From Thioalkalivibrio sp. (GTDB lineage Bacteria > Pseudomonadota > Gammaproteobacteria > Ectothiorhodospirales > Ectothiorhodospiraceae), in the NCBI GenBank assembly GCA_011389655.1, contig JAABTX010000014.1, positions 1-43,656 of the forward strand: a DNA stretch of 43,656 nt, written 5' to 3'. Position 1 is the stretch's first letter; each line of letters opens with the position of its first letter. Made by a program: the position numbers and the translations under genes. Of this stretch, positions 1-43,656 are shown piece after piece. Under the pieces are notes generated by a model, which worked only from the letters and a program-made list of their open reading frames with translations, was not told the DNA's origin and did not search any database.

Positions 1-14
1 TGCAAACGGCCCTC

Positions 15-126
15 GTAGGAGCGGCTTCCAGCCGCGATGCAAACGGCCCTGGTAGGAGCGGCTTCCAGCCGCGATGCGGCGTTGCCGTGGGGCCTGGAGC
101 CATCGCGGCTGGAAGCCGCTCCTACA
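15..126. repeat. REP-like palindromic repeat cluster
   Basis: Two direct copies of a unit built on GTAGGAGCGGCTTCCAGCCG begin near 15 and 52, and an inverted copy lies at about 102-126. Each unit can fold on itself (GCGGCTTCCAGCCGC), and the direct and inverted copies can pair with each other. The cluster lies upstream of the hemerythrin gene, so it is intergenic like all the other copies here. Confidence 0.85.
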
Positions 127-276
127 GGGGCCGGGGCTGATGCTGCAGGAGGCCAACCCCCGGGCGACCCTCCCGGCACATCCCGCCCGGATGACGGCGC
201 ATCGCGCTATATTCTAATCTGCGCCTGTAACGAGACCGGCCCCGTCGGTCCGCGCGGTCGCCCGAAGGAGGTGCCT

Positions 277-726
277 ATGCCTTACCTGGCCTGGTCCGAC
301 GATCTGGACACCGGAATCCCGGAACTCGATGCCCAGCACCGGGTGATGCTCGAACATGTAAACCGCCTGCACGAGGCCGCGACAGCGGACGACACCAATG
401 AACTCGTGGCGGCAATGGATGCGCTGATCGCGTGCCTGCGGGATCACTTCGAGTTCGAGGAAAAGGTGCTGGAGATGATCCAGTTCGCGGGGCTCGAGGA
501 CCACAGCGAGACGCACGGCAGCATCCTCGATCGGCTGCGCGATTACCGCACGCGGCTGCAGACCGCCTCTGCCCCGGAGGCCGAGGAGATCGTGGATGCG
601 CTGGGTCCCTGGGTGGTTGACCATATCCGCCACGACGATCTCGACTTCGGCCCGACCGTGCGCGAGTGGCTGCGCGACGCCGCACCGCCCGGGGACCCGT
701 TCCGGGAACTGGTCGGGGACAAGTGA
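277..726 (+). CDS. Bacteriohemerythrin
   Basis: A 149-residue single-domain hemerythrin, an O2-binding non-heme di-iron four-helix bundle that probably acts as a soluble oxygen carrier or sensor. The family's iron ligands are visible: H21 (DAQH), H57 and E61 (HFEFEE), H76 and H80 (HSETH), and H116 with D121 (HIRHDD). The ATG at 277 was chosen over an in-frame upstream ATG at 37 because AAGGAG sits at 265-270 and the upstream stretch is palindromic repeat. An AT-rich TATATTCTAAT at about 208-218 could hold a -10 element. It ends 15 bases from the convergent znuB. Confidence in the family is high; the physiological partner is unknown. Confidence 0.93.
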   Translation: MPYLAWSDDLDTGIPELDAQHRVMLEHVNRLHEAATADDTNELVAAMDALIACLRDHFEFEEKVLEMIQFAGLEDHSETHGSILDRLRDYRTRLQTASAPEAEEIVDALGPWVVDHIRHDDLDFGPTVREWLRDAAPPGDPFRELVGDK

Positions 727-741
727 CGCGCTGGCCCGGGC

Positions 742-1560
742 TCACTCGGGCGGCGGCGCCTGTGGGTGGTGGCTTCGGGAGAACGGCAGGAATTGCAACA
801 CCACGAACACCAGCATCGCGGCCACCACGATGCTGGGTCCGGTCGGCGTGTCGTGACTGAATGACCCCCAGATACCCAGCAGCACGGCCAGCACCCCGAA
901 GCCGGCGGCCAGCAGACCCATCTCCTCGGGCGTACGCGCGAAGCGGCGTGCGGTGGCCGCCGGAATGATCATCAGCGCGGTGATCAGCAGCACGCCCACC
1001 ACCTGCATCGCGCTCGCGATCACCACGGCGATCAGCAGCATCAGCCCGAGCCGCACCGGCAGGACCGGCACGCCCTCCACGCGTGCGATCTCCTCATGCA
1101 CGGTGATGGCCAGCAGCGGGCGCCAGAGGATCGTCAGCAACACCAGCGCGAGCAGCCCGCCGATCGCGATCGCTGCAAGATCGCCGCGGGTCACCGCGAG
1201 AATGTCCCCGAAGAGATAGGCCATCAGGTCGACCCGCAGCCCCTCGACGAAGGCCACCGCTACCATCCCGAGCGACAGCGCGCTGTGCGCGAGGATGCCC
1301 AGCAGCGTGTCGGAGGCCAGTTCCTGGCGGCGCTGCAGGAAGACCAGGAGTACTGCCACCGTCACGCAGACCACGGTAACCAGCAGGTTGAGGTTCAGTC
1401 CGAGCAGGAATCCGAGGGCTACACCGAGCAGGGCCGAGTGCGACACCGTGTCCCCGAAATAGGCCATCCGCCGCCAGACCACAAAGGCCCCCAGCGGCCC
1501 CGCGACCACCGCCACCATCAGGCCGGCGAGGACCGCCCGGATCACGAAATCATCGAGCAT
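742..1560 (-). CDS. znuB: Zinc ABC transporter permease ZnuB
   Basis: A 272-residue integral membrane permease of the ABC-3 (metal ion) family that would move Zn2+ across the inner membrane in a ZnuABC complex. The protein is nearly all hydrophobic segments. It has the family's early WRRMAYFGDTVSHSALLG motif and a late SHDTPTGPSIV segment. Its start overlaps the end of znuC by 11 bases, indicating translational coupling. The tail contains SHH, which is not diagnostic. A manganese or iron substrate is possible for this family, but the His-rich ZnuA partner and the Zur-like site favour zinc. Confidence 0.93.
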   Translation of the reverse strand: MLDDFVIRAVLAGLMVAVVAGPLGAFVVWRRMAYFGDTVSHSALLGVALGFLLGLNLNLLVTVVCVTVAVLLVFLQRRQELASDTLLGILAHSALSLGMVAVAFVEGLRVDLMAYLFGDILAVTRGDLAAIAIGGLLALVLLTILWRPLLAITVHEEIARVEGVPVLPVRLGLMLLIAVVIASAMQVVGVLLITALMIIPAATARRFARTPEEMGLLAAGFGVLAVLLGIWGSFSHDTPTGPSIVVAAMLVFVVLQFLPFSRSHHPQAPPPE

Positions 1561-2365
1561 CGTCGCTGTTCTCCGTGGCCTCTCCGACCGGTTTCACCTC
1601 GCCGGTCAGGTCGTGGACATGGTTGTGGTGATGGGTGTACACGCCGATCCCGTGCAGCCCGGCATCGGGGAACAGCTGCTGGTACTCGGGGTGCCGGCTG
1701 ACCTCCTCCGGCCGGCCCGTACAGCAGACGTGCTGATTGATGCACATCACCACGTCGGCTGCGGCCATCACCAGGTGCAGTTCGTGCGACACCATCAGCA
1801 CACCGCAGCCCGTATCCCTGCGCAACCGGTCGATCAGGTTGAAGACCTCGCCCTGCCCCGCCACGTCGACACCCTGCGCCGGTTCGTCCAGCACCAGCAG
1901 GTCCGGTTCGCCTAGCAGTGCGCGGGCGAGCAGCACCCGCTGCATCTCCCCCCCGGAAAGGGTCTGGATCGGTGCGTCCAGCAGATGCGGCACCCCCACC
2001 TGCCGCAGGCCTTCGCGCAGGCGCGGCAGCGGGGCGCGATGCCGCAGGGTGAGGAAACGCCGCACCGACAGCGGCAGGATCGGGTCCACCTGGATCCGCT
2101 GCGGCATGTACCCGACCCGCAGACGCCGCCCCCGGTAAAGCTGCCCACTGGAAGGCTCCCAGAGACCGAGCAGCACGCGCAGCAGGCTGGTCTTGCCGGC
2201 TCCGTTGGGCCCGATGACCACCACGACCTGACCGCGGCGAATCGACAGGGACACGCCGTCAAGGATCGTGCGGCCATTGCGCACAAGTCCCAGATCGCTG
2301 GCCTCGATCAGGACCGGATCGGCCGTCCGGCCCCTGGCGCGTCTTTCACGGTTGGCTTCGGTCAT
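1550..2365 (-). CDS. znuC: Zinc ABC transporter ATPase ZnuC
   Basis: A 271-residue ABC ATPase that would energise ZnuB. Walker A is GPNGAGKT (about residues 52-59), the signature is LSGGEMQRVLLARAL, Walker B is LLVLDEP, and the H-loop is MVSHELH. The tail is His-rich (THHHNHVHD), as in many ZnuC proteins and perhaps metal-sensing. The ATG at 2365 was chosen over an in-frame ATG at 2425 because the longer version would run through the Zur-like palindrome. There is no Shine-Dalgarno sequence in front of 2365: the palindrome and a -10-like TATACT lie directly upstream, so the mRNA may be leaderless. It is the first gene of the znuCB unit. Confidence 0.93.
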   Translation of the reverse strand: MTEANRERRARGRTADPVLIEASDLGLVRNGRTILDGVSLSIRRGQVVVVIGPNGAGKTSLLRVLLGLWEPSSGQLYRGRRLRVGYMPQRIQVDPILPLSVRRFLTLRHRAPLPRLREGLRQVGVPHLLDAPIQTLSGGEMQRVLLARALLGEPDLLVLDEPAQGVDVAGQGEVFNLIDRLRRDTGCGVLMVSHELHLVMAAADVVMCINQHVCCTGRPEEVSRHPEYQQLFPDAGLHGIGVYTHHHNHVHDLTGEVKPVGEATENSDDAR

Positions 2366-2368
2366 TTC

Positions 2369-2381
2369 GATATAGTATAAC
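2369..2381. promoter_or_regulatory. Zur-like operator in the znuC/znuA divergent promoter
   Basis: The imperfect palindrome GATATAGTATAAC (one mismatched pair, centred on 2375) resembles the core of gammaproteobacterial Zur boxes (GTTATAnTATAAC). It sits four bases before the znuC start. It also contains -10-like hexamers on both strands: TATACT towards znuC and TATAGT towards znuA. Binding of Zn-Zur here could repress both transcription units. The palindrome is seen directly; Zur binding is inferred from sequence and gene context. Confidence 0.7.
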
Positions 2382-2450
2382 GTCCCTGCTGCAATCGTCG
2401 CACCCAAGGCTCCGGCCGTCCCCATCCCCGTTCAAGGAGACCCGACGCTC

Positions 2451-3512
2451 ATGCGGAACATCAAGTTCTTCGCCACTTCGCTCCTGCTCGGTGCCGCGCT
2501 GGTGGCTACACCGACGCAGGCTGAACCCCGTTCGGTGGTAGCGACCATTCTACCGGTCCACAGCCTCGTGGCGGGCCTCGTCGAGGGCATCCACGAGACC
2601 GAGCTCCTGCTGCCGACCACGGCCTCCCCCCACGGCTACGCAATGCGTCCGTCCGAGGCGCGCCTGCTGCAGGACGCGGATCTGGTGATCTGGGTCGGCC
2701 CCGAACTCGAGACCTTCCTGCGCCGTACCCTGGCGGAGCCACGAGAGGGCCGCCAGGTGATCAGCCTGCTGGAGGACCTGCACCTGCAAGAACTCCCGGG
2801 GCGGGAGGGAGGCGTCTGGGAAACGCATGGCCACGGGCACGACCACGGCCATGACGACGGCCATGAACCCCATCACGGCCACGATCACGCCCACGGGAAC
2901 GGGCCCGACGACGGTCACGATCACGGACATGACGACAGCCACGGACACGAGCATGGAAACGGGCATGACCACGGGAACGGGCACAGCGAGCCGGATACGC
3001 ATGTCTGGCTGTCCCCCGAGAACGCCCGCCGCATTGCCTCCGGCCTGACCGAAGAGCTCGCGCAGTGGGACCCGGAGCACGCCGAGGCCTATGCGCGCAA
3101 TCGGGACGCCCTGCTCGAGCGCATCGACGCGCTGGACGAGGAACTCGCCCGCCAACTGGAGCCGGTCCAGGATCGCCCGTTCCTCGTGTTCCATGACGCC
3201 TACCAGCACTTCGAACAGGCCTACGACCTGCATGCCGCCGGTTCCATTACCATCGATCCCGCGGTGCAACCGGGTGCCGGACGCATCGTGGAACTCCGTA
3301 ACCGGATGAGCGCCGACGACGTCGTCTGCCTCTTTACCGAGCCCCAGTTCCGACCGGCACTCGCACAGATGCTGGTCGAGGGTCACGCGACCCGTCTGGG
3401 CGAGCTGGATCCACTCGGGACCGACCTGGAGCCGGGTCCGGATGCCTGGTTCGACCTGATGCGCGGGCTCGCCGATGAGCTCGTCGCCTGTCTCGCGCCA
3501 CGGGAGGGCTGA
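2451..3512 (+). CDS. znuA: Zinc-binding periplasmic protein ZnuA
   Basis: A 353-residue cluster A-I solute-binding protein that captures Zn2+ in the periplasm for ZnuBC. The signal peptide covers about residues 1-24 (ending PTQA). Likely zinc ligands are H61 (SPHGYAM), H184 (DTHVWLSP) and H248 (FHDAYQHF). Between them, residues 125-178 form a very long His/Asp/Gly loop with more than 20 histidines, the charged loop typical of ZnuA and absent from Mn-specific homologues. AAGGAGA at 2434-2440 supports the ATG at 2451. It is divergent from znuCB across the Zur-like site. Only the length of the His loop is unusual. Confidence 0.96.
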   Translation: MRNIKFFATSLLLGAALVATPTQAEPRSVVATILPVHSLVAGLVEGIHETELLLPTTASPHGYAMRPSEARLLQDADLVIWVGPELETFLRRTLAEPREGRQVISLLEDLHLQELPGREGGVWETHGHGHDHGHDDGHEPHHGHDHAHGNGPDDGHDHGHDDSHGHEHGNGHDHGNGHSEPDTHVWLSPENARRIASGLTEELAQWDPEHAEAYARNRDALLERIDALDEELARQLEPVQDRPFLVFHDAYQHFEQAYDLHAAGSITIDPAVQPGAGRIVELRNRMSADDVVCLFTEPQFRPALAQMLVEGHATRLGELDPLGTDLEPGPDAWFDLMRGLADELVACLAPREG

Positions 3513-3568
3513 ACACAGGCGCGCCGGCGCCGGGGAAGGGCGGTCTCCTGCAGCGTCAGCCCCGGCCC

Positions 3569-3728
3569 TTGTAGGAGCGGCCTCCGGCCGCGATCAGGTA
3601 GCGTCAGGCTGGCCGATCGCGGCTGGAAGCCGCTCCCACGACCACTCGCCGGATCGCGGCTGGAAGCCGCTCCCACGGCGGCTGGAAGCCGCTCCCACGA
3701 CCACCCCGGGCGGCCTCCGGCCGCGATC
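3569..3728. repeat. REP-like palindromic repeat cluster
   Basis: At least five units of the GGAGCGGCTTCCAGCCGC family lie in both orientations between the convergent ends of znuA and gcvPB. The first is a variant with GGCCTCCGGCC in the core, followed by units in the form GCGGCTGGAAGCCGCTCCCACG. The last unit reaches the gcvPB stop codon. The cluster could act as a transcript 3' end or mRNA stabiliser, but that is inference. Confidence 0.85.
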
Positions 3729-5205
3729 AGAACGCGGTCTCCGGCCGGTAGATCACATCCAGGCGTTTCGCGGCAGTGACCTCGTCGAAGCGACGGTTTG
3801 GCAGCCGGTGCGGGGCGCTCTTCACGGTGTCGATGTCCCGCTGCGACTCCTCGAGTATCGAGGCCATCGCCGCCACGAAGCCGTCCAGTGTCTCCTTCGA
3901 CTCGGTCTCGGTCGGCTCGATCAGCAGGCACTCGGGGACCAGCAGCGGGAAATAGGTGGTCGGGGCATGGTAGCCATGATCGAGCAGACGCTTCGCGATG
4001 TCCATTGCGGTCAGCCCGGTCTCCTTCGCCTGCCGCTTCAGCGTCACGATGAACTCGTGGGTGGCCCGGCGTTCGGGGAAGGCCAGATCAAAGCCCGCGT
4101 GCCGCAGCTCGGCCTGCAGGTAGTTCGCGTTGAGGGTCGAGAACTCGGCGACACGGGTCATGCCCTCGCGCCCGAGCATGCGCATGTAGACGTAGGCACG
4201 CAGCAGCACCCCGGCGTTGCCCGCGAAGGCGGACAGGCGGCCGATCGTCTGGGGCAGGTCGCTCTCCGCGGCGTGCCGATACACTCCCGAGTCCTCCCTG
4301 ACCACCACCGGCACCGGCAGGAACGGCAGCAGGCGCCTGCTCACGCCGACCGCTCCCGCACCCGGTCCACCTCCGCCGTGCGGGGTCGAGAAGGTCTTGT
4401 GCAGGTTCATGTGGATTACGTCGAAGCCCATGTCGCCCGGGCGCACCTTGCCCAGGATCGCGTTCAGGTTGGCTCCGTCGTAGTAGAGCAACCCGCCGGC
4501 CTCGTGCACGATCGCCGCGATCTCGCCAATGTGCCGCTCGAACACGCCGACCGTGGAGGGGTTGGTCAGCATGATGCCAGCCGTCTGCGGTCCCACGGCC
4601 GCCCTCAGGGCCTCGAGGTCCACGTCGCCACTGGCATCCGTCGGGATCTCCCGCACCTGGTAGCCGCACATGATCGCGGTCGCCGGATTGGTGCCGTGGG
4701 CCGCATCGGGCACGATGATCTCCCGGCGTTCGTCGTCGCCACGCGCCCGGTGGTAGGCACGGATCATTGCCACCCCGGCGAATTCCCCCTGCGCCCCGGC
4801 CATCGGCGTCAGCGACACGCCGCTCATGCCCGTGACCTCGCGCAGCATCTCCTGCAGCTCGAACATGGTCTCCAGATAACCCTGGCTGTGCTCGGCCGGG
4901 GCCAGCGGATGCCGGTTCAGAAAACCGGGCAGCATCGCCAGGGTGTTACAGGCCCGGGGGTTGTACTTCATCGTGCAGGAACCCAGCGGGTAGAACTGCG
5001 TGTCGATGGAGAAGTTCTTCTGCGACAGCCGGGTGTAGTGGCGCACCACGTCGAGTTCCGATGCCGCCGGCAGTTCCGGGTCGGCACGACGCCTAAGAGA
5101 ATCCGGGATGCCGGCCGCATCGTGGGCCGGGCCGGGCGCCTGCGCGGTCGCGGACCGTCCCGGGCGTGAACGATCGAAGATCAGGCTGTGTTCATCTCGG
5201 GTCAT
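3727..5205 (-). CDS. gcvPB: Glycine dehydrogenase (decarboxylating) subunit 2 (GcvPB)
   Basis: A 492-residue C-terminal half of the P-protein. With GcvPA it decarboxylates glycine and passes the aminomethyl group to lipoyl-GcvH. The PLP lysine is K270 in [14 protein letters not shown], and other family blocks are [13 protein letters not shown] and AAHGTNPA. The length matches stand-alone subunit 2 proteins, so this is a natural split rather than a broken fused gcvP. It is the last gene of the riboswitch-led operon, separated from gcvPA by tpx. The first 30 residues are poorly conserved, so the exact start is slightly uncertain. Confidence 0.95.
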
Positions 5206-5264
5206 TTCGTGCTCCCCTGTTGAAGCCTCCGGACGTCACCGGCGGCTGCCGGTGCAGAACGGAT

Positions 5265-5765
5265 TCAGTCGAGTGCGGCAAAGGCCGCGTCGTAGTCGGG
5301 TTCCTGGCCGATCTCCGGAACCAGCTCCGTGTAAAGGACCTTGTTGCCGGCATCCAGCACCACGACAGCGCGGGCGGTGACTCCGGCCAGCGGGCCATCC
5401 TGCACCAGCACGCCGTAGTCCTTTGCGAAGTCCCTCGAGCGCATCAGTGACAGGGTGTGGACCCGGTCGACGCCCTCGGCGCCGCAGAAGCGGGCCTGGG
5501 CGAAGGGCAGGTCCGCGGAGACCACCAGCACGACGACGTCGTCGTGCCGGGCGACGAGTTCGTTGAACTTCTTCGTCGATTGCGCGCAGACGCCGGTATC
5601 GAGGCTGGGAACGATGGAGATGATCTTGCGCTTGCCCGCGAAGTCCTCGAGTCCGACGTCGTTCAGGTCGTTGTTCGTGAGCCTGAGGTCCGGAGCGGTC
5701 GAGCCCACCGCCGGGAGGTCACCGTTGGTGTGGATGGGATTGCCCTGCAGGGTGATTTCGGCCAT
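5265..5765 (-). CDS. tpx: Thiol peroxidase Tpx
   Basis: A 166-residue atypical 2-Cys peroxiredoxin that reduces H2O2 and lipid hydroperoxides using thioredoxin. The peroxidatic cysteine is C60 in PSLDTGVC and the resolving cysteine is C94 in ARFCGAEG, matching the spacing in E. coli Tpx. AAGGAG precedes the start. It sits between gcvPA and gcvPB, 53 bases after gcvPA and 59 before gcvPB, on the same strand. Co-transcription with glycine cleavage genes under riboswitch control is likely but inferred. This placement is unusual. Confidence 0.95.
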
Positions 5766-5818
5766 CGCGATTCTCCTTTTGGGTGAAATGGGACAGAAAT
5801 GGAAGACCGGGCGCGGCC

Positions 5819-7162
5819 TCAGGCCAGCGCCTTGACATAGCGGTCCAGGTCGCCTGCGGTCTTGGTCTCGGTCGCACAGGCCAGCACGCAGTTCGCCAGG
5901 TCCGGATACTCGGCCGCCAGCGGGTGGCCTGCGAGCACACCCGCGCGCGACATCCGTGCCAGGCGGGCCTGCGCATCCGGCCCGAAATCGAAGGCCATCT
6001 CGTGGAAGTGATCCCCCGCGAAGCGCGGCTGGATGCCTGCCCTCGACAGCCGCGCCGCGAGCTGGTGCGTGTTGTGCCAGCAGGCCTCCGCGACCCGCTT
6101 CAGCCCGGCATCCCCAAGCAGCGCCATGTGGATGGTGGCGGCGGTCACCACTAGCCCCTGGTTGGTGCAGATGTTGGAGGTCGCCTTGGAACGCCGGATG
6201 TGCTGCTCACGTGCCTGGAGGGTCAGCACAAAGCCTGGTCGCCCGTCAGCGTCCTCGGCCCGCCCGACGATACGACCGGGCATCTGGCGAATGTGCTCGC
6301 GGCGCGTGGTCATGAATCCGAAATACGGCCCACCGCCGGAGAGCGGGGCGCCCAGGGGCTGCCCCTCGCCGACCGCGATGTCGGCGCCACGGTCCCCCCA
6401 TTCGCTGGGTGGCTTCAGCAGCGCGAGTGACACCGGGTTCACCACCGCGATCACCGGCACGCCGCGCGCCTCAGCCCAGCGCGTCAGCGCATCCACGTCC
6501 TCGAGCACCCCGAAAAAGTTCGGCTGCGCGACGACCAGCGCGGTGATGTCGTGCTCATCGTAGGCCTCCAGGCCGTTCGCATCGATGGATCCCAGGCGCT
6601 CGTCCCAGGGGAGCTCGACCAGCTCGATGTCCTGATTGCTGACGATGCTGCGGACCGTTGCGCGATAGGCGGGGTGCAGGGCCCCGGGCACCAGGATGCG
6701 GTTGCTCTTCGACCGGCGGTTGATGCGTACCGCCATCAGCACCGCCTCCGCCAGCGCGGAGGCGCCGTCGTACAGGGACGCGTTGGAGACCTCCATACCG
6801 GTCAGGCGCGTGATCATGGTCTGGTATTCGTAGATGAGCTGCAGCGTCCCCTGCGAGGCCTCGGCCTGGTAGGGGGTATAGGCGCTGTAGAACTCCCCGC
6901 GCGTGGCGATCTGCCACACCGCTGCCGGGATGTGGTGCTCGTAGGCGCCTGCACCGATGAAGTTCAGGGGCGCACCGTCACGCGCCGCGCGTTCCTGCAT
7001 CAGCCGCGTCACCTCCATCTCGGGCAGGCCTTCCGGGATGCCCGATAGCGGCGGCGCCCGCAGATCCGCCGGGATCTCCTCGAACAGGTCCTCGATGGAT
7101 CCCGCGCCGATCTGCTGCAGCATGTCGCGGATGTCGTCTTCGGTGTGCGGAATGAAGGGCAT
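5819..7162 (-). CDS. gcvPA: Glycine dehydrogenase (decarboxylating) subunit 1 (GcvPA)
   Basis: A 447-residue N-terminal half of the P-protein, lacking the PLP lysine, which lies in GcvPB. Family features include the opening [41 protein letters not shown] and [14 protein letters not shown]. The ATG at 7162 was chosen over one ten codons upstream because GAGAGG lies just ahead of it and the family begins at MPFIPHT. It forms a heterotetramer with GcvPB in the cytoplasm. In the operon it follows gcvH and precedes tpx. Confidence 0.95.
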
Positions 7163-7301
7163 CGCTTGCCTCTCAGGACTTGGTGTCAACATTCAACTTC
7201 GCGCAGTCAGCCCCCGCGCCCGCTTGCGGGCACGGGCATGCGATGGACGCCTGGTGCGCGCGGCGATTCCGCCCCGCGCCACGGCAGCCCCCGGTGCGGG
7301 C

Positions 7302-7694
7302 TCAGGATTCGCTGGCCACCTTCGCGGAATACGCGTCGGCGTCCATCAGCGCGTCGAGTTGCGTGGTGTCGGACGGCTGGATGCGGAACAGCCAGCCATC
7401 GCCATAGGGCGACTCGTTCACGAGTTCCGGGGCGTCGGCCAGACCCTCGTTCACGGCGACGACCTCCCCGGACACCGGCGCATACACGTCCGAGGCCGCC
7501 TTCACCGATTCGACGGTGGCACAGGCCTCGCCGGCGCTGGCCGCGCTCCCCGGCTCCGGTGTCTCCACGAAGACCAGATCACCCAGCAGCTCCTGGGCAT
7601 GGCCGGTAATCCCCACGGTGACCGAACCGTCGGATTCCTCCCGCACCCACTCGTGGCTCTCGCTGTACCTCAGATCCTGCGGTGTTTCGCTCAT
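7302..7694 (-). CDS. gcvH: Glycine cleavage system H protein
   Basis: A 130-residue lipoyl carrier protein that shuttles the aminomethyl group between the P, T and L proteins. The lipoylated residue is K65 in [11 protein letters not shown]. The fold is marked by HEWVREE near the N terminus and [19 protein letters not shown] after the lipoyl hairpin. The length matches the family. It lies between gcvT and gcvPA in the operon. No lpd-type L protein is present in the window. Confidence 0.97.
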
Positions 7695-7777
7695 GTGCTG
7701 TTTCCTCTAACGCAGCTCGTTGTCAAAGTCGGTGTTCACGCTCGGCCAGGGTCGCCTGCGGTACTGCAGGTCCGGGC

Positions 7778-8866
7778 TCAGTCCAGCAGCGATTTCCCGT
7801 GGCGCACGAATGGCGGCTTCACGCGGCGCACGGGCATCGTTCGCCCGCGCAGGTGCGCGGTCAACTCGGGCGCTTCCGAGGCCGCCGGGATGCGGGCCAG
7901 CGCGATGGAGACGCCGAGGGTGGGCGCGAAGCTGCCCGAGGTCACGGTGCCGTCGCCGGCGGGTGTCTCGATCCGGGTACCGCCGCGCAGCACGCCGCGG
8001 CCCCCGAGCACCAGCCCGACCAGCTGCGCGGGCACACCCTCGGCGCGCTGCCGCTCCAGCGCGGCGCGCCCGATGAAGTCGCGCTCTGGCGGCTCCCAGG
8101 CCACGGTCCAGCCCAGATTCGACACCAGCGGCGTGGTCGATTCGTCCATGTCGGTGCCGTAGAGGTTCATGCCCGCTTCCAGCCGGAGCGTGTCGCGCGC
8201 ACCGAGACCGATCGGTCGCGTCCCGGATCGGAGCAATGCGTCCCAGAAGCCCTCCGCCCGCTCGGCGGGCAGCATGATCTCGAAACCGTCCTCGCCGGTG
8301 TAACCGGTCCGGGCCGCCATCCACTCCTCACCCCAGACCGCGTGAAAGGGTCGCAATTCGCCCGCCGTGCGCAGCCGGCCCGGGAGCAACGGGGCGACCT
8401 TGGCCACCGCCTCGGGCCCCTGTACCGCGAGCAGGGCCAGTTCCGGCCGGGGCGCCACGGAGGCATCCAGTCCCCTGGCAACTGCGCGCATGTGGGCGAT
8501 GTCGCTCTCCGCGGTGGCCGCGTTCACCACCATCCGGTACCCCTCGTCACCCCTGAAGTAGACGATCAGGTCATCCACCACCCCGCCGTCCGCATTCAGC
8601 ATGCAGCTGTACAGCGCGCCTCCCGGCGTACGCAGCTTCGCGACATCATTCGCCAGCAGCCGGCGCAGCAGGGCCTGGGCCTGCCCGCCGCAAACATCCA
8701 CCACCTGCATGTGCGAGACGTCGAAGACGCCGGCGCCGATGCGGACCGCGTGGTGTTCATCGATCTGGGATCCGTAGTGCAGGGGCATCTCCCAGCCGGC
8801 GAAGTCGACCAGGCGCGCATCGGCCCTCTGGTGCGCGGCATGAAGGGGCGTGGTCTTCAGCGTCAT
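7778..8866 (-). CDS. gcvT: Aminomethyltransferase (T protein)
   Basis: A 362-residue folate-dependent T protein that releases ammonia from the H-protein intermediate and forms 5,10-methylene-THF. Recognisable blocks are TPLHAAHQRADARLVDFAGW at the start, GVFDVSHM, the GYTGEDGFE folate region and GLGARDTLRLEAGMNLYG. GGGAGGTT precedes the start. It is the first gene of the operon, 64 bases after the end of the riboswitch aptamers, with a terminator hairpin in between. Confidence 0.97.
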   Translation of the reverse strand: MTLKTTPLHAAHQRADARLVDFAGWEMPLHYGSQIDEHHAVRIGAGVFDVSHMQVVDVCGGQAQALLRRLLANDVAKLRTPGGALYSCMLNADGGVVDDLIVYFRGDEGYRMVVNAATAESDIAHMRAVARGLDASVAPRPELALLAVQGPEAVAKVAPLLPGRLRTAGELRPFHAVWGEEWMAARTGYTGEDGFEIMLPAERAEGFWDALLRSGTRPIGLGARDTLRLEAGMNLYGTDMDESTTPLVSNLGWTVAWEPPERDFIGRAALERQRAEGVPAQLVGLVLGGRGVLRGGTRIETPAGDGTVTSGSFAPTLGVSIALARIPAASEAPELTAHLRGRTMPVRRVKPPFVRHGKSLLD

Positions 8867-8893
8867 CCGGAACCTCCCTGGCAGAGCTCAACG

Positions 8894-8929
8894 AAAAGGG
8901 CGGCCAGCGCGCAGTTGCACCGGCCGCCC
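8894..8929 (-). terminator. Riboswitch-controlled intrinsic terminator
   Basis: On the minus strand GGGCGGCC pairs with GGCCGCCC (arms 8922-8929 and 8898-8905), with further wobble pairs inside, followed by TTTTCGTT. It lies between the second glycine aptamer and the gcvT Shine-Dalgarno, where the expression platform is expected. Glycine binding would favour an alternative fold and read-through, the usual ON behaviour of gcv switches (established for the family, inferred here). Confidence 0.8.
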
Positions 8930-8930
8930 C

Positions 8931-9107
8931 TCTGTCCTGAAACCTGAGAGTTTGCGTTGCGATCAACGCCCCCTTCGGTGGGCCGTACACGGCCGCTCTC
9001 CAGAGTCTGCCTTGATCACCGTCCCGGTCCGGGTGGCCTGAGCGATTCCGGGCGGACGTTGCGCCTTCGGCGGCCGCCCACGTCCGTGAGCGGCACTCTT
9101 CCAGGTC
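8931..9107 (-). promoter_or_regulatory. Tandem glycine riboswitch (gcvT element)
   Basis: Reading leftwards, two glycine aptamers are visible. The first has GGAAGAGTGCCGCTC, CGCCGAAGGCGCAAC and CGCTCAGGCCACC. The second has CTGGAGAGCGGCCG, CCACCGAAGGGGGC, GCAAACTCTCAGGTTTCAGG and a closing GACAGAGG. Conserved hallmarks are the GGAGAG starts, the CCGAAGG bulges and the CTCAGG(T/C) segments. The short linker between aptamers is typical of cooperative tandem switches. It controls gcvT-gcvH-gcvPA-tpx-gcvPB. Confidence 0.95.
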
Positions 9108-9148
9108 GGTGTGGTGACAGACCGCGGTCCACCACCGGCAGGATGCCA

Positions 9149-9177
9149 AGTCTAGCCCAAGCCGTATGCGACGTAAA
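9149..9177 (-). promoter_or_regulatory. Likely sigma-70 promoter of the gcv operon
   Basis: On the minus strand, TTTACG (9177-9172) and TAGACT (9154-9149) are separated by 17 bases. Transcription would start near 9142, about 35 bases before the first aptamer. The spacing is ideal and the -35 box is moderate. Start site not shown experimentally. Confidence 0.65.
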
Positions 9178-9566
9178 ATGCCCTGCCGTCAGGTAATGTG
9201 TGATTGGACCATTTTGGTCTCAACCCTTCGCAGCTTTTCTCGCTAAATGACTGACACTGAAACCCGACTGTCATTTTTCCACAAAGCCTGTGGATAACTC
9301 TGTGGACGGTTTGTCGTCAATGGCCCACAGGGCCTGCCCCCATTGTCGCCGGAACAAACTGGCTATTTTTTAGCCGCAAATGTCAAGTTGTTGTTTTGTC
9401 TCGTTTTTTATATTTTTCTAATATACCGGACAAGCCTCTTGACCCAGGCCATCAAACAACGCGACCGGGACCGGCCTGCATGTGCATAAGAAGGCTGACC
9501 CTCTATCGAAGGGTTGGCCCTGGAAGTTCATGCAATGGGTCTTGCAAGGTGGCGCCCGCGCGCCCG
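9178..9566. other. AT-rich intergenic region with DnaA-box-like motifs
   Basis: About 390 bases with no credible gene, between the end of ubiI and the gcv promoter. TTTTCCACA (9275-9283) and TTATCCACA on the other strand (9289-9297) match the DnaA-box consensus and face each other. A partial TGTGGA follows at 9301. About 50 bases further on is an AT-rich stretch (9361-9425) that begins with the hairpin GGCTATTTTTTAGCC. A weak hairpin near 9500-9516 could be the end of the ubi transcript. Function unknown; DnaA-dependent regulation or titration is possible. Confidence 0.5.
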
Positions 9567-10760
9567 TCAGCCGACCGGCGCCAGCCCACCTCCCAGGGCC
9601 CGCAACGCGAAGAAGCGCTTCAACGCCCGGTGGCGGTCCACCCGACCCACCCCGAACTCGCGTGCCCAGGCCACGGACGGCTGCGACGAACCGAACAGCC
9701 AGCGGAGACCCTCCATCGAACGCAGCATCAGCTCGTTGTCCAGGCGCCGCCTACGCGTGTAGGCTCGAAGCGCCGCCGCATCCGCGGGGTCCGCACCGGT
9801 ACCGGAGGGAACCGCGTCGAGCAGCGCCCGAACGTCCGCGAGACCCAGGTTCAGACCCTGGCCCGCCAGCGGATGGATGGTATGCGCGGCGTCACCGACC
9901 AGCACCAGACGGCCGCTGACATAATCCCGAGCCTGGCGTCCCACCAGCGGCCAGTCGGCGCGGGGAGACACCGACAGGATGTCGCCAAGCCGTCCGCCGA
10001 AGGCGTCCCTGAGCGACTCCGCAAAGGCCTCATCGTCCAGCGACAGGACCCGCTCGGCCTCGAACTCCGGCAATGACCAGACGATGGAGCAGCGACCGTC
10101 CGCCAGTGGCAGGAATGCCAGGATTTCCTCGCCGTTGAACCGCTGCCAGGCCGTGTCCTGGTGCGGAAAGCGCGTGGCCACCGTCGCGACCACGCCGGTC
10201 ATGTGGTAGGGATTTCGGCGCACCGCGATCCCCACCCGCGTCCGCAGCGCGGATTCCGCGCCATCGGCGGCGATCAGCAGCCGCGCGCCCGGCACCCGGC
10301 CGCCTTCGAGGTGCAGATCGATCCGGTCCGGCCACCAGTCGAGCGCGCGCCAGCCGGTCTCCGGCAGCACGGCGCCTCCGGCTGCCTCCAGTGCCTCCCA
10401 CAGGCTGGTTTCCAGCGCCAGGTGCTCGACCGTCCATCCCAGGGCCGGAAGCCCGAGGTCGTCGGCGTCGAAATGCAGTTCAGCGCTGCTGTTCGCGTCC
10501 CAGACGTCCATGCGATGAAAGGGGTGTCCGCGACGGGCCAGCACCCTGTCGGCCACTCCGAGATCCGTCAGCAGTTGCATTGACGCGGCATTCAGCGTGG
10601 CCACCCGGGTGACCGGAGCCTCTTCCGAGAAGACCGGCTTCGGCCTCCGATCCAGCAACAGTACCCGCTGCCCGGCACGGGCGAGACCCAGTGCGGTGGC
10701 GGCCCCGACGGCGCCACCCCCGACCACCACCGCGTCGAAGGCCTCGACCGATCCGCTCAT
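9567..10760 (-). CDS. ubiI: UbiH/UbiF/VisC-family FAD monooxygenase (UbiI-like)
   Basis: A 397-residue FAD-dependent hydroxylase of the ubiquinone biosynthesis group. The N-terminal Rossmann motif is VVGGGAVGAATALGLARAG, and the second FAD motif is LVLVGDAAHTIHPLAGQGLN. It would hydroxylate the aromatic ring of a ubiquinone precursor. By synteny (visC/ubiI lies next to ubiH and pepP in E. coli) the C5 hydroxylase UbiI is most likely, but family members are hard to tell apart and UbiF- or UbiM-type specificity cannot be excluded. The start overlaps ubiH by four bases. Last gene of its operon. Confidence 0.88.
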   Translation of the reverse strand: MSGSVEAFDAVVVGGGAVGAATALGLARAGQRVLLLDRRPKPVFSEEAPVTRVATLNAASMQLLTDLGVADRVLARRGHPFHRMDVWDANSSAELHFDADDLGLPALGWTVEHLALETSLWEALEAAGGAVLPETGWRALDWWPDRIDLHLEGGRVPGARLLIAADGAESALRTRVGIAVRRNPYHMTGVVATVATRFPHQDTAWQRFNGEEILAFLPLADGRCSIVWSLPEFEAERVLSLDDEAFAESLRDAFGGRLGDILSVSPRADWPLVGRQARDYVSGRLVLVGDAAHTIHPLAGQGLNLGLADVRALLDAVPSGTGADPADAAALRAYTRRRRLDNELMLRSMEGLRWLFGSSQPSVAWAREFGVGRVDRHRALKRFFALRALGGGLAPVG

Positions 10761-12022
10761 ATGCCCTCCCCTCTTCGCTCGGTGGCCGTGGGGGCTGTGC
10801 CGCCTTCCCGGGACTCGGCCGGCAACCCGCGCAGAATCCGCCGCGGCAGAGGCTGCAGGCCCATCGCCTGTTCCGCCCAGAGCTGGCGCAACGGGCCGAT
10901 CCGGTCGAGCAGCAGCATCCCCCTGCGCAGCGCCCGCGGCGCGAACCTCTCACCCACTGGCAGGCCACGCGCGAGGAGGTCCGTGACCGTGGCGACCCGG
11001 TCGATGTCGCCGCTACGCGCCTGCGCGTAGGCCGCGAGCACCTCGGGCGCCCCCGGGTCACGCGCGGTCAACACGCGCCCGGCAAGGATCGCCACGTCAC
11101 GCAGAGACAGGTTCAGACCCTGGCCCGCGACCGGGTGCAATCCATGCGCGGCATTCCCTGCCAGTACCAGCCGCTGGTCGTACAGGCGCCGCGCCCGCAC
11201 AAGCTCCAGCGGGAACCGCGCGGCGGGGCCGGCCGGGCGGAGCCGGCCGAGGCGCCAGCCGAACCGGGCCTGCAGCGCCGCAATGCGCTCGGAATCGGAA
11301 AGTGCGATCCGCTCATCGCAGGTCTCGGGCGGTGCGACCCACACCACATTGAGCCGGCCACCGGGCTGCGGCAGCAACGCCAGCGGACCCTCTGGCGTAA
11401 AACGCTCAAAGGCCCTGCCGCCGTGCGGCCGGGTGGACCGGACATCGAAGACCAGCGCGTCGGCCGCATACCGGCGCCGCCGCACCTCGATCCCCGCCGC
11501 CGCCCGGGTGGCCGATCCGGTGCCGTCGGCCGCCACGACGAGCCGGGCTGCAAGGCGATGGCGTCCGTCCGGGCCGGCGAGCACCACCTCGCGCCGCCCG
11601 TCCCCCGCCGCCTCGAGGGTCTCGAGCCGGGTCTGATCCAGACGCTCGACACCGGTTGCCGCCAGCGCTTCCGCCAACATCGCCCCGATGCGCGCGGCCG
11701 GCACCACCTGTCCCAGAGCGGAAACCCCCTGACTCGCGGCATCCATCACCACGCTCCCGAAACCGCCCTCACGACTCACGTGAACCGCGAGGATCGGCTC
11801 GGCCTCCGGTGCCAGCGGCTGCCAGTAGCCGACATCGTCGAGCAGGCGGACCGTACCGGCAGCGAGCGCGTACCCGCGCGCGTCCCCGTCGCCGGAGTCC
11901 GCCGCCCCGCGCTCGGCCAGCGCCACGTCGAGACCACCACGGGCCAGAAGGCAGGCCAGCAGGCCACCAACCGGCCCGCCGCCGACGATCACGACGTCGC
12001 AGTTGCGCCTGCGTGCCGTCAT
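10757..12022 (-). CDS. ubiH: 2-octaprenyl-6-methoxyphenol hydroxylase-like UbiH
   Basis: A 421-residue FAD monooxygenase homologous to its downstream neighbour. The dinucleotide motif is VVIVGGGPVGGLLACLLARG, and the second FAD motif is LVLAGNAAHGLHPVAGQGLN, with Asn in place of the usual Asp. The ATG at 12022 shares one base with the pepP stop codon. An open frame continues upstream but runs through pepP and is not coding. It acts at the membrane-associated ubiquinone complex (family knowledge). Assignment as UbiH rests on order pepP-ubiH-ubiI. Confidence 0.88.
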   Translation of the reverse strand: MTARRRNCDVVIVGGGPVGGLLACLLARGGLDVALAERGAADSGDGDARGYALAAGTVRLLDDVGYWQPLAPEAEPILAVHVSREGGFGSVVMDAASQGVSALGQVVPAARIGAMLAEALAATGVERLDQTRLETLEAAGDGRREVVLAGPDGRHRLAARLVVAADGTGSATRAAAGIEVRRRRYAADALVFDVRSTRPHGGRAFERFTPEGPLALLPQPGGRLNVVWVAPPETCDERIALSDSERIAALQARFGWRLGRLRPAGPAARFPLELVRARRLYDQRLVLAGNAAHGLHPVAGQGLNLSLRDVAILAGRVLTARDPGAPEVLAAYAQARSGDIDRVATVTDLLARGLPVGERFAPRALRRGMLLLDRIGPLRQLWAEQAMGLQPLPRRILRGLPAESREGGTAPTATERRGEGI

Positions 12023-13362
12023 CAGGCGGCTCCCGCCCGGTCCATCCTCCCGGCCATGCAGGCCTCGATCTCGCCGACGGTCTTCGGGCAGTCTTCGGTC
12101 AGCACTTCGTTGCCGGAACGGGTCACCGCGACGTCGTCCTCGATGCGGATGCCAATCCCGCGAAAGCGCTTGGGTGCCCGGGCCTGCGGACCAAAATAGA
12201 GGCCGGGCTCGACGGTCATCACCATGCCCGGCTCCAGCAGTCGCCATACCTCCCCGATCCGGTAGTCGCCGACATCGTGCACGTCCAGCCCCAGCCAGTG
12301 GCCGGTCCGGTGCATGTAGTAGGGCTTGTAGGCCTCCTTGCGGATCAGATCCGCCGGCCGGCCCGCGAGTATCCCGAGCGTCCTCAGGCCCCGGGTGAGG
12401 ACACCCACCGCGGCGTCGTGGGGATCGTTCCAGTGGTTGCCGGGCACTGCCTTGGCAATGGCCGCGGCCTGTGCCTCCAGGACCAGCTCGTGGACCTCGC
12501 GCTGGGCGGGTCCGAAACCTCCCGACACCGGAAAACTGCGGGTGATGTCCGAGGCGTATCCGCCATGCTCGCATCCGGCGTCGATCAGCAGCATGTCCCC
12601 CGCCTTCAGGCGGCTCCGGTTCTCTACGTAGTGCAGGATGCAGCCGTTCTCGCCCCCCCCGACGATGGAGTGGTACGCCGGCTCGGTCCCGTAACGCCGG
12701 AACTCGTGCAGGAGCTCGGCCTCGATCTCGAACTCGGCCATGCCCGGGCGACAGGCCTGCATCGCACGCACGTGGGCCTGGCTGGAGATCCGGGCGGCAT
12801 GGCGCATCATGCGCAGCTCGTCCGCCTGCTTGAACAGGCGCTGCTCGTGCAGGTGGTGCTCCAGCGCGACGAATTCGGTGGGTGCCCGCACGCCGGAGCG
12901 CGCCTTCGCCCGCACCTGCTTCACCCACCCGAACAGGCGCTGGTCCATCGCCTCGGTGTGCCCGAACGGCGCGCACAGCGCCCTGCGGTTCTCCATCAGC
13001 CCGGGCAGGATCTCGCCGATGTCGCCGATCGGGAAGGCGCAGTCGGCCCCGTAGTCGGCCACTGCGCCGTCCGGACCGGCGCGACGGCCGTTCCAGGTCT
13101 CCATGTCCGGGTCACGGTCACGACAGAACAGCACATACTCCCCGGCCTCCCGTCCGGGCACCAGCACCGCGACCGCGTCGGGTTCCGGGAAGCCGGTCAG
13201 GTACAGGAAATCGCTGTCCTGGCGGAAGGGGTACTCGACATCCCGGTTGCGCAGGCTCTCGGTCGCGGCCGGTATCACCGCGATTGCGTCGCCGCCGATG
13301 GCGTGCATCAGCCGCTCGCGGCGGCGGGCGAAGGCCTTCAGGCTGATCGCGGGCGCCTTCAT
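12022..13362 (-). CDS. pepP: Xaa-Pro aminopeptidase PepP
   Basis: A 446-residue aminopeptidase P that removes an N-terminal residue preceding proline. An AMP_N domain occupies the first 130 or so residues (FRQDSDFLYLTGFPEPDAV), followed by a pita-bread domain. The di-manganese ligand motifs are LIDAGCEHGGYASDITRSF, HRTGHWLGLDVHD, TVEPGLYF and RIEDDVAVT, all intact. The ATG at 13362 overlaps the ygfB stop by four bases. Upstream in-frame sequence lies inside ygfB and was excluded. Confidence 0.95.
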   Translation of the reverse strand: MKAPAISLKAFARRRERLMHAIGGDAIAVIPAATESLRNRDVEYPFRQDSDFLYLTGFPEPDAVAVLVPGREAGEYVLFCRDRDPDMETWNGRRAGPDGAVADYGADCAFPIGDIGEILPGLMENRRALCAPFGHTEAMDQRLFGWVKQVRAKARSGVRAPTEFVALEHHLHEQRLFKQADELRMMRHAARISSQAHVRAMQACRPGMAEFEIEAELLHEFRRYGTEPAYHSIVGGGENGCILHYVENRSRLKAGDMLLIDAGCEHGGYASDITRSFPVSGGFGPAQREVHELVLEAQAAAIAKAVPGNHWNDPHDAAVGVLTRGLRTLGILAGRPADLIRKEAYKPYYMHRTGHWLGLDVHDVGDYRIGEVWRLLEPGMVMTVEPGLYFGPQARAPKRFRGIGIRIEDDVAVTRSGNEVLTEDCPKTVGEIEACMAGRMDRAGAA

Positions 13363-13919
13363 TGCAGCGGTATCGGCTGCCGGGGCCGCTCCGGGGCCAG
13401 CTCCTCGGCCAGCAGCAGCACTCCCACGCGCACGTATTCGCCGAGTTCGGCAAAGGCCTCCTCGTTCTCCTCGCTGTCCTCCGGTTCCGGGTCGAGCCGG
13501 GCGATCTCGGCGAAGTCGCGCAGGATCTCGGCCGCCTCGGGGGACGGCTTGAGTCCGCCGAGCCGGGGCGTCTGACCCAATCCGCCGAGGAATCCGTCCA
13601 CCCACTGGCCAAGGGAATGGCTGCGCTGCGCGAGACCGTCATCCTCCGAAAGCAGGGGCTCGAAGCCGAGATCCGGATCGTTCAACGCGCGCAGCAGGTC
13701 CAGCCGGATTTCCTCGATCGCCGCCTGCAGCGCGGCCTCATCGTGCCCGGGGGCCGGATGACGCTCACCGAGCGCCCTTGCGAGTCGAGCCGCCGAAAGG
13801 CTGTCATCCGCGACCAGGCAGCCGGACAGCACGCCATGCGCCGTGGAGGCGCCGCAGGCCAGACCCGCCGAGTGCAGCAACGCGTCCAGCCGCTCGGCTT
13901 CCGGTTTCAATGCGGACAT
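13359..13919 (-). CDS. ygfB: YgfB / UPF0149 family protein
   Basis: A 186-residue mostly helical protein. Family hallmarks are the early HGVLSGCLVA segment and the middle LGQWVDGFLGGLG motif. In E. coli ygfB lies immediately upstream of pepP, as here. In Pseudomonas aeruginosa YgfB modulates antitermination of stress genes; whether that applies here is unknown. It overlaps pepP by four bases and the upstream small gene by one base, so the three are probably translated in a coupled fashion. Confidence 0.9.
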   Translation of the reverse strand: MSALKPEAERLDALLHSAGLACGASTAHGVLSGCLVADDSLSAARLARALGERHPAPGHDEAALQAAIEEIRLDLLRALNDPDLGFEPLLSEDDGLAQRSHSLGQWVDGFLGGLGQTPRLGGLKPSPEAAEILRDFAEIARLDPEPEDSEENEEAFAELGEYVRVGVLLLAEELAPERPRQPIPLQ

Positions 13920-14206
13920 CAGAAGGTCTCCAGACGTGCTTCGTAGGGGAACAGCAACATGCGGTAGATGCGGTCTCCGAACTGCATGTGCGTGAAATCG
14001 GGCTCGCCCAGCCGGATCGAATTGCTTCCCTTCGCCGAGAGCGCGCGCAGGCCGAAGTGGCGTTCCCTGATCAGATCGGCCAGCAGCCGCTCCAGTTCCG
14101 CGCGCTCGATGGTCCCGGTGTTGTCGACCACCCGACAGGGCTTGCCATTGTGCGCCACCGACTCGACGATCGTGGCATCGGGACCGGGTGGAGGAATGTC
14201 GCTCAT
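13919..14206 (-). CDS. Hypothetical protein, coupled to ygfB
   Basis: A 95-residue soluble protein that I do not recognise. It has a mixed charged composition, with a helical ERAELERLLADLIRERH segment (about 34-50) and a C-terminal half containing DFTHMQFGDRIYRML. There is no signal peptide or membrane segment. Its TGA shares the A of the ygfB ATG, so it is probably the first gene of the ygfB-pepP-ubiH-ubiI operon. The ATG at 14206 was chosen; the open frame continues upstream through repeat DNA and is unlikely to be coding. Confidence 0.65.
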   Translation of the reverse strand: MSDIPPPGPDATIVESVAHNGKPCRVVDNTGTIERAELERLLADLIRERHFGLRALSAKGSNSIRLGEPDFTHMQFGDRIYRMLLFPYEARLETF

Positions 14207-14373
14207 AATGATTCCCCGAGGAGTGCGGACTCCCGCCGCGTTCATTTTGGCCGCGGAGCGCAACCCCCGCAACCGCCCGACATCAGTGACATCGGAGGAC
14301 GCGGATCGTGCGGTGGCACCAAGGGCAATCATCCCCGGCGCCGAATCGCCGAGAGGGCTCGCCTCCCTCGGCG

Positions 14374-14480
14374 TGGGAGCGGCTTCCAGCCGCGATACCG
14401 CGTTGTGTTGGGTGCGCAGGGCCATCGCGGCCAGAGGCCGCTCCCACGGAGGCTGCCCCCACGGAGGCCGCTCCCACAGC
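14374..14480. repeat. REP-like palindromic repeat cluster
   Basis: One unit GTGGGAGCGGCTTCCAGCCG, then inverted variants with GCGGCCAGAGGCCGC and GGAGGCCGCTCCCAC. They lie in the 479-base gap between the divergent orphan-ygfB operon and the zapB-like gene. The rest of that gap (14207-14373 and 14481-14606) shows no gene. It contains two similar stretches, ATCATCCCCGGCGCCGAATC near 14329 and ATCACCGGCGCCGAATCG near 14503. Confidence 0.8.
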
Positions 14481-14606
14481 AAGCCAGACCTCAGAGCGAC
14501 CATCACCGGCGCCGAATCGGCGAGATTACGCGCCATTCTTGCCCGCAGATCATCTCTCGATGGCGCCTCGGTGCCAATCAACCCCACGCTCCGGCGATCG
14601 GCTCAG

Positions 14607-14636
14607 TTGACGCTTGCCTGTCGCCACTCCTAGACT
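14607..14636 (+). promoter_or_regulatory. Likely sigma-70 promoter of the zapB-like/zapA operon
   Basis: TTGACG (14607-14612) and TAGACT (14631-14636) are separated by 18 bases, 49 bases before the start codon of the zapB-like gene. Both boxes are close to consensus. Start site not shown experimentally. Confidence 0.65.
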
Positions 14637-14685
14637 CGGAACCATTATCCTCTGCTAATGCCATGAATCGGGGGCCGAATACGCA

Positions 14686-14916
14686 ATGGACACCACGAAG
14701 CCCGCCGGGGTGGACGCCGCCGTCGAACGGCTGGAGACGCAGGTCTCCCGCCTGCTGGAGCGCTGCTCGGCCCTGCACGAGGAAAACCGGCTGCTCCATG
14801 AGCAGCTCCGCCAGTTGCGTGCGGATCGCTCCGCCGCCAAGGAACGCACGGAACAGGCCCGGCACCGCGTCGAGGGCATGATCGCCCGCCTGCGCACCAT
14901 GGAGCATCCCGAATGA
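14686..14916 (+). CDS. Small coiled-coil protein, TIGR02449-like / ZapB-like
   Basis: A 76-residue protein that is almost entirely a predicted coiled coil (VERLETQVSRLLERCSALH, then EENRLLHEQLRQLR). It resembles the short coiled-coil family found beside zapA in many gammaproteobacteria and sometimes compared with ZapB. A role at the Z-ring through ZapA is inferred from neighbourhood, not shown. Its TGA overlaps the zapA ATG by four bases. The start follows a good promoter, but the Shine-Dalgarno is weak. Confidence 0.8.
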   Translation: MDTTKPAGVDAAVERLETQVSRLLERCSALHEENRLLHEQLRQLRADRSAAKERTEQARHRVEGMIARLRTMEHPE

Positions 14917-15236
14917 ACCGACCCGCAGAGCCCGTACGCGTCAACATCCTGGGCAAGGAGTACCAGATCGCCTGTCCGCCCGAGGAACGCGCCGATCTCT
15001 TCGCGTCGGCCAACCTGCTCGACGAGCGCATGCGGACCGTTCGCGATGCCGGCCGGGTGGTCGGGGTGGACCGCATCGCGGTGATGGTGGCCCTGAACCT
15101 CGCGCACGAGATGCTGGTATGCAGCCGCGACCTGGAACGTCTCCAGGTGCGGACACCGGATCGCCTGCAGGCACTGGCAGACGCGGTGGAAAAAAAATTG
15201 GGGGAAACTGCACGCGACGGCACGAATGGCCCATAA
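14913..15236 (+). CDS. zapA: Cell division protein ZapA
   Basis: A 107-residue FtsZ-associated protein that cross-links FtsZ protofilaments at the division site. The N-terminal globular part has VRVNILGKEYQIACPPEE, followed by the family's RIAVMVALNLAHEML and a C-terminal helix for coiled-coil dimerisation. It is translationally coupled to the upstream coiled-coil gene. The -10 of the 6S RNA promoter overlaps its stop codon. The order zapA-ssrS-fau is conserved in gammaproteobacteria. Confidence 0.93.
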   Translation: MNRPAEPVRVNILGKEYQIACPPEERADLFASANLLDERMRTVRDAGRVVGVDRIAVMVALNLAHEMLVCSRDLERLQVRTPDRLQALADAVEKKLGETARDGTNGP

Positions 15237-15237
15237 T
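15208..15237 (+). promoter_or_regulatory. Likely promoter of 6S RNA
   Basis: CTGCAC (15208-15213) and CATAAT (15232-15237) are spaced by 18 bases, just before the predicted 5' end of 6S RNA. The boxes lie within the last codons of zapA. Weaker -35 match, good -10 match. Confidence 0.55.
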
Positions 15238-15245
15238 ATGAATTC

Positions 15246-15437
15246 GGGCGTGCGTCTGCGGCGTTGGTGAGTGGCTGGGTGGTACCCTTGAGCCTAATCG
15301 TCAACCACGGGACTGTAGAGCTTTCGGGTGGTTGAGCATGTCCGCCCCGTGCGGAAAGCCTGTAAACCCGAAGCCTCCTCCCACCTGAACCGCTGGTTCA
15401 AGGTCGAAGGCCACCACGGCGAACGCGGTGCACGCCC
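15246..15437 (+). ncRNA. ssrS: 6S RNA (SsrS)
   Basis: A roughly 190-nucleotide RNA that mimics an open promoter and binds the sigma-70 RNA polymerase holoenzyme. The ends pair (GGGCGTGC with GCACGCCC). Inside are landmarks shared with E. coli 6S RNA: CCTTGAGCC, GGTTGAGCATG, GGAAAGCCT and a terminal CTGAACC...GGTTCAAGG stem. Position between zapA and fau is the conserved ssrS locus. Exact ends are estimated from the closing stem. Confidence 0.92.
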
Positions 15438-15446
15438 CCCTTCCTG

Positions 15447-16067
15447 ATGCCCGAACACCCACCCTCCGTCCCGGTCGAGGCGCCCCTTGTGACGCGTCTG
15501 CAGATGCGCCGGAGGCGTGCCCGCCTGTCCAGCGCGACACTCCGCGCAAACTCGGCCGCGATCGCCGGGCACGCCCTGCGCTGCCTGCGCATCCTCGGCC
15601 CGCGGACCCTGGCGGGCTATTTCGGAATCCGCGGTGAAATCGATCTGACCGGGCTGCTGGCACGCCAGGCCACGCTGGGCGTCCGTGTCGCGATGCCAGT
15701 GCTCGAGCGGCACCGCCCGGGGCACATGCATTTCCGGGCCTGGTCTCCCGGAGATCGTCTCTGCCACAACGCCTTCGGCATTCAAGAGCCCTGCCCGGGC
15801 GCGCCCCGCGTCTGGCGCCGCGAACTCGACGTCGTGCTGCTGCCCCTGGTGGCCTTCGATTCCAACGGGCACCGCCTCGGGATGGGCGGCGGCTACTACG
15901 ACCGCTACTTCGCGCCGCGCCGCCTCGTCGGGACGCCGCGTCCGCGGCTGATCGGCATTGCCCACGCCTTCCAGCAGGTCCCGCGACTGGAGCGACAGGC
16001 CTGGGACGTGCCACTGGACGGCGTGATCACCGAAGGCGGCCTGTCCTGGTTCCGCCGCGCGCGCTAG
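15447..16067 (+). CDS. fau: 5-formyltetrahydrofolate cyclo-ligase
   Basis: A 206-residue ATP-dependent enzyme (YgfA/Fau) that converts 5-formyl-THF to 5,10-methenyl-THF, salvaging a by-product of folate C1 metabolism that can inhibit folate enzymes. The hallmark GMGGGYYDRYF (about residues 147-157) is intact, and the N-terminal Arg-rich helix (RLQMRRRRARL) is where ATP-contacting residues lie. It is probably co-transcribed with 6S RNA and processed, as in E. coli. It complements the nearby glycine cleavage system, which also feeds folate C1 units. The start at 15447 has little Shine-Dalgarno support; a few codons either way are possible. Confidence 0.92.
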   Translation: MPEHPPSVPVEAPLVTRLQMRRRRARLSSATLRANSAAIAGHALRCLRILGPRTLAGYFGIRGEIDLTGLLARQATLGVRVAMPVLERHRPGHMHFRAWSPGDRLCHNAFGIQEPCPGAPRVWRRELDVVLLPLVAFDSNGHRLGMGGGYYDRYFAPRRLVGTPRPRLIGIAHAFQQVPRLERQAWDVPLDGVITEGGLSWFRRAR

Positions 16068-16093
16068 TGCCCTGAGCGTCGCAACGGGGTCGC

Positions 16094-16127
16094 AGGGTGG
16101 GTGAAGCGCAGCGCACCCACCGCCCGG
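16094..16127. repeat. Palindromic repeat, GGGTGGGC family (variant)
   Basis: AGGGTGGGTGAAGCGCAGCG followed by CACCCACC forms a stem whose arms resemble the units at 20761 and 43599. It lies in the gap between fau and the EVE-domain gene. Confidence 0.7.
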
Positions 16128-16275
16128 CGCACATCGCAAAAGACCAAGATCCGAGCCGGGACCAGGGCCCAATTTCCTGCCCGCCCGGCACGGATTTCGG
16201 CCCGGCCGGCGCTGCTTTCTGGTACAAAGGCGCTGCCGCATCCGGCATCGCCCCACAGGCTCGCAAGGAATCCCG

Positions 16276-16743
16276 ATGTCTTACTGGCTGCTGAAATCGG
16301 AACCCGATGTCTTCGGCATCGACGACCTCGAACGCGTCGGCGTGGAGCCCTGGGAGGGGGTGCGCAACTACCAGGCGCGGAACATGATGCGCGACGAAAT
16401 GAAGAAGGGAGACCGCGCCTTCTTCTATCACTCGAACACCAAGGTGCCGGGCATCGTCGGCATCATGCGCATCCACCGGGAGGGCTACCCGGACGACGCG
16501 GCCTTCGATCCCGAACACACGTACTACGACCCCAAGAGCGATCCGGACAACCCCCGCTGGTATCGCGTGGACGTCGCCTTTGAAGAGAAGTTCGACGAGG
16601 TGATTCCGCTGACCTGGCTGAAGGAACAGCCCGAGCTCGAGGACTGCCCGCTGGTACGGCGCGGCAACCGCCTTTCGATCATGCCGATCACCGAGTCGCA
16701 GTGGGATTTCATCCTGGGTCACGCCCACCGACCCCAGCCATGA
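16276..16743 (+). CDS. EVE domain-containing protein
   Basis: A 155-residue stand-alone EVE domain, a PUA-like fold that binds modified nucleobases. Typical family elements are YWLLKSEPDVFGIDDL at the N terminus, WEGVRNYQARNMMRDEMKKGD, FFYHSNTKVPGIVGI and RLSIMPITESQWDFI. Stand-alone EVE proteins are common in proteobacteria and are near the folate/6S locus in several; the target base is unknown. The ATG at 16276 has AAGGA upstream. It is followed directly by a repeat cluster. Confidence 0.92.
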   Translation: MSYWLLKSEPDVFGIDDLERVGVEPWEGVRNYQARNMMRDEMKKGDRAFFYHSNTKVPGIVGIMRIHREGYPDDAAFDPEHTYYDPKSDPDNPRWYRVDVAFEEKFDEVIPLTWLKEQPELEDCPLVRRGNRLSIMPITESQWDFILGHAHRPQP

Positions 16744-16779
16744 CCACCCGCCCCCTGACGACCTCCCCCATAGGGGGGG

Positions 16780-16893
16780 CCTCCGTGGGAGCGCTCCTCG
16801 TGGGAGCGGCCTCTGGCCGCGATCCCGCACGGCCTCATCGCCGCCAGAGGCCGCTCCCACGGAGGCCGCTGCCACGGGGGCCGCTCTCCCGAG
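16780..16893. repeat. REP-like palindromic repeat cluster
   Basis: Direct and inverted variants of the GTGGGAGCGGCCTCTGGCCG unit, with shorter GGAGGCCGCT fragments on both sides. They fill the space between the EVE-domain gene and the GST gene and end about 28 bases before the GST start. Confidence 0.8.
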
Positions 16894-16921
16894 GCCTGCG
16901 ATAACGCGCTCGCGGAACCGC

Positions 16922-17599
16922 ATGCATACCCTCTACCACTTCGCCCACGACCCCAGGGCCCAGCGCCTGCGGCTCGCCTTTGGCGCGAAACGGGTGCCAC
17001 TGGATCTGAAGACCCTTGACTGGTTCGACGACGAGACCTTCTTCGACCTCGGCATCGCCAGGCAATCTCCGGTGCTGCGCTCGGCGGACGGAAGGCTGCA
17101 CACCAACAGCATCGACGTGCTCGCGGAGATCGACCGCCTGCTGCCAGGCGAGCCGCCCCTGCGCGACCGGGTGATCGACGATGCCGCCTGGGCCGCGCTG
17201 CTGGACTGGCGGAGCCGGGTCGACGCGGTGCTGGAGCGACTCTACGCGCCGCTCGCTCCCGGTTTCCATGGCATCGGCGACGACACCGAGGCACTCGACG
17301 ACTTCAAGGCCGGCGTTCGACACCGCTTCGGAATGACGCTGGAGGAGCTCGCGAACGACCGCTACGACGGCTTCAATCAGTTCAGCCGCCTGTCGCGTCT
17401 CCCGGATCTGGCCCGGCACCTTGCCGGCGAGCGCTTCTACGTCGGTCGCCTCAGCATCGCCGACTGTCTCCTCGCCGCCGACCTGTACCCGCTGCAGATG
17501 CACGATGGCATCAATCTGCCAGTGGACATGCTCTACTATCTCAGGCGCGTGGAAGAGGCCTGCGACATCGACCTCAACCGCGACTGGCTGGCAAGATGA
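16922..17599 (+). CDS. Glutathione S-transferase family protein
   Basis: A 225-residue cytosolic GST-fold protein. The N-terminal thioredoxin-like domain (about 1-80) has LYHFAHDPRAQRLRLAF in place of the usual Cys/Ser/Tyr active-site region and the cis-Pro segment RQSPVLRSADGRLHTNS. A helical C-terminal domain follows, with YVGRLSIADCLLAADLYPL matching the family's N-capping box. Substrate unknown. The replacement of the usual catalytic residue by a FAHDP segment makes a standard GST reaction uncertain. Confidence 0.85.
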   Translation: MHTLYHFAHDPRAQRLRLAFGAKRVPLDLKTLDWFDDETFFDLGIARQSPVLRSADGRLHTNSIDVLAEIDRLLPGEPPLRDRVIDDAAWAALLDWRSRVDAVLERLYAPLAPGFHGIGDDTEALDDFKAGVRHRFGMTLEELANDRYDGFNQFSRLSRLPDLARHLAGERFYVGRLSIADCLLAADLYPLQMHDGINLPVDMLYYLRRVEEACDIDLNRDWLAR

Positions 17600-17772
17600 T
17601 GACGCGAGCGACGGCCCGCCGCCGAACCCTCACCCCCCGCTCTGCCCCCGGCATCCCGCCCTCCGCTCCCCGGCTTCGTCTGCGGGAGAGAGCAAGCCCC
17701 TCCACCCCCTGCGGGGATGGGCTGGGGAGGGAGCCGGCCCCAACCCATGACCGACATGGAGGAGACCAACCC

Positions 17773-18105
17773 ATGACCCTGGAACAACTGCTGAACTACC
17801 TCGACGATCAGATGGAGCGGGACTTTCTCGACGGCGACGCCGCCGAGACCCTGAACAAGGCCCGCGACGGCAGCCACAGCGACCCGATCGTCGCGGAGAT
17901 ACTCACGGCGCTGATGGACGGCGCCGGCGCCGACTCCCCCGGCACCGAACTCGAGCGGGCGGTGGCGGTGAAGGCCATCGGACCGCTGCGACTGAAATAC
18001 ATGAAGGACGATGCCCCGGTCGAGGGCTTCCGTCTCGTGGAAAAGACCATCGTCACGATTGACGCCGCCTACAACGATGAGGCCCTGGCAGCCAAGCCGC
18101 ACTGA
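17773..18105 (+). CDS. Hypothetical protein
   Basis: A 110-residue acidic soluble protein that I do not recognise. It begins MTLEQLLNYLDDQMERDFLD and has no signal peptide, membrane segment or cysteine. GGAGGAGA about nine bases upstream makes the ATG at 17773 a strong start; in-frame sequence further upstream is repeat-like. It is 173 bases downstream of the GST gene on the same strand, and the gap contains GC-rich palindromes (CCCCTGCGGGG core near 17713), so separate transcription is possible. Confidence 0.75.
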   Translation: MTLEQLLNYLDDQMERDFLDGDAAETLNKARDGSHSDPIVAEILTALMDGAGADSPGTELERAVAVKAIGPLRLKYMKDDAPVEGFRLVEKTIVTIDAAYNDEALAAKPH

Positions 18106-18151
18106 CCCCCGGTGATCGAATGCCGGATCGCCGAGCGGGCCCGCCTCCCAC

Positions 18152-18237
18152 GGGGGTCGTGGGAGCGGCTTTCAGCCGCGATGCGGCGTGGCTTTGAGTG
18201 CCCAGGGCCATCGCGGCTGGAAGCCGCTCCTACAGGG
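18152..18237. repeat. REP-like palindromic repeat pair
   Basis: A direct unit (GTGGGAGCGGCTTTCAGCCG) and an inverted unit (CGGCTGGAAGCCGCTCCTAC) flank a spacer of about 25 bases containing GATGCGGCG, the same architecture as the pair at 52-126. It lies between the hypothetical gene and the convergent ilvA. Confidence 0.85.
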
Positions 18238-18364
18238 GGGACGGGACGGCCGCCGTGGGAGGACAGCCCCTCGCCGGTATTCCCCGGCGCCGGATTGCCG
18301 AGCCGGCCCGCCTCCCACTGAGGCGAGGCCCGGCACCATGCACACCATGGGGCGCCAGCCAGGC

Positions 18365-19879
18365 TCAGCGCAGGAACAACGGATACGCCGGGTTATCCGT
18401 CTCCTCCCACCACGGGTACCCGATGTCCTTCAGGAAGGCGCGGAACCGCGCGCTGTCGGATTCCGGCACCTGTATGCCCACCAGCACCCGTCCATAGGCG
18501 GCGCCGTGATTGCGGTAGTGGAACAGGCTGATGTTCCAGTCCGCGCCCATGCGGGTGAGGAAATGCAGCAGGGCCCCCGGCCGCTCCGGGAACTCGAAAC
18601 GGTACAGGCTCTCGTTCTTCACGTGACTGGCGTGGCCGCCCACCATGTGACGCAGATGCAGCTTCGCAACCTCGTTGTCCGTCATATCGAGCAGCGGGTA
18701 GCCCTCGGCCTTCAGCCGCTCCAGCACCTCCTGCTTCTCGGCATCGCCGCGCTCCAGCTTCAGCCCGACAAAGACGTGGGCGTCGGTCTCGTCCGAGTAG
18801 CGGTAGTTGAATTCGGTGATGCCGCGCTTGCCGATCGCCCTGCAGAACCTGCGGAAGCTGCCAGGTTGCTCGGGAATGGTGACCGCGAACACCGCCTCCC
18901 TGCGCTCGCCGATCTCCGCGCGCTCCGCCACGTGCCGCAGTCGGTCGAAGTTCATGTTGGCGCCGCTCAGCACCGCGCCGAACCGCCCCCCCTGCAGACC
19001 TTCGCGCTCCACGTACTTCTTGAGGCCCGCCACCGAGAGCGCGCCCGCGGGCTCCGCGACCACACGCGTGTCGTCGAAGATGTCCTTGATCGCGGCACAG
19101 ATCTCGTCGGTATCGACCAGCAGGATTTCGTCGGCGAACTTGCGCGCGAGCCGGAAGGTCTCCTTGCCGACCTGCCGCACGGCCGCGCCGTCGGCAAAGA
19201 TGCCAACCTGTTCCAGCACGACGCGCCGCTTGCGGCGCAGTGCCTCGTACATGGACGGCGCGTCCTCGGGCTCCACGCCGATCACCCGGATCTCGGGCCG
19301 CAGACGCTTGATGTAGGTCGCCATTCCCGCCAGCAGGCCGCCACCGCCGACACAGACGAACACGGCGTCCAGCGGCCCCGGGTGCTGGCGCAGGAGCTCC
19401 ATCGCCACCGTACCCTGTCCGGCAATCACCGCCGGGTCATCGAAGGGATGGATGAAGACATAGCCGTGTTTCTCCTGCAGCGTCAGCGCATGCGCGGAGG
19501 CCTCGTCGAAGGAGTCACCGTGGAGCACGGTGCGCCCCCCGAATCGCTGCACGGCCTGCACCTTGATCCGCGGCGTCGTGACCGGCATCACGATCACCGC
19601 CTTGATGCCCAGCCTGGAGGCCGCCAGCGCGACCCCCTGGGCATGGTTGCCGGCCGAGGCCGCGATCACGCCGCGAGCCCGCTCGGACGCCGTCAGTTGC
19701 GCGATCCGGTTGTAGGCGCCGCGCAGCTTGAACGAGAACACCGGCTGCAGATCCTCGCGCTTCAGCCACACCGAAGAGCCGATCCGCTGCGACAGCGTCG
19801 GCATCATCTCGAGCGGCGTCTCCCGGGCCACGTCGTACACGGACGCAGTCAGGATCTTTTCCAGATAGGGGTAGGCCAT
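18365..19879 (-). CDS. ilvA: Threonine ammonia-lyase, biosynthetic (IlvA)
   Basis: A 504-residue PLP enzyme that converts threonine to 2-oxobutanoate, the first step of isoleucine synthesis. The catalytic domain has the PLP lysine K51 in [10 protein letters not shown], the [10 protein letters not shown] loop and [10 protein letters not shown]. Two ACT-like regulatory modules (about residues 325-500) identify the isoleucine-inhibited biosynthetic form rather than the short catabolic TdcB. The ATG at 19879 was chosen over one at 20005, which would run into the rpiA promoter region. Divergent from rpiA with 119 bases between starts. Confidence 0.96.
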
Positions 19880-19998
19880 GCGCGGAAGATACCACGGCGC
19901 GGCGGCGCCCCGACATCGACGACCCTCGAGCGCACCGCTTGGACACCCGCACCGGCGCTGGGTATCCTCACACGGTTTCAAACACCTCCGGAAAAAAC

Positions 19999-20658
19999 AT
20001 GACACAGGACGAAATGAAGAAGGCCGTCGCCGAAGCGGCCCTTGAATACGTGCAGAGCGGCTGGATCGTCGGCGTCGGCACGGGCTCGACCGCCAATCAC
20101 TTCATCGACGCGCTGGCGAAGATGAAGGGCAGGATCGACGGCGCGGTCGCGTCCAGCGAGGCCAGCGCCGGGCGGTTGCGCAGCCACGGCATCGAGGTGC
20201 TCGACCTGAACGCCGCCGGGCCACTCCCGATCTACGTGGATGGCGCGGACGAGGCCACGAACCACCTGCACCTGACCAAGGGTGGTGGCGGCGCGCTGAC
20301 GCGCGAGAAGATCGTCGCCGCCGCGTCGGAGACCTTCATCTGCGTGATCGACGAGACCAAGCAGGTCGACTACCTTGGTGCCTTTCCGCTGCCGGTGGAG
20401 GTGATCCCGATGGCCCGCAGCCACGTCGCACGCACCCTCGCCGCGATGGGCGGCAACCCGGTGCTGCGCGAAGACTTCCGCACGGACAACGGCAACGTGA
20501 TCCTGGATGTGCACGGCCTGCGGATCATGAACGCGGTGGAACTGGAGGGCGAAATCGACCACGTCGCCGGCGTCGTGACCAACGGCCTGTTCGCGCGCCG
20601 TCCCGCCGACATCATGCTCGTGGGTTCCGCGACAGGTGTGAGCAAGGTCACCGCCTGA
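19999..20658 (+). CDS. rpiA: Ribose-5-phosphate isomerase A
   Basis: A 219-residue enzyme that interconverts ribose-5-phosphate and ribulose-5-phosphate; the length equals E. coli RpiA. Active-site and phosphate-binding motifs are intact: [25 protein letters not shown] and [14 protein letters not shown]. The ATG at 19999 was chosen over an in-frame ATG at 19939 because the family begins MTQDEMKK. ilvA next to rpiA is a common gammaproteobacterial arrangement. A strong terminator follows. Confidence 0.97.
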
Positions 20659-20688
20659 TGCCCCAGTGCCCGCCCCGAGGGCTGAACC

Positions 20689-20716
20689 CCCTCCCCGCCT
20701 GCGGGGGAGGGTTTTT
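20689..20716 (+). terminator. Intrinsic terminator of rpiA
   Basis: CCCTCCCC pairs with GGGGAGGG around a GC-rich loop, followed directly by TTTTT, 30 bases after the rpiA stop codon. A textbook rho-independent terminator. Confidence 0.88.
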
Positions 20717-20760
20717 CGCTAACTCTGATGACACGGTGCCACCCCGACCATGAAACCGGC

Positions 20761-20844
20761 GTAGGGTGGGCAAAACGAAGTGTGCCCACCACAAACCGCC
20801 ACGGCCAAGATGGTGGGCCCGCTGCGCTTGGCCCACCCTACGCC
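20761..20844. repeat. Palindromic repeat pair, GGGTGGGC family
   Basis: GTAGGGTGGGCAAAACGAAG followed by TGTGCCCACC forms one unit, and an inverted unit (GGTGGGCCCGCTGCGCTTGG, then CCCACCCTAC) follows after about 18 bases. Similar units occur at 43599 and, as a variant, at 16094. The rest of the 424-base gap between rpiA and the aldehyde dehydrogenase gene shows no gene. Confidence 0.85.
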
Positions 20845-20926
20845 TTCCGCCCTGTTGGTCGCCGACGCGCACACCGTGTTCTCTCACGTTAACTGTGATG
20901 GCGGCCCGCTACCCCGACGATAAAAA

Positions 20927-20956
20927 TCTCCCTCCCTGCCTGCGGGGGAGGGGAGA
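20927..20956. repeat. GC-rich palindrome
   Basis: TCTCCCTCCC and GGGGGAGGGGAGA flank a short loop containing CCTGC. The core resembles the rpiA terminator stem, but no T-run follows in either direction. It may be a repeated element or a degenerate terminator. Confidence 0.55.
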
Positions 20957-21082
20957 AATGGCGGACTTTCACGTCAAACGCGAGTCTTCAACGCCAAAAA
21001 TGGCCCTCGAAGGGCTGAGAAGCCCTCGAAACAAGGACCTCTACTGCGCAAAAACCGTGGGTTGCGCTGGCCCGACCCCCAG

Positions 21083-22510
21083 TCACGCGGTGACGATCAG
21101 CTTTCGGATCTGCATGTCGCGCAGGGTGTAGGGGATGCCGCCGACGCCGAGGCCCGACTGGCGCAGGCCGGCGAACGGCATCCAGTCGACGCGGAAGGCG
21201 GTGTGGTCGTTGATCATCACCGCGGAGGCATCCAGGGCGTGGGCGGCGGCGCGCGCGGTGTCGAGGTCGCGCGTGAAGACCGCGGCCTGGAAGGCCCAGG
21301 GCAGACCGTTCGCCCGCGCGACGGCATCGTCCAGGTCATCGTAACCGTAGACGGCAACGACCGGACCAAAGACCTCGTCGGTACTCACACGGGCCCGTGC
21401 CGGCGGGTCACGCAACACGGTGCAGGCGTAGGTGGTCGCCGATCGCGCCTCGCCCCCCGACAGCAGCCTGCCACCACCTGCGACCGCCTCCTGCACCCAC
21501 TCGTCGACGCGACCGACCTCGGTCCCCCGGATCAGCGGCCCGACATCGACATCCGCGCGCGTCGGATCACCAATGCGCAGGCGTTCGGCGCCGGCGGCGA
21601 GCCGGTCGCCGAGTTCCTCCAGCCGATCGCGATGCGCGAAGACCCGCTGCACCGACACGCAGACCTGCCCGGCGTGGTAGAAGCCGCCCTTCAGCAGCTT
21701 CGGGACCGCATTGTCGAGATCCGCGTCCGCGGCCACGATCACGGGCGCCGCGCCGCCGTGCTCCAGCGCGCAGCGGGTCCCCGGGGCGACCAGGGAACGC
21801 AGCCTCCAGCCCACCTCCGCACTGCCGATGAAGCTCAGAAAGCCGACCCGCGGATCGGTCACCAGCCGCGTGGCCACATCGACATCCCGCGTCACCAGCG
21901 CCTGGCACCATGGCTCCGGCAGACCCGCCTCGTGGAGGATGCGCACCAGGCGGAAACAGGACAGCGGCGTGGCCTCGGCCGGCTTCACGATCACGGGACA
22001 GCCGGCGGCCACGGCCGGGGCCACCTGGTGCGCAATCAGGTTCAGCGGGTGATTGAAGGCGCTGACCGCCACCACCACGCCGATCGGCTCGGGCAGCGTG
22101 AAGGCCTGCCGTCCGGCCGAGGCCGGATTGAGGCCCATCGGGACGACCTCGCCCCCGTCCGCGCGCAGGGCATCGACGCAGAGGCGGACGCTGTCGATCG
22201 CGCGGGTCATCTCGACGCGCGAGTCAGGCAGTGGCTTGCCGCCCTCGCGGGCCGCCTCCAACGCCAGGAAATCGGCCTGCTCCGAAAGGATCGCCGCGGT
22301 TCGCTCGAGGATCTCGATCCGTCGGTGCAACGGCAGCCAGCCGCGCCGGTCCCGGAACAGCCGGTGCGCCACCGCCAGCGCGGCGTCCACGGCCTCCTCT
22401 CCGACCGTCTCGACCTCGGCGATCGTGGTCTCGTCATAGGGTGCGAGCACGGGCATCCGGCCAGCCGGACCACTGTCGGCGGCCATCAGCGAAGGGAAGA
22501 AATCTGTCAT
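21083..22510 (-). CDS. NAD(P)-dependent aldehyde dehydrogenase
   Basis: A 475-residue aldehyde dehydrogenase superfamily member. The nucleotide-binding region has SAFNHPLNLIAHQVAPA and VIVKPAEATPLS, the general-base glutamate lies in LEHGGAAPVIV, and the catalytic cysteine lies in YHAGQVCVSVQRVF. The C-terminal NDHTAFRVDWMPFAGLRQSG motif resembles the subgroup acting on small hydroxy- or phospho-aldehydes (lactaldehyde, glyceraldehyde-3-phosphate, succinate semialdehyde), so the substrate cannot be fixed. It follows the acetolactate-synthase-like gene by 28 bases and probably belongs to that operon. Confidence 0.9.
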   Translation of the reverse strand: MTDFFPSLMAADSGPAGRMPVLAPYDETTIAEVETVGEEAVDAALAVAHRLFRDRRGWLPLHRRIEILERTAAILSEQADFLALEAAREGGKPLPDSRVEMTRAIDSVRLCVDALRADGGEVVPMGLNPASAGRQAFTLPEPIGVVVAVSAFNHPLNLIAHQVAPAVAAGCPVIVKPAEATPLSCFRLVRILHEAGLPEPWCQALVTRDVDVATRLVTDPRVGFLSFIGSAEVGWRLRSLVAPGTRCALEHGGAAPVIVAADADLDNAVPKLLKGGFYHAGQVCVSVQRVFAHRDRLEELGDRLAAGAERLRIGDPTRADVDVGPLIRGTEVGRVDEWVQEAVAGGGRLLSGGEARSATTYACTVLRDPPARARVSTDEVFGPVVAVYGYDDLDDAVARANGLPWAFQAAVFTRDLDTARAAAHALDASAVMINDHTAFRVDWMPFAGLRQSGLGVGGIPYTLRDMQIRKLIVTA

Positions 22511-22538
22511 GGGCCGCTCCTTGCGGCACGCACCGGTG

Positions 22539-24221
22539 TCAGATCGCCCGGCTGCGCGCCTTGATGTCCTCGTTCAGGATCCGGTCGTTGTCGCTGTAGT
22601 CCACCGGCACGTCGATCACATGTACCCCCGGCGCGGCCACGCAGGATTCGAGCAGCGGCCGCAGGGCCTCCGCGGACTCCACGCGGTGCCCCTGTGCCCC
22701 GTAGGCCTCGGCATAGCGCACGAAGTCCGGATTCCCGTAGACCAGGCCGTAATCGTCGAAACCCATCGCGGCCTGCTTCCAGCGGATCATGCCGTAGGCG
22801 TCGTCGCGCAGGACCACCACCACGAGGTCGAGCCTGAGGCGCACCGCGGTCTCGAGTTCCTGCGAGTTCATCATGAAGCCGCCATCGCCGCAGACGGCGA
22901 TCACCGGCCGTTCCGGATGCACCATCTTCGCCGCCATCGCCGAGGGCAGACCCGCGCCCATCGAGGCGAGTGCGTTGTCGAGCAGCACCGTGTTCGGCTG
23001 GCGGGCGCGGTAGTTGCGAGCGAACCAGATCTTGTAGATCCCGTTGTCCAGCGCAACGATCCCCTCTTCGGGCAGTGTTGCGCGGATATCGGCCACCAGC
23101 CGCTGCGGATAGACCGGGAAGCGGCCGTCATCGGCACCCTCTTCCAGATGCGCGTCGAGGTGCCCCTTCACCTCCATGAACCGGCCGAAATCCCAGTGTG
23201 CCTGCGGCCTGACGGCCGCCGTCAGGCGCTCGACGCTGTCGGCAATGTCGCCGATCACGCCCTGGTGCGGGTGATATACCGCATCCACGGAGGCGGTCAC
23301 GTAGTTCACGTGGATCACCCGCGCCTCGCCCGCCCGGGCAGCCTCTTCGACGTGCGGCGGCGCGTTCTCCGGCTGGCCCATGATGAACGGCGGCTTCTCC
23401 ACCACGTCGTGGCCCACGTTGATGATCAGGTCCGCCGATTCCACCGCCCGGTGCAGGAAGTCGTCGCCCGACACCGCGGCATTGCCGAGGAAGAGCGGAT
23501 GCTGTTCATCGACCACGCCCTTGCCCATCTGGGTGCTGAAAAAGGGAATTCCGGTGGACTCGACGAAGGCAGGCAGCGCGCGACAGGTCTGCCGCCGGTT
23601 TGCGCCGGCGCCGATCAGCAGCAGCGGACGGCGGGCGGCCTCGATCATCTCCATCGCGGCCCTGATCGACCCCTCGCTGGCGCACGGCGTCTCGAAGCGG
23701 CTGCGCGGAAGCACCGGTGCGTCGGTCTCCTCGCGGGCGATGTCCTCCGGCAGCTCGAGGTGAACCGCCCCGGGGCGCTCGTCCTCGGCGCGCCGAAAGG
23801 CCTCGCGCACGCGGGCGGGGATGTTGGCCCCGCTGCTGATCTGCCGGGTGTACTTGGTGATCGGGTGCATCATGTCGACCACTTCCAGGATCTGAAACTC
23901 GCCCTGCTTGCTTGCCTTGATCGGCTTCTGGCCGGTGATCATCAGCATCGGCATCGCCCCCAGCTGGGCGTAGGCGGCGGCCGTGACCAGATTGGTGGCC
24001 CCCGGCCCGAGCGTGGACAGGCAGACGCCGGTCCTTCCGCTGAGGCGCCCGTAGGTCGCCGCCATGAACCCGGCGGCCTGCTCGTGCCGGGTCAGGACCA
24101 GACGGATCGACGACTTCCGGAGCGATTCCAGCAGATCCAGGTTCTCCTCGCCCGGAATCCCGAAGACGTACTCGACACCCTCGGACTCGAGGGCCTTCAC
24201 GAACAGATCGGATGCCTTCAT
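22539..24221 (-). CDS. Acetolactate-synthase-like thiamine diphosphate enzyme
   Basis: A 560-residue ThDP enzyme with the three usual domains. The catalytic glutamate is in YVFGIPGEENLDLLE, the FAD-type central domain has NVGHDVVEKPPF, and the ThDP/Mg motif is GDGGFMMNSQELETAV. The likely reaction is condensation of two pyruvates to acetolactate, but other 2-oxoacids or aldehydes are possible. No small regulatory subunit (ilvN/ilvH) is adjacent, which argues against the main branched-chain enzyme. The ATG at 24221 overlaps the upstream gene by four bases, so it is coupled to the glutamate-synthase-like protein. Confidence 0.88.
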   Translation of the reverse strand: MKASDLFVKALESEGVEYVFGIPGEENLDLLESLRKSSIRLVLTRHEQAAGFMAATYGRLSGRTGVCLSTLGPGATNLVTAAAYAQLGAMPMLMITGQKPIKASKQGEFQILEVVDMMHPITKYTRQISSGANIPARVREAFRRAEDERPGAVHLELPEDIAREETDAPVLPRSRFETPCASEGSIRAAMEMIEAARRPLLLIGAGANRRQTCRALPAFVESTGIPFFSTQMGKGVVDEQHPLFLGNAAVSGDDFLHRAVESADLIINVGHDVVEKPPFIMGQPENAPPHVEEAARAGEARVIHVNYVTASVDAVYHPHQGVIGDIADSVERLTAAVRPQAHWDFGRFMEVKGHLDAHLEEGADDGRFPVYPQRLVADIRATLPEEGIVALDNGIYKIWFARNYRARQPNTVLLDNALASMGAGLPSAMAAKMVHPERPVIAVCGDGGFMMNSQELETAVRLRLDLVVVVLRDDAYGMIRWKQAAMGFDDYGLVYGNPDFVRYAEAYGAQGHRVESAEALRPLLESCVAAPGVHVIDVPVDYSDNDRILNEDIKARSRAI

Positions 24222-25891
24222 AAGCGGTCTATCCCCTCGTATTCCCGTGTCTCGCACGGGCGGTGTGGATCCCCGCAGGGATCGTCTGTCCTCGTCAGGC
24301 AGTAGCGCGGCATGAATCGTTCGGGATCGGCCTCCTCGAGATGCATCGCCAATGCAGCCGGCGCCGTTGCCGGGTCGCGAAGCGCTCCCGACGCCACATA
24401 GGGGAAGATCTCGTCGTAACGCCTGACCTGGAATTGATCGACCCGGCGGAAGATGTGGGTACGGTTGAGTTCCGAGGTGTGGAACAGGCCCGCGGAGGCG
24501 ATCAGCTCGGCGGTGGCATGCACCGTCTTCTGGTGAAACTGCGCAACCCGTGCCGCCTTGTCGGTCACGACAAGACCCCGATACAGCCGCGGATCCTGCG
24601 TCGCCACGCCGGAAGGGCAGTGGTTGGTGTTGCAGATCAGCGAATGCACGCACCCGAGCGCGAGCATCATGCCACGGGCGCTGTTGCAGAGGTCGGCCCC
24701 GACCGCGAGGTTCTTCACCAGGTGGAAGGCCGTAAGCACCTTTCCGGAGACGATCACCCGGATCGACCCGCGGACGCCGAACCCGGTCAGGCAGTCGTCA
24801 ACGAAGGCCACCGCCTCGCGCAGCGGCATGCCTACCGAGTTCGTGTACTCGAGCGGCGCGGCGCCGGTGCCGCCCTCTCCGCCGTCTACGGTAATGAAGT
24901 CCGGCAGGATGCCGGTTGCCACCATCGCCTTGCAGATCGCGACGAATTCGCTCTCACGCCCGATCGCCAGCTTGAAACCGACGGGCTTCCCGCCGGAGAG
25001 TTCGCGCAGCCGGGCGACGAATTCCAACAGGCCGATCGGCGAATCGAAGGCGCTGTGCACGGGCGGCGAATCCACCGTGGTGCCGGGCTCCACGCCGCGT
25101 ATCGCGGCGATCTCCGGGGTGTTCTTCTCGGCCGGAAGGATGCCGCCGTGTCCGGGCTTCGCGCCCTGCGAGAGCTTGATCTCGATCATCCGCACGGTCG
25201 GAAGAGCCGCCTTTTCCGCGAAGGCCTCGGGGGAGAAGCGACCGCGCCTATCCCGGCAGCCGAAGTAGCCGGTGCCGATCTGCCACACCAGATCGCCGCC
25301 GTGCTCCAGATGATACGGTGCCAGGCCGCCCTCGCCCGTGTTGTGGGCAAATCCGCCGATTGATGCTCCCCGGTTCAGGGCCAGGATCGCATTGCGGCTG
25401 AGCGAACCGAAACTCATCGCCGAGATGTTCAGGATGCTGGCGCGGTACGGCCGGGTGCATTCCGGGCCACCGACGTCGACCCGCAGGTCGAGCACGTCGG
25501 AGGCGCGGATCGCCGCCACCGAGTGGCCGACCCATTCGTAGCCGTCGCGATAGACGTTCACCCGGGTACCGAAGGGTACCGTCTCCAGTTCGCCCTTGGC
25601 CCGCTGGTACACGATGCTGCGGAACATGCGGTTGATCGGCGCACCGTCGGTGTCCGACTCCACGAAGTACTGGCGCATGAACGGCCGGACCGCCTCCATC
25701 ATCCAGCGGCCGCGGCCCAGCAGAGGAAAATTGCGCCGGATCGAGTGGCGCGGCTGCAGGAGATCGTAGAACCCCAGGGCCAGCAGCGGGACGATCACCA
25801 CCCCCGACCAGAGCGCCGGCGTCCAGAGCCACCCCAAAAACGCGAGCAGCAGCAGCGCGGCCCCCACAAACACCAGGAATCCGACGTACAT
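24218..25891 (-). CDS. FMN-binding glutamate-synthase-like membrane protein
   Basis: A 557-residue protein with two N-terminal membrane segments (about 4-22 and 28-44), followed by a GltS FMN/central-type domain. Typical segments are MSFGSLSRNAILALNRGA, NTGEGGLAPYH, KLSQGAKPGHGGILP and GGEGGTGAAPLEYTNSVG. The iron-sulfur cysteine region CNTNHCPSGVATQDP is present. It lacks the N-terminal glutaminase domain of GltB, so it cannot be a normal glutamate synthase. Substrate and electron donor are unknown. First gene of a three-gene operon with the ThDP enzyme and aldehyde dehydrogenase. Confidence 0.88.
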   Translation of the reverse strand: MYVGFLVFVGAALLLLAFLGWLWTPALWSGVVIVPLLALGFYDLLQPRHSIRRNFPLLGRGRWMMEAVRPFMRQYFVESDTDGAPINRMFRSIVYQRAKGELETVPFGTRVNVYRDGYEWVGHSVAAIRASDVLDLRVDVGGPECTRPYRASILNISAMSFGSLSRNAILALNRGASIGGFAHNTGEGGLAPYHLEHGGDLVWQIGTGYFGCRDRRGRFSPEAFAEKAALPTVRMIEIKLSQGAKPGHGGILPAEKNTPEIAAIRGVEPGTTVDSPPVHSAFDSPIGLLEFVARLRELSGGKPVGFKLAIGRESEFVAICKAMVATGILPDFITVDGGEGGTGAAPLEYTNSVGMPLREAVAFVDDCLTGFGVRGSIRVIVSGKVLTAFHLVKNLAVGADLCNSARGMMLALGCVHSLICNTNHCPSGVATQDPRLYRGLVVTDKAARVAQFHQKTVHATAELIASAGLFHTSELNRTHIFRRVDQFQVRRYDEIFPYVASGALRDPATAPAALAMHLEEADPERFMPRYCLTRTDDPCGDPHRPCETREYEGIDRL

Positions 25892-26198
25892 GCCATCCCT
25901 CCGGCTCGATCATTCAGGCCCGCACCCGCGGTTCACGCGGGGCCCCGACTGCCGGGGCCCGCGCACTCTCAGTTCAGGCTAGCGCCGCTGGCCGAGAAGG
26001 AACATACGGGTTACCACGAAGACAGCAGCAGCCGGCTTCGCCCCGGGATCCCACAAGGGAGGGGTTCATCCGAGCGGCGGTGCATGCACGACAAGTGCAT
26101 ACGCGGGTCCGCGGTGAGCATCGCCGCAGGGCCGCGACCCCATGCCACCCGGGATCATCCCGCGATCGAATCGGCCTTCCTTGCACACGGCAACCGAT
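25892..26198 (-). other. Intergenic region with strong hairpin
   Basis: The space between the AhpD-like gene and the glutamate-synthase-like gene holds no credible gene. A GGGCCCCG / CGGGGCCC stem with a five-base loop lies at 25940-25960, in what would be the leader of the downstream operon. No T-run follows, so it does not look like a terminator. No riboswitch was recognised. Confidence 0.45.
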
Positions 26199-26714
26199 TC
26201 AGCGGTACTCGGGATCGACGCGGGTGCGCGAAAGGTTGTTGGCATAGGTCGCCAGCGTAAAGGCGGCGATGATCGAGACGATCTCCAGCAGTTCGTCGAA
26301 GGGTATGCCCCGCTCCTCGAACAGCACGACCTCAGCCTGGCCGAGATTGCCGGAATCCGCAATCAGCCGGCGCGTTGCGTCCACCAGAAAACGGTAGCGC
26401 GGTTCCATCGGCTCGAGGCCATGCAGCACGGCGGTCACGGTATCACCGGTGACCCCGGCCTCCCGCGCCTCGCGTGACATCACGCCACGGCAATAATTGC
26501 ACCGGTTGCTCATCGCCACCTCGAGGGCGACGATGGCCTGCTCGTCCCGGCTGAGGCGTCCGTGGCGTTCGAGGATATCCTCGAAGCGCACGAAGGCGGT
26601 CAGGGCGACCTGGCTGCGCGCAAGCATCCGATACAGGTTTGGAACGTGGTCGTCGAAGGTGGCAGCGACTTCCTGCAGGACGCTGCGGGTCTCGTGCCCG
26701 CCTGGATTCTCCAT
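26199..26714 (-). CDS. AhpD-like carboxymuconolactone decarboxylase family protein
   Basis: A 171-residue helical protein of the AhpD/CMD superfamily. The redox motif CNYCRG with nearby histidine-free helices (about residues 71-76) is the CxxC of alkylhydroperoxidase-type members. The ATG at 26714 was chosen over 26735 because GGGAGG lies six bases ahead of it. A peroxidase or disulfide-relay function is likely; the electron donor is unknown. It is 133 bases downstream of a PAS histidine kinase gene on the same strand, and the two may be co-expressed. Confidence 0.85.
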   Translation of the reverse strand: MENPGGHETRSVLQEVAATFDDHVPNLYRMLARSQVALTAFVRFEDILERHGRLSRDEQAIVALEVAMSNRCNYCRGVMSREAREAGVTGDTVTAVLHGLEPMEPRYRFLVDATRRLIADSGNLGQAEVVLFEERGIPFDELLEIVSIIAAFTLATYANNLSRTRVDPEYR

Positions 26715-26847
26715 CCGGCGCCTCCCGGTGAACATGGTTCACTGGAAGCATGCCCGACAGCGGCGGTGGCCACCATTGGTAATAACCCATAGAGCGCGAG
26801 GCTTCCGGGCCGATATCTTCGGCCGGCCGGGCCGACCCGGCCGCGGC

Positions 26848-27900
26848 TCAGAGCACGGCATCCCCGGGGACTTCCGGCACGCCGGGCCGATCGGGCAACA
26901 GCAGACGGAACACGGTGCCCGTCGGGCCCGTCTCGCGCATTATCAGGTCACCGCCGTGGTTGCGCGCGAGTTCCCAGGCGATCGCGAGGCCGAGTCCCGC
27001 GCCCCCGGTACCCCGACCGGTGCCCTTCTCGGCAAACAGGCATCCCTGCAGGGAATCCGGGAGACCGGGTCCGTCGTCCTCGCAGTCGATCACGGTCCGG
27101 TTGCCCTCTCGGGAGCCGATGACGCGGATGTGGCGGCTGCCAGCGGCGATTGCGTTGCGTATCAGGTTCGTCAGGATCCGGAAGACCTGGTCGAAGTCGG
27201 CATCCAGTTCGATTTCTTCGGCGTTCGGAGACTCCATCTCCGCCCGCGCCACCTCGCGCGGTCCGATCGCGGCATTCAGCTCGGCCATCAGGTCGGAGAG
27301 CATGAAGCGTTCGCGCCGGGGGCTGCCCTCCCGAGCGCTGCCCACCTCGAGCGTCTGCTGGCACATCCGGACGGCACGATCCACCGATCTGGCAATCAGG
27401 TCCGCACTCTGCCTGACCAGTGGATCCTCGTGCCGGCGCAACCGGTCGCTCATCAGCCGGGAGGAGACCATGGTGTTGCGCAGGTCATGGGTGAGCTTGC
27501 GGATCGACCGACCCAGCTCGGCCAATTCGGCCTCGCGGCGGTCGTGTACCACCGACAGCACGTACTCGCGATCGGATATGTGCACCAGCGTCGCGCGTAC
27601 CTGGGCGGGAACCAGGTGCCCGAGTTTGGTCCGACAGGAAAGGTCGTCCGCTTTCCAGCGGCCCTGCTCCCGAACCGCGAACAGGAAGGCATCCAGCCGC
27701 GGGATCTCGTGCGGGTGAATCTCCGTCGGACTCAGCGCAGCCAGTTCCTCGGGGCTGTAGCCGAGGAACTCGCAGGCCGCGCTGTTGGCGCCCACGAAGA
27801 CTCCCTTTTCCGGATCGATCAGCAGGGCCGGGTCGTAGAGCTCCTCGAAGAGCTTGACGACACTCTCCCTGGCGGGTCCAAGGGATTCAATCAGTATCAT
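26848..27900 (-). CDS. PAS domain sensor histidine kinase
   Basis: A 350-residue soluble kinase. A PAS domain (about 15-110; ANSAACEFLGYSPEEL) is followed by a HisKA-like helix with the phospho-acceptor H138 in LTHDLRNTM. A HATPase domain follows (N-box LTNLIRNAIAAG, G1 DDGPGLPD, G2 GTGGAGLGLAIAWELARNHGG). No membrane segment is visible, so it senses a cytoplasmic signal. No response regulator is adjacent. The ATG at 27900 has no clear Shine-Dalgarno; 27936 is an alternative start. Confidence 0.85.
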   Translation of the reverse strand: MILIESLGPARESVVKLFEELYDPALLIDPEKGVFVGANSAACEFLGYSPEELAALSPTEIHPHEIPRLDAFLFAVREQGRWKADDLSCRTKLGHLVPAQVRATLVHISDREYVLSVVHDRREAELAELGRSIRKLTHDLRNTMVSSRLMSDRLRRHEDPLVRQSADLIARSVDRAVRMCQQTLEVGSAREGSPRRERFMLSDLMAELNAAIGPREVARAEMESPNAEEIELDADFDQVFRILTNLIRNAIAAGSRHIRVIGSREGNRTVIDCEDDGPGLPDSLQGCLFAEKGTGRGTGGAGLGLAIAWELARNHGGDLIMRETGPTGTVFRLLLPDRPGVPEVPGDAVL

Positions 27901-27998
27901 GGCATGCCGACGCGCCGAACACTGGTTCGACAGCATAAGGCCAATGCCGGTTCCGAAGCCAATGCCGGCCTCGTGCAGCCTCCGTCTCGGGCAGATGC

Positions 27999-29015
27999 TC
28001 AGTCCCCCGCCATCTCCTCGTGGCCACCAATCTGGAACCGCATCGCGGACAGCAGCTTGTCGGCAAACTCCGCCTCGCCGCGGGAGCGGAAGCGCGAATA
28101 GAGCGCAGTGGTCAGCACCGGTGTCGGCACGGCCTGATCGACCGCCGCCCGGATCGTCCAACGCCCCTCGCCGGAATCCGAGACCCGGCCCTCGAAGTCC
28201 CTCAGCGCGGGATCCCGCGCCAGTGCCGCCGCGCTGAGGTCCAGCAGCCAGGAGGAGACCACGCTGCCCCGCCGCCATACCTCGGCGATGTCCCGAAGAT
28301 TCAGATCGAACTGGAAATCCTCGGGATTGCGCAAGGGCGCGGTCTCCGCGTCCCGGACCTGTTCCCGCTTCCCCACGTTCGCGTGCGCGAGGATGTTCAT
28401 GCCCTCCGCGTAGGCCGCCATCAGCCCGTATTCGATCCCGTTGTGCACCATCTTCACGAAGTGGCCGGCACCGCTCGGCCCGCAGTGCAGATAGCCCTGC
28501 TCGGCGGTCCCGCCGATCCGCTCCCGCCCCGGTGTCCGCGGGATGTCACCCATGCCCGACGCCAGCGTCCGGAACACGGGGTCGAGATGGGTCACCGCCG
28601 GCTCCGGCCCGCCGATCATCAGGCAGTAGCCGCGTTCCAGGCCCTTGACACCACCGCTGGTACCGCAATCGACGAAATGCACGCCCTGTTCCGCAAGCTC
28701 CTGCGCAATGCGGATGTCGTCGACATAGTAGGAATTGCCGCCATCCACGAGGATGTCTCCGGCCTCGATCAGGGGCCGGAGATCCCCGATCAGCGGCTCC
28801 ACGAACACACTGGGAATCATCATCCAGATCACTCGGGGGCCTTCCAGCCGTGCCACCAGATCGGACAGAGAGGAAGCGCCGACGGCCTCCTCCCCCGCCA
28901 GGGCCTCCACCGCGTCCGGAGACTGGTCGAAGACAACGCACTGATGACCGTCACGCTGCAGTCGGCGCACCATGTCGGCACCCATTCTTCCCAGACCGAT
29001 CATGCCAAGTTGCAT
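27999..29015 (-). CDS. gnd: 6-phosphogluconate dehydrogenase (decarboxylating), short form
   Basis: A 338-residue oxidative pentose phosphate enzyme of the short type (GndZ/YqeC-like), converting 6-phosphogluconate to ribulose-5-phosphate. The dinucleotide motif is [16 protein letters not shown], with the substrate motifs [21 protein letters not shown] and [24 protein letters not shown] lies nine bases before the ATG at 29015; the open frame upstream is not coding. Short forms are often NAD-preferring, but cofactor use is not readable here. Divergent from tal. Confidence 0.94.
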
Positions 29016-29198
29016 GGGACTCTCCTGTTGTTCGGGATCGTTCGGGAGCGGGGGCGGCTCGCTGCGTGCGACCTGCGGGACCGGCGTCACGCGCCGGTGA
29101 TGACCACGGACGCGCCCCGCCCTCGACGTGTCGCGACACGAACGGGCCAGACCCGCCCTGTTCCCGAACATGGTGCCCGCAGGGGCCCTCGACCACAC

Positions 29199-29214
29199 TA
29201 CGCACTAGTGCGTA
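29199..29214. promoter_or_regulatory. Perfect 16-bp palindrome between gnd and tal
   Basis: TACGCACTAGTGCGTA is exactly self-complementary and lies in the 292-base divergent region. The half-site TACGCAC recurs at 29273-29279, 35 bases before tal. This is the size and placement of a dimeric repressor or activator site. The cognate regulator is not identified. Confidence 0.6.
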
Positions 29215-29307
29215 TGTGCGCGTTCGGGCCGCATCCGTACCGTGGTCCTGGAAGGTCCGCACGCTGCCCGAATACGCACGCCCATCACCATGGCCCGAGG
29301 AGAAATG

Positions 29308-30393
29308 ATGAAACCGACCCGCGAACTGCAAGACCTGGGACAGAGCCTGTGGCTGGACAACATCACGCGCGACATGCTCGACAACGGTACCCTGCGCCGT
29401 TACATCGACGACGACTCGATCACCGGGCTGACCTCCAATCCAAGCATCTTCGACGCCGCGATCGGCAACGGGGAGACCTACGACGCCTGCATCCGCGAGA
29501 AGGCCGGGGCAGCCGAATCCGAGGAGTCCCTGTTCATCGAACTGGCCCTTGAAGACCTGCGGCGCGCCGCCGATCTGTTCCGGCCCGTCTTCGACGCCAG
29601 CGGCCAGGTCGACGGCTGGGTCTCGATGGAGATCTCGCCACTGCTTGTCGCGGACACGGCGGGCAGCATCGAGGCCGCGCGCCAGATTCATCAACAGGCC
29701 GATCGCGACAACCTGTTCGTGAAGATTCCGGGTACCCCGGAGGGCATTCCGGCGATCGAGGAATCCATCTTCAACGGCATTCCGGTCAACGTCACCCTGC
29801 TGTTTTCGCGCGAGCACTATCTGCAGGCCGCGGAGGCCTACCTGCGCGGCATCGAGCGACGGCTGGAGGCGGGACGCGACCCCCGTGTCGGCTCCGTCGC
29901 CTCCCTGTTCATCAGCCGCTGGGATACCGCGGTCAGGGACAGGGTCCCGACGGACCTCCAGAACCGGCTGGGCATCGCGATCGGCGAAAGCACCTATAAG
30001 GCCTATCGCGAACTCCTGTCATCCGCGCGCTGGCGTCGGCTTGCCGAGGCAGGGGCGTCGCCCCAGCGGCTGCTCTGGGCGAGCACGGGCACGAAGGACC
30101 CCGACGCCTCCGAGACCCTGTACGTGGAGGCGCTGGCCGCGCCACAGACCATCAACACCCTCCCTGAAAAGACACTCATCGCCTTCTCGAAGCACGGCGT
30201 TGTCGACCGCAGGCTGGACGGGGACGACCATCAGGCCCGGGCAATGCTCGCACGCTTCGCGGATGCCGGAATCGATATCGATGAACTGGCGGTGCAGTTG
30301 CAGCATGAAGGCGCGCAGGCCTTCATCAAGTCCTGGAACAAGCTGCTCGCCCGCATCGCCGAGAAGGGTGCGGCGCTGACACAGGCCAGCTGA
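29308..30393 (+). CDS. tal: Transaldolase
   Basis: A 361-residue transaldolase of the longer TalAB-type subfamily, transferring a dihydroxyacetone unit between sugar phosphates in the non-oxidative pentose phosphate pathway. The Schiff-base lysine is probably K139 in NLFVKIPGTPEG. Other family segments are LTSNPSIFDAAIG at the N terminus, PVNVTLLFSREHY, and LWASTGTKDPDASETLYVE. GAGGAG five bases before 29308 favours this ATG over the one at 29305. Divergent from gnd, so the two pathway enzymes may share an operator. Confidence 0.94.
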   Translation: MKPTRELQDLGQSLWLDNITRDMLDNGTLRRYIDDDSITGLTSNPSIFDAAIGNGETYDACIREKAGAAESEESLFIELALEDLRRAADLFRPVFDASGQVDGWVSMEISPLLVADTAGSIEAARQIHQQADRDNLFVKIPGTPEGIPAIEESIFNGIPVNVTLLFSREHYLQAAEAYLRGIERRLEAGRDPRVGSVASLFISRWDTAVRDRVPTDLQNRLGIAIGESTYKAYRELLSSARWRRLAEAGASPQRLLWASTGTKDPDASETLYVEALAAPQTINTLPEKTLIAFSKHGVVDRRLDGDDHQARAMLARFADAGIDIDELAVQLQHEGAQAFIKSWNKLLARIAEKGAALTQAS

Positions 30394-30532
30394 AGACCGT
30401 ACCGACCTCGTGACGAACAGACGTAGCGCTCTCGGCGACGGCCATCCCGTGCGATGGAACAAGCGGGGGCGGCACCGGCCGAAGGCCGCCACCCGCAAAT
30501 GGCGCCGGGCGTGGCGCGCGCCGCCGTGGTCG

Positions 30533-32440
30533 TTACTCCGGGTGTCCCTGGACCAAGGCCGTGGCCGCGGCGCGCGCCGACGCTGGGCCGGCCTCGCGGC
30601 CGAGACTGCGCCATGTCCCTTCCAGCTCGGGCAGCAGTTCCAGGATGTCGGCATAGCGCTGGGCAAGGTACAGGCGTTCCATCAGTGACAGCAGCCCGGC
30701 CAGGCGCACGCCCGCAAGAGGCACATCCGCCAGGGCCGGACGCCGGGGCCCCACCTCTGCCAGGAGCCTGGAGAGCGTGTCGGGTTCCAGGGCCGCCAGC
30801 GGCCAGGCCGTGCCCACCGTTTCCAGACCCCAGCGCCCCCAGTGCAGGGCGATCACGTCGTCGCCCGCCGTGGCCAGCGTCCCCGGGTTCAACTGACGGT
30901 TCACGAACACCCACGGCAGGCTGCGCACCCGGTCCACGATGGCCTGGAAGTCTGCAAGCAGTTCATCGATGGTCTCGCGCGCGGTGACGTCGGCCACGAG
31001 TCGCGCGCGCTCGAACATCGCCCGGTCCAGGCGTTGCCAGAGCAACGGTCGCGAGCGCCCGTAGCGCCCGGCGAGCTCTTCGGGCGGTTCCACCGCGATC
31101 AGCGACCGCCGGAACCGGTACGCCAGTTCCGCAAGATCCGGGGCCGCCGATCCCTCTGGGGACGGCCCGGCCTCTCCTGGGTCCGGCGATCTCCCGGAAT
31201 CCGTCGACCCGGCACGATTCCCCGGGCCATCGTCGTCCTCCGGCGCCGGGTCCCGACGGGTGGCCACCTGCGCGGTTTCCTCGGGCAATCGCAGGACGTG
31301 GCAGTGAAGGCCGTCGACCAGAGTGGCGCCGATCCAGCCCGGGGCGGGCAGATCCGCAGGCGGATCCGCCAGCAGGCTCGCCTCGTGACGCGCCTCCCCG
31401 GACCGATGGGGGCCGAAGACCTTGACCAGGCGCGGTTCGGAGCCCTCCATCTCACAATGAATCGCCATCACGTCCGGCACCCGGGTCTGCCACCACTCGC
31501 TCCTGCGCACCCGTCCCGGAGCATCCTCCAGCTCCCGTAATACCCGCGGCAACCATTCCTCGCGCTCCGCCTCGGCCAGTAGCGCCCACAGGCCCTCTCC
31601 GCGACCCTGGCGGCGGCGCTGGAACACCTGATGGTGAAAGAAAAGGGCATCCAGGCGCGGCCTTTCGCGATTCAGGGAGACCAGGGAGGTCACCATCCCT
31701 GCCAGTCGATTCAGCATCTGCCGCGCCAGCAGCAGCGCGACGATCGCGGCGAGCAGACCCGGCGGATCGCGGTACAGATAGTCCGCGACCAGCCACACGA
31801 ACACCAGCAGGAAACCGAAGCCCGCGACTCCCGGAAGCCACGTCCTCGGTGGCGCGAGCACCTTACGGCGCAACCCGCCACTGAAGCGGCTTCCGAGCAC
31901 GACCAGCAGCGCGACCAGGGACAGGAACGCGATCATGAGGCCCAGGACCGAGGGGTACAGCACAGCCAGCACCGCCGTTCCAAGCAGCAGGAAGACCAGC
32001 CCCGCCGGGATCACCGCGTAGCGCCGGTAGGCCCGCGTGGCGATCCCGTCCTGGTCCTCGAAGAGCACGACCTTGCGGCTGCGCTCCAGAATCCTGCGCG
32101 CTCCCCGATCGGATCCGAAACGGATCAGTCGCTCCGCCAGCAGGTAGACCCCGAAGGCACCCACCGTCGCCAGCGTCAGGGCGACGATCAGCGTGTCCCG
32201 ATCAAATTCGGCGAGGGCCGCCGGGAAGTAGCGCGGGATCCGCTCGGACCCCAGCAGGATCACCACCTTCAGGGGCAGGAAGAAGGCCAGCAGCATCGCC
32301 AGCTGCGAGAGCACTGTGGCCAGCACCACCAGGCTCGTACCGCCCGGCGCCTCGCGCAGGAACCGGCCGCCAAGCTGCAGTGACCAGCGCAATCCTTCGC
32401 GGAAACGCGGAAGCAGCGGCGGGATTTCATTCTCGGGCAC
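30533..32440 (-). CDS. Membrane protein with ABC-exporter-like TM region and degenerate APH-type kinase domain
   Basis: A 635-residue protein without a name I recognise. Residues 35-245 hold about six membrane segments whose spacing resembles a type I ABC exporter membrane domain, but no ATPase follows. From about 320 the chain resembles an aminoglycoside-phosphotransferase/choline-kinase fold: an N-lobe-like RLVKVFG (K340), a Pro/Asp-rich insertion (about 395-435), FVNRQLNPGT (about 512-521), where active kinases have HGDLHPGN, and ALHWGRWG, where they have DWGRWG-like sequence. The catalytic Asp and the metal-binding Asp are both replaced, so it is probably a pseudokinase. GTG at 32440 was chosen because AAGGAG lies 11 bases upstream; GTG at 32452 is possible. 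It is 116 bases downstream of the RiPP operon. Confidence 0.7.
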   Translation of the reverse strand: MPENEIPPLLPRFREGLRWSLQLGGRFLREAPGGTSLVVLATVLSQLAMLLAFFLPLKVVILLGSERIPRYFPAALAEFDRDTLIVALTLATVGAFGVYLLAERLIRFGSDRGARRILERSRKVVLFEDQDGIATRAYRRYAVIPAGLVFLLLGTAVLAVLYPSVLGLMIAFLSLVALLVVLGSRFSGGLRRKVLAPPRTWLPGVAGFGFLLVFVWLVADYLYRDPPGLLAAIVALLLARQMLNRLAGMVTSLVSLNRERPRLDALFFHHQVFQRRRQGRGEGLWALLAEAEREEWLPRVLRELEDAPGRVRRSEWWQTRVPDVMAIHCEMEGSEPRLVKVFGPHRSGEARHEASLLADPPADLPAPGWIGATLVDGLHCHVLRLPEETAQVATRRDPAPEDDDGPGNRAGSTDSGRSPDPGEAGPSPEGSAAPDLAELAYRFRRSLIAVEPPEELAGRYGRSRPLLWQRLDRAMFERARLVADVTARETIDELLADFQAIVDRVRSLPWVFVNRQLNPGTLATAGDDVIALHWGRWGLETVGTAWPLAALEPDTLSRLLAEVGPRRPALADVPLAGVRLAGLLSLMERLYLAQRYADILELLPELEGTWRSLGREAGPASARAAATALVQGHPE

Positions 32441-32556
32441 GACGCTTGCCACTCCTTACGGTGTATCCGGAACGAAGCATGCGCCACTGGCCCCTGCCCG
32501 GGAACCCACCCCGGCGTCCGGATACCGCTTCCCGGTCCACGGGGGAGACCCGGCCC

Positions 32557-33336
32557 TCAATGCGCGGCCGTCGCCGTCTCCGGGGCCGACACCACCAGCA
32601 CGCCCAGCTCTTGAAAGCGCCTCAGCAGTCTCTCGCCCTGGCGACGCAGGGGCCCGTCCTGCTCGAGGCCGAAGTCATAGAGGGTGCGGTGCAGCTGATC
32701 GTCGCCGCTGCAGGGTTCCTCCTGGATACGCCAGAGCAGCCGGGCGCCCAGCGGATTCAGCACCGCAACGCGCACGCGCTTCGGCCCGGCACGGTATACC
32801 AGCAGGTAGGTCGGATCCGTGCCCGGGCGCTCGGGCCTGAAGTCCTCGCCGATACGGTGCACAGGAAACTCGTACGCGAGCAGACGGGCATCGGGAACCA
32901 GCGACGGGAAGCCCGATAACGGATCGACGGTCCGCTGCTCCCGACTTGGCGCGTCCCGGTCCGCTGCATTCAGCAGGCCCTTCTTCACCCGCTCGAAGTG
33001 CGCGAGTTCCGCGATGAACGGCCAGTCTTCCTGCCGCGGCGTCCGCTCCTCTGCCAGATAACGGACGAACTCCTCGCCGAACTGGGGGAAATACGGCGTA
33101 CGGGAATCGTGCTCACGATAGAAATCGCGTACCAGGCGGGGCCAAAGCTCGGGGCCCACTACCGCCTTCAGGACCGGGAACCCCTTGCCGAGAAGATTCA
33201 GCACGTTGTTGTAGAACAGGCGCCGATAGATCTCGAGCCTGCGCGGCTCGATGCCCGCGGGCGGCGGGAACTGCTCGGGATCGCGCAGATGATCGGCCAG
33301 GGCCTGCTGAACCCGCTGGAAGCCCGGATCAGGCAT
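32557..33336 (-). CDS. HvfC/BufC-like DUF2063 protein
   Basis: A 259-residue protein of the DUF2063 (HvfC/BufC N-terminal) family. The N-terminal domain has RRLEIYRRLFYNNVLNLLGKGFPVLKAVVG and the middle FPQFGEEFVRYL, both typical. In related systems it is the partner needed with the DUF692 enzyme to install oxazolone/thioamide groups on cysteines of the precursor (family knowledge). The ATG at 33336 overlaps the DUF692 gene by eight bases, so translation is coupled. Fourth gene of the operon doxX-precursor-DUF692-DUF2063. Confidence 0.85.
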   Translation of the reverse strand: MPDPGFQRVQQALADHLRDPEQFPPPAGIEPRRLEIYRRLFYNNVLNLLGKGFPVLKAVVGPELWPRLVRDFYREHDSRTPYFPQFGEEFVRYLAEERTPRQEDWPFIAELAHFERVKKGLLNAADRDAPSREQRTVDPLSGFPSLVPDARLLAYEFPVHRIGEDFRPERPGTDPTYLLVYRAGPKRVRVAVLNPLGARLLWRIQEEPCSGDDQLHRTLYDFGLEQDGPLRRQGERLLRRFQELGVLVVSAPETATAAH

Positions 33337-34234
33337 ATGCCACCTGTTGGCTTGAACGGCCTGTGGTGAGGTCGCCGGAGACCCGTTGCGCCTCTTCCTG
33401 CAGTCTCCGAATCCGGTCGACCTCCTGCAGGAGTTCTTCCAGGGGCGGAAAGTTGAAATCCCGCTCCAGCAGGGTCGGCACCGGCCCGAGGCGCTCGTAG
33501 GCCGCGGCCAGCAGGTCCCACGCCGCCGACCCGACCGGACGCCCGTGCGTGTCCACCCGCAGGTCCTCGGCCTCCTCCTCATGCCCGGCCAGGTGGATGT
33601 ACCGCGTGCGCTCCAGCGGCAGCGCATGGAGAAAGGTCACCGCGTCATAACGGTGGTTGATGCTGTTCACCACAATGTTGTTCACGTCCAGAAGCAGATC
33701 GCAGTCCGCCTCCTCCAGCACCGCTCGAATGAATGTCGCCTCGTCCAGCTCGCCACCCAGCGGTGCGTAATAGGACACGTTCTCCAGCGCCAGCCGCCGA
33801 CCCAGCACGTCCTGCACCTGCCGCACCCGGTCCGCCACATAATGCACCGCTTCCTCGGTGAAGGGGATCGGCATCAGGTCGTACAGATGTCCCCGCCCAT
33901 CGCCGCAGGCCGACAGGTGTTCGCTGTAGTCGTCGATCCCGTGGGTGTCCAGAAACGCACGCAACGCCCTCAGAAAATCCCAATCCAGTGGTCGTGGTCC
34001 GCCGATGTCCAGTGACAGACCGTGACAGACGAACGCATGGGCCTCGGTGTACGAGCGGAAGACCCGACCGAGCCGACCGCCCAGGTGCATCCAGTTCTCC
34101 GGCGCCGCCTCCAGAAAACCCAGGCGCTCCAGCGCCTGGGGCTCACGAGCGAACGGGCCCAGAAGGGCCCGCCGCAGTCCCAGCCCCGGCCCGCTCGCGC
34201 GGGCCGGGTGCGCCGGAGGCCGTTCCTCAGCCAC
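33329..34234 (-). CDS. DUF692 multinuclear iron enzyme (HvfB/BufB/MbnB-like)
   Basis: A 301-residue TIM-barrel enzyme. Candidate iron ligands match the family: H71 (CHGLS), H106 (SEHLSAC), E151 (ALENVSYY), D183 and N186 (LLDVNNIVVN), H194, H214, D228 and H230 (RVDTHGRPV), and E257 (LLERDFN). Such enzymes oxidise peptide cysteines to oxazolone/thioamide pairs. I place the start at GTG 34234, which overlaps the precursor stop by eight bases with GAAGGAA just upstream. An earlier in-frame ATG at 34336 would add a Lys/Ala-rich tail encoded inside the precursor gene and lying outside the conserved fold, so it is rejected. Confidence 0.9.
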   Translation of the reverse strand: MAEERPPAHPARASGPGLGLRRALLGPFAREPQALERLGFLEAAPENWMHLGGRLGRVFRSYTEAHAFVCHGLSLDIGGPRPLDWDFLRALRAFLDTHGIDDYSEHLSACGDGRGHLYDLMPIPFTEEAVHYVADRVRQVQDVLGRRLALENVSYYAPLGGELDEATFIRAVLEEADCDLLLDVNNIVVNSINHRYDAVTFLHALPLERTRYIHLAGHEEEAEDLRVDTHGRPVGSAAWDLLAAAYERLGPVPTLLERDFNFPPLEELLQEVDRIRRLQEEAQRVSGDLTTGRSSQQVAYA

Positions 34235-34520
34235 CGCAGGTTCCTTCACCGCAGCTGCCTTCTTCACCGCTGGTTTCTTCCTCACCGCCGCCTTCACCGC
34301 AGGTGCCTTCGCCGCAACTGCCCTCGTCACCGCCACCGTCGGCTTCGCCGCAGGTGCCCTCGCCGCAGGAGCCTTCTTCGGCCACCATCAGCGCCTCGTC
34401 CTGCGCGGTCATCGCCAGATCCGCCTCCAGATCCACCGCCGCAAACGCCGGGCTCGCCACCGTTGCGCCGGATGCACCCGCAGTCAAAATCGCCTTGCTG
34501 GAAAACAGTTCGTTCTTCAT
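34227..34520 (-). CDS. Cys-rich RiPP precursor, HvfA/BufA-like
   Basis: A 97-residue precursor peptide. A signal-peptide-like N terminus ends near PAFA (about residue 27). An acidic linker follows, then three copies of EGSCGEGTCG (cysteines 52/57, 69/74, 90/95) separated by Gly/Glu spacers. EGxCG is the modification motif of HvfA/bufferin metallophores. ETSGE at about 82-86 looks like an eroded further motif with Ser for Cys. AGAGGG lies ahead of the ATG at 34520. It sits directly upstream of, and overlapping, the DUF692 enzyme. Likely role: periplasmic binding of copper or another metal after modification (inference from family). Confidence 0.85.
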   Translation of the reverse strand: MKNELFSSKAILTAGASGATVASPAFAAVDLEADLAMTAQDEALMVAEEGSCGEGTCGEADGGGDEGSCGEGTCGEGGGEEETSGEEGSCGEGTCGG

Positions 34521-34600
34521 CGTCTAACCCTCTTCAGTTGGTCGTGCTTGATTTACGGGCCAGGCCCGTTCCATTGATGGCTGCTCGATGCAGCCCTGCC

Positions 34601-35212
34601 TCAACTACCCATCACCTTGCGACGGATGTAGTAGTCCACACTCAGATACCGGCCGGCGCCCCAGAAGAACAGTACCAGGAGCATTACGAAAAAGGTGGCC
34701 GCCATCTCGATGCCGTTGTTCACGACCGCAAAGTTGCCGGTCTCAGTCAGCCAGTTGTAGTTGCCGTGTTCCTGCAGGATCGACTTGGCCCGATCCAGGC
34801 GCATCTGCGCTTCCTCGATGCCGGAGCAGTTGAACAGGCACATCATCGGGTCGGAGATGCGCTGCCAGCCGTGCTCCAGGTGCACCGTGACCGCGGCCAC
34901 CACCATCGTGACCATCAGCGGGATCGAGAACCAGCGCGTGGCAAGTCCGATCAGCAATGCGATCGCTCCCAGCACCTCCGCATAGGCCGACAACAGGGCC
35001 ATCACAAACGGAAACGGCATCCCCAGGCCCCAGTCCGGATTACCGAACCAGGTCACGACACTCTCCTTGGGCAGCAAGCCATCCAGCTTGTTGGTTCCCG
35101 CCATCCAGAAGATCGGTGCCAGGTACAGCCGCAGCAGCAAGGGTGCCAGGAAATCCACCGCCCGTGTCATGTCCAGAAGCCTCTGGGCGCGTATCGCAAG
35201 TGCCGTCAGCAT
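34601..35212 (-). CDS. DoxX family membrane protein (HvfD/BufD-like)
   Basis: A 203-residue inner-membrane protein with four hydrophobic segments typical of DoxX proteins (LLLRLYLAPIFWMAGTNKL, VMALLSAYAEVLGAIALLIG, FSIPLMVTMVVAAVTVHL, AATFFVMLLVLFFWG). A hydrophilic region between the third and fourth holds CLFNCSG. AGAGGAA precedes the ATG at 35212, and the frame upstream of it is unlikely to be coding. DoxX proteins are the standard fourth component of HvfABCD/bufferin operons; their exact task is not settled. First gene of the operon, 80 bases before the precursor. Confidence 0.88.
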   Translation of the reverse strand: MLTALAIRAQRLLDMTRAVDFLAPLLLRLYLAPIFWMAGTNKLDGLLPKESVVTWFGNPDWGLGMPFPFVMALLSAYAEVLGAIALLIGLATRWFSIPLMVTMVVAAVTVHLEHGWQRISDPMMCLFNCSGIEEAQMRLDRAKSILQEHGNYNWLTETGNFAVVNNGIEMAATFFVMLLVLFFWGAGRYLSVDYYIRRKVMGS

Positions 35213-35420
35213 CGTTCGTTCCTCTTGTTCGTGGCCTTTGACTGCTAAGACTATGGCCGAGTCCAAGGCTTGGGCATACGGATCTTTACGTAACTTGAAG
35301 CTCCCCTCCACTCACCCGTCCGATTCCAGCGCCGGGGAAGATCGCCCCGGGGGTTGGCCTCCCACGGGGCCGGACCCGACCCCGGATCAAACCAGGGCCG
35401 GATCTGGACGGATTGGCCGA

Positions 35421-35795
35421 TCAACCGCTGACGCCCACCTCGTACCAGGGGGTCGGGTTGATCGGGCAGCGATAGCGGAAGCCTTCGCTGCTGATCTCGA
35501 CACGGCTCGACTTCGTCTCGCCGGGCTCCAGCGGAAACATGGTGAGTTGCTCGCGGCTCTCCAGGGACTGCACCTGGAATCCGGCGACCTTGCCCGCCTT
35601 GTTGGTAACCACGAACTCGTAGGTACCCGGCTCAAGGCCGGCAAGGGTCTCCTCCGCGGCGAAGTAGCCGTTGTACTGATCGAGGTGAATCGTGGTCACG
35701 CCGTCCTCGGTCACGGGCGTGCCGGCAAGGGCCATGCCGCTCAGCGTGAACGCCAGCATGCCCAGACCCAGCAGGCGGATGATTGGATTGTTCAT
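35421..35795 (-). CDS. Small secreted protein, cupredoxin-like fold suspected
   Basis: A 124-residue exported protein with a clear signal peptide (cleavage after about residue 24, GMALA). The mature part is beta-rich (TYEFVVTNKAGKVAGFQVQ, GETKSSRVEISSEGFRYRCP) and reminiscent of cupredoxin-like domains. It has only one cysteine and one histidine in the mature part, so a type 1 copper site is not evident. GAGGAGA precedes the ATG at 35795. It is 208 bases upstream of the doxX gene on the same strand. I suspect a link to the metal-handling operon but cannot show it. Confidence 0.7.
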   Translation of the reverse strand: MNNPIIRLLGLGMLAFTLSGMALAGTPVTEDGVTTIHLDQYNGYFAAEETLAGLEPGTYEFVVTNKAGKVAGFQVQSLESREQLTMFPLEPGETKSSRVEISSEGFRYRCPINPTPWYEVGVSG

Positions 35796-36049
35796 GATGT
35801 GTCTCCTCAGAGGATTTTTTTGCTTTAAGCGCCGCGCCTGCAGCGCAGGCTCGCGGTATGGATGGACTACCGGAATATCTATCAGAACACCTTCATAAAG
35901 ACCCCCATTCTTCTGAAAAACCAGGGAACCCGTCCGCATGCAGGGGCCAGTCATCACGAATACTCCGGCGCTGGAGAACGCCCTGCCGGTCACCACGCAA
36001 CGGGCCCACGCGTTCGCGCGCGCACGGGACTGCCGCCGGAATGGCGACC

Positions 36050-37594
36050 TCAGCTCGCGCAGCCGCCGGTGTTTCCGTCCAGAGGCCGCCAGCGATGACC
36101 GTTCCTTTCCAGTAACCGGTCCGCCGTGGGCGGGCCCTCGCTGCCCGCAGGATAGGAATCCGGCGGCTCGGACGGCGCCGCCGCCCAGGCCTCCTCGATT
36201 GGCGTGATCACCCGCCACTGGGCCTCGACCCCGTCACGGCGAGTGAACAGCGTGGCGTCGCCGCGCATTGCGTCGAGGAGCAGCGCCGAGTAGGCGGAGG
36301 CCGATGCGGCTCCGAAGGACTGCTGGTAGCAGAAGTCCATGGATACGGGAACGGTGCGGCGATCGGACCCCGGCTGCTTGGCCCCGAAGGCGAGACTGAT
36401 GCCCTCGTCCGGCTGCAGCCGAAGAACGATCACGTTGGATTCCAGCTCCTCGTCAGACGGAAACAGGGACAGGGGCGGTTGCCGGAAATGCACCGCGATC
36501 TCGGTCACGTGCCTCGCCAGACGCTTTCCCGTGCGCAGGTAGAACGGCACTCCCGCCCAGCGCCAGTTGTCGATGCGCAGGTCGAGCGCCGCGTAGGTCT
36601 CGGTGCGCGACTCCCGGGCCACACCGGACTCGTTGAGCCAGCCCGGCACCGGTTCGCCAGCAACCGTCCCGGGACCGTACTGCGCCCTGACCGTGTGCCG
36701 GCGGATCTCCTCGGGCGACATCGGGCGAATGGAGCGCCACACCTCGATCTTCTTGTCGCGCACCGCGTCGGCATCGAACGCGACCGGGGCCTCCATCGCG
36801 GTGAGCGCCAGCAACTGCATCAGATGGTTGGCGACCATGTCGCGCAGGGCACCGGACTCCTCGTAGTAGCCCGCGCGATGACCCACGCCCAGCGGCTCGG
36901 CCGCGGTGATCTCGACGTACTCGACGTGGTTGCGGTTCCAGACCGGCTCGAACAGCGCGTTCCCGAAACGGAAGAACAGGATGTTCTGGACGGTCTCCTT
37001 TCCGAGGTAGTGGTCGATCCGGTAGACCTGGTGCTCTCCGAAGCCCTCCGCCACCGCCGCGTTAAGGGCCTGCGCCGTGGCCAGGTCGCTCCCGAAGGGC
37101 TTCTCCAGGACGATCCGCGTCCAGCCGCGCTCCTCCCTGCTCAAGCCCGCCGCGGCGAGGCGTTCGATGATGCCCGGTGCGGTGCTCGGCGGAGTGGCCA
37201 GGTAGAACAGGCGATTCCCGAGGCTGGACCCGTCGAGGACCGCGGAAAGCCGCTCGTGTGTCTCCGCCTGCAGAAAATCCCCGTGGAGCCAGGAAAGGCG
37301 CTGCGCGAAGCCCGTCCAGTCCGCCTCATCGTCCGAGGCCTCGCGGAGCAGGGCACGATAGTCCTCGTCGCCCATCTTCTCGATGCCGACTCCGAGGATC
37401 CGGAATCCCGGCGGCAGATGGCCGGAACGGTCCAGCTGGGCAAGCGCGGGAATCAGCTTGCGTCGCGCGAGATCCCCGGCGCCGCCGAAGATCACCAGCA
37501 CACAGGCATCCACGGCCGACGGATCCAGGGCATCCTGCGGCATGCCCGAGCGTTCCCCGGTAACCGGAAGCGACTGCGTCGTGCTGCTGTCCAT
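36050..37594 (-). CDS. zwf: Glucose-6-phosphate dehydrogenase
   Basis: A 514-residue enzyme that oxidises glucose-6-phosphate to 6-phosphogluconolactone. The coenzyme motif is [18 protein letters not shown], and the substrate motif is [13 protein letters not shown] with the catalytic His region intact. The C-terminal half carries [19 protein letters not shown]. The start at 37594 gives a short N-terminal tail before the fold; an internal ATG at 37543 is possible. It runs in the same direction as gnd but 7 kb upstream, with the RiPP cluster between. The 254-base space downstream (35796-36049) shows no other gene. Confidence 0.95.
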
Positions 37595-37769
37595 GATCAG
37601 ACTCCACGTGAACGTGGTGGACAGTTAAACAGTCGCGAAGCGGCGGCAACATACGTGGGAATCCGTAGCGCCAGCCCGGGGCGAGCATCGCGCCGCACCC
37701 TCGTGCTCGCAGTCCTCGGGGATCATGTTCAGTCCCAGGCCGTCGGCGAAGCGGTTCATCGGCGACCCC

Positions 37770-37795
37770 GGGGACAGATTTGCAAGTCTGTCCCC
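37770..37795. repeat. Perfect inverted repeat GGGGACAGA / TCTGTCCCC
   Basis: Nine-base arms around TTTGCAAG, in the 217-base gap between zwf and the auxiliary lipoprotein gene. No T-run follows, so it is not a typical terminator. Similar GGGGACAGA-type palindromes are common dispersed elements in proteobacteria. No transposase is nearby. Confidence 0.75.
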
Positions 37796-37811
37796 GCCCT
37801 GCCCCCGCCCT

Positions 37812-38441
37812 TCAGAGATCTGCCCCCTGTGCCTCCTGTCCCCCGATCCAGCCGGGCAACGCGTCGAAGAGGCCCTGAAAACTCTCCCGGAGGGCACGGT
37901 TGGCGGCGTCGACGCCGCCCCGAGGATCGTCGGTGGCGCTGGGCACGGTGATGTCGTGATGCAGGCTGCCCAGACTCCGGCGGCTCGCCAGGTCCACCAG
38001 GCGATAGCGGATGGACAGGTGGATGTTGCTGCCGTCGGCATCGAAGCGCTGTTCCAGGCGGATCAGGTCGGTGTCCAGGCGATAGGCGGCGCGGACCCGC
38101 GAACCGGGAGCAGCGACATCCTCGAACAGGCCGGTGCCGGACAGGGCCTCCGTGAGCGCGGCGCCCACCAGGCGCGCCGGTGTATCCGCCCAGCGGTTGT
38201 AGGCGAAGTACCGAAGCGTGTGCCGCTCCTGGCGATAGGCCATGCGCGCGCTCTGGTAACCGGGATAGGCTGCCGGCATATTGACCTGAATCGCGACACC
38301 CAGACCCTCGGCCGCAGTCTCTTCGGACCCAGCCCACTCGAGCATATGCCCCGTCGGGGCCTCGCTCCGTTCGGGTCCGATTGCGCAGGCGGTGGTCAGC
38401 GCCAGCAGGACCGTCACCAGCGCGCTGCTGACGAGATGCAT
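37812..38441 (-). CDS. ABC-type transport auxiliary lipoprotein (MCE system)
   Basis: A 209-residue lipoprotein. The signal ends in a lipobox LTTACAIG, so C19 is probably lipidated. The mature part resembles the PqiC/DUF330 auxiliary component that works with MCE proteins in the periplasm (RYFAYNRWADTPARLVGAAL, and YRLVDLASRRSLGSLHHD). The ATG at 38441 was chosen because it gives the signal peptide. It is the last gene of the MlaE-MlaF-MlaD-lipoprotein operon, 73 bases after mlaD. Confidence 0.85.
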   Translation of the reverse strand: MHLVSSALVTVLLALTTACAIGPERSEAPTGHMLEWAGSEETAAEGLGVAIQVNMPAAYPGYQSARMAYRQERHTLRYFAYNRWADTPARLVGAALTEALSGTGLFEDVAAPGSRVRAAYRLDTDLIRLEQRFDADGSNIHLSIRYRLVDLASRRSLGSLHHDITVPSATDDPRGGVDAANRALRESFQGLFDALPGWIGGQEAQGADL

Positions 38442-38514
38442 GGCTGATCTCCCTTGCTGGCGCGCCTTTCGTCGGGGCGCCGTGGCGATGCTGCCGGATA
38501 TCGGTGTGGTCATG

Positions 38515-39438
38515 TCATTCACCGGGACCGGGGGGTGGCTGGGACCGGCCGAACAGCAGCATCGTCGGCTGTTCACCGAGGTCATTGCTCAGGTGCTGGA
38601 GACTGGCACTGAGCCGGCGGAGGTCCCGCAGCAGCAGATCGATCTCCGGAATGGTGTGCCGGGTCAATGTCTCCACACCCTCGCGGCTCGCGGTCACCGT
38701 GGCAGTGACTTCGGTGTTGGTGACCTGGAGATCGTCCGCCAGTCCCTCGAAACGCGCCAGGGTCCGATCCAGGCGGTCCAGGGTGGTCGGCAATCGTCGC
38801 ACGAGGGCCTCCCCGGCCTCGCCGATTGCGGCGGTGCTGTTCATGATCCGGTCCAGTTCCCCGGAATTGCGCGCGAGGGACGCGGCAAAGCCGCGCAGGT
38901 CGTGGATGCTGTCGGTCAGCGCATCCACGTTCTCATCCGTGAGAGAACGCTGCATCTGACGGGAGAGGACCTCCATCGCGTCCACCCCGGACTCCACACC
39001 GCCCTCCAGGTTGGCCAGCAGCGACGGCCGGTATTGGATCACGGGGAACGGTTGCTCCCCGCGCCGGCTCAATGGCTCGGCATCGGGGCTGCCGCCGGTA
39101 AGCTCCAGGCGCATCAGCCCCGTCAATCCCTCGTTGCGCAGCGTGGCCTCGGTATCCGTCCGCACCGGCGTACCGGCGGCAAGCTCCAGCCGGACGCGAA
39201 CCCGCTCCGGGTCGCGGGGATCCAGCGCGATCGATTCAACGCGTCCCACCGGCACTCCGTGCATGCGCACCCGCGAGTTCGGTTCCAGCCCCGAGACGGA
39301 TTCCTCGACATAGACCAGATACGCCTCGGTCTCGCCGCGTCCGGTCTCACCGATCAGCCACAGGCTGAGCACGACCACCGCCGACGTGAGACCGACGACG
39401 AAGAGTCCGATCAGCGTGTAGTTGCTCTGGGTTTCCAT
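38515..39438 (-). CDS. MlaD-family MCE substrate-binding protein
   Basis: A 307-residue protein with one N-terminal membrane anchor (LIGLFVVGLTSAVVVLSLWL), then an MCE domain (about 40-115; SVSGLEPNSRVRMHGVPVGRV), then a long helical region containing repeated DRLDRTLARFEGLADDL-type heptads. Such proteins form hexameric channels that carry lipids across the periplasm. GGAGG precedes the ATG at 39438. The long helical tail is like the needle-forming LetB/PqiB or YrbD types with extended C termini. Third gene of the operon. Confidence 0.88.
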   Translation of the reverse strand: METQSNYTLIGLFVVGLTSAVVVLSLWLIGETGRGETEAYLVYVEESVSGLEPNSRVRMHGVPVGRVESIALDPRDPERVRVRLELAAGTPVRTDTEATLRNEGLTGLMRLELTGGSPDAEPLSRRGEQPFPVIQYRPSLLANLEGGVESGVDAMEVLSRQMQRSLTDENVDALTDSIHDLRGFAASLARNSGELDRIMNSTAAIGEAGEALVRRLPTTLDRLDRTLARFEGLADDLQVTNTEVTATVTASREGVETLTRHTIPEIDLLLRDLRRLSASLQHLSNDLGEQPTMLLFGRSQPPPGPGE

Positions 39439-39515
39439 CACACCTCCCCATCCGTCTTCGCGTCAGCCTCCGTTGGCGGGTACACAGCCCGCCTGGAGGG
39501 CGTTCGCATTCGCAT

Positions 39516-40274
39516 TCAGTGCTTTCGTCGCTGCTTGAAATAGCTTGCCACCTGCGGAATCTCCGAGCGGCTCATGTCTTCCACGGATCCCTCTTCGAGC
39601 ACTCGGCCGTCGCCAAGGAAGACCACGCGATCGGTGATGCGCCAGAGCGAATCCAGGTCGTGCGTGACCAGCAGCACGGTCAACCCAAGCAGACTCTTCA
39701 GGTCGAGGATCAGCTCGTCGAAGTTGGCCGCGTTGACCGGATCGAGGCCGGCGGTCGGCTCGTCCAGTATCAGCAACTCGGGATCCATGATCAGGGCACG
39801 CGCGAGCGAGCCGCGCCGAACCATGCCGCCGCTGAGCTCGTTGGGAAACAGGTTGGCCGCCTTGGCGTCCAGACCCGCCATCCGCAGCTTGATCAGCGCA
39901 AGGTCCTCGATGACCGCGCGGGACAGGCGGGTGTGCTCGCGCAGGGGGAAGGAGATGTTGTCCAGGAGGCTCAGGCCACCGAACAGCGCGCCGTTCTGAA
40001 ACAGCATCCCGATCCTCTGGCGGCGCCGTCGCAGGACCGACTCGGCGACGCCGACCATTTCGTCACCCGAGATCGTCACGCTACCTGCCTGGGGCTGGCG
40101 CAGCGACAGCAGGGCACGCAGCAGCACCGTCTTGCCCGCTCCGCTGCCACCGACCACGCCCAGTATCTCGCCCGGCCAGACGTCGAGATCGAGCCCCTGG
40201 TGGACCGTCGTGGAGCCGAACCGGTTCACCAGCCCGCGCACCCGGATCAGCGGCTCCCGCCTTCCCGCTTCCAC
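39516..40274 (-). CDS. MlaF-like ABC ATPase
   Basis: A 252-residue ATPase for the MCE lipid transporter. Walker A is GGSGAGKT (about 42-49), the signature LSGGMVRRGSLARAL is typical of the Mla subgroup, and Walker B is LLILDEPTAGLDP. It starts two bases after the permease gene ends, so the two are coupled. The direction of lipid transport cannot be read from the sequence. Confidence 0.92.
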   Translation of the reverse strand: MEAGRREPLIRVRGLVNRFGSTTVHQGLDLDVWPGEILGVVGGSGAGKTVLLRALLSLRQPQAGSVTISGDEMVGVAESVLRRRRQRIGMLFQNGALFGGLSLLDNISFPLREHTRLSRAVIEDLALIKLRMAGLDAKAANLFPNELSGGMVRRGSLARALIMDPELLILDEPTAGLDPVNAANFDELILDLKSLLGLTVLLVTHDLDSLWRITDRVVFLGDGRVLEEGSVEDMSRSEIPQVASYFKQRRKH

Positions 40275-40276
40275 GG

Positions 40277-41380
40277 CTACAGACCCCGCATGTTGAAGAC
40301 GACGGAAAACACCGCATTGACCACGATGACCGCGAAGATGGCCTGCACCACTGCCCGCGTCGTCGCCTGTCCGACCCCGCCGGCACCGCGCGCGACCCGC
40401 AGGCCCTGGCGGCAGCCGATGGCGGCGATTACCACCGCGTACACCGGCGTCTTGCTGAGCCCCAGCCAGAGGTGCCGTTGATCCATTCCCTCCGGGAGGC
40501 GGTTGAGGAAGCTGGCGACGCCCTGACCATGAGCGACCCAGTTGACCAGCACACCGCCACCCATTCCGCTGATATCGGCCAGCACCGTGAGCAGTGGCAA
40601 CACCAGGAGCAGACCCAGTACCTTGGGCAGGATCAGCATGTCGTAGGGGCTGACGCCGAGCGTGCGCAGGGCGTCGATCTCCTCGTTGATCTGCATCGTG
40701 CCAAGCTCGGCCGCGTAGGCGGAGGCCGTGCGCCCGGCCACCACGATTGCCGTCACCAGAGGCCCGAGCTCACGCAGGATGGTGATGGTGAGCAGTTCCG
40801 GCAGAAACACGGCCGCGCCGTACGGCTCCAGGGCCGTGCTGAGCTGATAGGCGATGACCACCCCCACCAGGAAACTCAGTACCGCAACGATGGGTACCGC
40901 GCGTACGCCTCCGTGTTCCATTTCGGCGAGCAGGCGCAGCGGCCGGAACCGGGTCGGCTGGGAGAAGCGCAGGAAGAGTTCATGAAACGTCTCGCCGACG
41001 AAGGCCAGAAAGCCGAGGAGCTCCCGCCACTGCTCCACGGCTGCCCGGCCGATGCCACCGAGGGGCCCGGGCCCGGCTTTGTGAAACACCTCGGGACGGG
41101 GCACCGTTTCGACCAGCGAGATGATGTTCCGGTGGGCATCCGGAACGTGATAGTTCACCCGGACGCCGCTTCGCTGCGCGCGCTCTGCCAGCCGCGCCAG
41201 CAGCCGCGAGCCGCCCAGATCCAGCTGGGCCACGGCGTGGGTATCGACCTCCAGGGTGTCCGTGTCATCCACGGGAAGCCCTTCGAGTGCGCGCTCGATC
41301 CGGGCCACGTCCGGCAGCCGCCAGTCTCCCTCGCATCGAAGGCTTCCGGGAGAAAACTGAAAGGCTGCTGGACGTGGCAT
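40277..41380 (-). CDS. MlaE-like permease with N-terminal STAS domain
   Basis: A 367-residue permease. Residues 1-100 form a STAS-like domain (GDWRLPDVARIERALEGLP, DLGGSRLLARLAERA), the role played by a separate MlaB in E. coli. The rest is a MlaE domain with family segments LLTITILRELGPLVTAIVVAGR and AELGTMQINEEIDALRTLGVSP. The ATG at 41380 has GAGGA upstream and was preferred over an in-frame ATG at 41401. First gene of the MCE operon. No MlaC is present in the window, so the system differs from E. coli MlaFEDCB. Confidence 0.92.
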   Translation of the reverse strand: MPRPAAFQFSPGSLRCEGDWRLPDVARIERALEGLPVDDTDTLEVDTHAVAQLDLGGSRLLARLAERAQRSGVRVNYHVPDAHRNIISLVETVPRPEVFHKAGPGPLGGIGRAAVEQWRELLGFLAFVGETFHELFLRFSQPTRFRPLRLLAEMEHGGVRAVPIVAVLSFLVGVVIAYQLSTALEPYGAAVFLPELLTITILRELGPLVTAIVVAGRTASAYAAELGTMQINEEIDALRTLGVSPYDMLILPKVLGLLLVLPLLTVLADISGMGGGVLVNWVAHGQGVASFLNRLPEGMDQRHLWLGLSKTPVYAVVIAAIGCRQGLRVARGAGGVGQATTRAVVQAIFAVIVVNAVFSVVFNMRGL

Positions 41381-41782
41381 GTTGATCCTCGGCCTGCGCA
41401 CCGCGAGTACGGTGTACTGCTCCGTTCAGCTACAGCCCGGGGGCCCTTTGTGGTGACCCGAAGCCAGGGACGACCCTCACCTCCAGACTGTCCCCGCTCA
41501 CCGAGGCTGATTGCTGCCCCGCCGAGAAGGACGCCGTTTCTGGCATATGCTACCGCCATTTGACCATGGGGATGCTGCGCAGACCCTAGGTAGCAATGCC
41601 TAGTGGGCCATGCGTCCCACCCGGTCGAGTGAAAAGCCGCCTTCCCCACCTGCCCAGTGGCTGGGGAAGGGGCGCTCCGCTCCATCCGGCAGCGACCTTC
41701 GTGCCCTCACACCCGGCCCGGTATCTCGGGCCTTCTGTCCGACGTCCCTTGGGCCCACCCGCGACCCCGGGCGCGGAATGGC
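41381..41782. other. Intergenic region, no gene
   Basis: About 400 bases between the PagL-like gene and the MCE operon, both on the minus strand. Near 41587-41604 an imperfect palindrome CTAGG...CCTAG lies where the MCE promoter might be. A GC-rich stem lies at 41640-41670 (see terminator). No other structure recognised. Confidence 0.4.
41640..41670 (-). terminator. Possible intrinsic terminator of the PagL-like gene
   Basis: CCTTCCCC and GGGGAAGG form the arms, and on the minus strand the stem is followed after CGGC by TTTTC. It is 112 bases downstream of the stop codon. The interval before the T-run weakens the call. Confidence 0.4.
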
Positions 41783-42349
41783 TCAGCGGTACGCCAGATC
41801 CAGGGTGAGAAGTTGCAGATCCAGGCCGGGATTCGGGCTCGAGATTCCCGCATTCGAGGTGTGCTGGAGCCGATACCCCAGCGAAATCCGCGGACGCAGT
41901 TCGTAGCGAATCCCGGCATGGCTGGTGAAATGGAACTGTCCGCCGAGATCCCGCGCCCCGAAGCGGTCTTCACTGAGCAGCGTGGGCTTGACGCCGATCT
42001 CGAAGTGCCAGCGGCTCCCGTCCCGTTTCAAGACGCCTACCGGGCCCACGGAAAGGGCGGAAGCGGTGTCTTCCCCTCGCTCCAGCATGGCAAGACCTGC
42101 CTCGAACTGGGTGGTGAACCGCCAGCCCCCGGCCAGGCGCCGGCCCCAGGGTAGGGGGTGGCGCAGGAACAGCTCGGTGGCGGCGAAGCGTTCGCCGCCG
42201 TCACCCACGGAACTGCCGCCGCGCAGCCCGAAGCTCCCGCTCTCTGCCTGGGCCAGGGGAGGAATCGCCAGCATGAAGAGAGGCACGATCACGGCGAGAA
42301 GCCGGGACCGGCGGCAGCGCGACGTCGGGGTTAAGCGATCATTCTTCAT
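41783..42349 (-). CDS. PagL-like lipid A 3-O-deacylase / acyloxyacyl hydrolase
   Basis: A 188-residue outer-membrane beta-barrel enzyme. The signal peptide ends near residue 35 (LAQA). The catalytic HxSN motif is HTSNAGISSPNPG, with H163 and S165 as the likely catalytic His and Ser. The C-terminal residues alternate as in a last beta-strand ending in YR. It would trim the 3-O acyl chain from lipid A. It lies next to an MCE lipid transporter, suggesting an envelope-lipid neighbourhood, but has its own transcription start by position. Confidence 0.88.
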   Translation of the reverse strand: MKNDRLTPTSRCRRSRLLAVIVPLFMLAIPPLAQAESGSFGLRGGSSVGDGGERFAATELFLRHPLPWGRRLAGGWRFTTQFEAGLAMLERGEDTASALSVGPVGVLKRDGSRWHFEIGVKPTLLSEDRFGARDLGGQFHFTSHAGIRYELRPRISLGYRLQHTSNAGISSPNPGLDLQLLTLDLAYR

Positions 42350-42414
42350 CACATATCGGTCAGGATTTGACCGCGCAACTGCGACCCGCGGCCGTATATC
42401 TGCGCTTCGGGGTG

Positions 42415-42828
42415 TCAGGACCGAAGCCGGAGCGCATCGAGGCTGGCCATGTTGTCCGAATCCCGGAGCAGGAACAGCGCCACGCAGGCGGCGAGCATGG
42501 GCCAGGCCGCGAAGAACAGCAGGTTGTCGAAGGCGGCAAGATACTGCGGCCACGATGATAAGGTCGAGATCGCATGCATCGCCAGGACCAGCCCGTAGGT
42601 CCAGGTCCGGTACAGGCCGGCGCCGAAGCCCAGCACAACCACGAGCTGTACCGCACCGACTGCGGCCAGGGCGCCCGCGCCGAGCCCCTCCAGATGATAG
42701 AAGTGCTGGAAGACCGTGGACGCGTGCTCCGGCGCCACGAACTTGTCCAGCGTCCAGAAGAACATCACGACGAATACGCCAAGCCGCAGCAGCAGCAGCG
42801 AAATCTCCAACCGTCTTTCTTGTCCCAT
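42415..42828 (-). CDS. Small DoxX-like membrane protein
   Basis: A 137-residue protein with four membrane segments (ISLLLLRLGVFVVMFFWTLDKF, AAVGAVQLVVVLGFGAGLYR, a middle TYGLVLAMHAISTL, LLFFAAWPMLAACVALFLL). The pattern and the LDKF after the first segment match DoxX-like proteins. Function unknown. The ATG at 42828 was preferred to upstream starts because the fold begins there. 65 bases upstream of the PagL-like gene on the same strand, perhaps co-transcribed. Confidence 0.75.
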   Translation of the reverse strand: MGQERRLEISLLLLRLGVFVVMFFWTLDKFVAPEHASTVFQHFYHLEGLGAGALAAVGAVQLVVVLGFGAGLYRTWTYGLVLAMHAISTLSSWPQYLAAFDNLLFFAAWPMLAACVALFLLRDSDNMASLDALRLRS

Positions 42829-43208
42829 GGCCCTTGCTCCACGTTCGTGTTGCACTGAGATGCACTGGATCATCGGCGCTCTGCACGCGCGTTGCACTAC
42901 GTAGTACCCGATGCGGCAAGGCCCGCGGACGGCGCGCGCGCACCACTCGCCGGGGGCTTCCTGGAAACTCTTTTTCGGCACCAAAAAGGCGGCGCCAGGA
43001 CCCGGAAACACCCCGGAATCGAGCTCATGGATTTTTTAAAACAAGGGCTTGGGTTGGTCCGACCCCGCGGGCGTGCGGGCGGGGATCCGTAGTTACCCTG
43101 ATGGGCGCCCCGGCTGACTCGGGCTATTCTCGCCTTGACGTCTGGAGGGCCGTCAGTCCCTTCAGCAGTCCGAAGCTGTCTCAACACTTGCCACGGAGGT
43201 TGTACCCC
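42829..43208. other. Divergent intergenic region, no gene
   Basis: About 380 bases between the divergent DoxX-like and DsrE-like genes. A ten-base palindrome ACTACGTAGT lies near 42895, and an AT-rich GATTTTTTAAAACAAGG lies near 43029. No gene, and no convincing promoter pair. Confidence 0.4.
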
Positions 43209-43586
43209 ATGACTGAAGAAACTGCTGACCTGGTAGTGATCATGATCACCGGCCCGGAAAACAAGCGGCGGCTGCCGTCCGCCTTCTTCCTCGCGGCAAC
43301 GGCCGCGGCGGCCGAACAGAACGTGATCATGTATTTCACCGGCCCCGCGACCGAACTGCTGAAGGCGGGCGCCGCCGAGAGCATCTATCCGCTGGAGGGC
43401 GGGAAGAGCGTCGCGGACTTCATGAAGAACGCGATCGACAACGGCGTGCAGATCATCGGCTGCCGGCAGTCACTGGAACTCAACGACATGAGCGAGTCCG
43501 ACCTCGCGTACCAGGACATGCCGCTGCTGACGCCCTCCCAGGCCCTGCCCTCGCTGGGGAGCGCCGGGAAGGTGCTGACCTGGTAG
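43209..43586 (+). CDS. DsrE/DsrF-family protein
   Basis: A 125-residue small cytoplasmic protein of the DsrE-like sulfur-relay fold. The N-terminal strand-helix LVVIMITGPENKRRLPSAFFLA and EQNVIMYFTGPATELL are typical. A single cysteine lies in IIGCRQSLEL (about residue 96), a position where related proteins carry a persulfide. No dsrAB, tusBCD or rhodanese gene is nearby, so its partner is unknown. GGAGGT at 43196 supports the ATG at 43209. Confidence 0.82.
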   Translation: MTEETADLVVIMITGPENKRRLPSAFFLAATAAAAEQNVIMYFTGPATELLKAGAAESIYPLEGGKSVADFMKNAIDNGVQIIGCRQSLELNDMSESDLAYQDMPLLTPSQALPSLGSAGKVLTW

Positions 43587-43598
43587 GAACCGCCGGGG

Positions 43599-43635
43599 GT
43601 GTGGTGGGCACACTTCGTTTTGCCCACCCTACCAA
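43599..43635. repeat. Palindromic repeat, GGGTGGGC family
   Basis: GGTGGGCACACTTCGTTTTG followed by CCCACCCTACC is an inverted copy of the unit at 20761. The window ends in CGTAGGGT (43649-43656), the start of a second unit, so the pair is cut by the window edge. Confidence 0.85.
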
Positions 43636-43656
43636 AGCACCGCCAAACCGTAGGGT

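Follow-up and report, generated by a model that had tools for sequence, protein, structure and literature searches.

The window, a stretch of 43,656 nt of DNA from Thioalkalivibrio sp., carries what we consider, with a probability of roughly 0.88, to be a captophorin (oxazolin/Buf_EGKCG) operon hvfXABC, whose enzymes HvfBC would convert up to six cysteines of a precursor to 5-thiooxazoles, the product being an exported copper-buffering peptide. In this recently described family, enzymes build metal-binding rings from the cysteines of a short, exported peptide. The family and the arrangement of three modules with two cysteines each are known; what varies, judged from the sequence, is the precursor, which has lost every lysine that usually flanks a cysteine.

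All four genes lie on the minus strand within 32557-35212, namely hvfX (34601..35212, ATG 35212, stop 34601), the literature name of the operon's DoxX gene, which encodes a DoxX-like membrane protein of 203 aa, hvfA (34227..34520, ATG 34520, stop 34227) for the Cys-rich precursor of 97 aa, hvfB (33329..34234, GTG 34234, stop 33329) for a peptide-modifying MNIO (DUF692) enzyme, and hvfC (32557..33336, ATG 33336, stop 32557) for its DUF2063 partner of the PME1/RRE type. A gap of 80 nt separates hvfX from hvfA, while the hvfA stop overlaps the GTG start of hvfB by 8 nt, as does the hvfB stop the start of hvfC, in agreement with the earlier note, which had described four coupled or closely spaced genes. 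A longer hvfB reading frame from GTG 34336 (335 aa, overlapping hvfA) was rejected, since relatives become similar only from about the hvfA stop onward. An attenuator was likewise dismissed; there is one terminator-like hairpin, inside hvfB (34140-34119), against 2.2 expected from shuffles of the stretch, and its stem appears imperfect in the relatives shown. Gene-order counts were obtained automatically and contain at least one miscall (L026, an over-long ORF start), and no conclusion is based on them.

The assignment of the genes to the Hvf type is carried by their model scores. HvfB reached 402.6 bits against NF003818 (cut-off 360), HvfC 241.7 bits against NF050145 (cut-off 142), and HvfX 233.9 bits against NF050144 (cut-off 80), while HvfA scored 22.7 bits with the two-site domain model NF050137 (cut-off 19.5) and 31.4 bits, under the cut-off of 95, with the full-length HvfA model NF050188. 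As these NCBIfam cut-offs are passed by HvfX, HvfB, HvfC, and the HvfA domain, and as the same precursor type precedes hvfB in congeneric genomes, the genes are not a chance assembly. Pfam placed HvfX in PF07681 (DoxX), HvfB in PF05114, and HvfC in PF09836 and PF22106, and PDB matches were found to 3bww for HvfB (E 5.2e-67) and to 3dee for HvfC (E 2.7e-5). An MNIO of the HvfB family thus adjoins a DUF2063 partner of the HvfC family, as in Hvf-type operons, and a Cys-rich repeat precursor is encoded directly upstream of the MNIO gene, as in captophorin operons. At each of the 51 columns with 98.5% conservation or more across 215 other rows, HvfB carries the family residue, the polar columns included (24/24), and its R21, R22, D259, and F260 correspond by motif to Arg15/Arg16, Asp249, and Phe250 of FonB as given in the text available for PMC13097082. 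The C-x3-C loop of HvfX (MCLFNC) occurs in 27 of 118 HvfX rows, the window counted. On plasmids, HvfB-like genes were matched in 352 of 72,556 records, with 60% identity at best.

HvfA begins with a signal-peptide-like N-terminus, read by eye as MKNELFSSK...SPAFA/A and similar in congeners, though its leader has diverged, with D-L after the cleavage region versus G-Y or G-F in 17 other aligned rows. The 70 aa that follow the presumed cleavage site include 20 D/E but no K, R, or H, giving a computed pI of 4.05. There are exactly six cysteines, all in EG[S/T]CG motifs and preceded in order by S, T, S, T, S, T, just as the three EGSCGEGTCG modules reported earlier imply, and the strict EGKCG with lysine before cysteine is found at 0 of 6 sites. 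The first cysteines of modules 1 and 2 are 17 residues apart and those of modules 2 and 3 are 21 apart, the second unit being four residues longer; the precursor thereby shows, with a spacing of 17 and then 21, the 17-residue two-motif repeat given for HvfA/Buf_EGKCG precursors in the accessible part of PMC12452194. The spacer that leads up to module 3 contains a TSGE resembling a site in which serine may have replaced cysteine.

Two rival readings concern the enzyme. True bufferin systems, in which a BufA1 (DUF2282) or BufA2 (6/12-Cys) precursor goes with BufB, comprise the same four kinds of gene, and HvfB does match the BufB model NF050167 with 247.3 bits; this stays under the cut-off of 310, however, and HvfA gave no Pfam match at E 0.1 and is therefore not a DUF2282 protein, its cysteines being placed in EG[S/T]CG repeats. 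Such a system has very little in its favor here. Oxazolone-thioamide chemistry for copper uptake, as in methanobactin, is the least credible reading: MbnB belongs to the same superfamily and its model TIGR04159 gives 55.7 bits with HvfB, but this is far under the cut-off of 325, the partner protein is of the HvfC type, and oxazolin, formerly described in such terms, has been reassigned to 5-thiooxazole according to the parts of PMC13097082 and PMC13419390 at hand. By these scores, the enzyme is of the Hvf type and neither of the BufB nor of the MbnB type. The label HvfABCD/bufferin-type in the earlier note consequently holds for its first half, whereas bufferin applies only in a broad sense, and the DUF692 protein groups with a RiPP-type family, as that note had supposed, and not with non-RiPP members.

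The other two rivals concern the lysines. In a decaying system, the Lys-free precursor would be unmodified or dispensable and its motifs would drift; the TSGE element, the range of five to eight cysteines among aligned congeneric precursors, and the lack of an HvfB match in nine of the 30 congeneric genomes (in six of the 23 good ones) would suit this reading, which nevertheless appears improbable, for hvfB, hvfC, and each of the six motifs are intact, the genes overlap, and the K/R-free clade consistently has S, T, A, or N ahead of CG. A passive loss of lysine through high GC or general protein acidification is conceivable but unlikely. The median GC is 0.650 at K/R-free versus 0.564 at all-K/R loci (the GC and charge medians of one run include L050 and L215, without which the GC median is unchanged), but among the 132 loci that do not belong to the window's group, neither GC (rho -0.009, p 0.92) nor local protein charge (rho 0.004, p 0.96) showed a relation to the K/R share, and both causes were rejected on this ground.

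Within the family, K/R-free precursors made up 18 of the 151 surveyed, 13 of them in the window's clade and five elsewhere, after the precursor matches L050 and L215 had been excluded by eye as spurious (no repeat, chance reading frame). Among 1067 sites, 197 had Ser, Thr, or Ala before Cys (102 of the 955 sites from genomes not in the window's group), so that these residues recur as a minority variant in the family. A candidate for an enzyme residue that co-varies with the K/R loss is position 262 of HvfB, a Phe in 16/18 K/R-free rows versus 5/84 all-K/R rows, with a median p of 1 in the sign test and three independent pairs on starred branches only, 37 of the 146 inner branches of the tree being starred. 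Since no CG-rich precursor was found upstream at 65 of 218 distinct HvfB loci, the presence of HvfB alone does not prove a CG-rich substrate.

The closest known systems, each considered here from the portion of the cited text that was available, include the oxazolin locus hvfABC(X) of Haemophilus influenzae (PMC13419390), with the same four gene kinds, three tandem two-Cys modules, and a signal peptide such as is presumed here. The module number is therefore no difference, as H. influenzae HvfA also has three modules and six cysteines; the Lys-free motif pointed out in the earlier note is a real one, EGKCG standing there against EG[S/T]CG in Thioalkalivibrio. Fontiphorin fonABC (PMC13097082) shares the EGxCG repeats, the Arg-Arg near the N-terminus of the MNIO, and the Asp-Phe, but is described with seven Lys-type sites and only precursor, MNIO, and PME1 genes, without a DoxX gene; a Thr or an Ala in the third place of the motif, just ahead of the cysteine, is still accepted by FonBC, and Ser is not among the variants named in that portion. 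Bulbicupramide mmrABC (PMC12538549), for which a loss of 24 H on co-expression was demonstrated, likewise has three cassettes of two cysteines, but with lysine before cysteine, unlike the Thioalkalivibrio peptide without a basic residue past the presumed cleavage site. The bufferins Buf1/Buf2 (PMC12452194) and gigPABT (PMC10304878), both copper-related, have MNIO, DUF2063, and DoxX genes as well, but their precursors are of other families and the BufB cut-off is missed in Thioalkalivibrio. The main text of PMC13097082 contains neither EGSCG nor EGTCG, and that of PMC12452194 neither EGSCG nor Thioalkalivibrio; a literature search for the two motifs returned no MNIO-peptide paper among the titles of the matches, although supplementary tables may well hold Lys-free motifs. 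Thioalkalivibrio was unmentioned among the matches listed for papers combining at least two of Thioalkalivibrio, MNIO, DUF692, bufferin, and captophorin.

Modification, export, and metal binding of HvfA can be predicted from the genes. HvfC and HvfB would recognize the precursor in the cytoplasm, and HvfB, as a multi-iron oxidase, would carry out a four-electron oxidation of each cysteine at the six EG[S/T]CG sites, giving a 5-thiooxazole fused to the preceding Ser/Thr, so that each site should lose 4 H and the whole peptide 24 H. The Sec machinery would then export the peptide, the signal sequence would be removed, and the mature peptide, a polyanion rich in thiols, may buffer soft metal ions, copper being the likeliest, either in the periplasm or extracellularly, with HvfX assisting within the membrane. 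The family is very common, over 24,000 MNIO-PME1 loci being reported in the part of PMC13097082 available; in the present locus, the complete natural loss of lysine together with the retained enzyme residues suggests that, provided the product is made, lysine can be spared. Precursors with the sites STSTST, STSRKR, and SRSRSRKR occur naturally in one group and offer material for studying the role of lysine in modification, copper affinity, and aggregation.

A further finding of this analysis is a palindrome that precedes hvfX, zwf, and, in one relative, a cupredoxin-like gene. This operator-like TACG box (TACGGATCTTTACGTA, 35277..35292) lies 65-80 nt ahead of the start codon of hvfX, and a second one (TACGGATTCCCACGTA on the minus strand, 37652..37667) 58-73 nt upstream of zwf (36050..37594, minus strand), which encodes glucose-6-phosphate dehydrogenase (TIGR00871, 595.5 bits, cut-off 400.6). 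Between zwf and hvfX lies the gene for a small, exported-looking protein of 124 aa (35421..35795, minus strand), which matched no Pfam or NCBIfam family (104 of its residues in the NCBIfam run), and whose AlphaFold2 model (pLDDT 82.8) aligns to chains with a cupredoxin fold (E 1.3e-4 and TMq 0.59 for the best one); in the relative G025, a TACG box stands directly upstream of its orthologue. Allowing up to two mismatches to TACGGATTCTTACGTA, only the sites before hvfX and zwf were found in the 3.46 Mb genome, with none in the reversed control. The 16-bp consensus, scanned after the loose-form count given below, occurred eight times in 30 congeneric genomes, always beside hvfX, zwf, or the cupredoxin-like gene (reversed control 0). 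Sites outside the genus are background, as 367 non-congeneric genomes gave seven sites versus seven in the reversed control and tblastn of the loci around them found no zwf, hvfX, hvfB, hvfC, tal, or cupredoxin-like gene. The box is absent before hvfX in ten aligned congeneric loci (L267-L276). The loose form TACG-N8-CGTA occurred eight times within 350 bases around the first-gene start in 159 loci versus 0.74 expected by density, four of these being two loci counted twice and two of the remainder lying outside the genus (L072, L244); as these very loci had brought the motif to light and some are duplicates, this enrichment is no independent test.

From the shared boxes, hvf, zwf, and the cupredoxin-like gene, both neighbors being proposed as co-regulated, probably share a regulator. 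A control site common to hvf and zwf fits stress control, and we infer that hvf, zwf, and the cupredoxin-like gene may be controlled jointly as an envelope response to metal/redox stress. More tentatively, this Thioalkalivibrio lineage might possess a tiny dedicated regulon, in which one regulator at the TACG boxes before hvfXABC and zwf-cupredoxin would couple a polyanionic Lys-free thiooxazole peptide, one that would stay in solution with bound metal at high pH and salt, to an atypical cupredoxin and the supply of NADPH, a putatively new envelope metal/redox defence module. The box makes control of the hvf operon directly testable and ties hvf to zwf. A sigma-70 consensus scan of 32300-35800 found no site; in the alignment of congeneric upstream regions, TAGTCT (35248..35253, minus strand; TAGGCT in the nearest relative) may be a -10 element. 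A fourth TACG-N8-CGTA, at 11014, was set aside as it lies inside a ubiquinone-hydroxylase-like gene. The perfect palindrome TACGCACTAGTGCGTA (29199..29214), upstream of a transaldolase gene starting at 29242 or 29305, is a weaker candidate box, its spacer being unlike the hvf/zwf consensus and the site itself being missed by the consensus scans.

The minus-strand operon proved to be real and of an already described kind. It consists of hvfX (35212-34601), encoding a DoxX-like membrane protein, hvfA (34520-34227) for the Cys-rich precursor, hvfB (34234-33329) for the MNIO enzyme, and hvfC (33336-32557) for its DUF2063 partner, with 8-nt overlaps at hvfA/hvfB and hvfB/hvfC and a gap of 80 nt between hvfX and hvfA. 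All four genes were located where the earlier note had placed them, and its proposal of an Hvf-type system was borne out by the NCBIfam models, since HvfX (233.9 bits, cut-off 80), HvfB (402.6, cut-off 360), and HvfC (241.7, cut-off 142) were recognized, while the BufB, ApyH, MbnB, and ChrH models all stayed under their own cut-offs in the window search. The precursor scored above the cut-off of NF050137, which models the two-site domain (22.7 vs 19.5), and below that of the full-length HvfA model of NCBIfam (31.4 vs 95). Related solved structures are 3bww for HvfB (E 5.2e-67) and 3dee for HvfC (E 2.7e-5). A terminator-like hairpin with a T run is present early in hvfB (34140-34119, minus strand), its stem being imperfectly kept in relatives.

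For HvfBC, FonBC, and MmrBC, the reports describe modification of Cys in EGKCG repeats with a loss of four hydrogens per Cys, a 5-thiooxazole assignment for the HvfBC and FonBC products, dependence of HvfB on its partner HvfC, and products that bind copper (PMC13097082, PMC12538549, PMC13419390); FonBC is also described as accepting Thr and Ala at the Lys position (PMC13097082). At each of the 51 columns (24 polar) that are conserved to at least 98.5% across 215 other rows, the window MNIO agrees with the family, and it contains the Arg-Arg and Asp-Phe pairs which, matched to FonB by motif, correspond to residues described as substrate-contacting and catalytic (PMC13097082). Since the family residues are kept and FonBC tolerates Thr and Ala, HvfBC would be expected, by analogy with these systems, to turn the six precursor Cys into six thiooxazoles. 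The peptide would be exported and would bind metal, and HvfX would presumably play a part in the system. At residues 125-129, HvfX displays a C-x3-C loop (MCLFNC), possibly a metal- or thiol-handling site. The loop occurs in 27 of the 118 rows of HvfX; these cover the two gene orders and include both Lys-type and Lys-free precursors.

Alignment of upstream regions, then read for inverted repeats, uncovered an operator-like palindrome, TACG-N8-CGTA, located 65-80 nt before hvfX (35277-35292) and, by a scan of the window, 58-73 nt before zwf (37652-37667). This loose pattern occurs four times in the window vs 0.09 expected in shuffles. The consensus TACGRATYYHYACGTA, built from the two sites before hvf and zwf in the window together with those before hvf in four surveyed loci (L025, L277, L278, and L279), revealed eight sites in 30 congeneric genomes and none for the reversed control: five before hvfX (the window's own genome G000, G002, G003, G004, and G018), two before zwf (G000 and G027), and one before a cupredoxin-like gene (G025), whose promoter stretch is almost identical to the one preceding zwf in the window. 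A search of the window's own genome that allowed up to two mismatches to TACGGATTCTTACGTA gave just the hvfX and zwf sites (control 0). Beyond these two, 370 genomes of the class gave seven sites vs seven control sites, none of the former in a fetched locus with hvf, zwf, or cupredoxin-like genes. Finding the sites used for the consensus again is expected because it was written from them; the informative results are that the genus has almost no other sites and that G025 and G027, neither of which contributed to the consensus, have one each. A narrow operator-like site ties hvf to zwf and the cupredoxin-like gene, and their co-regulation is putative. Upstream of hvfX, ten further congeneric loci (L267-L276) share a different block around GGACGATCGGACATAAATGCC, with variants, which points to promoter turnover within the genus. 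A perfect palindrome, TACGCACTAGTGCGTA, with a spacer differing from the hvf and zwf boxes, is situated upstream of the transaldolase gene (29199-29214) and may represent this operator or one related to it.

The cupredoxin-like gene (35795-35421, minus strand) encodes a small exported-looking protein of 124 aa with a predicted cupredoxin fold and no family match in Pfam or NCBIfam. Its AlphaFold2 model (pLDDT 82.8) gave best Foldseek matches including cupredoxin-fold chains at E about 1e-4 (a soluble CuA model, EfeO, small laccases, and FtrB); His 37 and Cys 110 are among the residues invariant in nine sequences, and no complete type-1 copper site was evident by eye. The protein is present in 10 of 30 congeneric genomes, with only a short terminal match in G003, and in several of them its gene is associated with zwf, hvf, or the TACG box: it comes after zwf in G000, G027, and probably G019, lies about 2.6 kb from hvfB in G002 by match coordinates, and in G003 the short match is about 1.2 kb away from hvfC. 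In the fetched loci of G006, G015, G016, G022, and G025, zwf was not seen.

We rate this operator-like site as a more useful finding than the loss of Lys, Arg, and His, which, being complete in the predicted mature peptide, is new in degree. The survey behind the latter covered 226 loci with 218 distinct HvfB sequences, some genomes occurring in more than one set: the best 80 of at least 559 named loci, 122 non-congeneric places from 370 class genomes (118 matching), and order- and genus-level matches. A CG-rich precursor was found upstream of HvfB in 153 loci and none in 65; after removal of L050 and L215 as spurious, 151 precursors were counted, 80 with only Lys or Arg before CG, 53 mixed, and 18 K/R-free, the window not included. 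Over 1067 sites, the residue before CG was Lys (800), Ser (120), Thr (48), Ala (29), Arg (24), Gln (21), or Asn (18). The class draw alone, 120 loci without two duplicates of named loci, comprised 2 K/R-free, 46 all-K/R, and 33 mixed loci, 38 without a precursor, and one spurious. Thirteen of the 18 K/R-free loci fall into the window's clade, one of which, L260, belongs to a genome of a different genus in the same family. The remaining five are outside that clade: L045 and L047, both Wenzhouxiangellaceae by title, L048, L183, and L198.

In a quick maximum-likelihood HvfB tree, whose root was not inferred, a starred group of 13, made up of the window plus 12 K/R-free rows, is nested in a starred group of 18, whose other members are four Thioalkalivibrio loci with K/R at some of their sites (L027, L277, L278, and L280) and the all-Lys Algiphilus locus L042. 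This nesting fits a stepwise loss of Lys/Arg within the group of 18, read from an unrooted tree in which the branch uniting the four with the group of 13 has a value of 94, slightly under the star level. For the tree as a whole, the distribution of K/R-free rows requires five changes of state, two of them forced by starred branches. The median computed pI of the core region is 4.05 for K/R-free vs 8.65 for all-K/R precursors, and only L025 and the truncated L104 of the 151, as well as the window, have no Lys or Arg anywhere in the core. GC and local charge were considered as causes of the loss and rejected, offering no explanation outside the window's group; some of the names hint at a possible link of Lys-free precursors to soda or salt lakes. 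HvfB residue 262, two residues past the counterpart of the substrate-contacting Phe of FonB, is Phe in 16 of 18 K/R-free vs 5 of 84 all-K/R rows, as raw counts for which a phylogenetic test was uninformative.

The window makes up contig 24 of its 3.46-Mb genome, and among the best 80 of at least 559 named loci, its nearest HvfB relative is that of the Thioalkalivibrio MAG B1Sed10_11R1 (91% identity). Members of the genus are described as haloalkaliphiles of soda lakes with a pH above 9 (PMC6382920), a way of life that the window's species probably shares. HvfB matches were found in 21 of 30 congeneric genomes, the window's own included (17 of 23 good-quality ones); among these 21, G025 and G026 hold a distant homologue only (35% identity), and G019 carries one in addition to its own HvfB. 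Zinc uptake genes znuB, znuC, and znuA are present at 742-3512, about 30 kb from hvf and with no link to it seen, ZnuB and ZnuA scoring above their cut-offs and ZnuC narrowly under (300.5 vs 306). In a plasmid collection, 352 of 72,556 records matched HvfB (E up to 1e-5; best identity 60%), 129 of them typed as conjugative and a few of the listed ones chromosome-sized.
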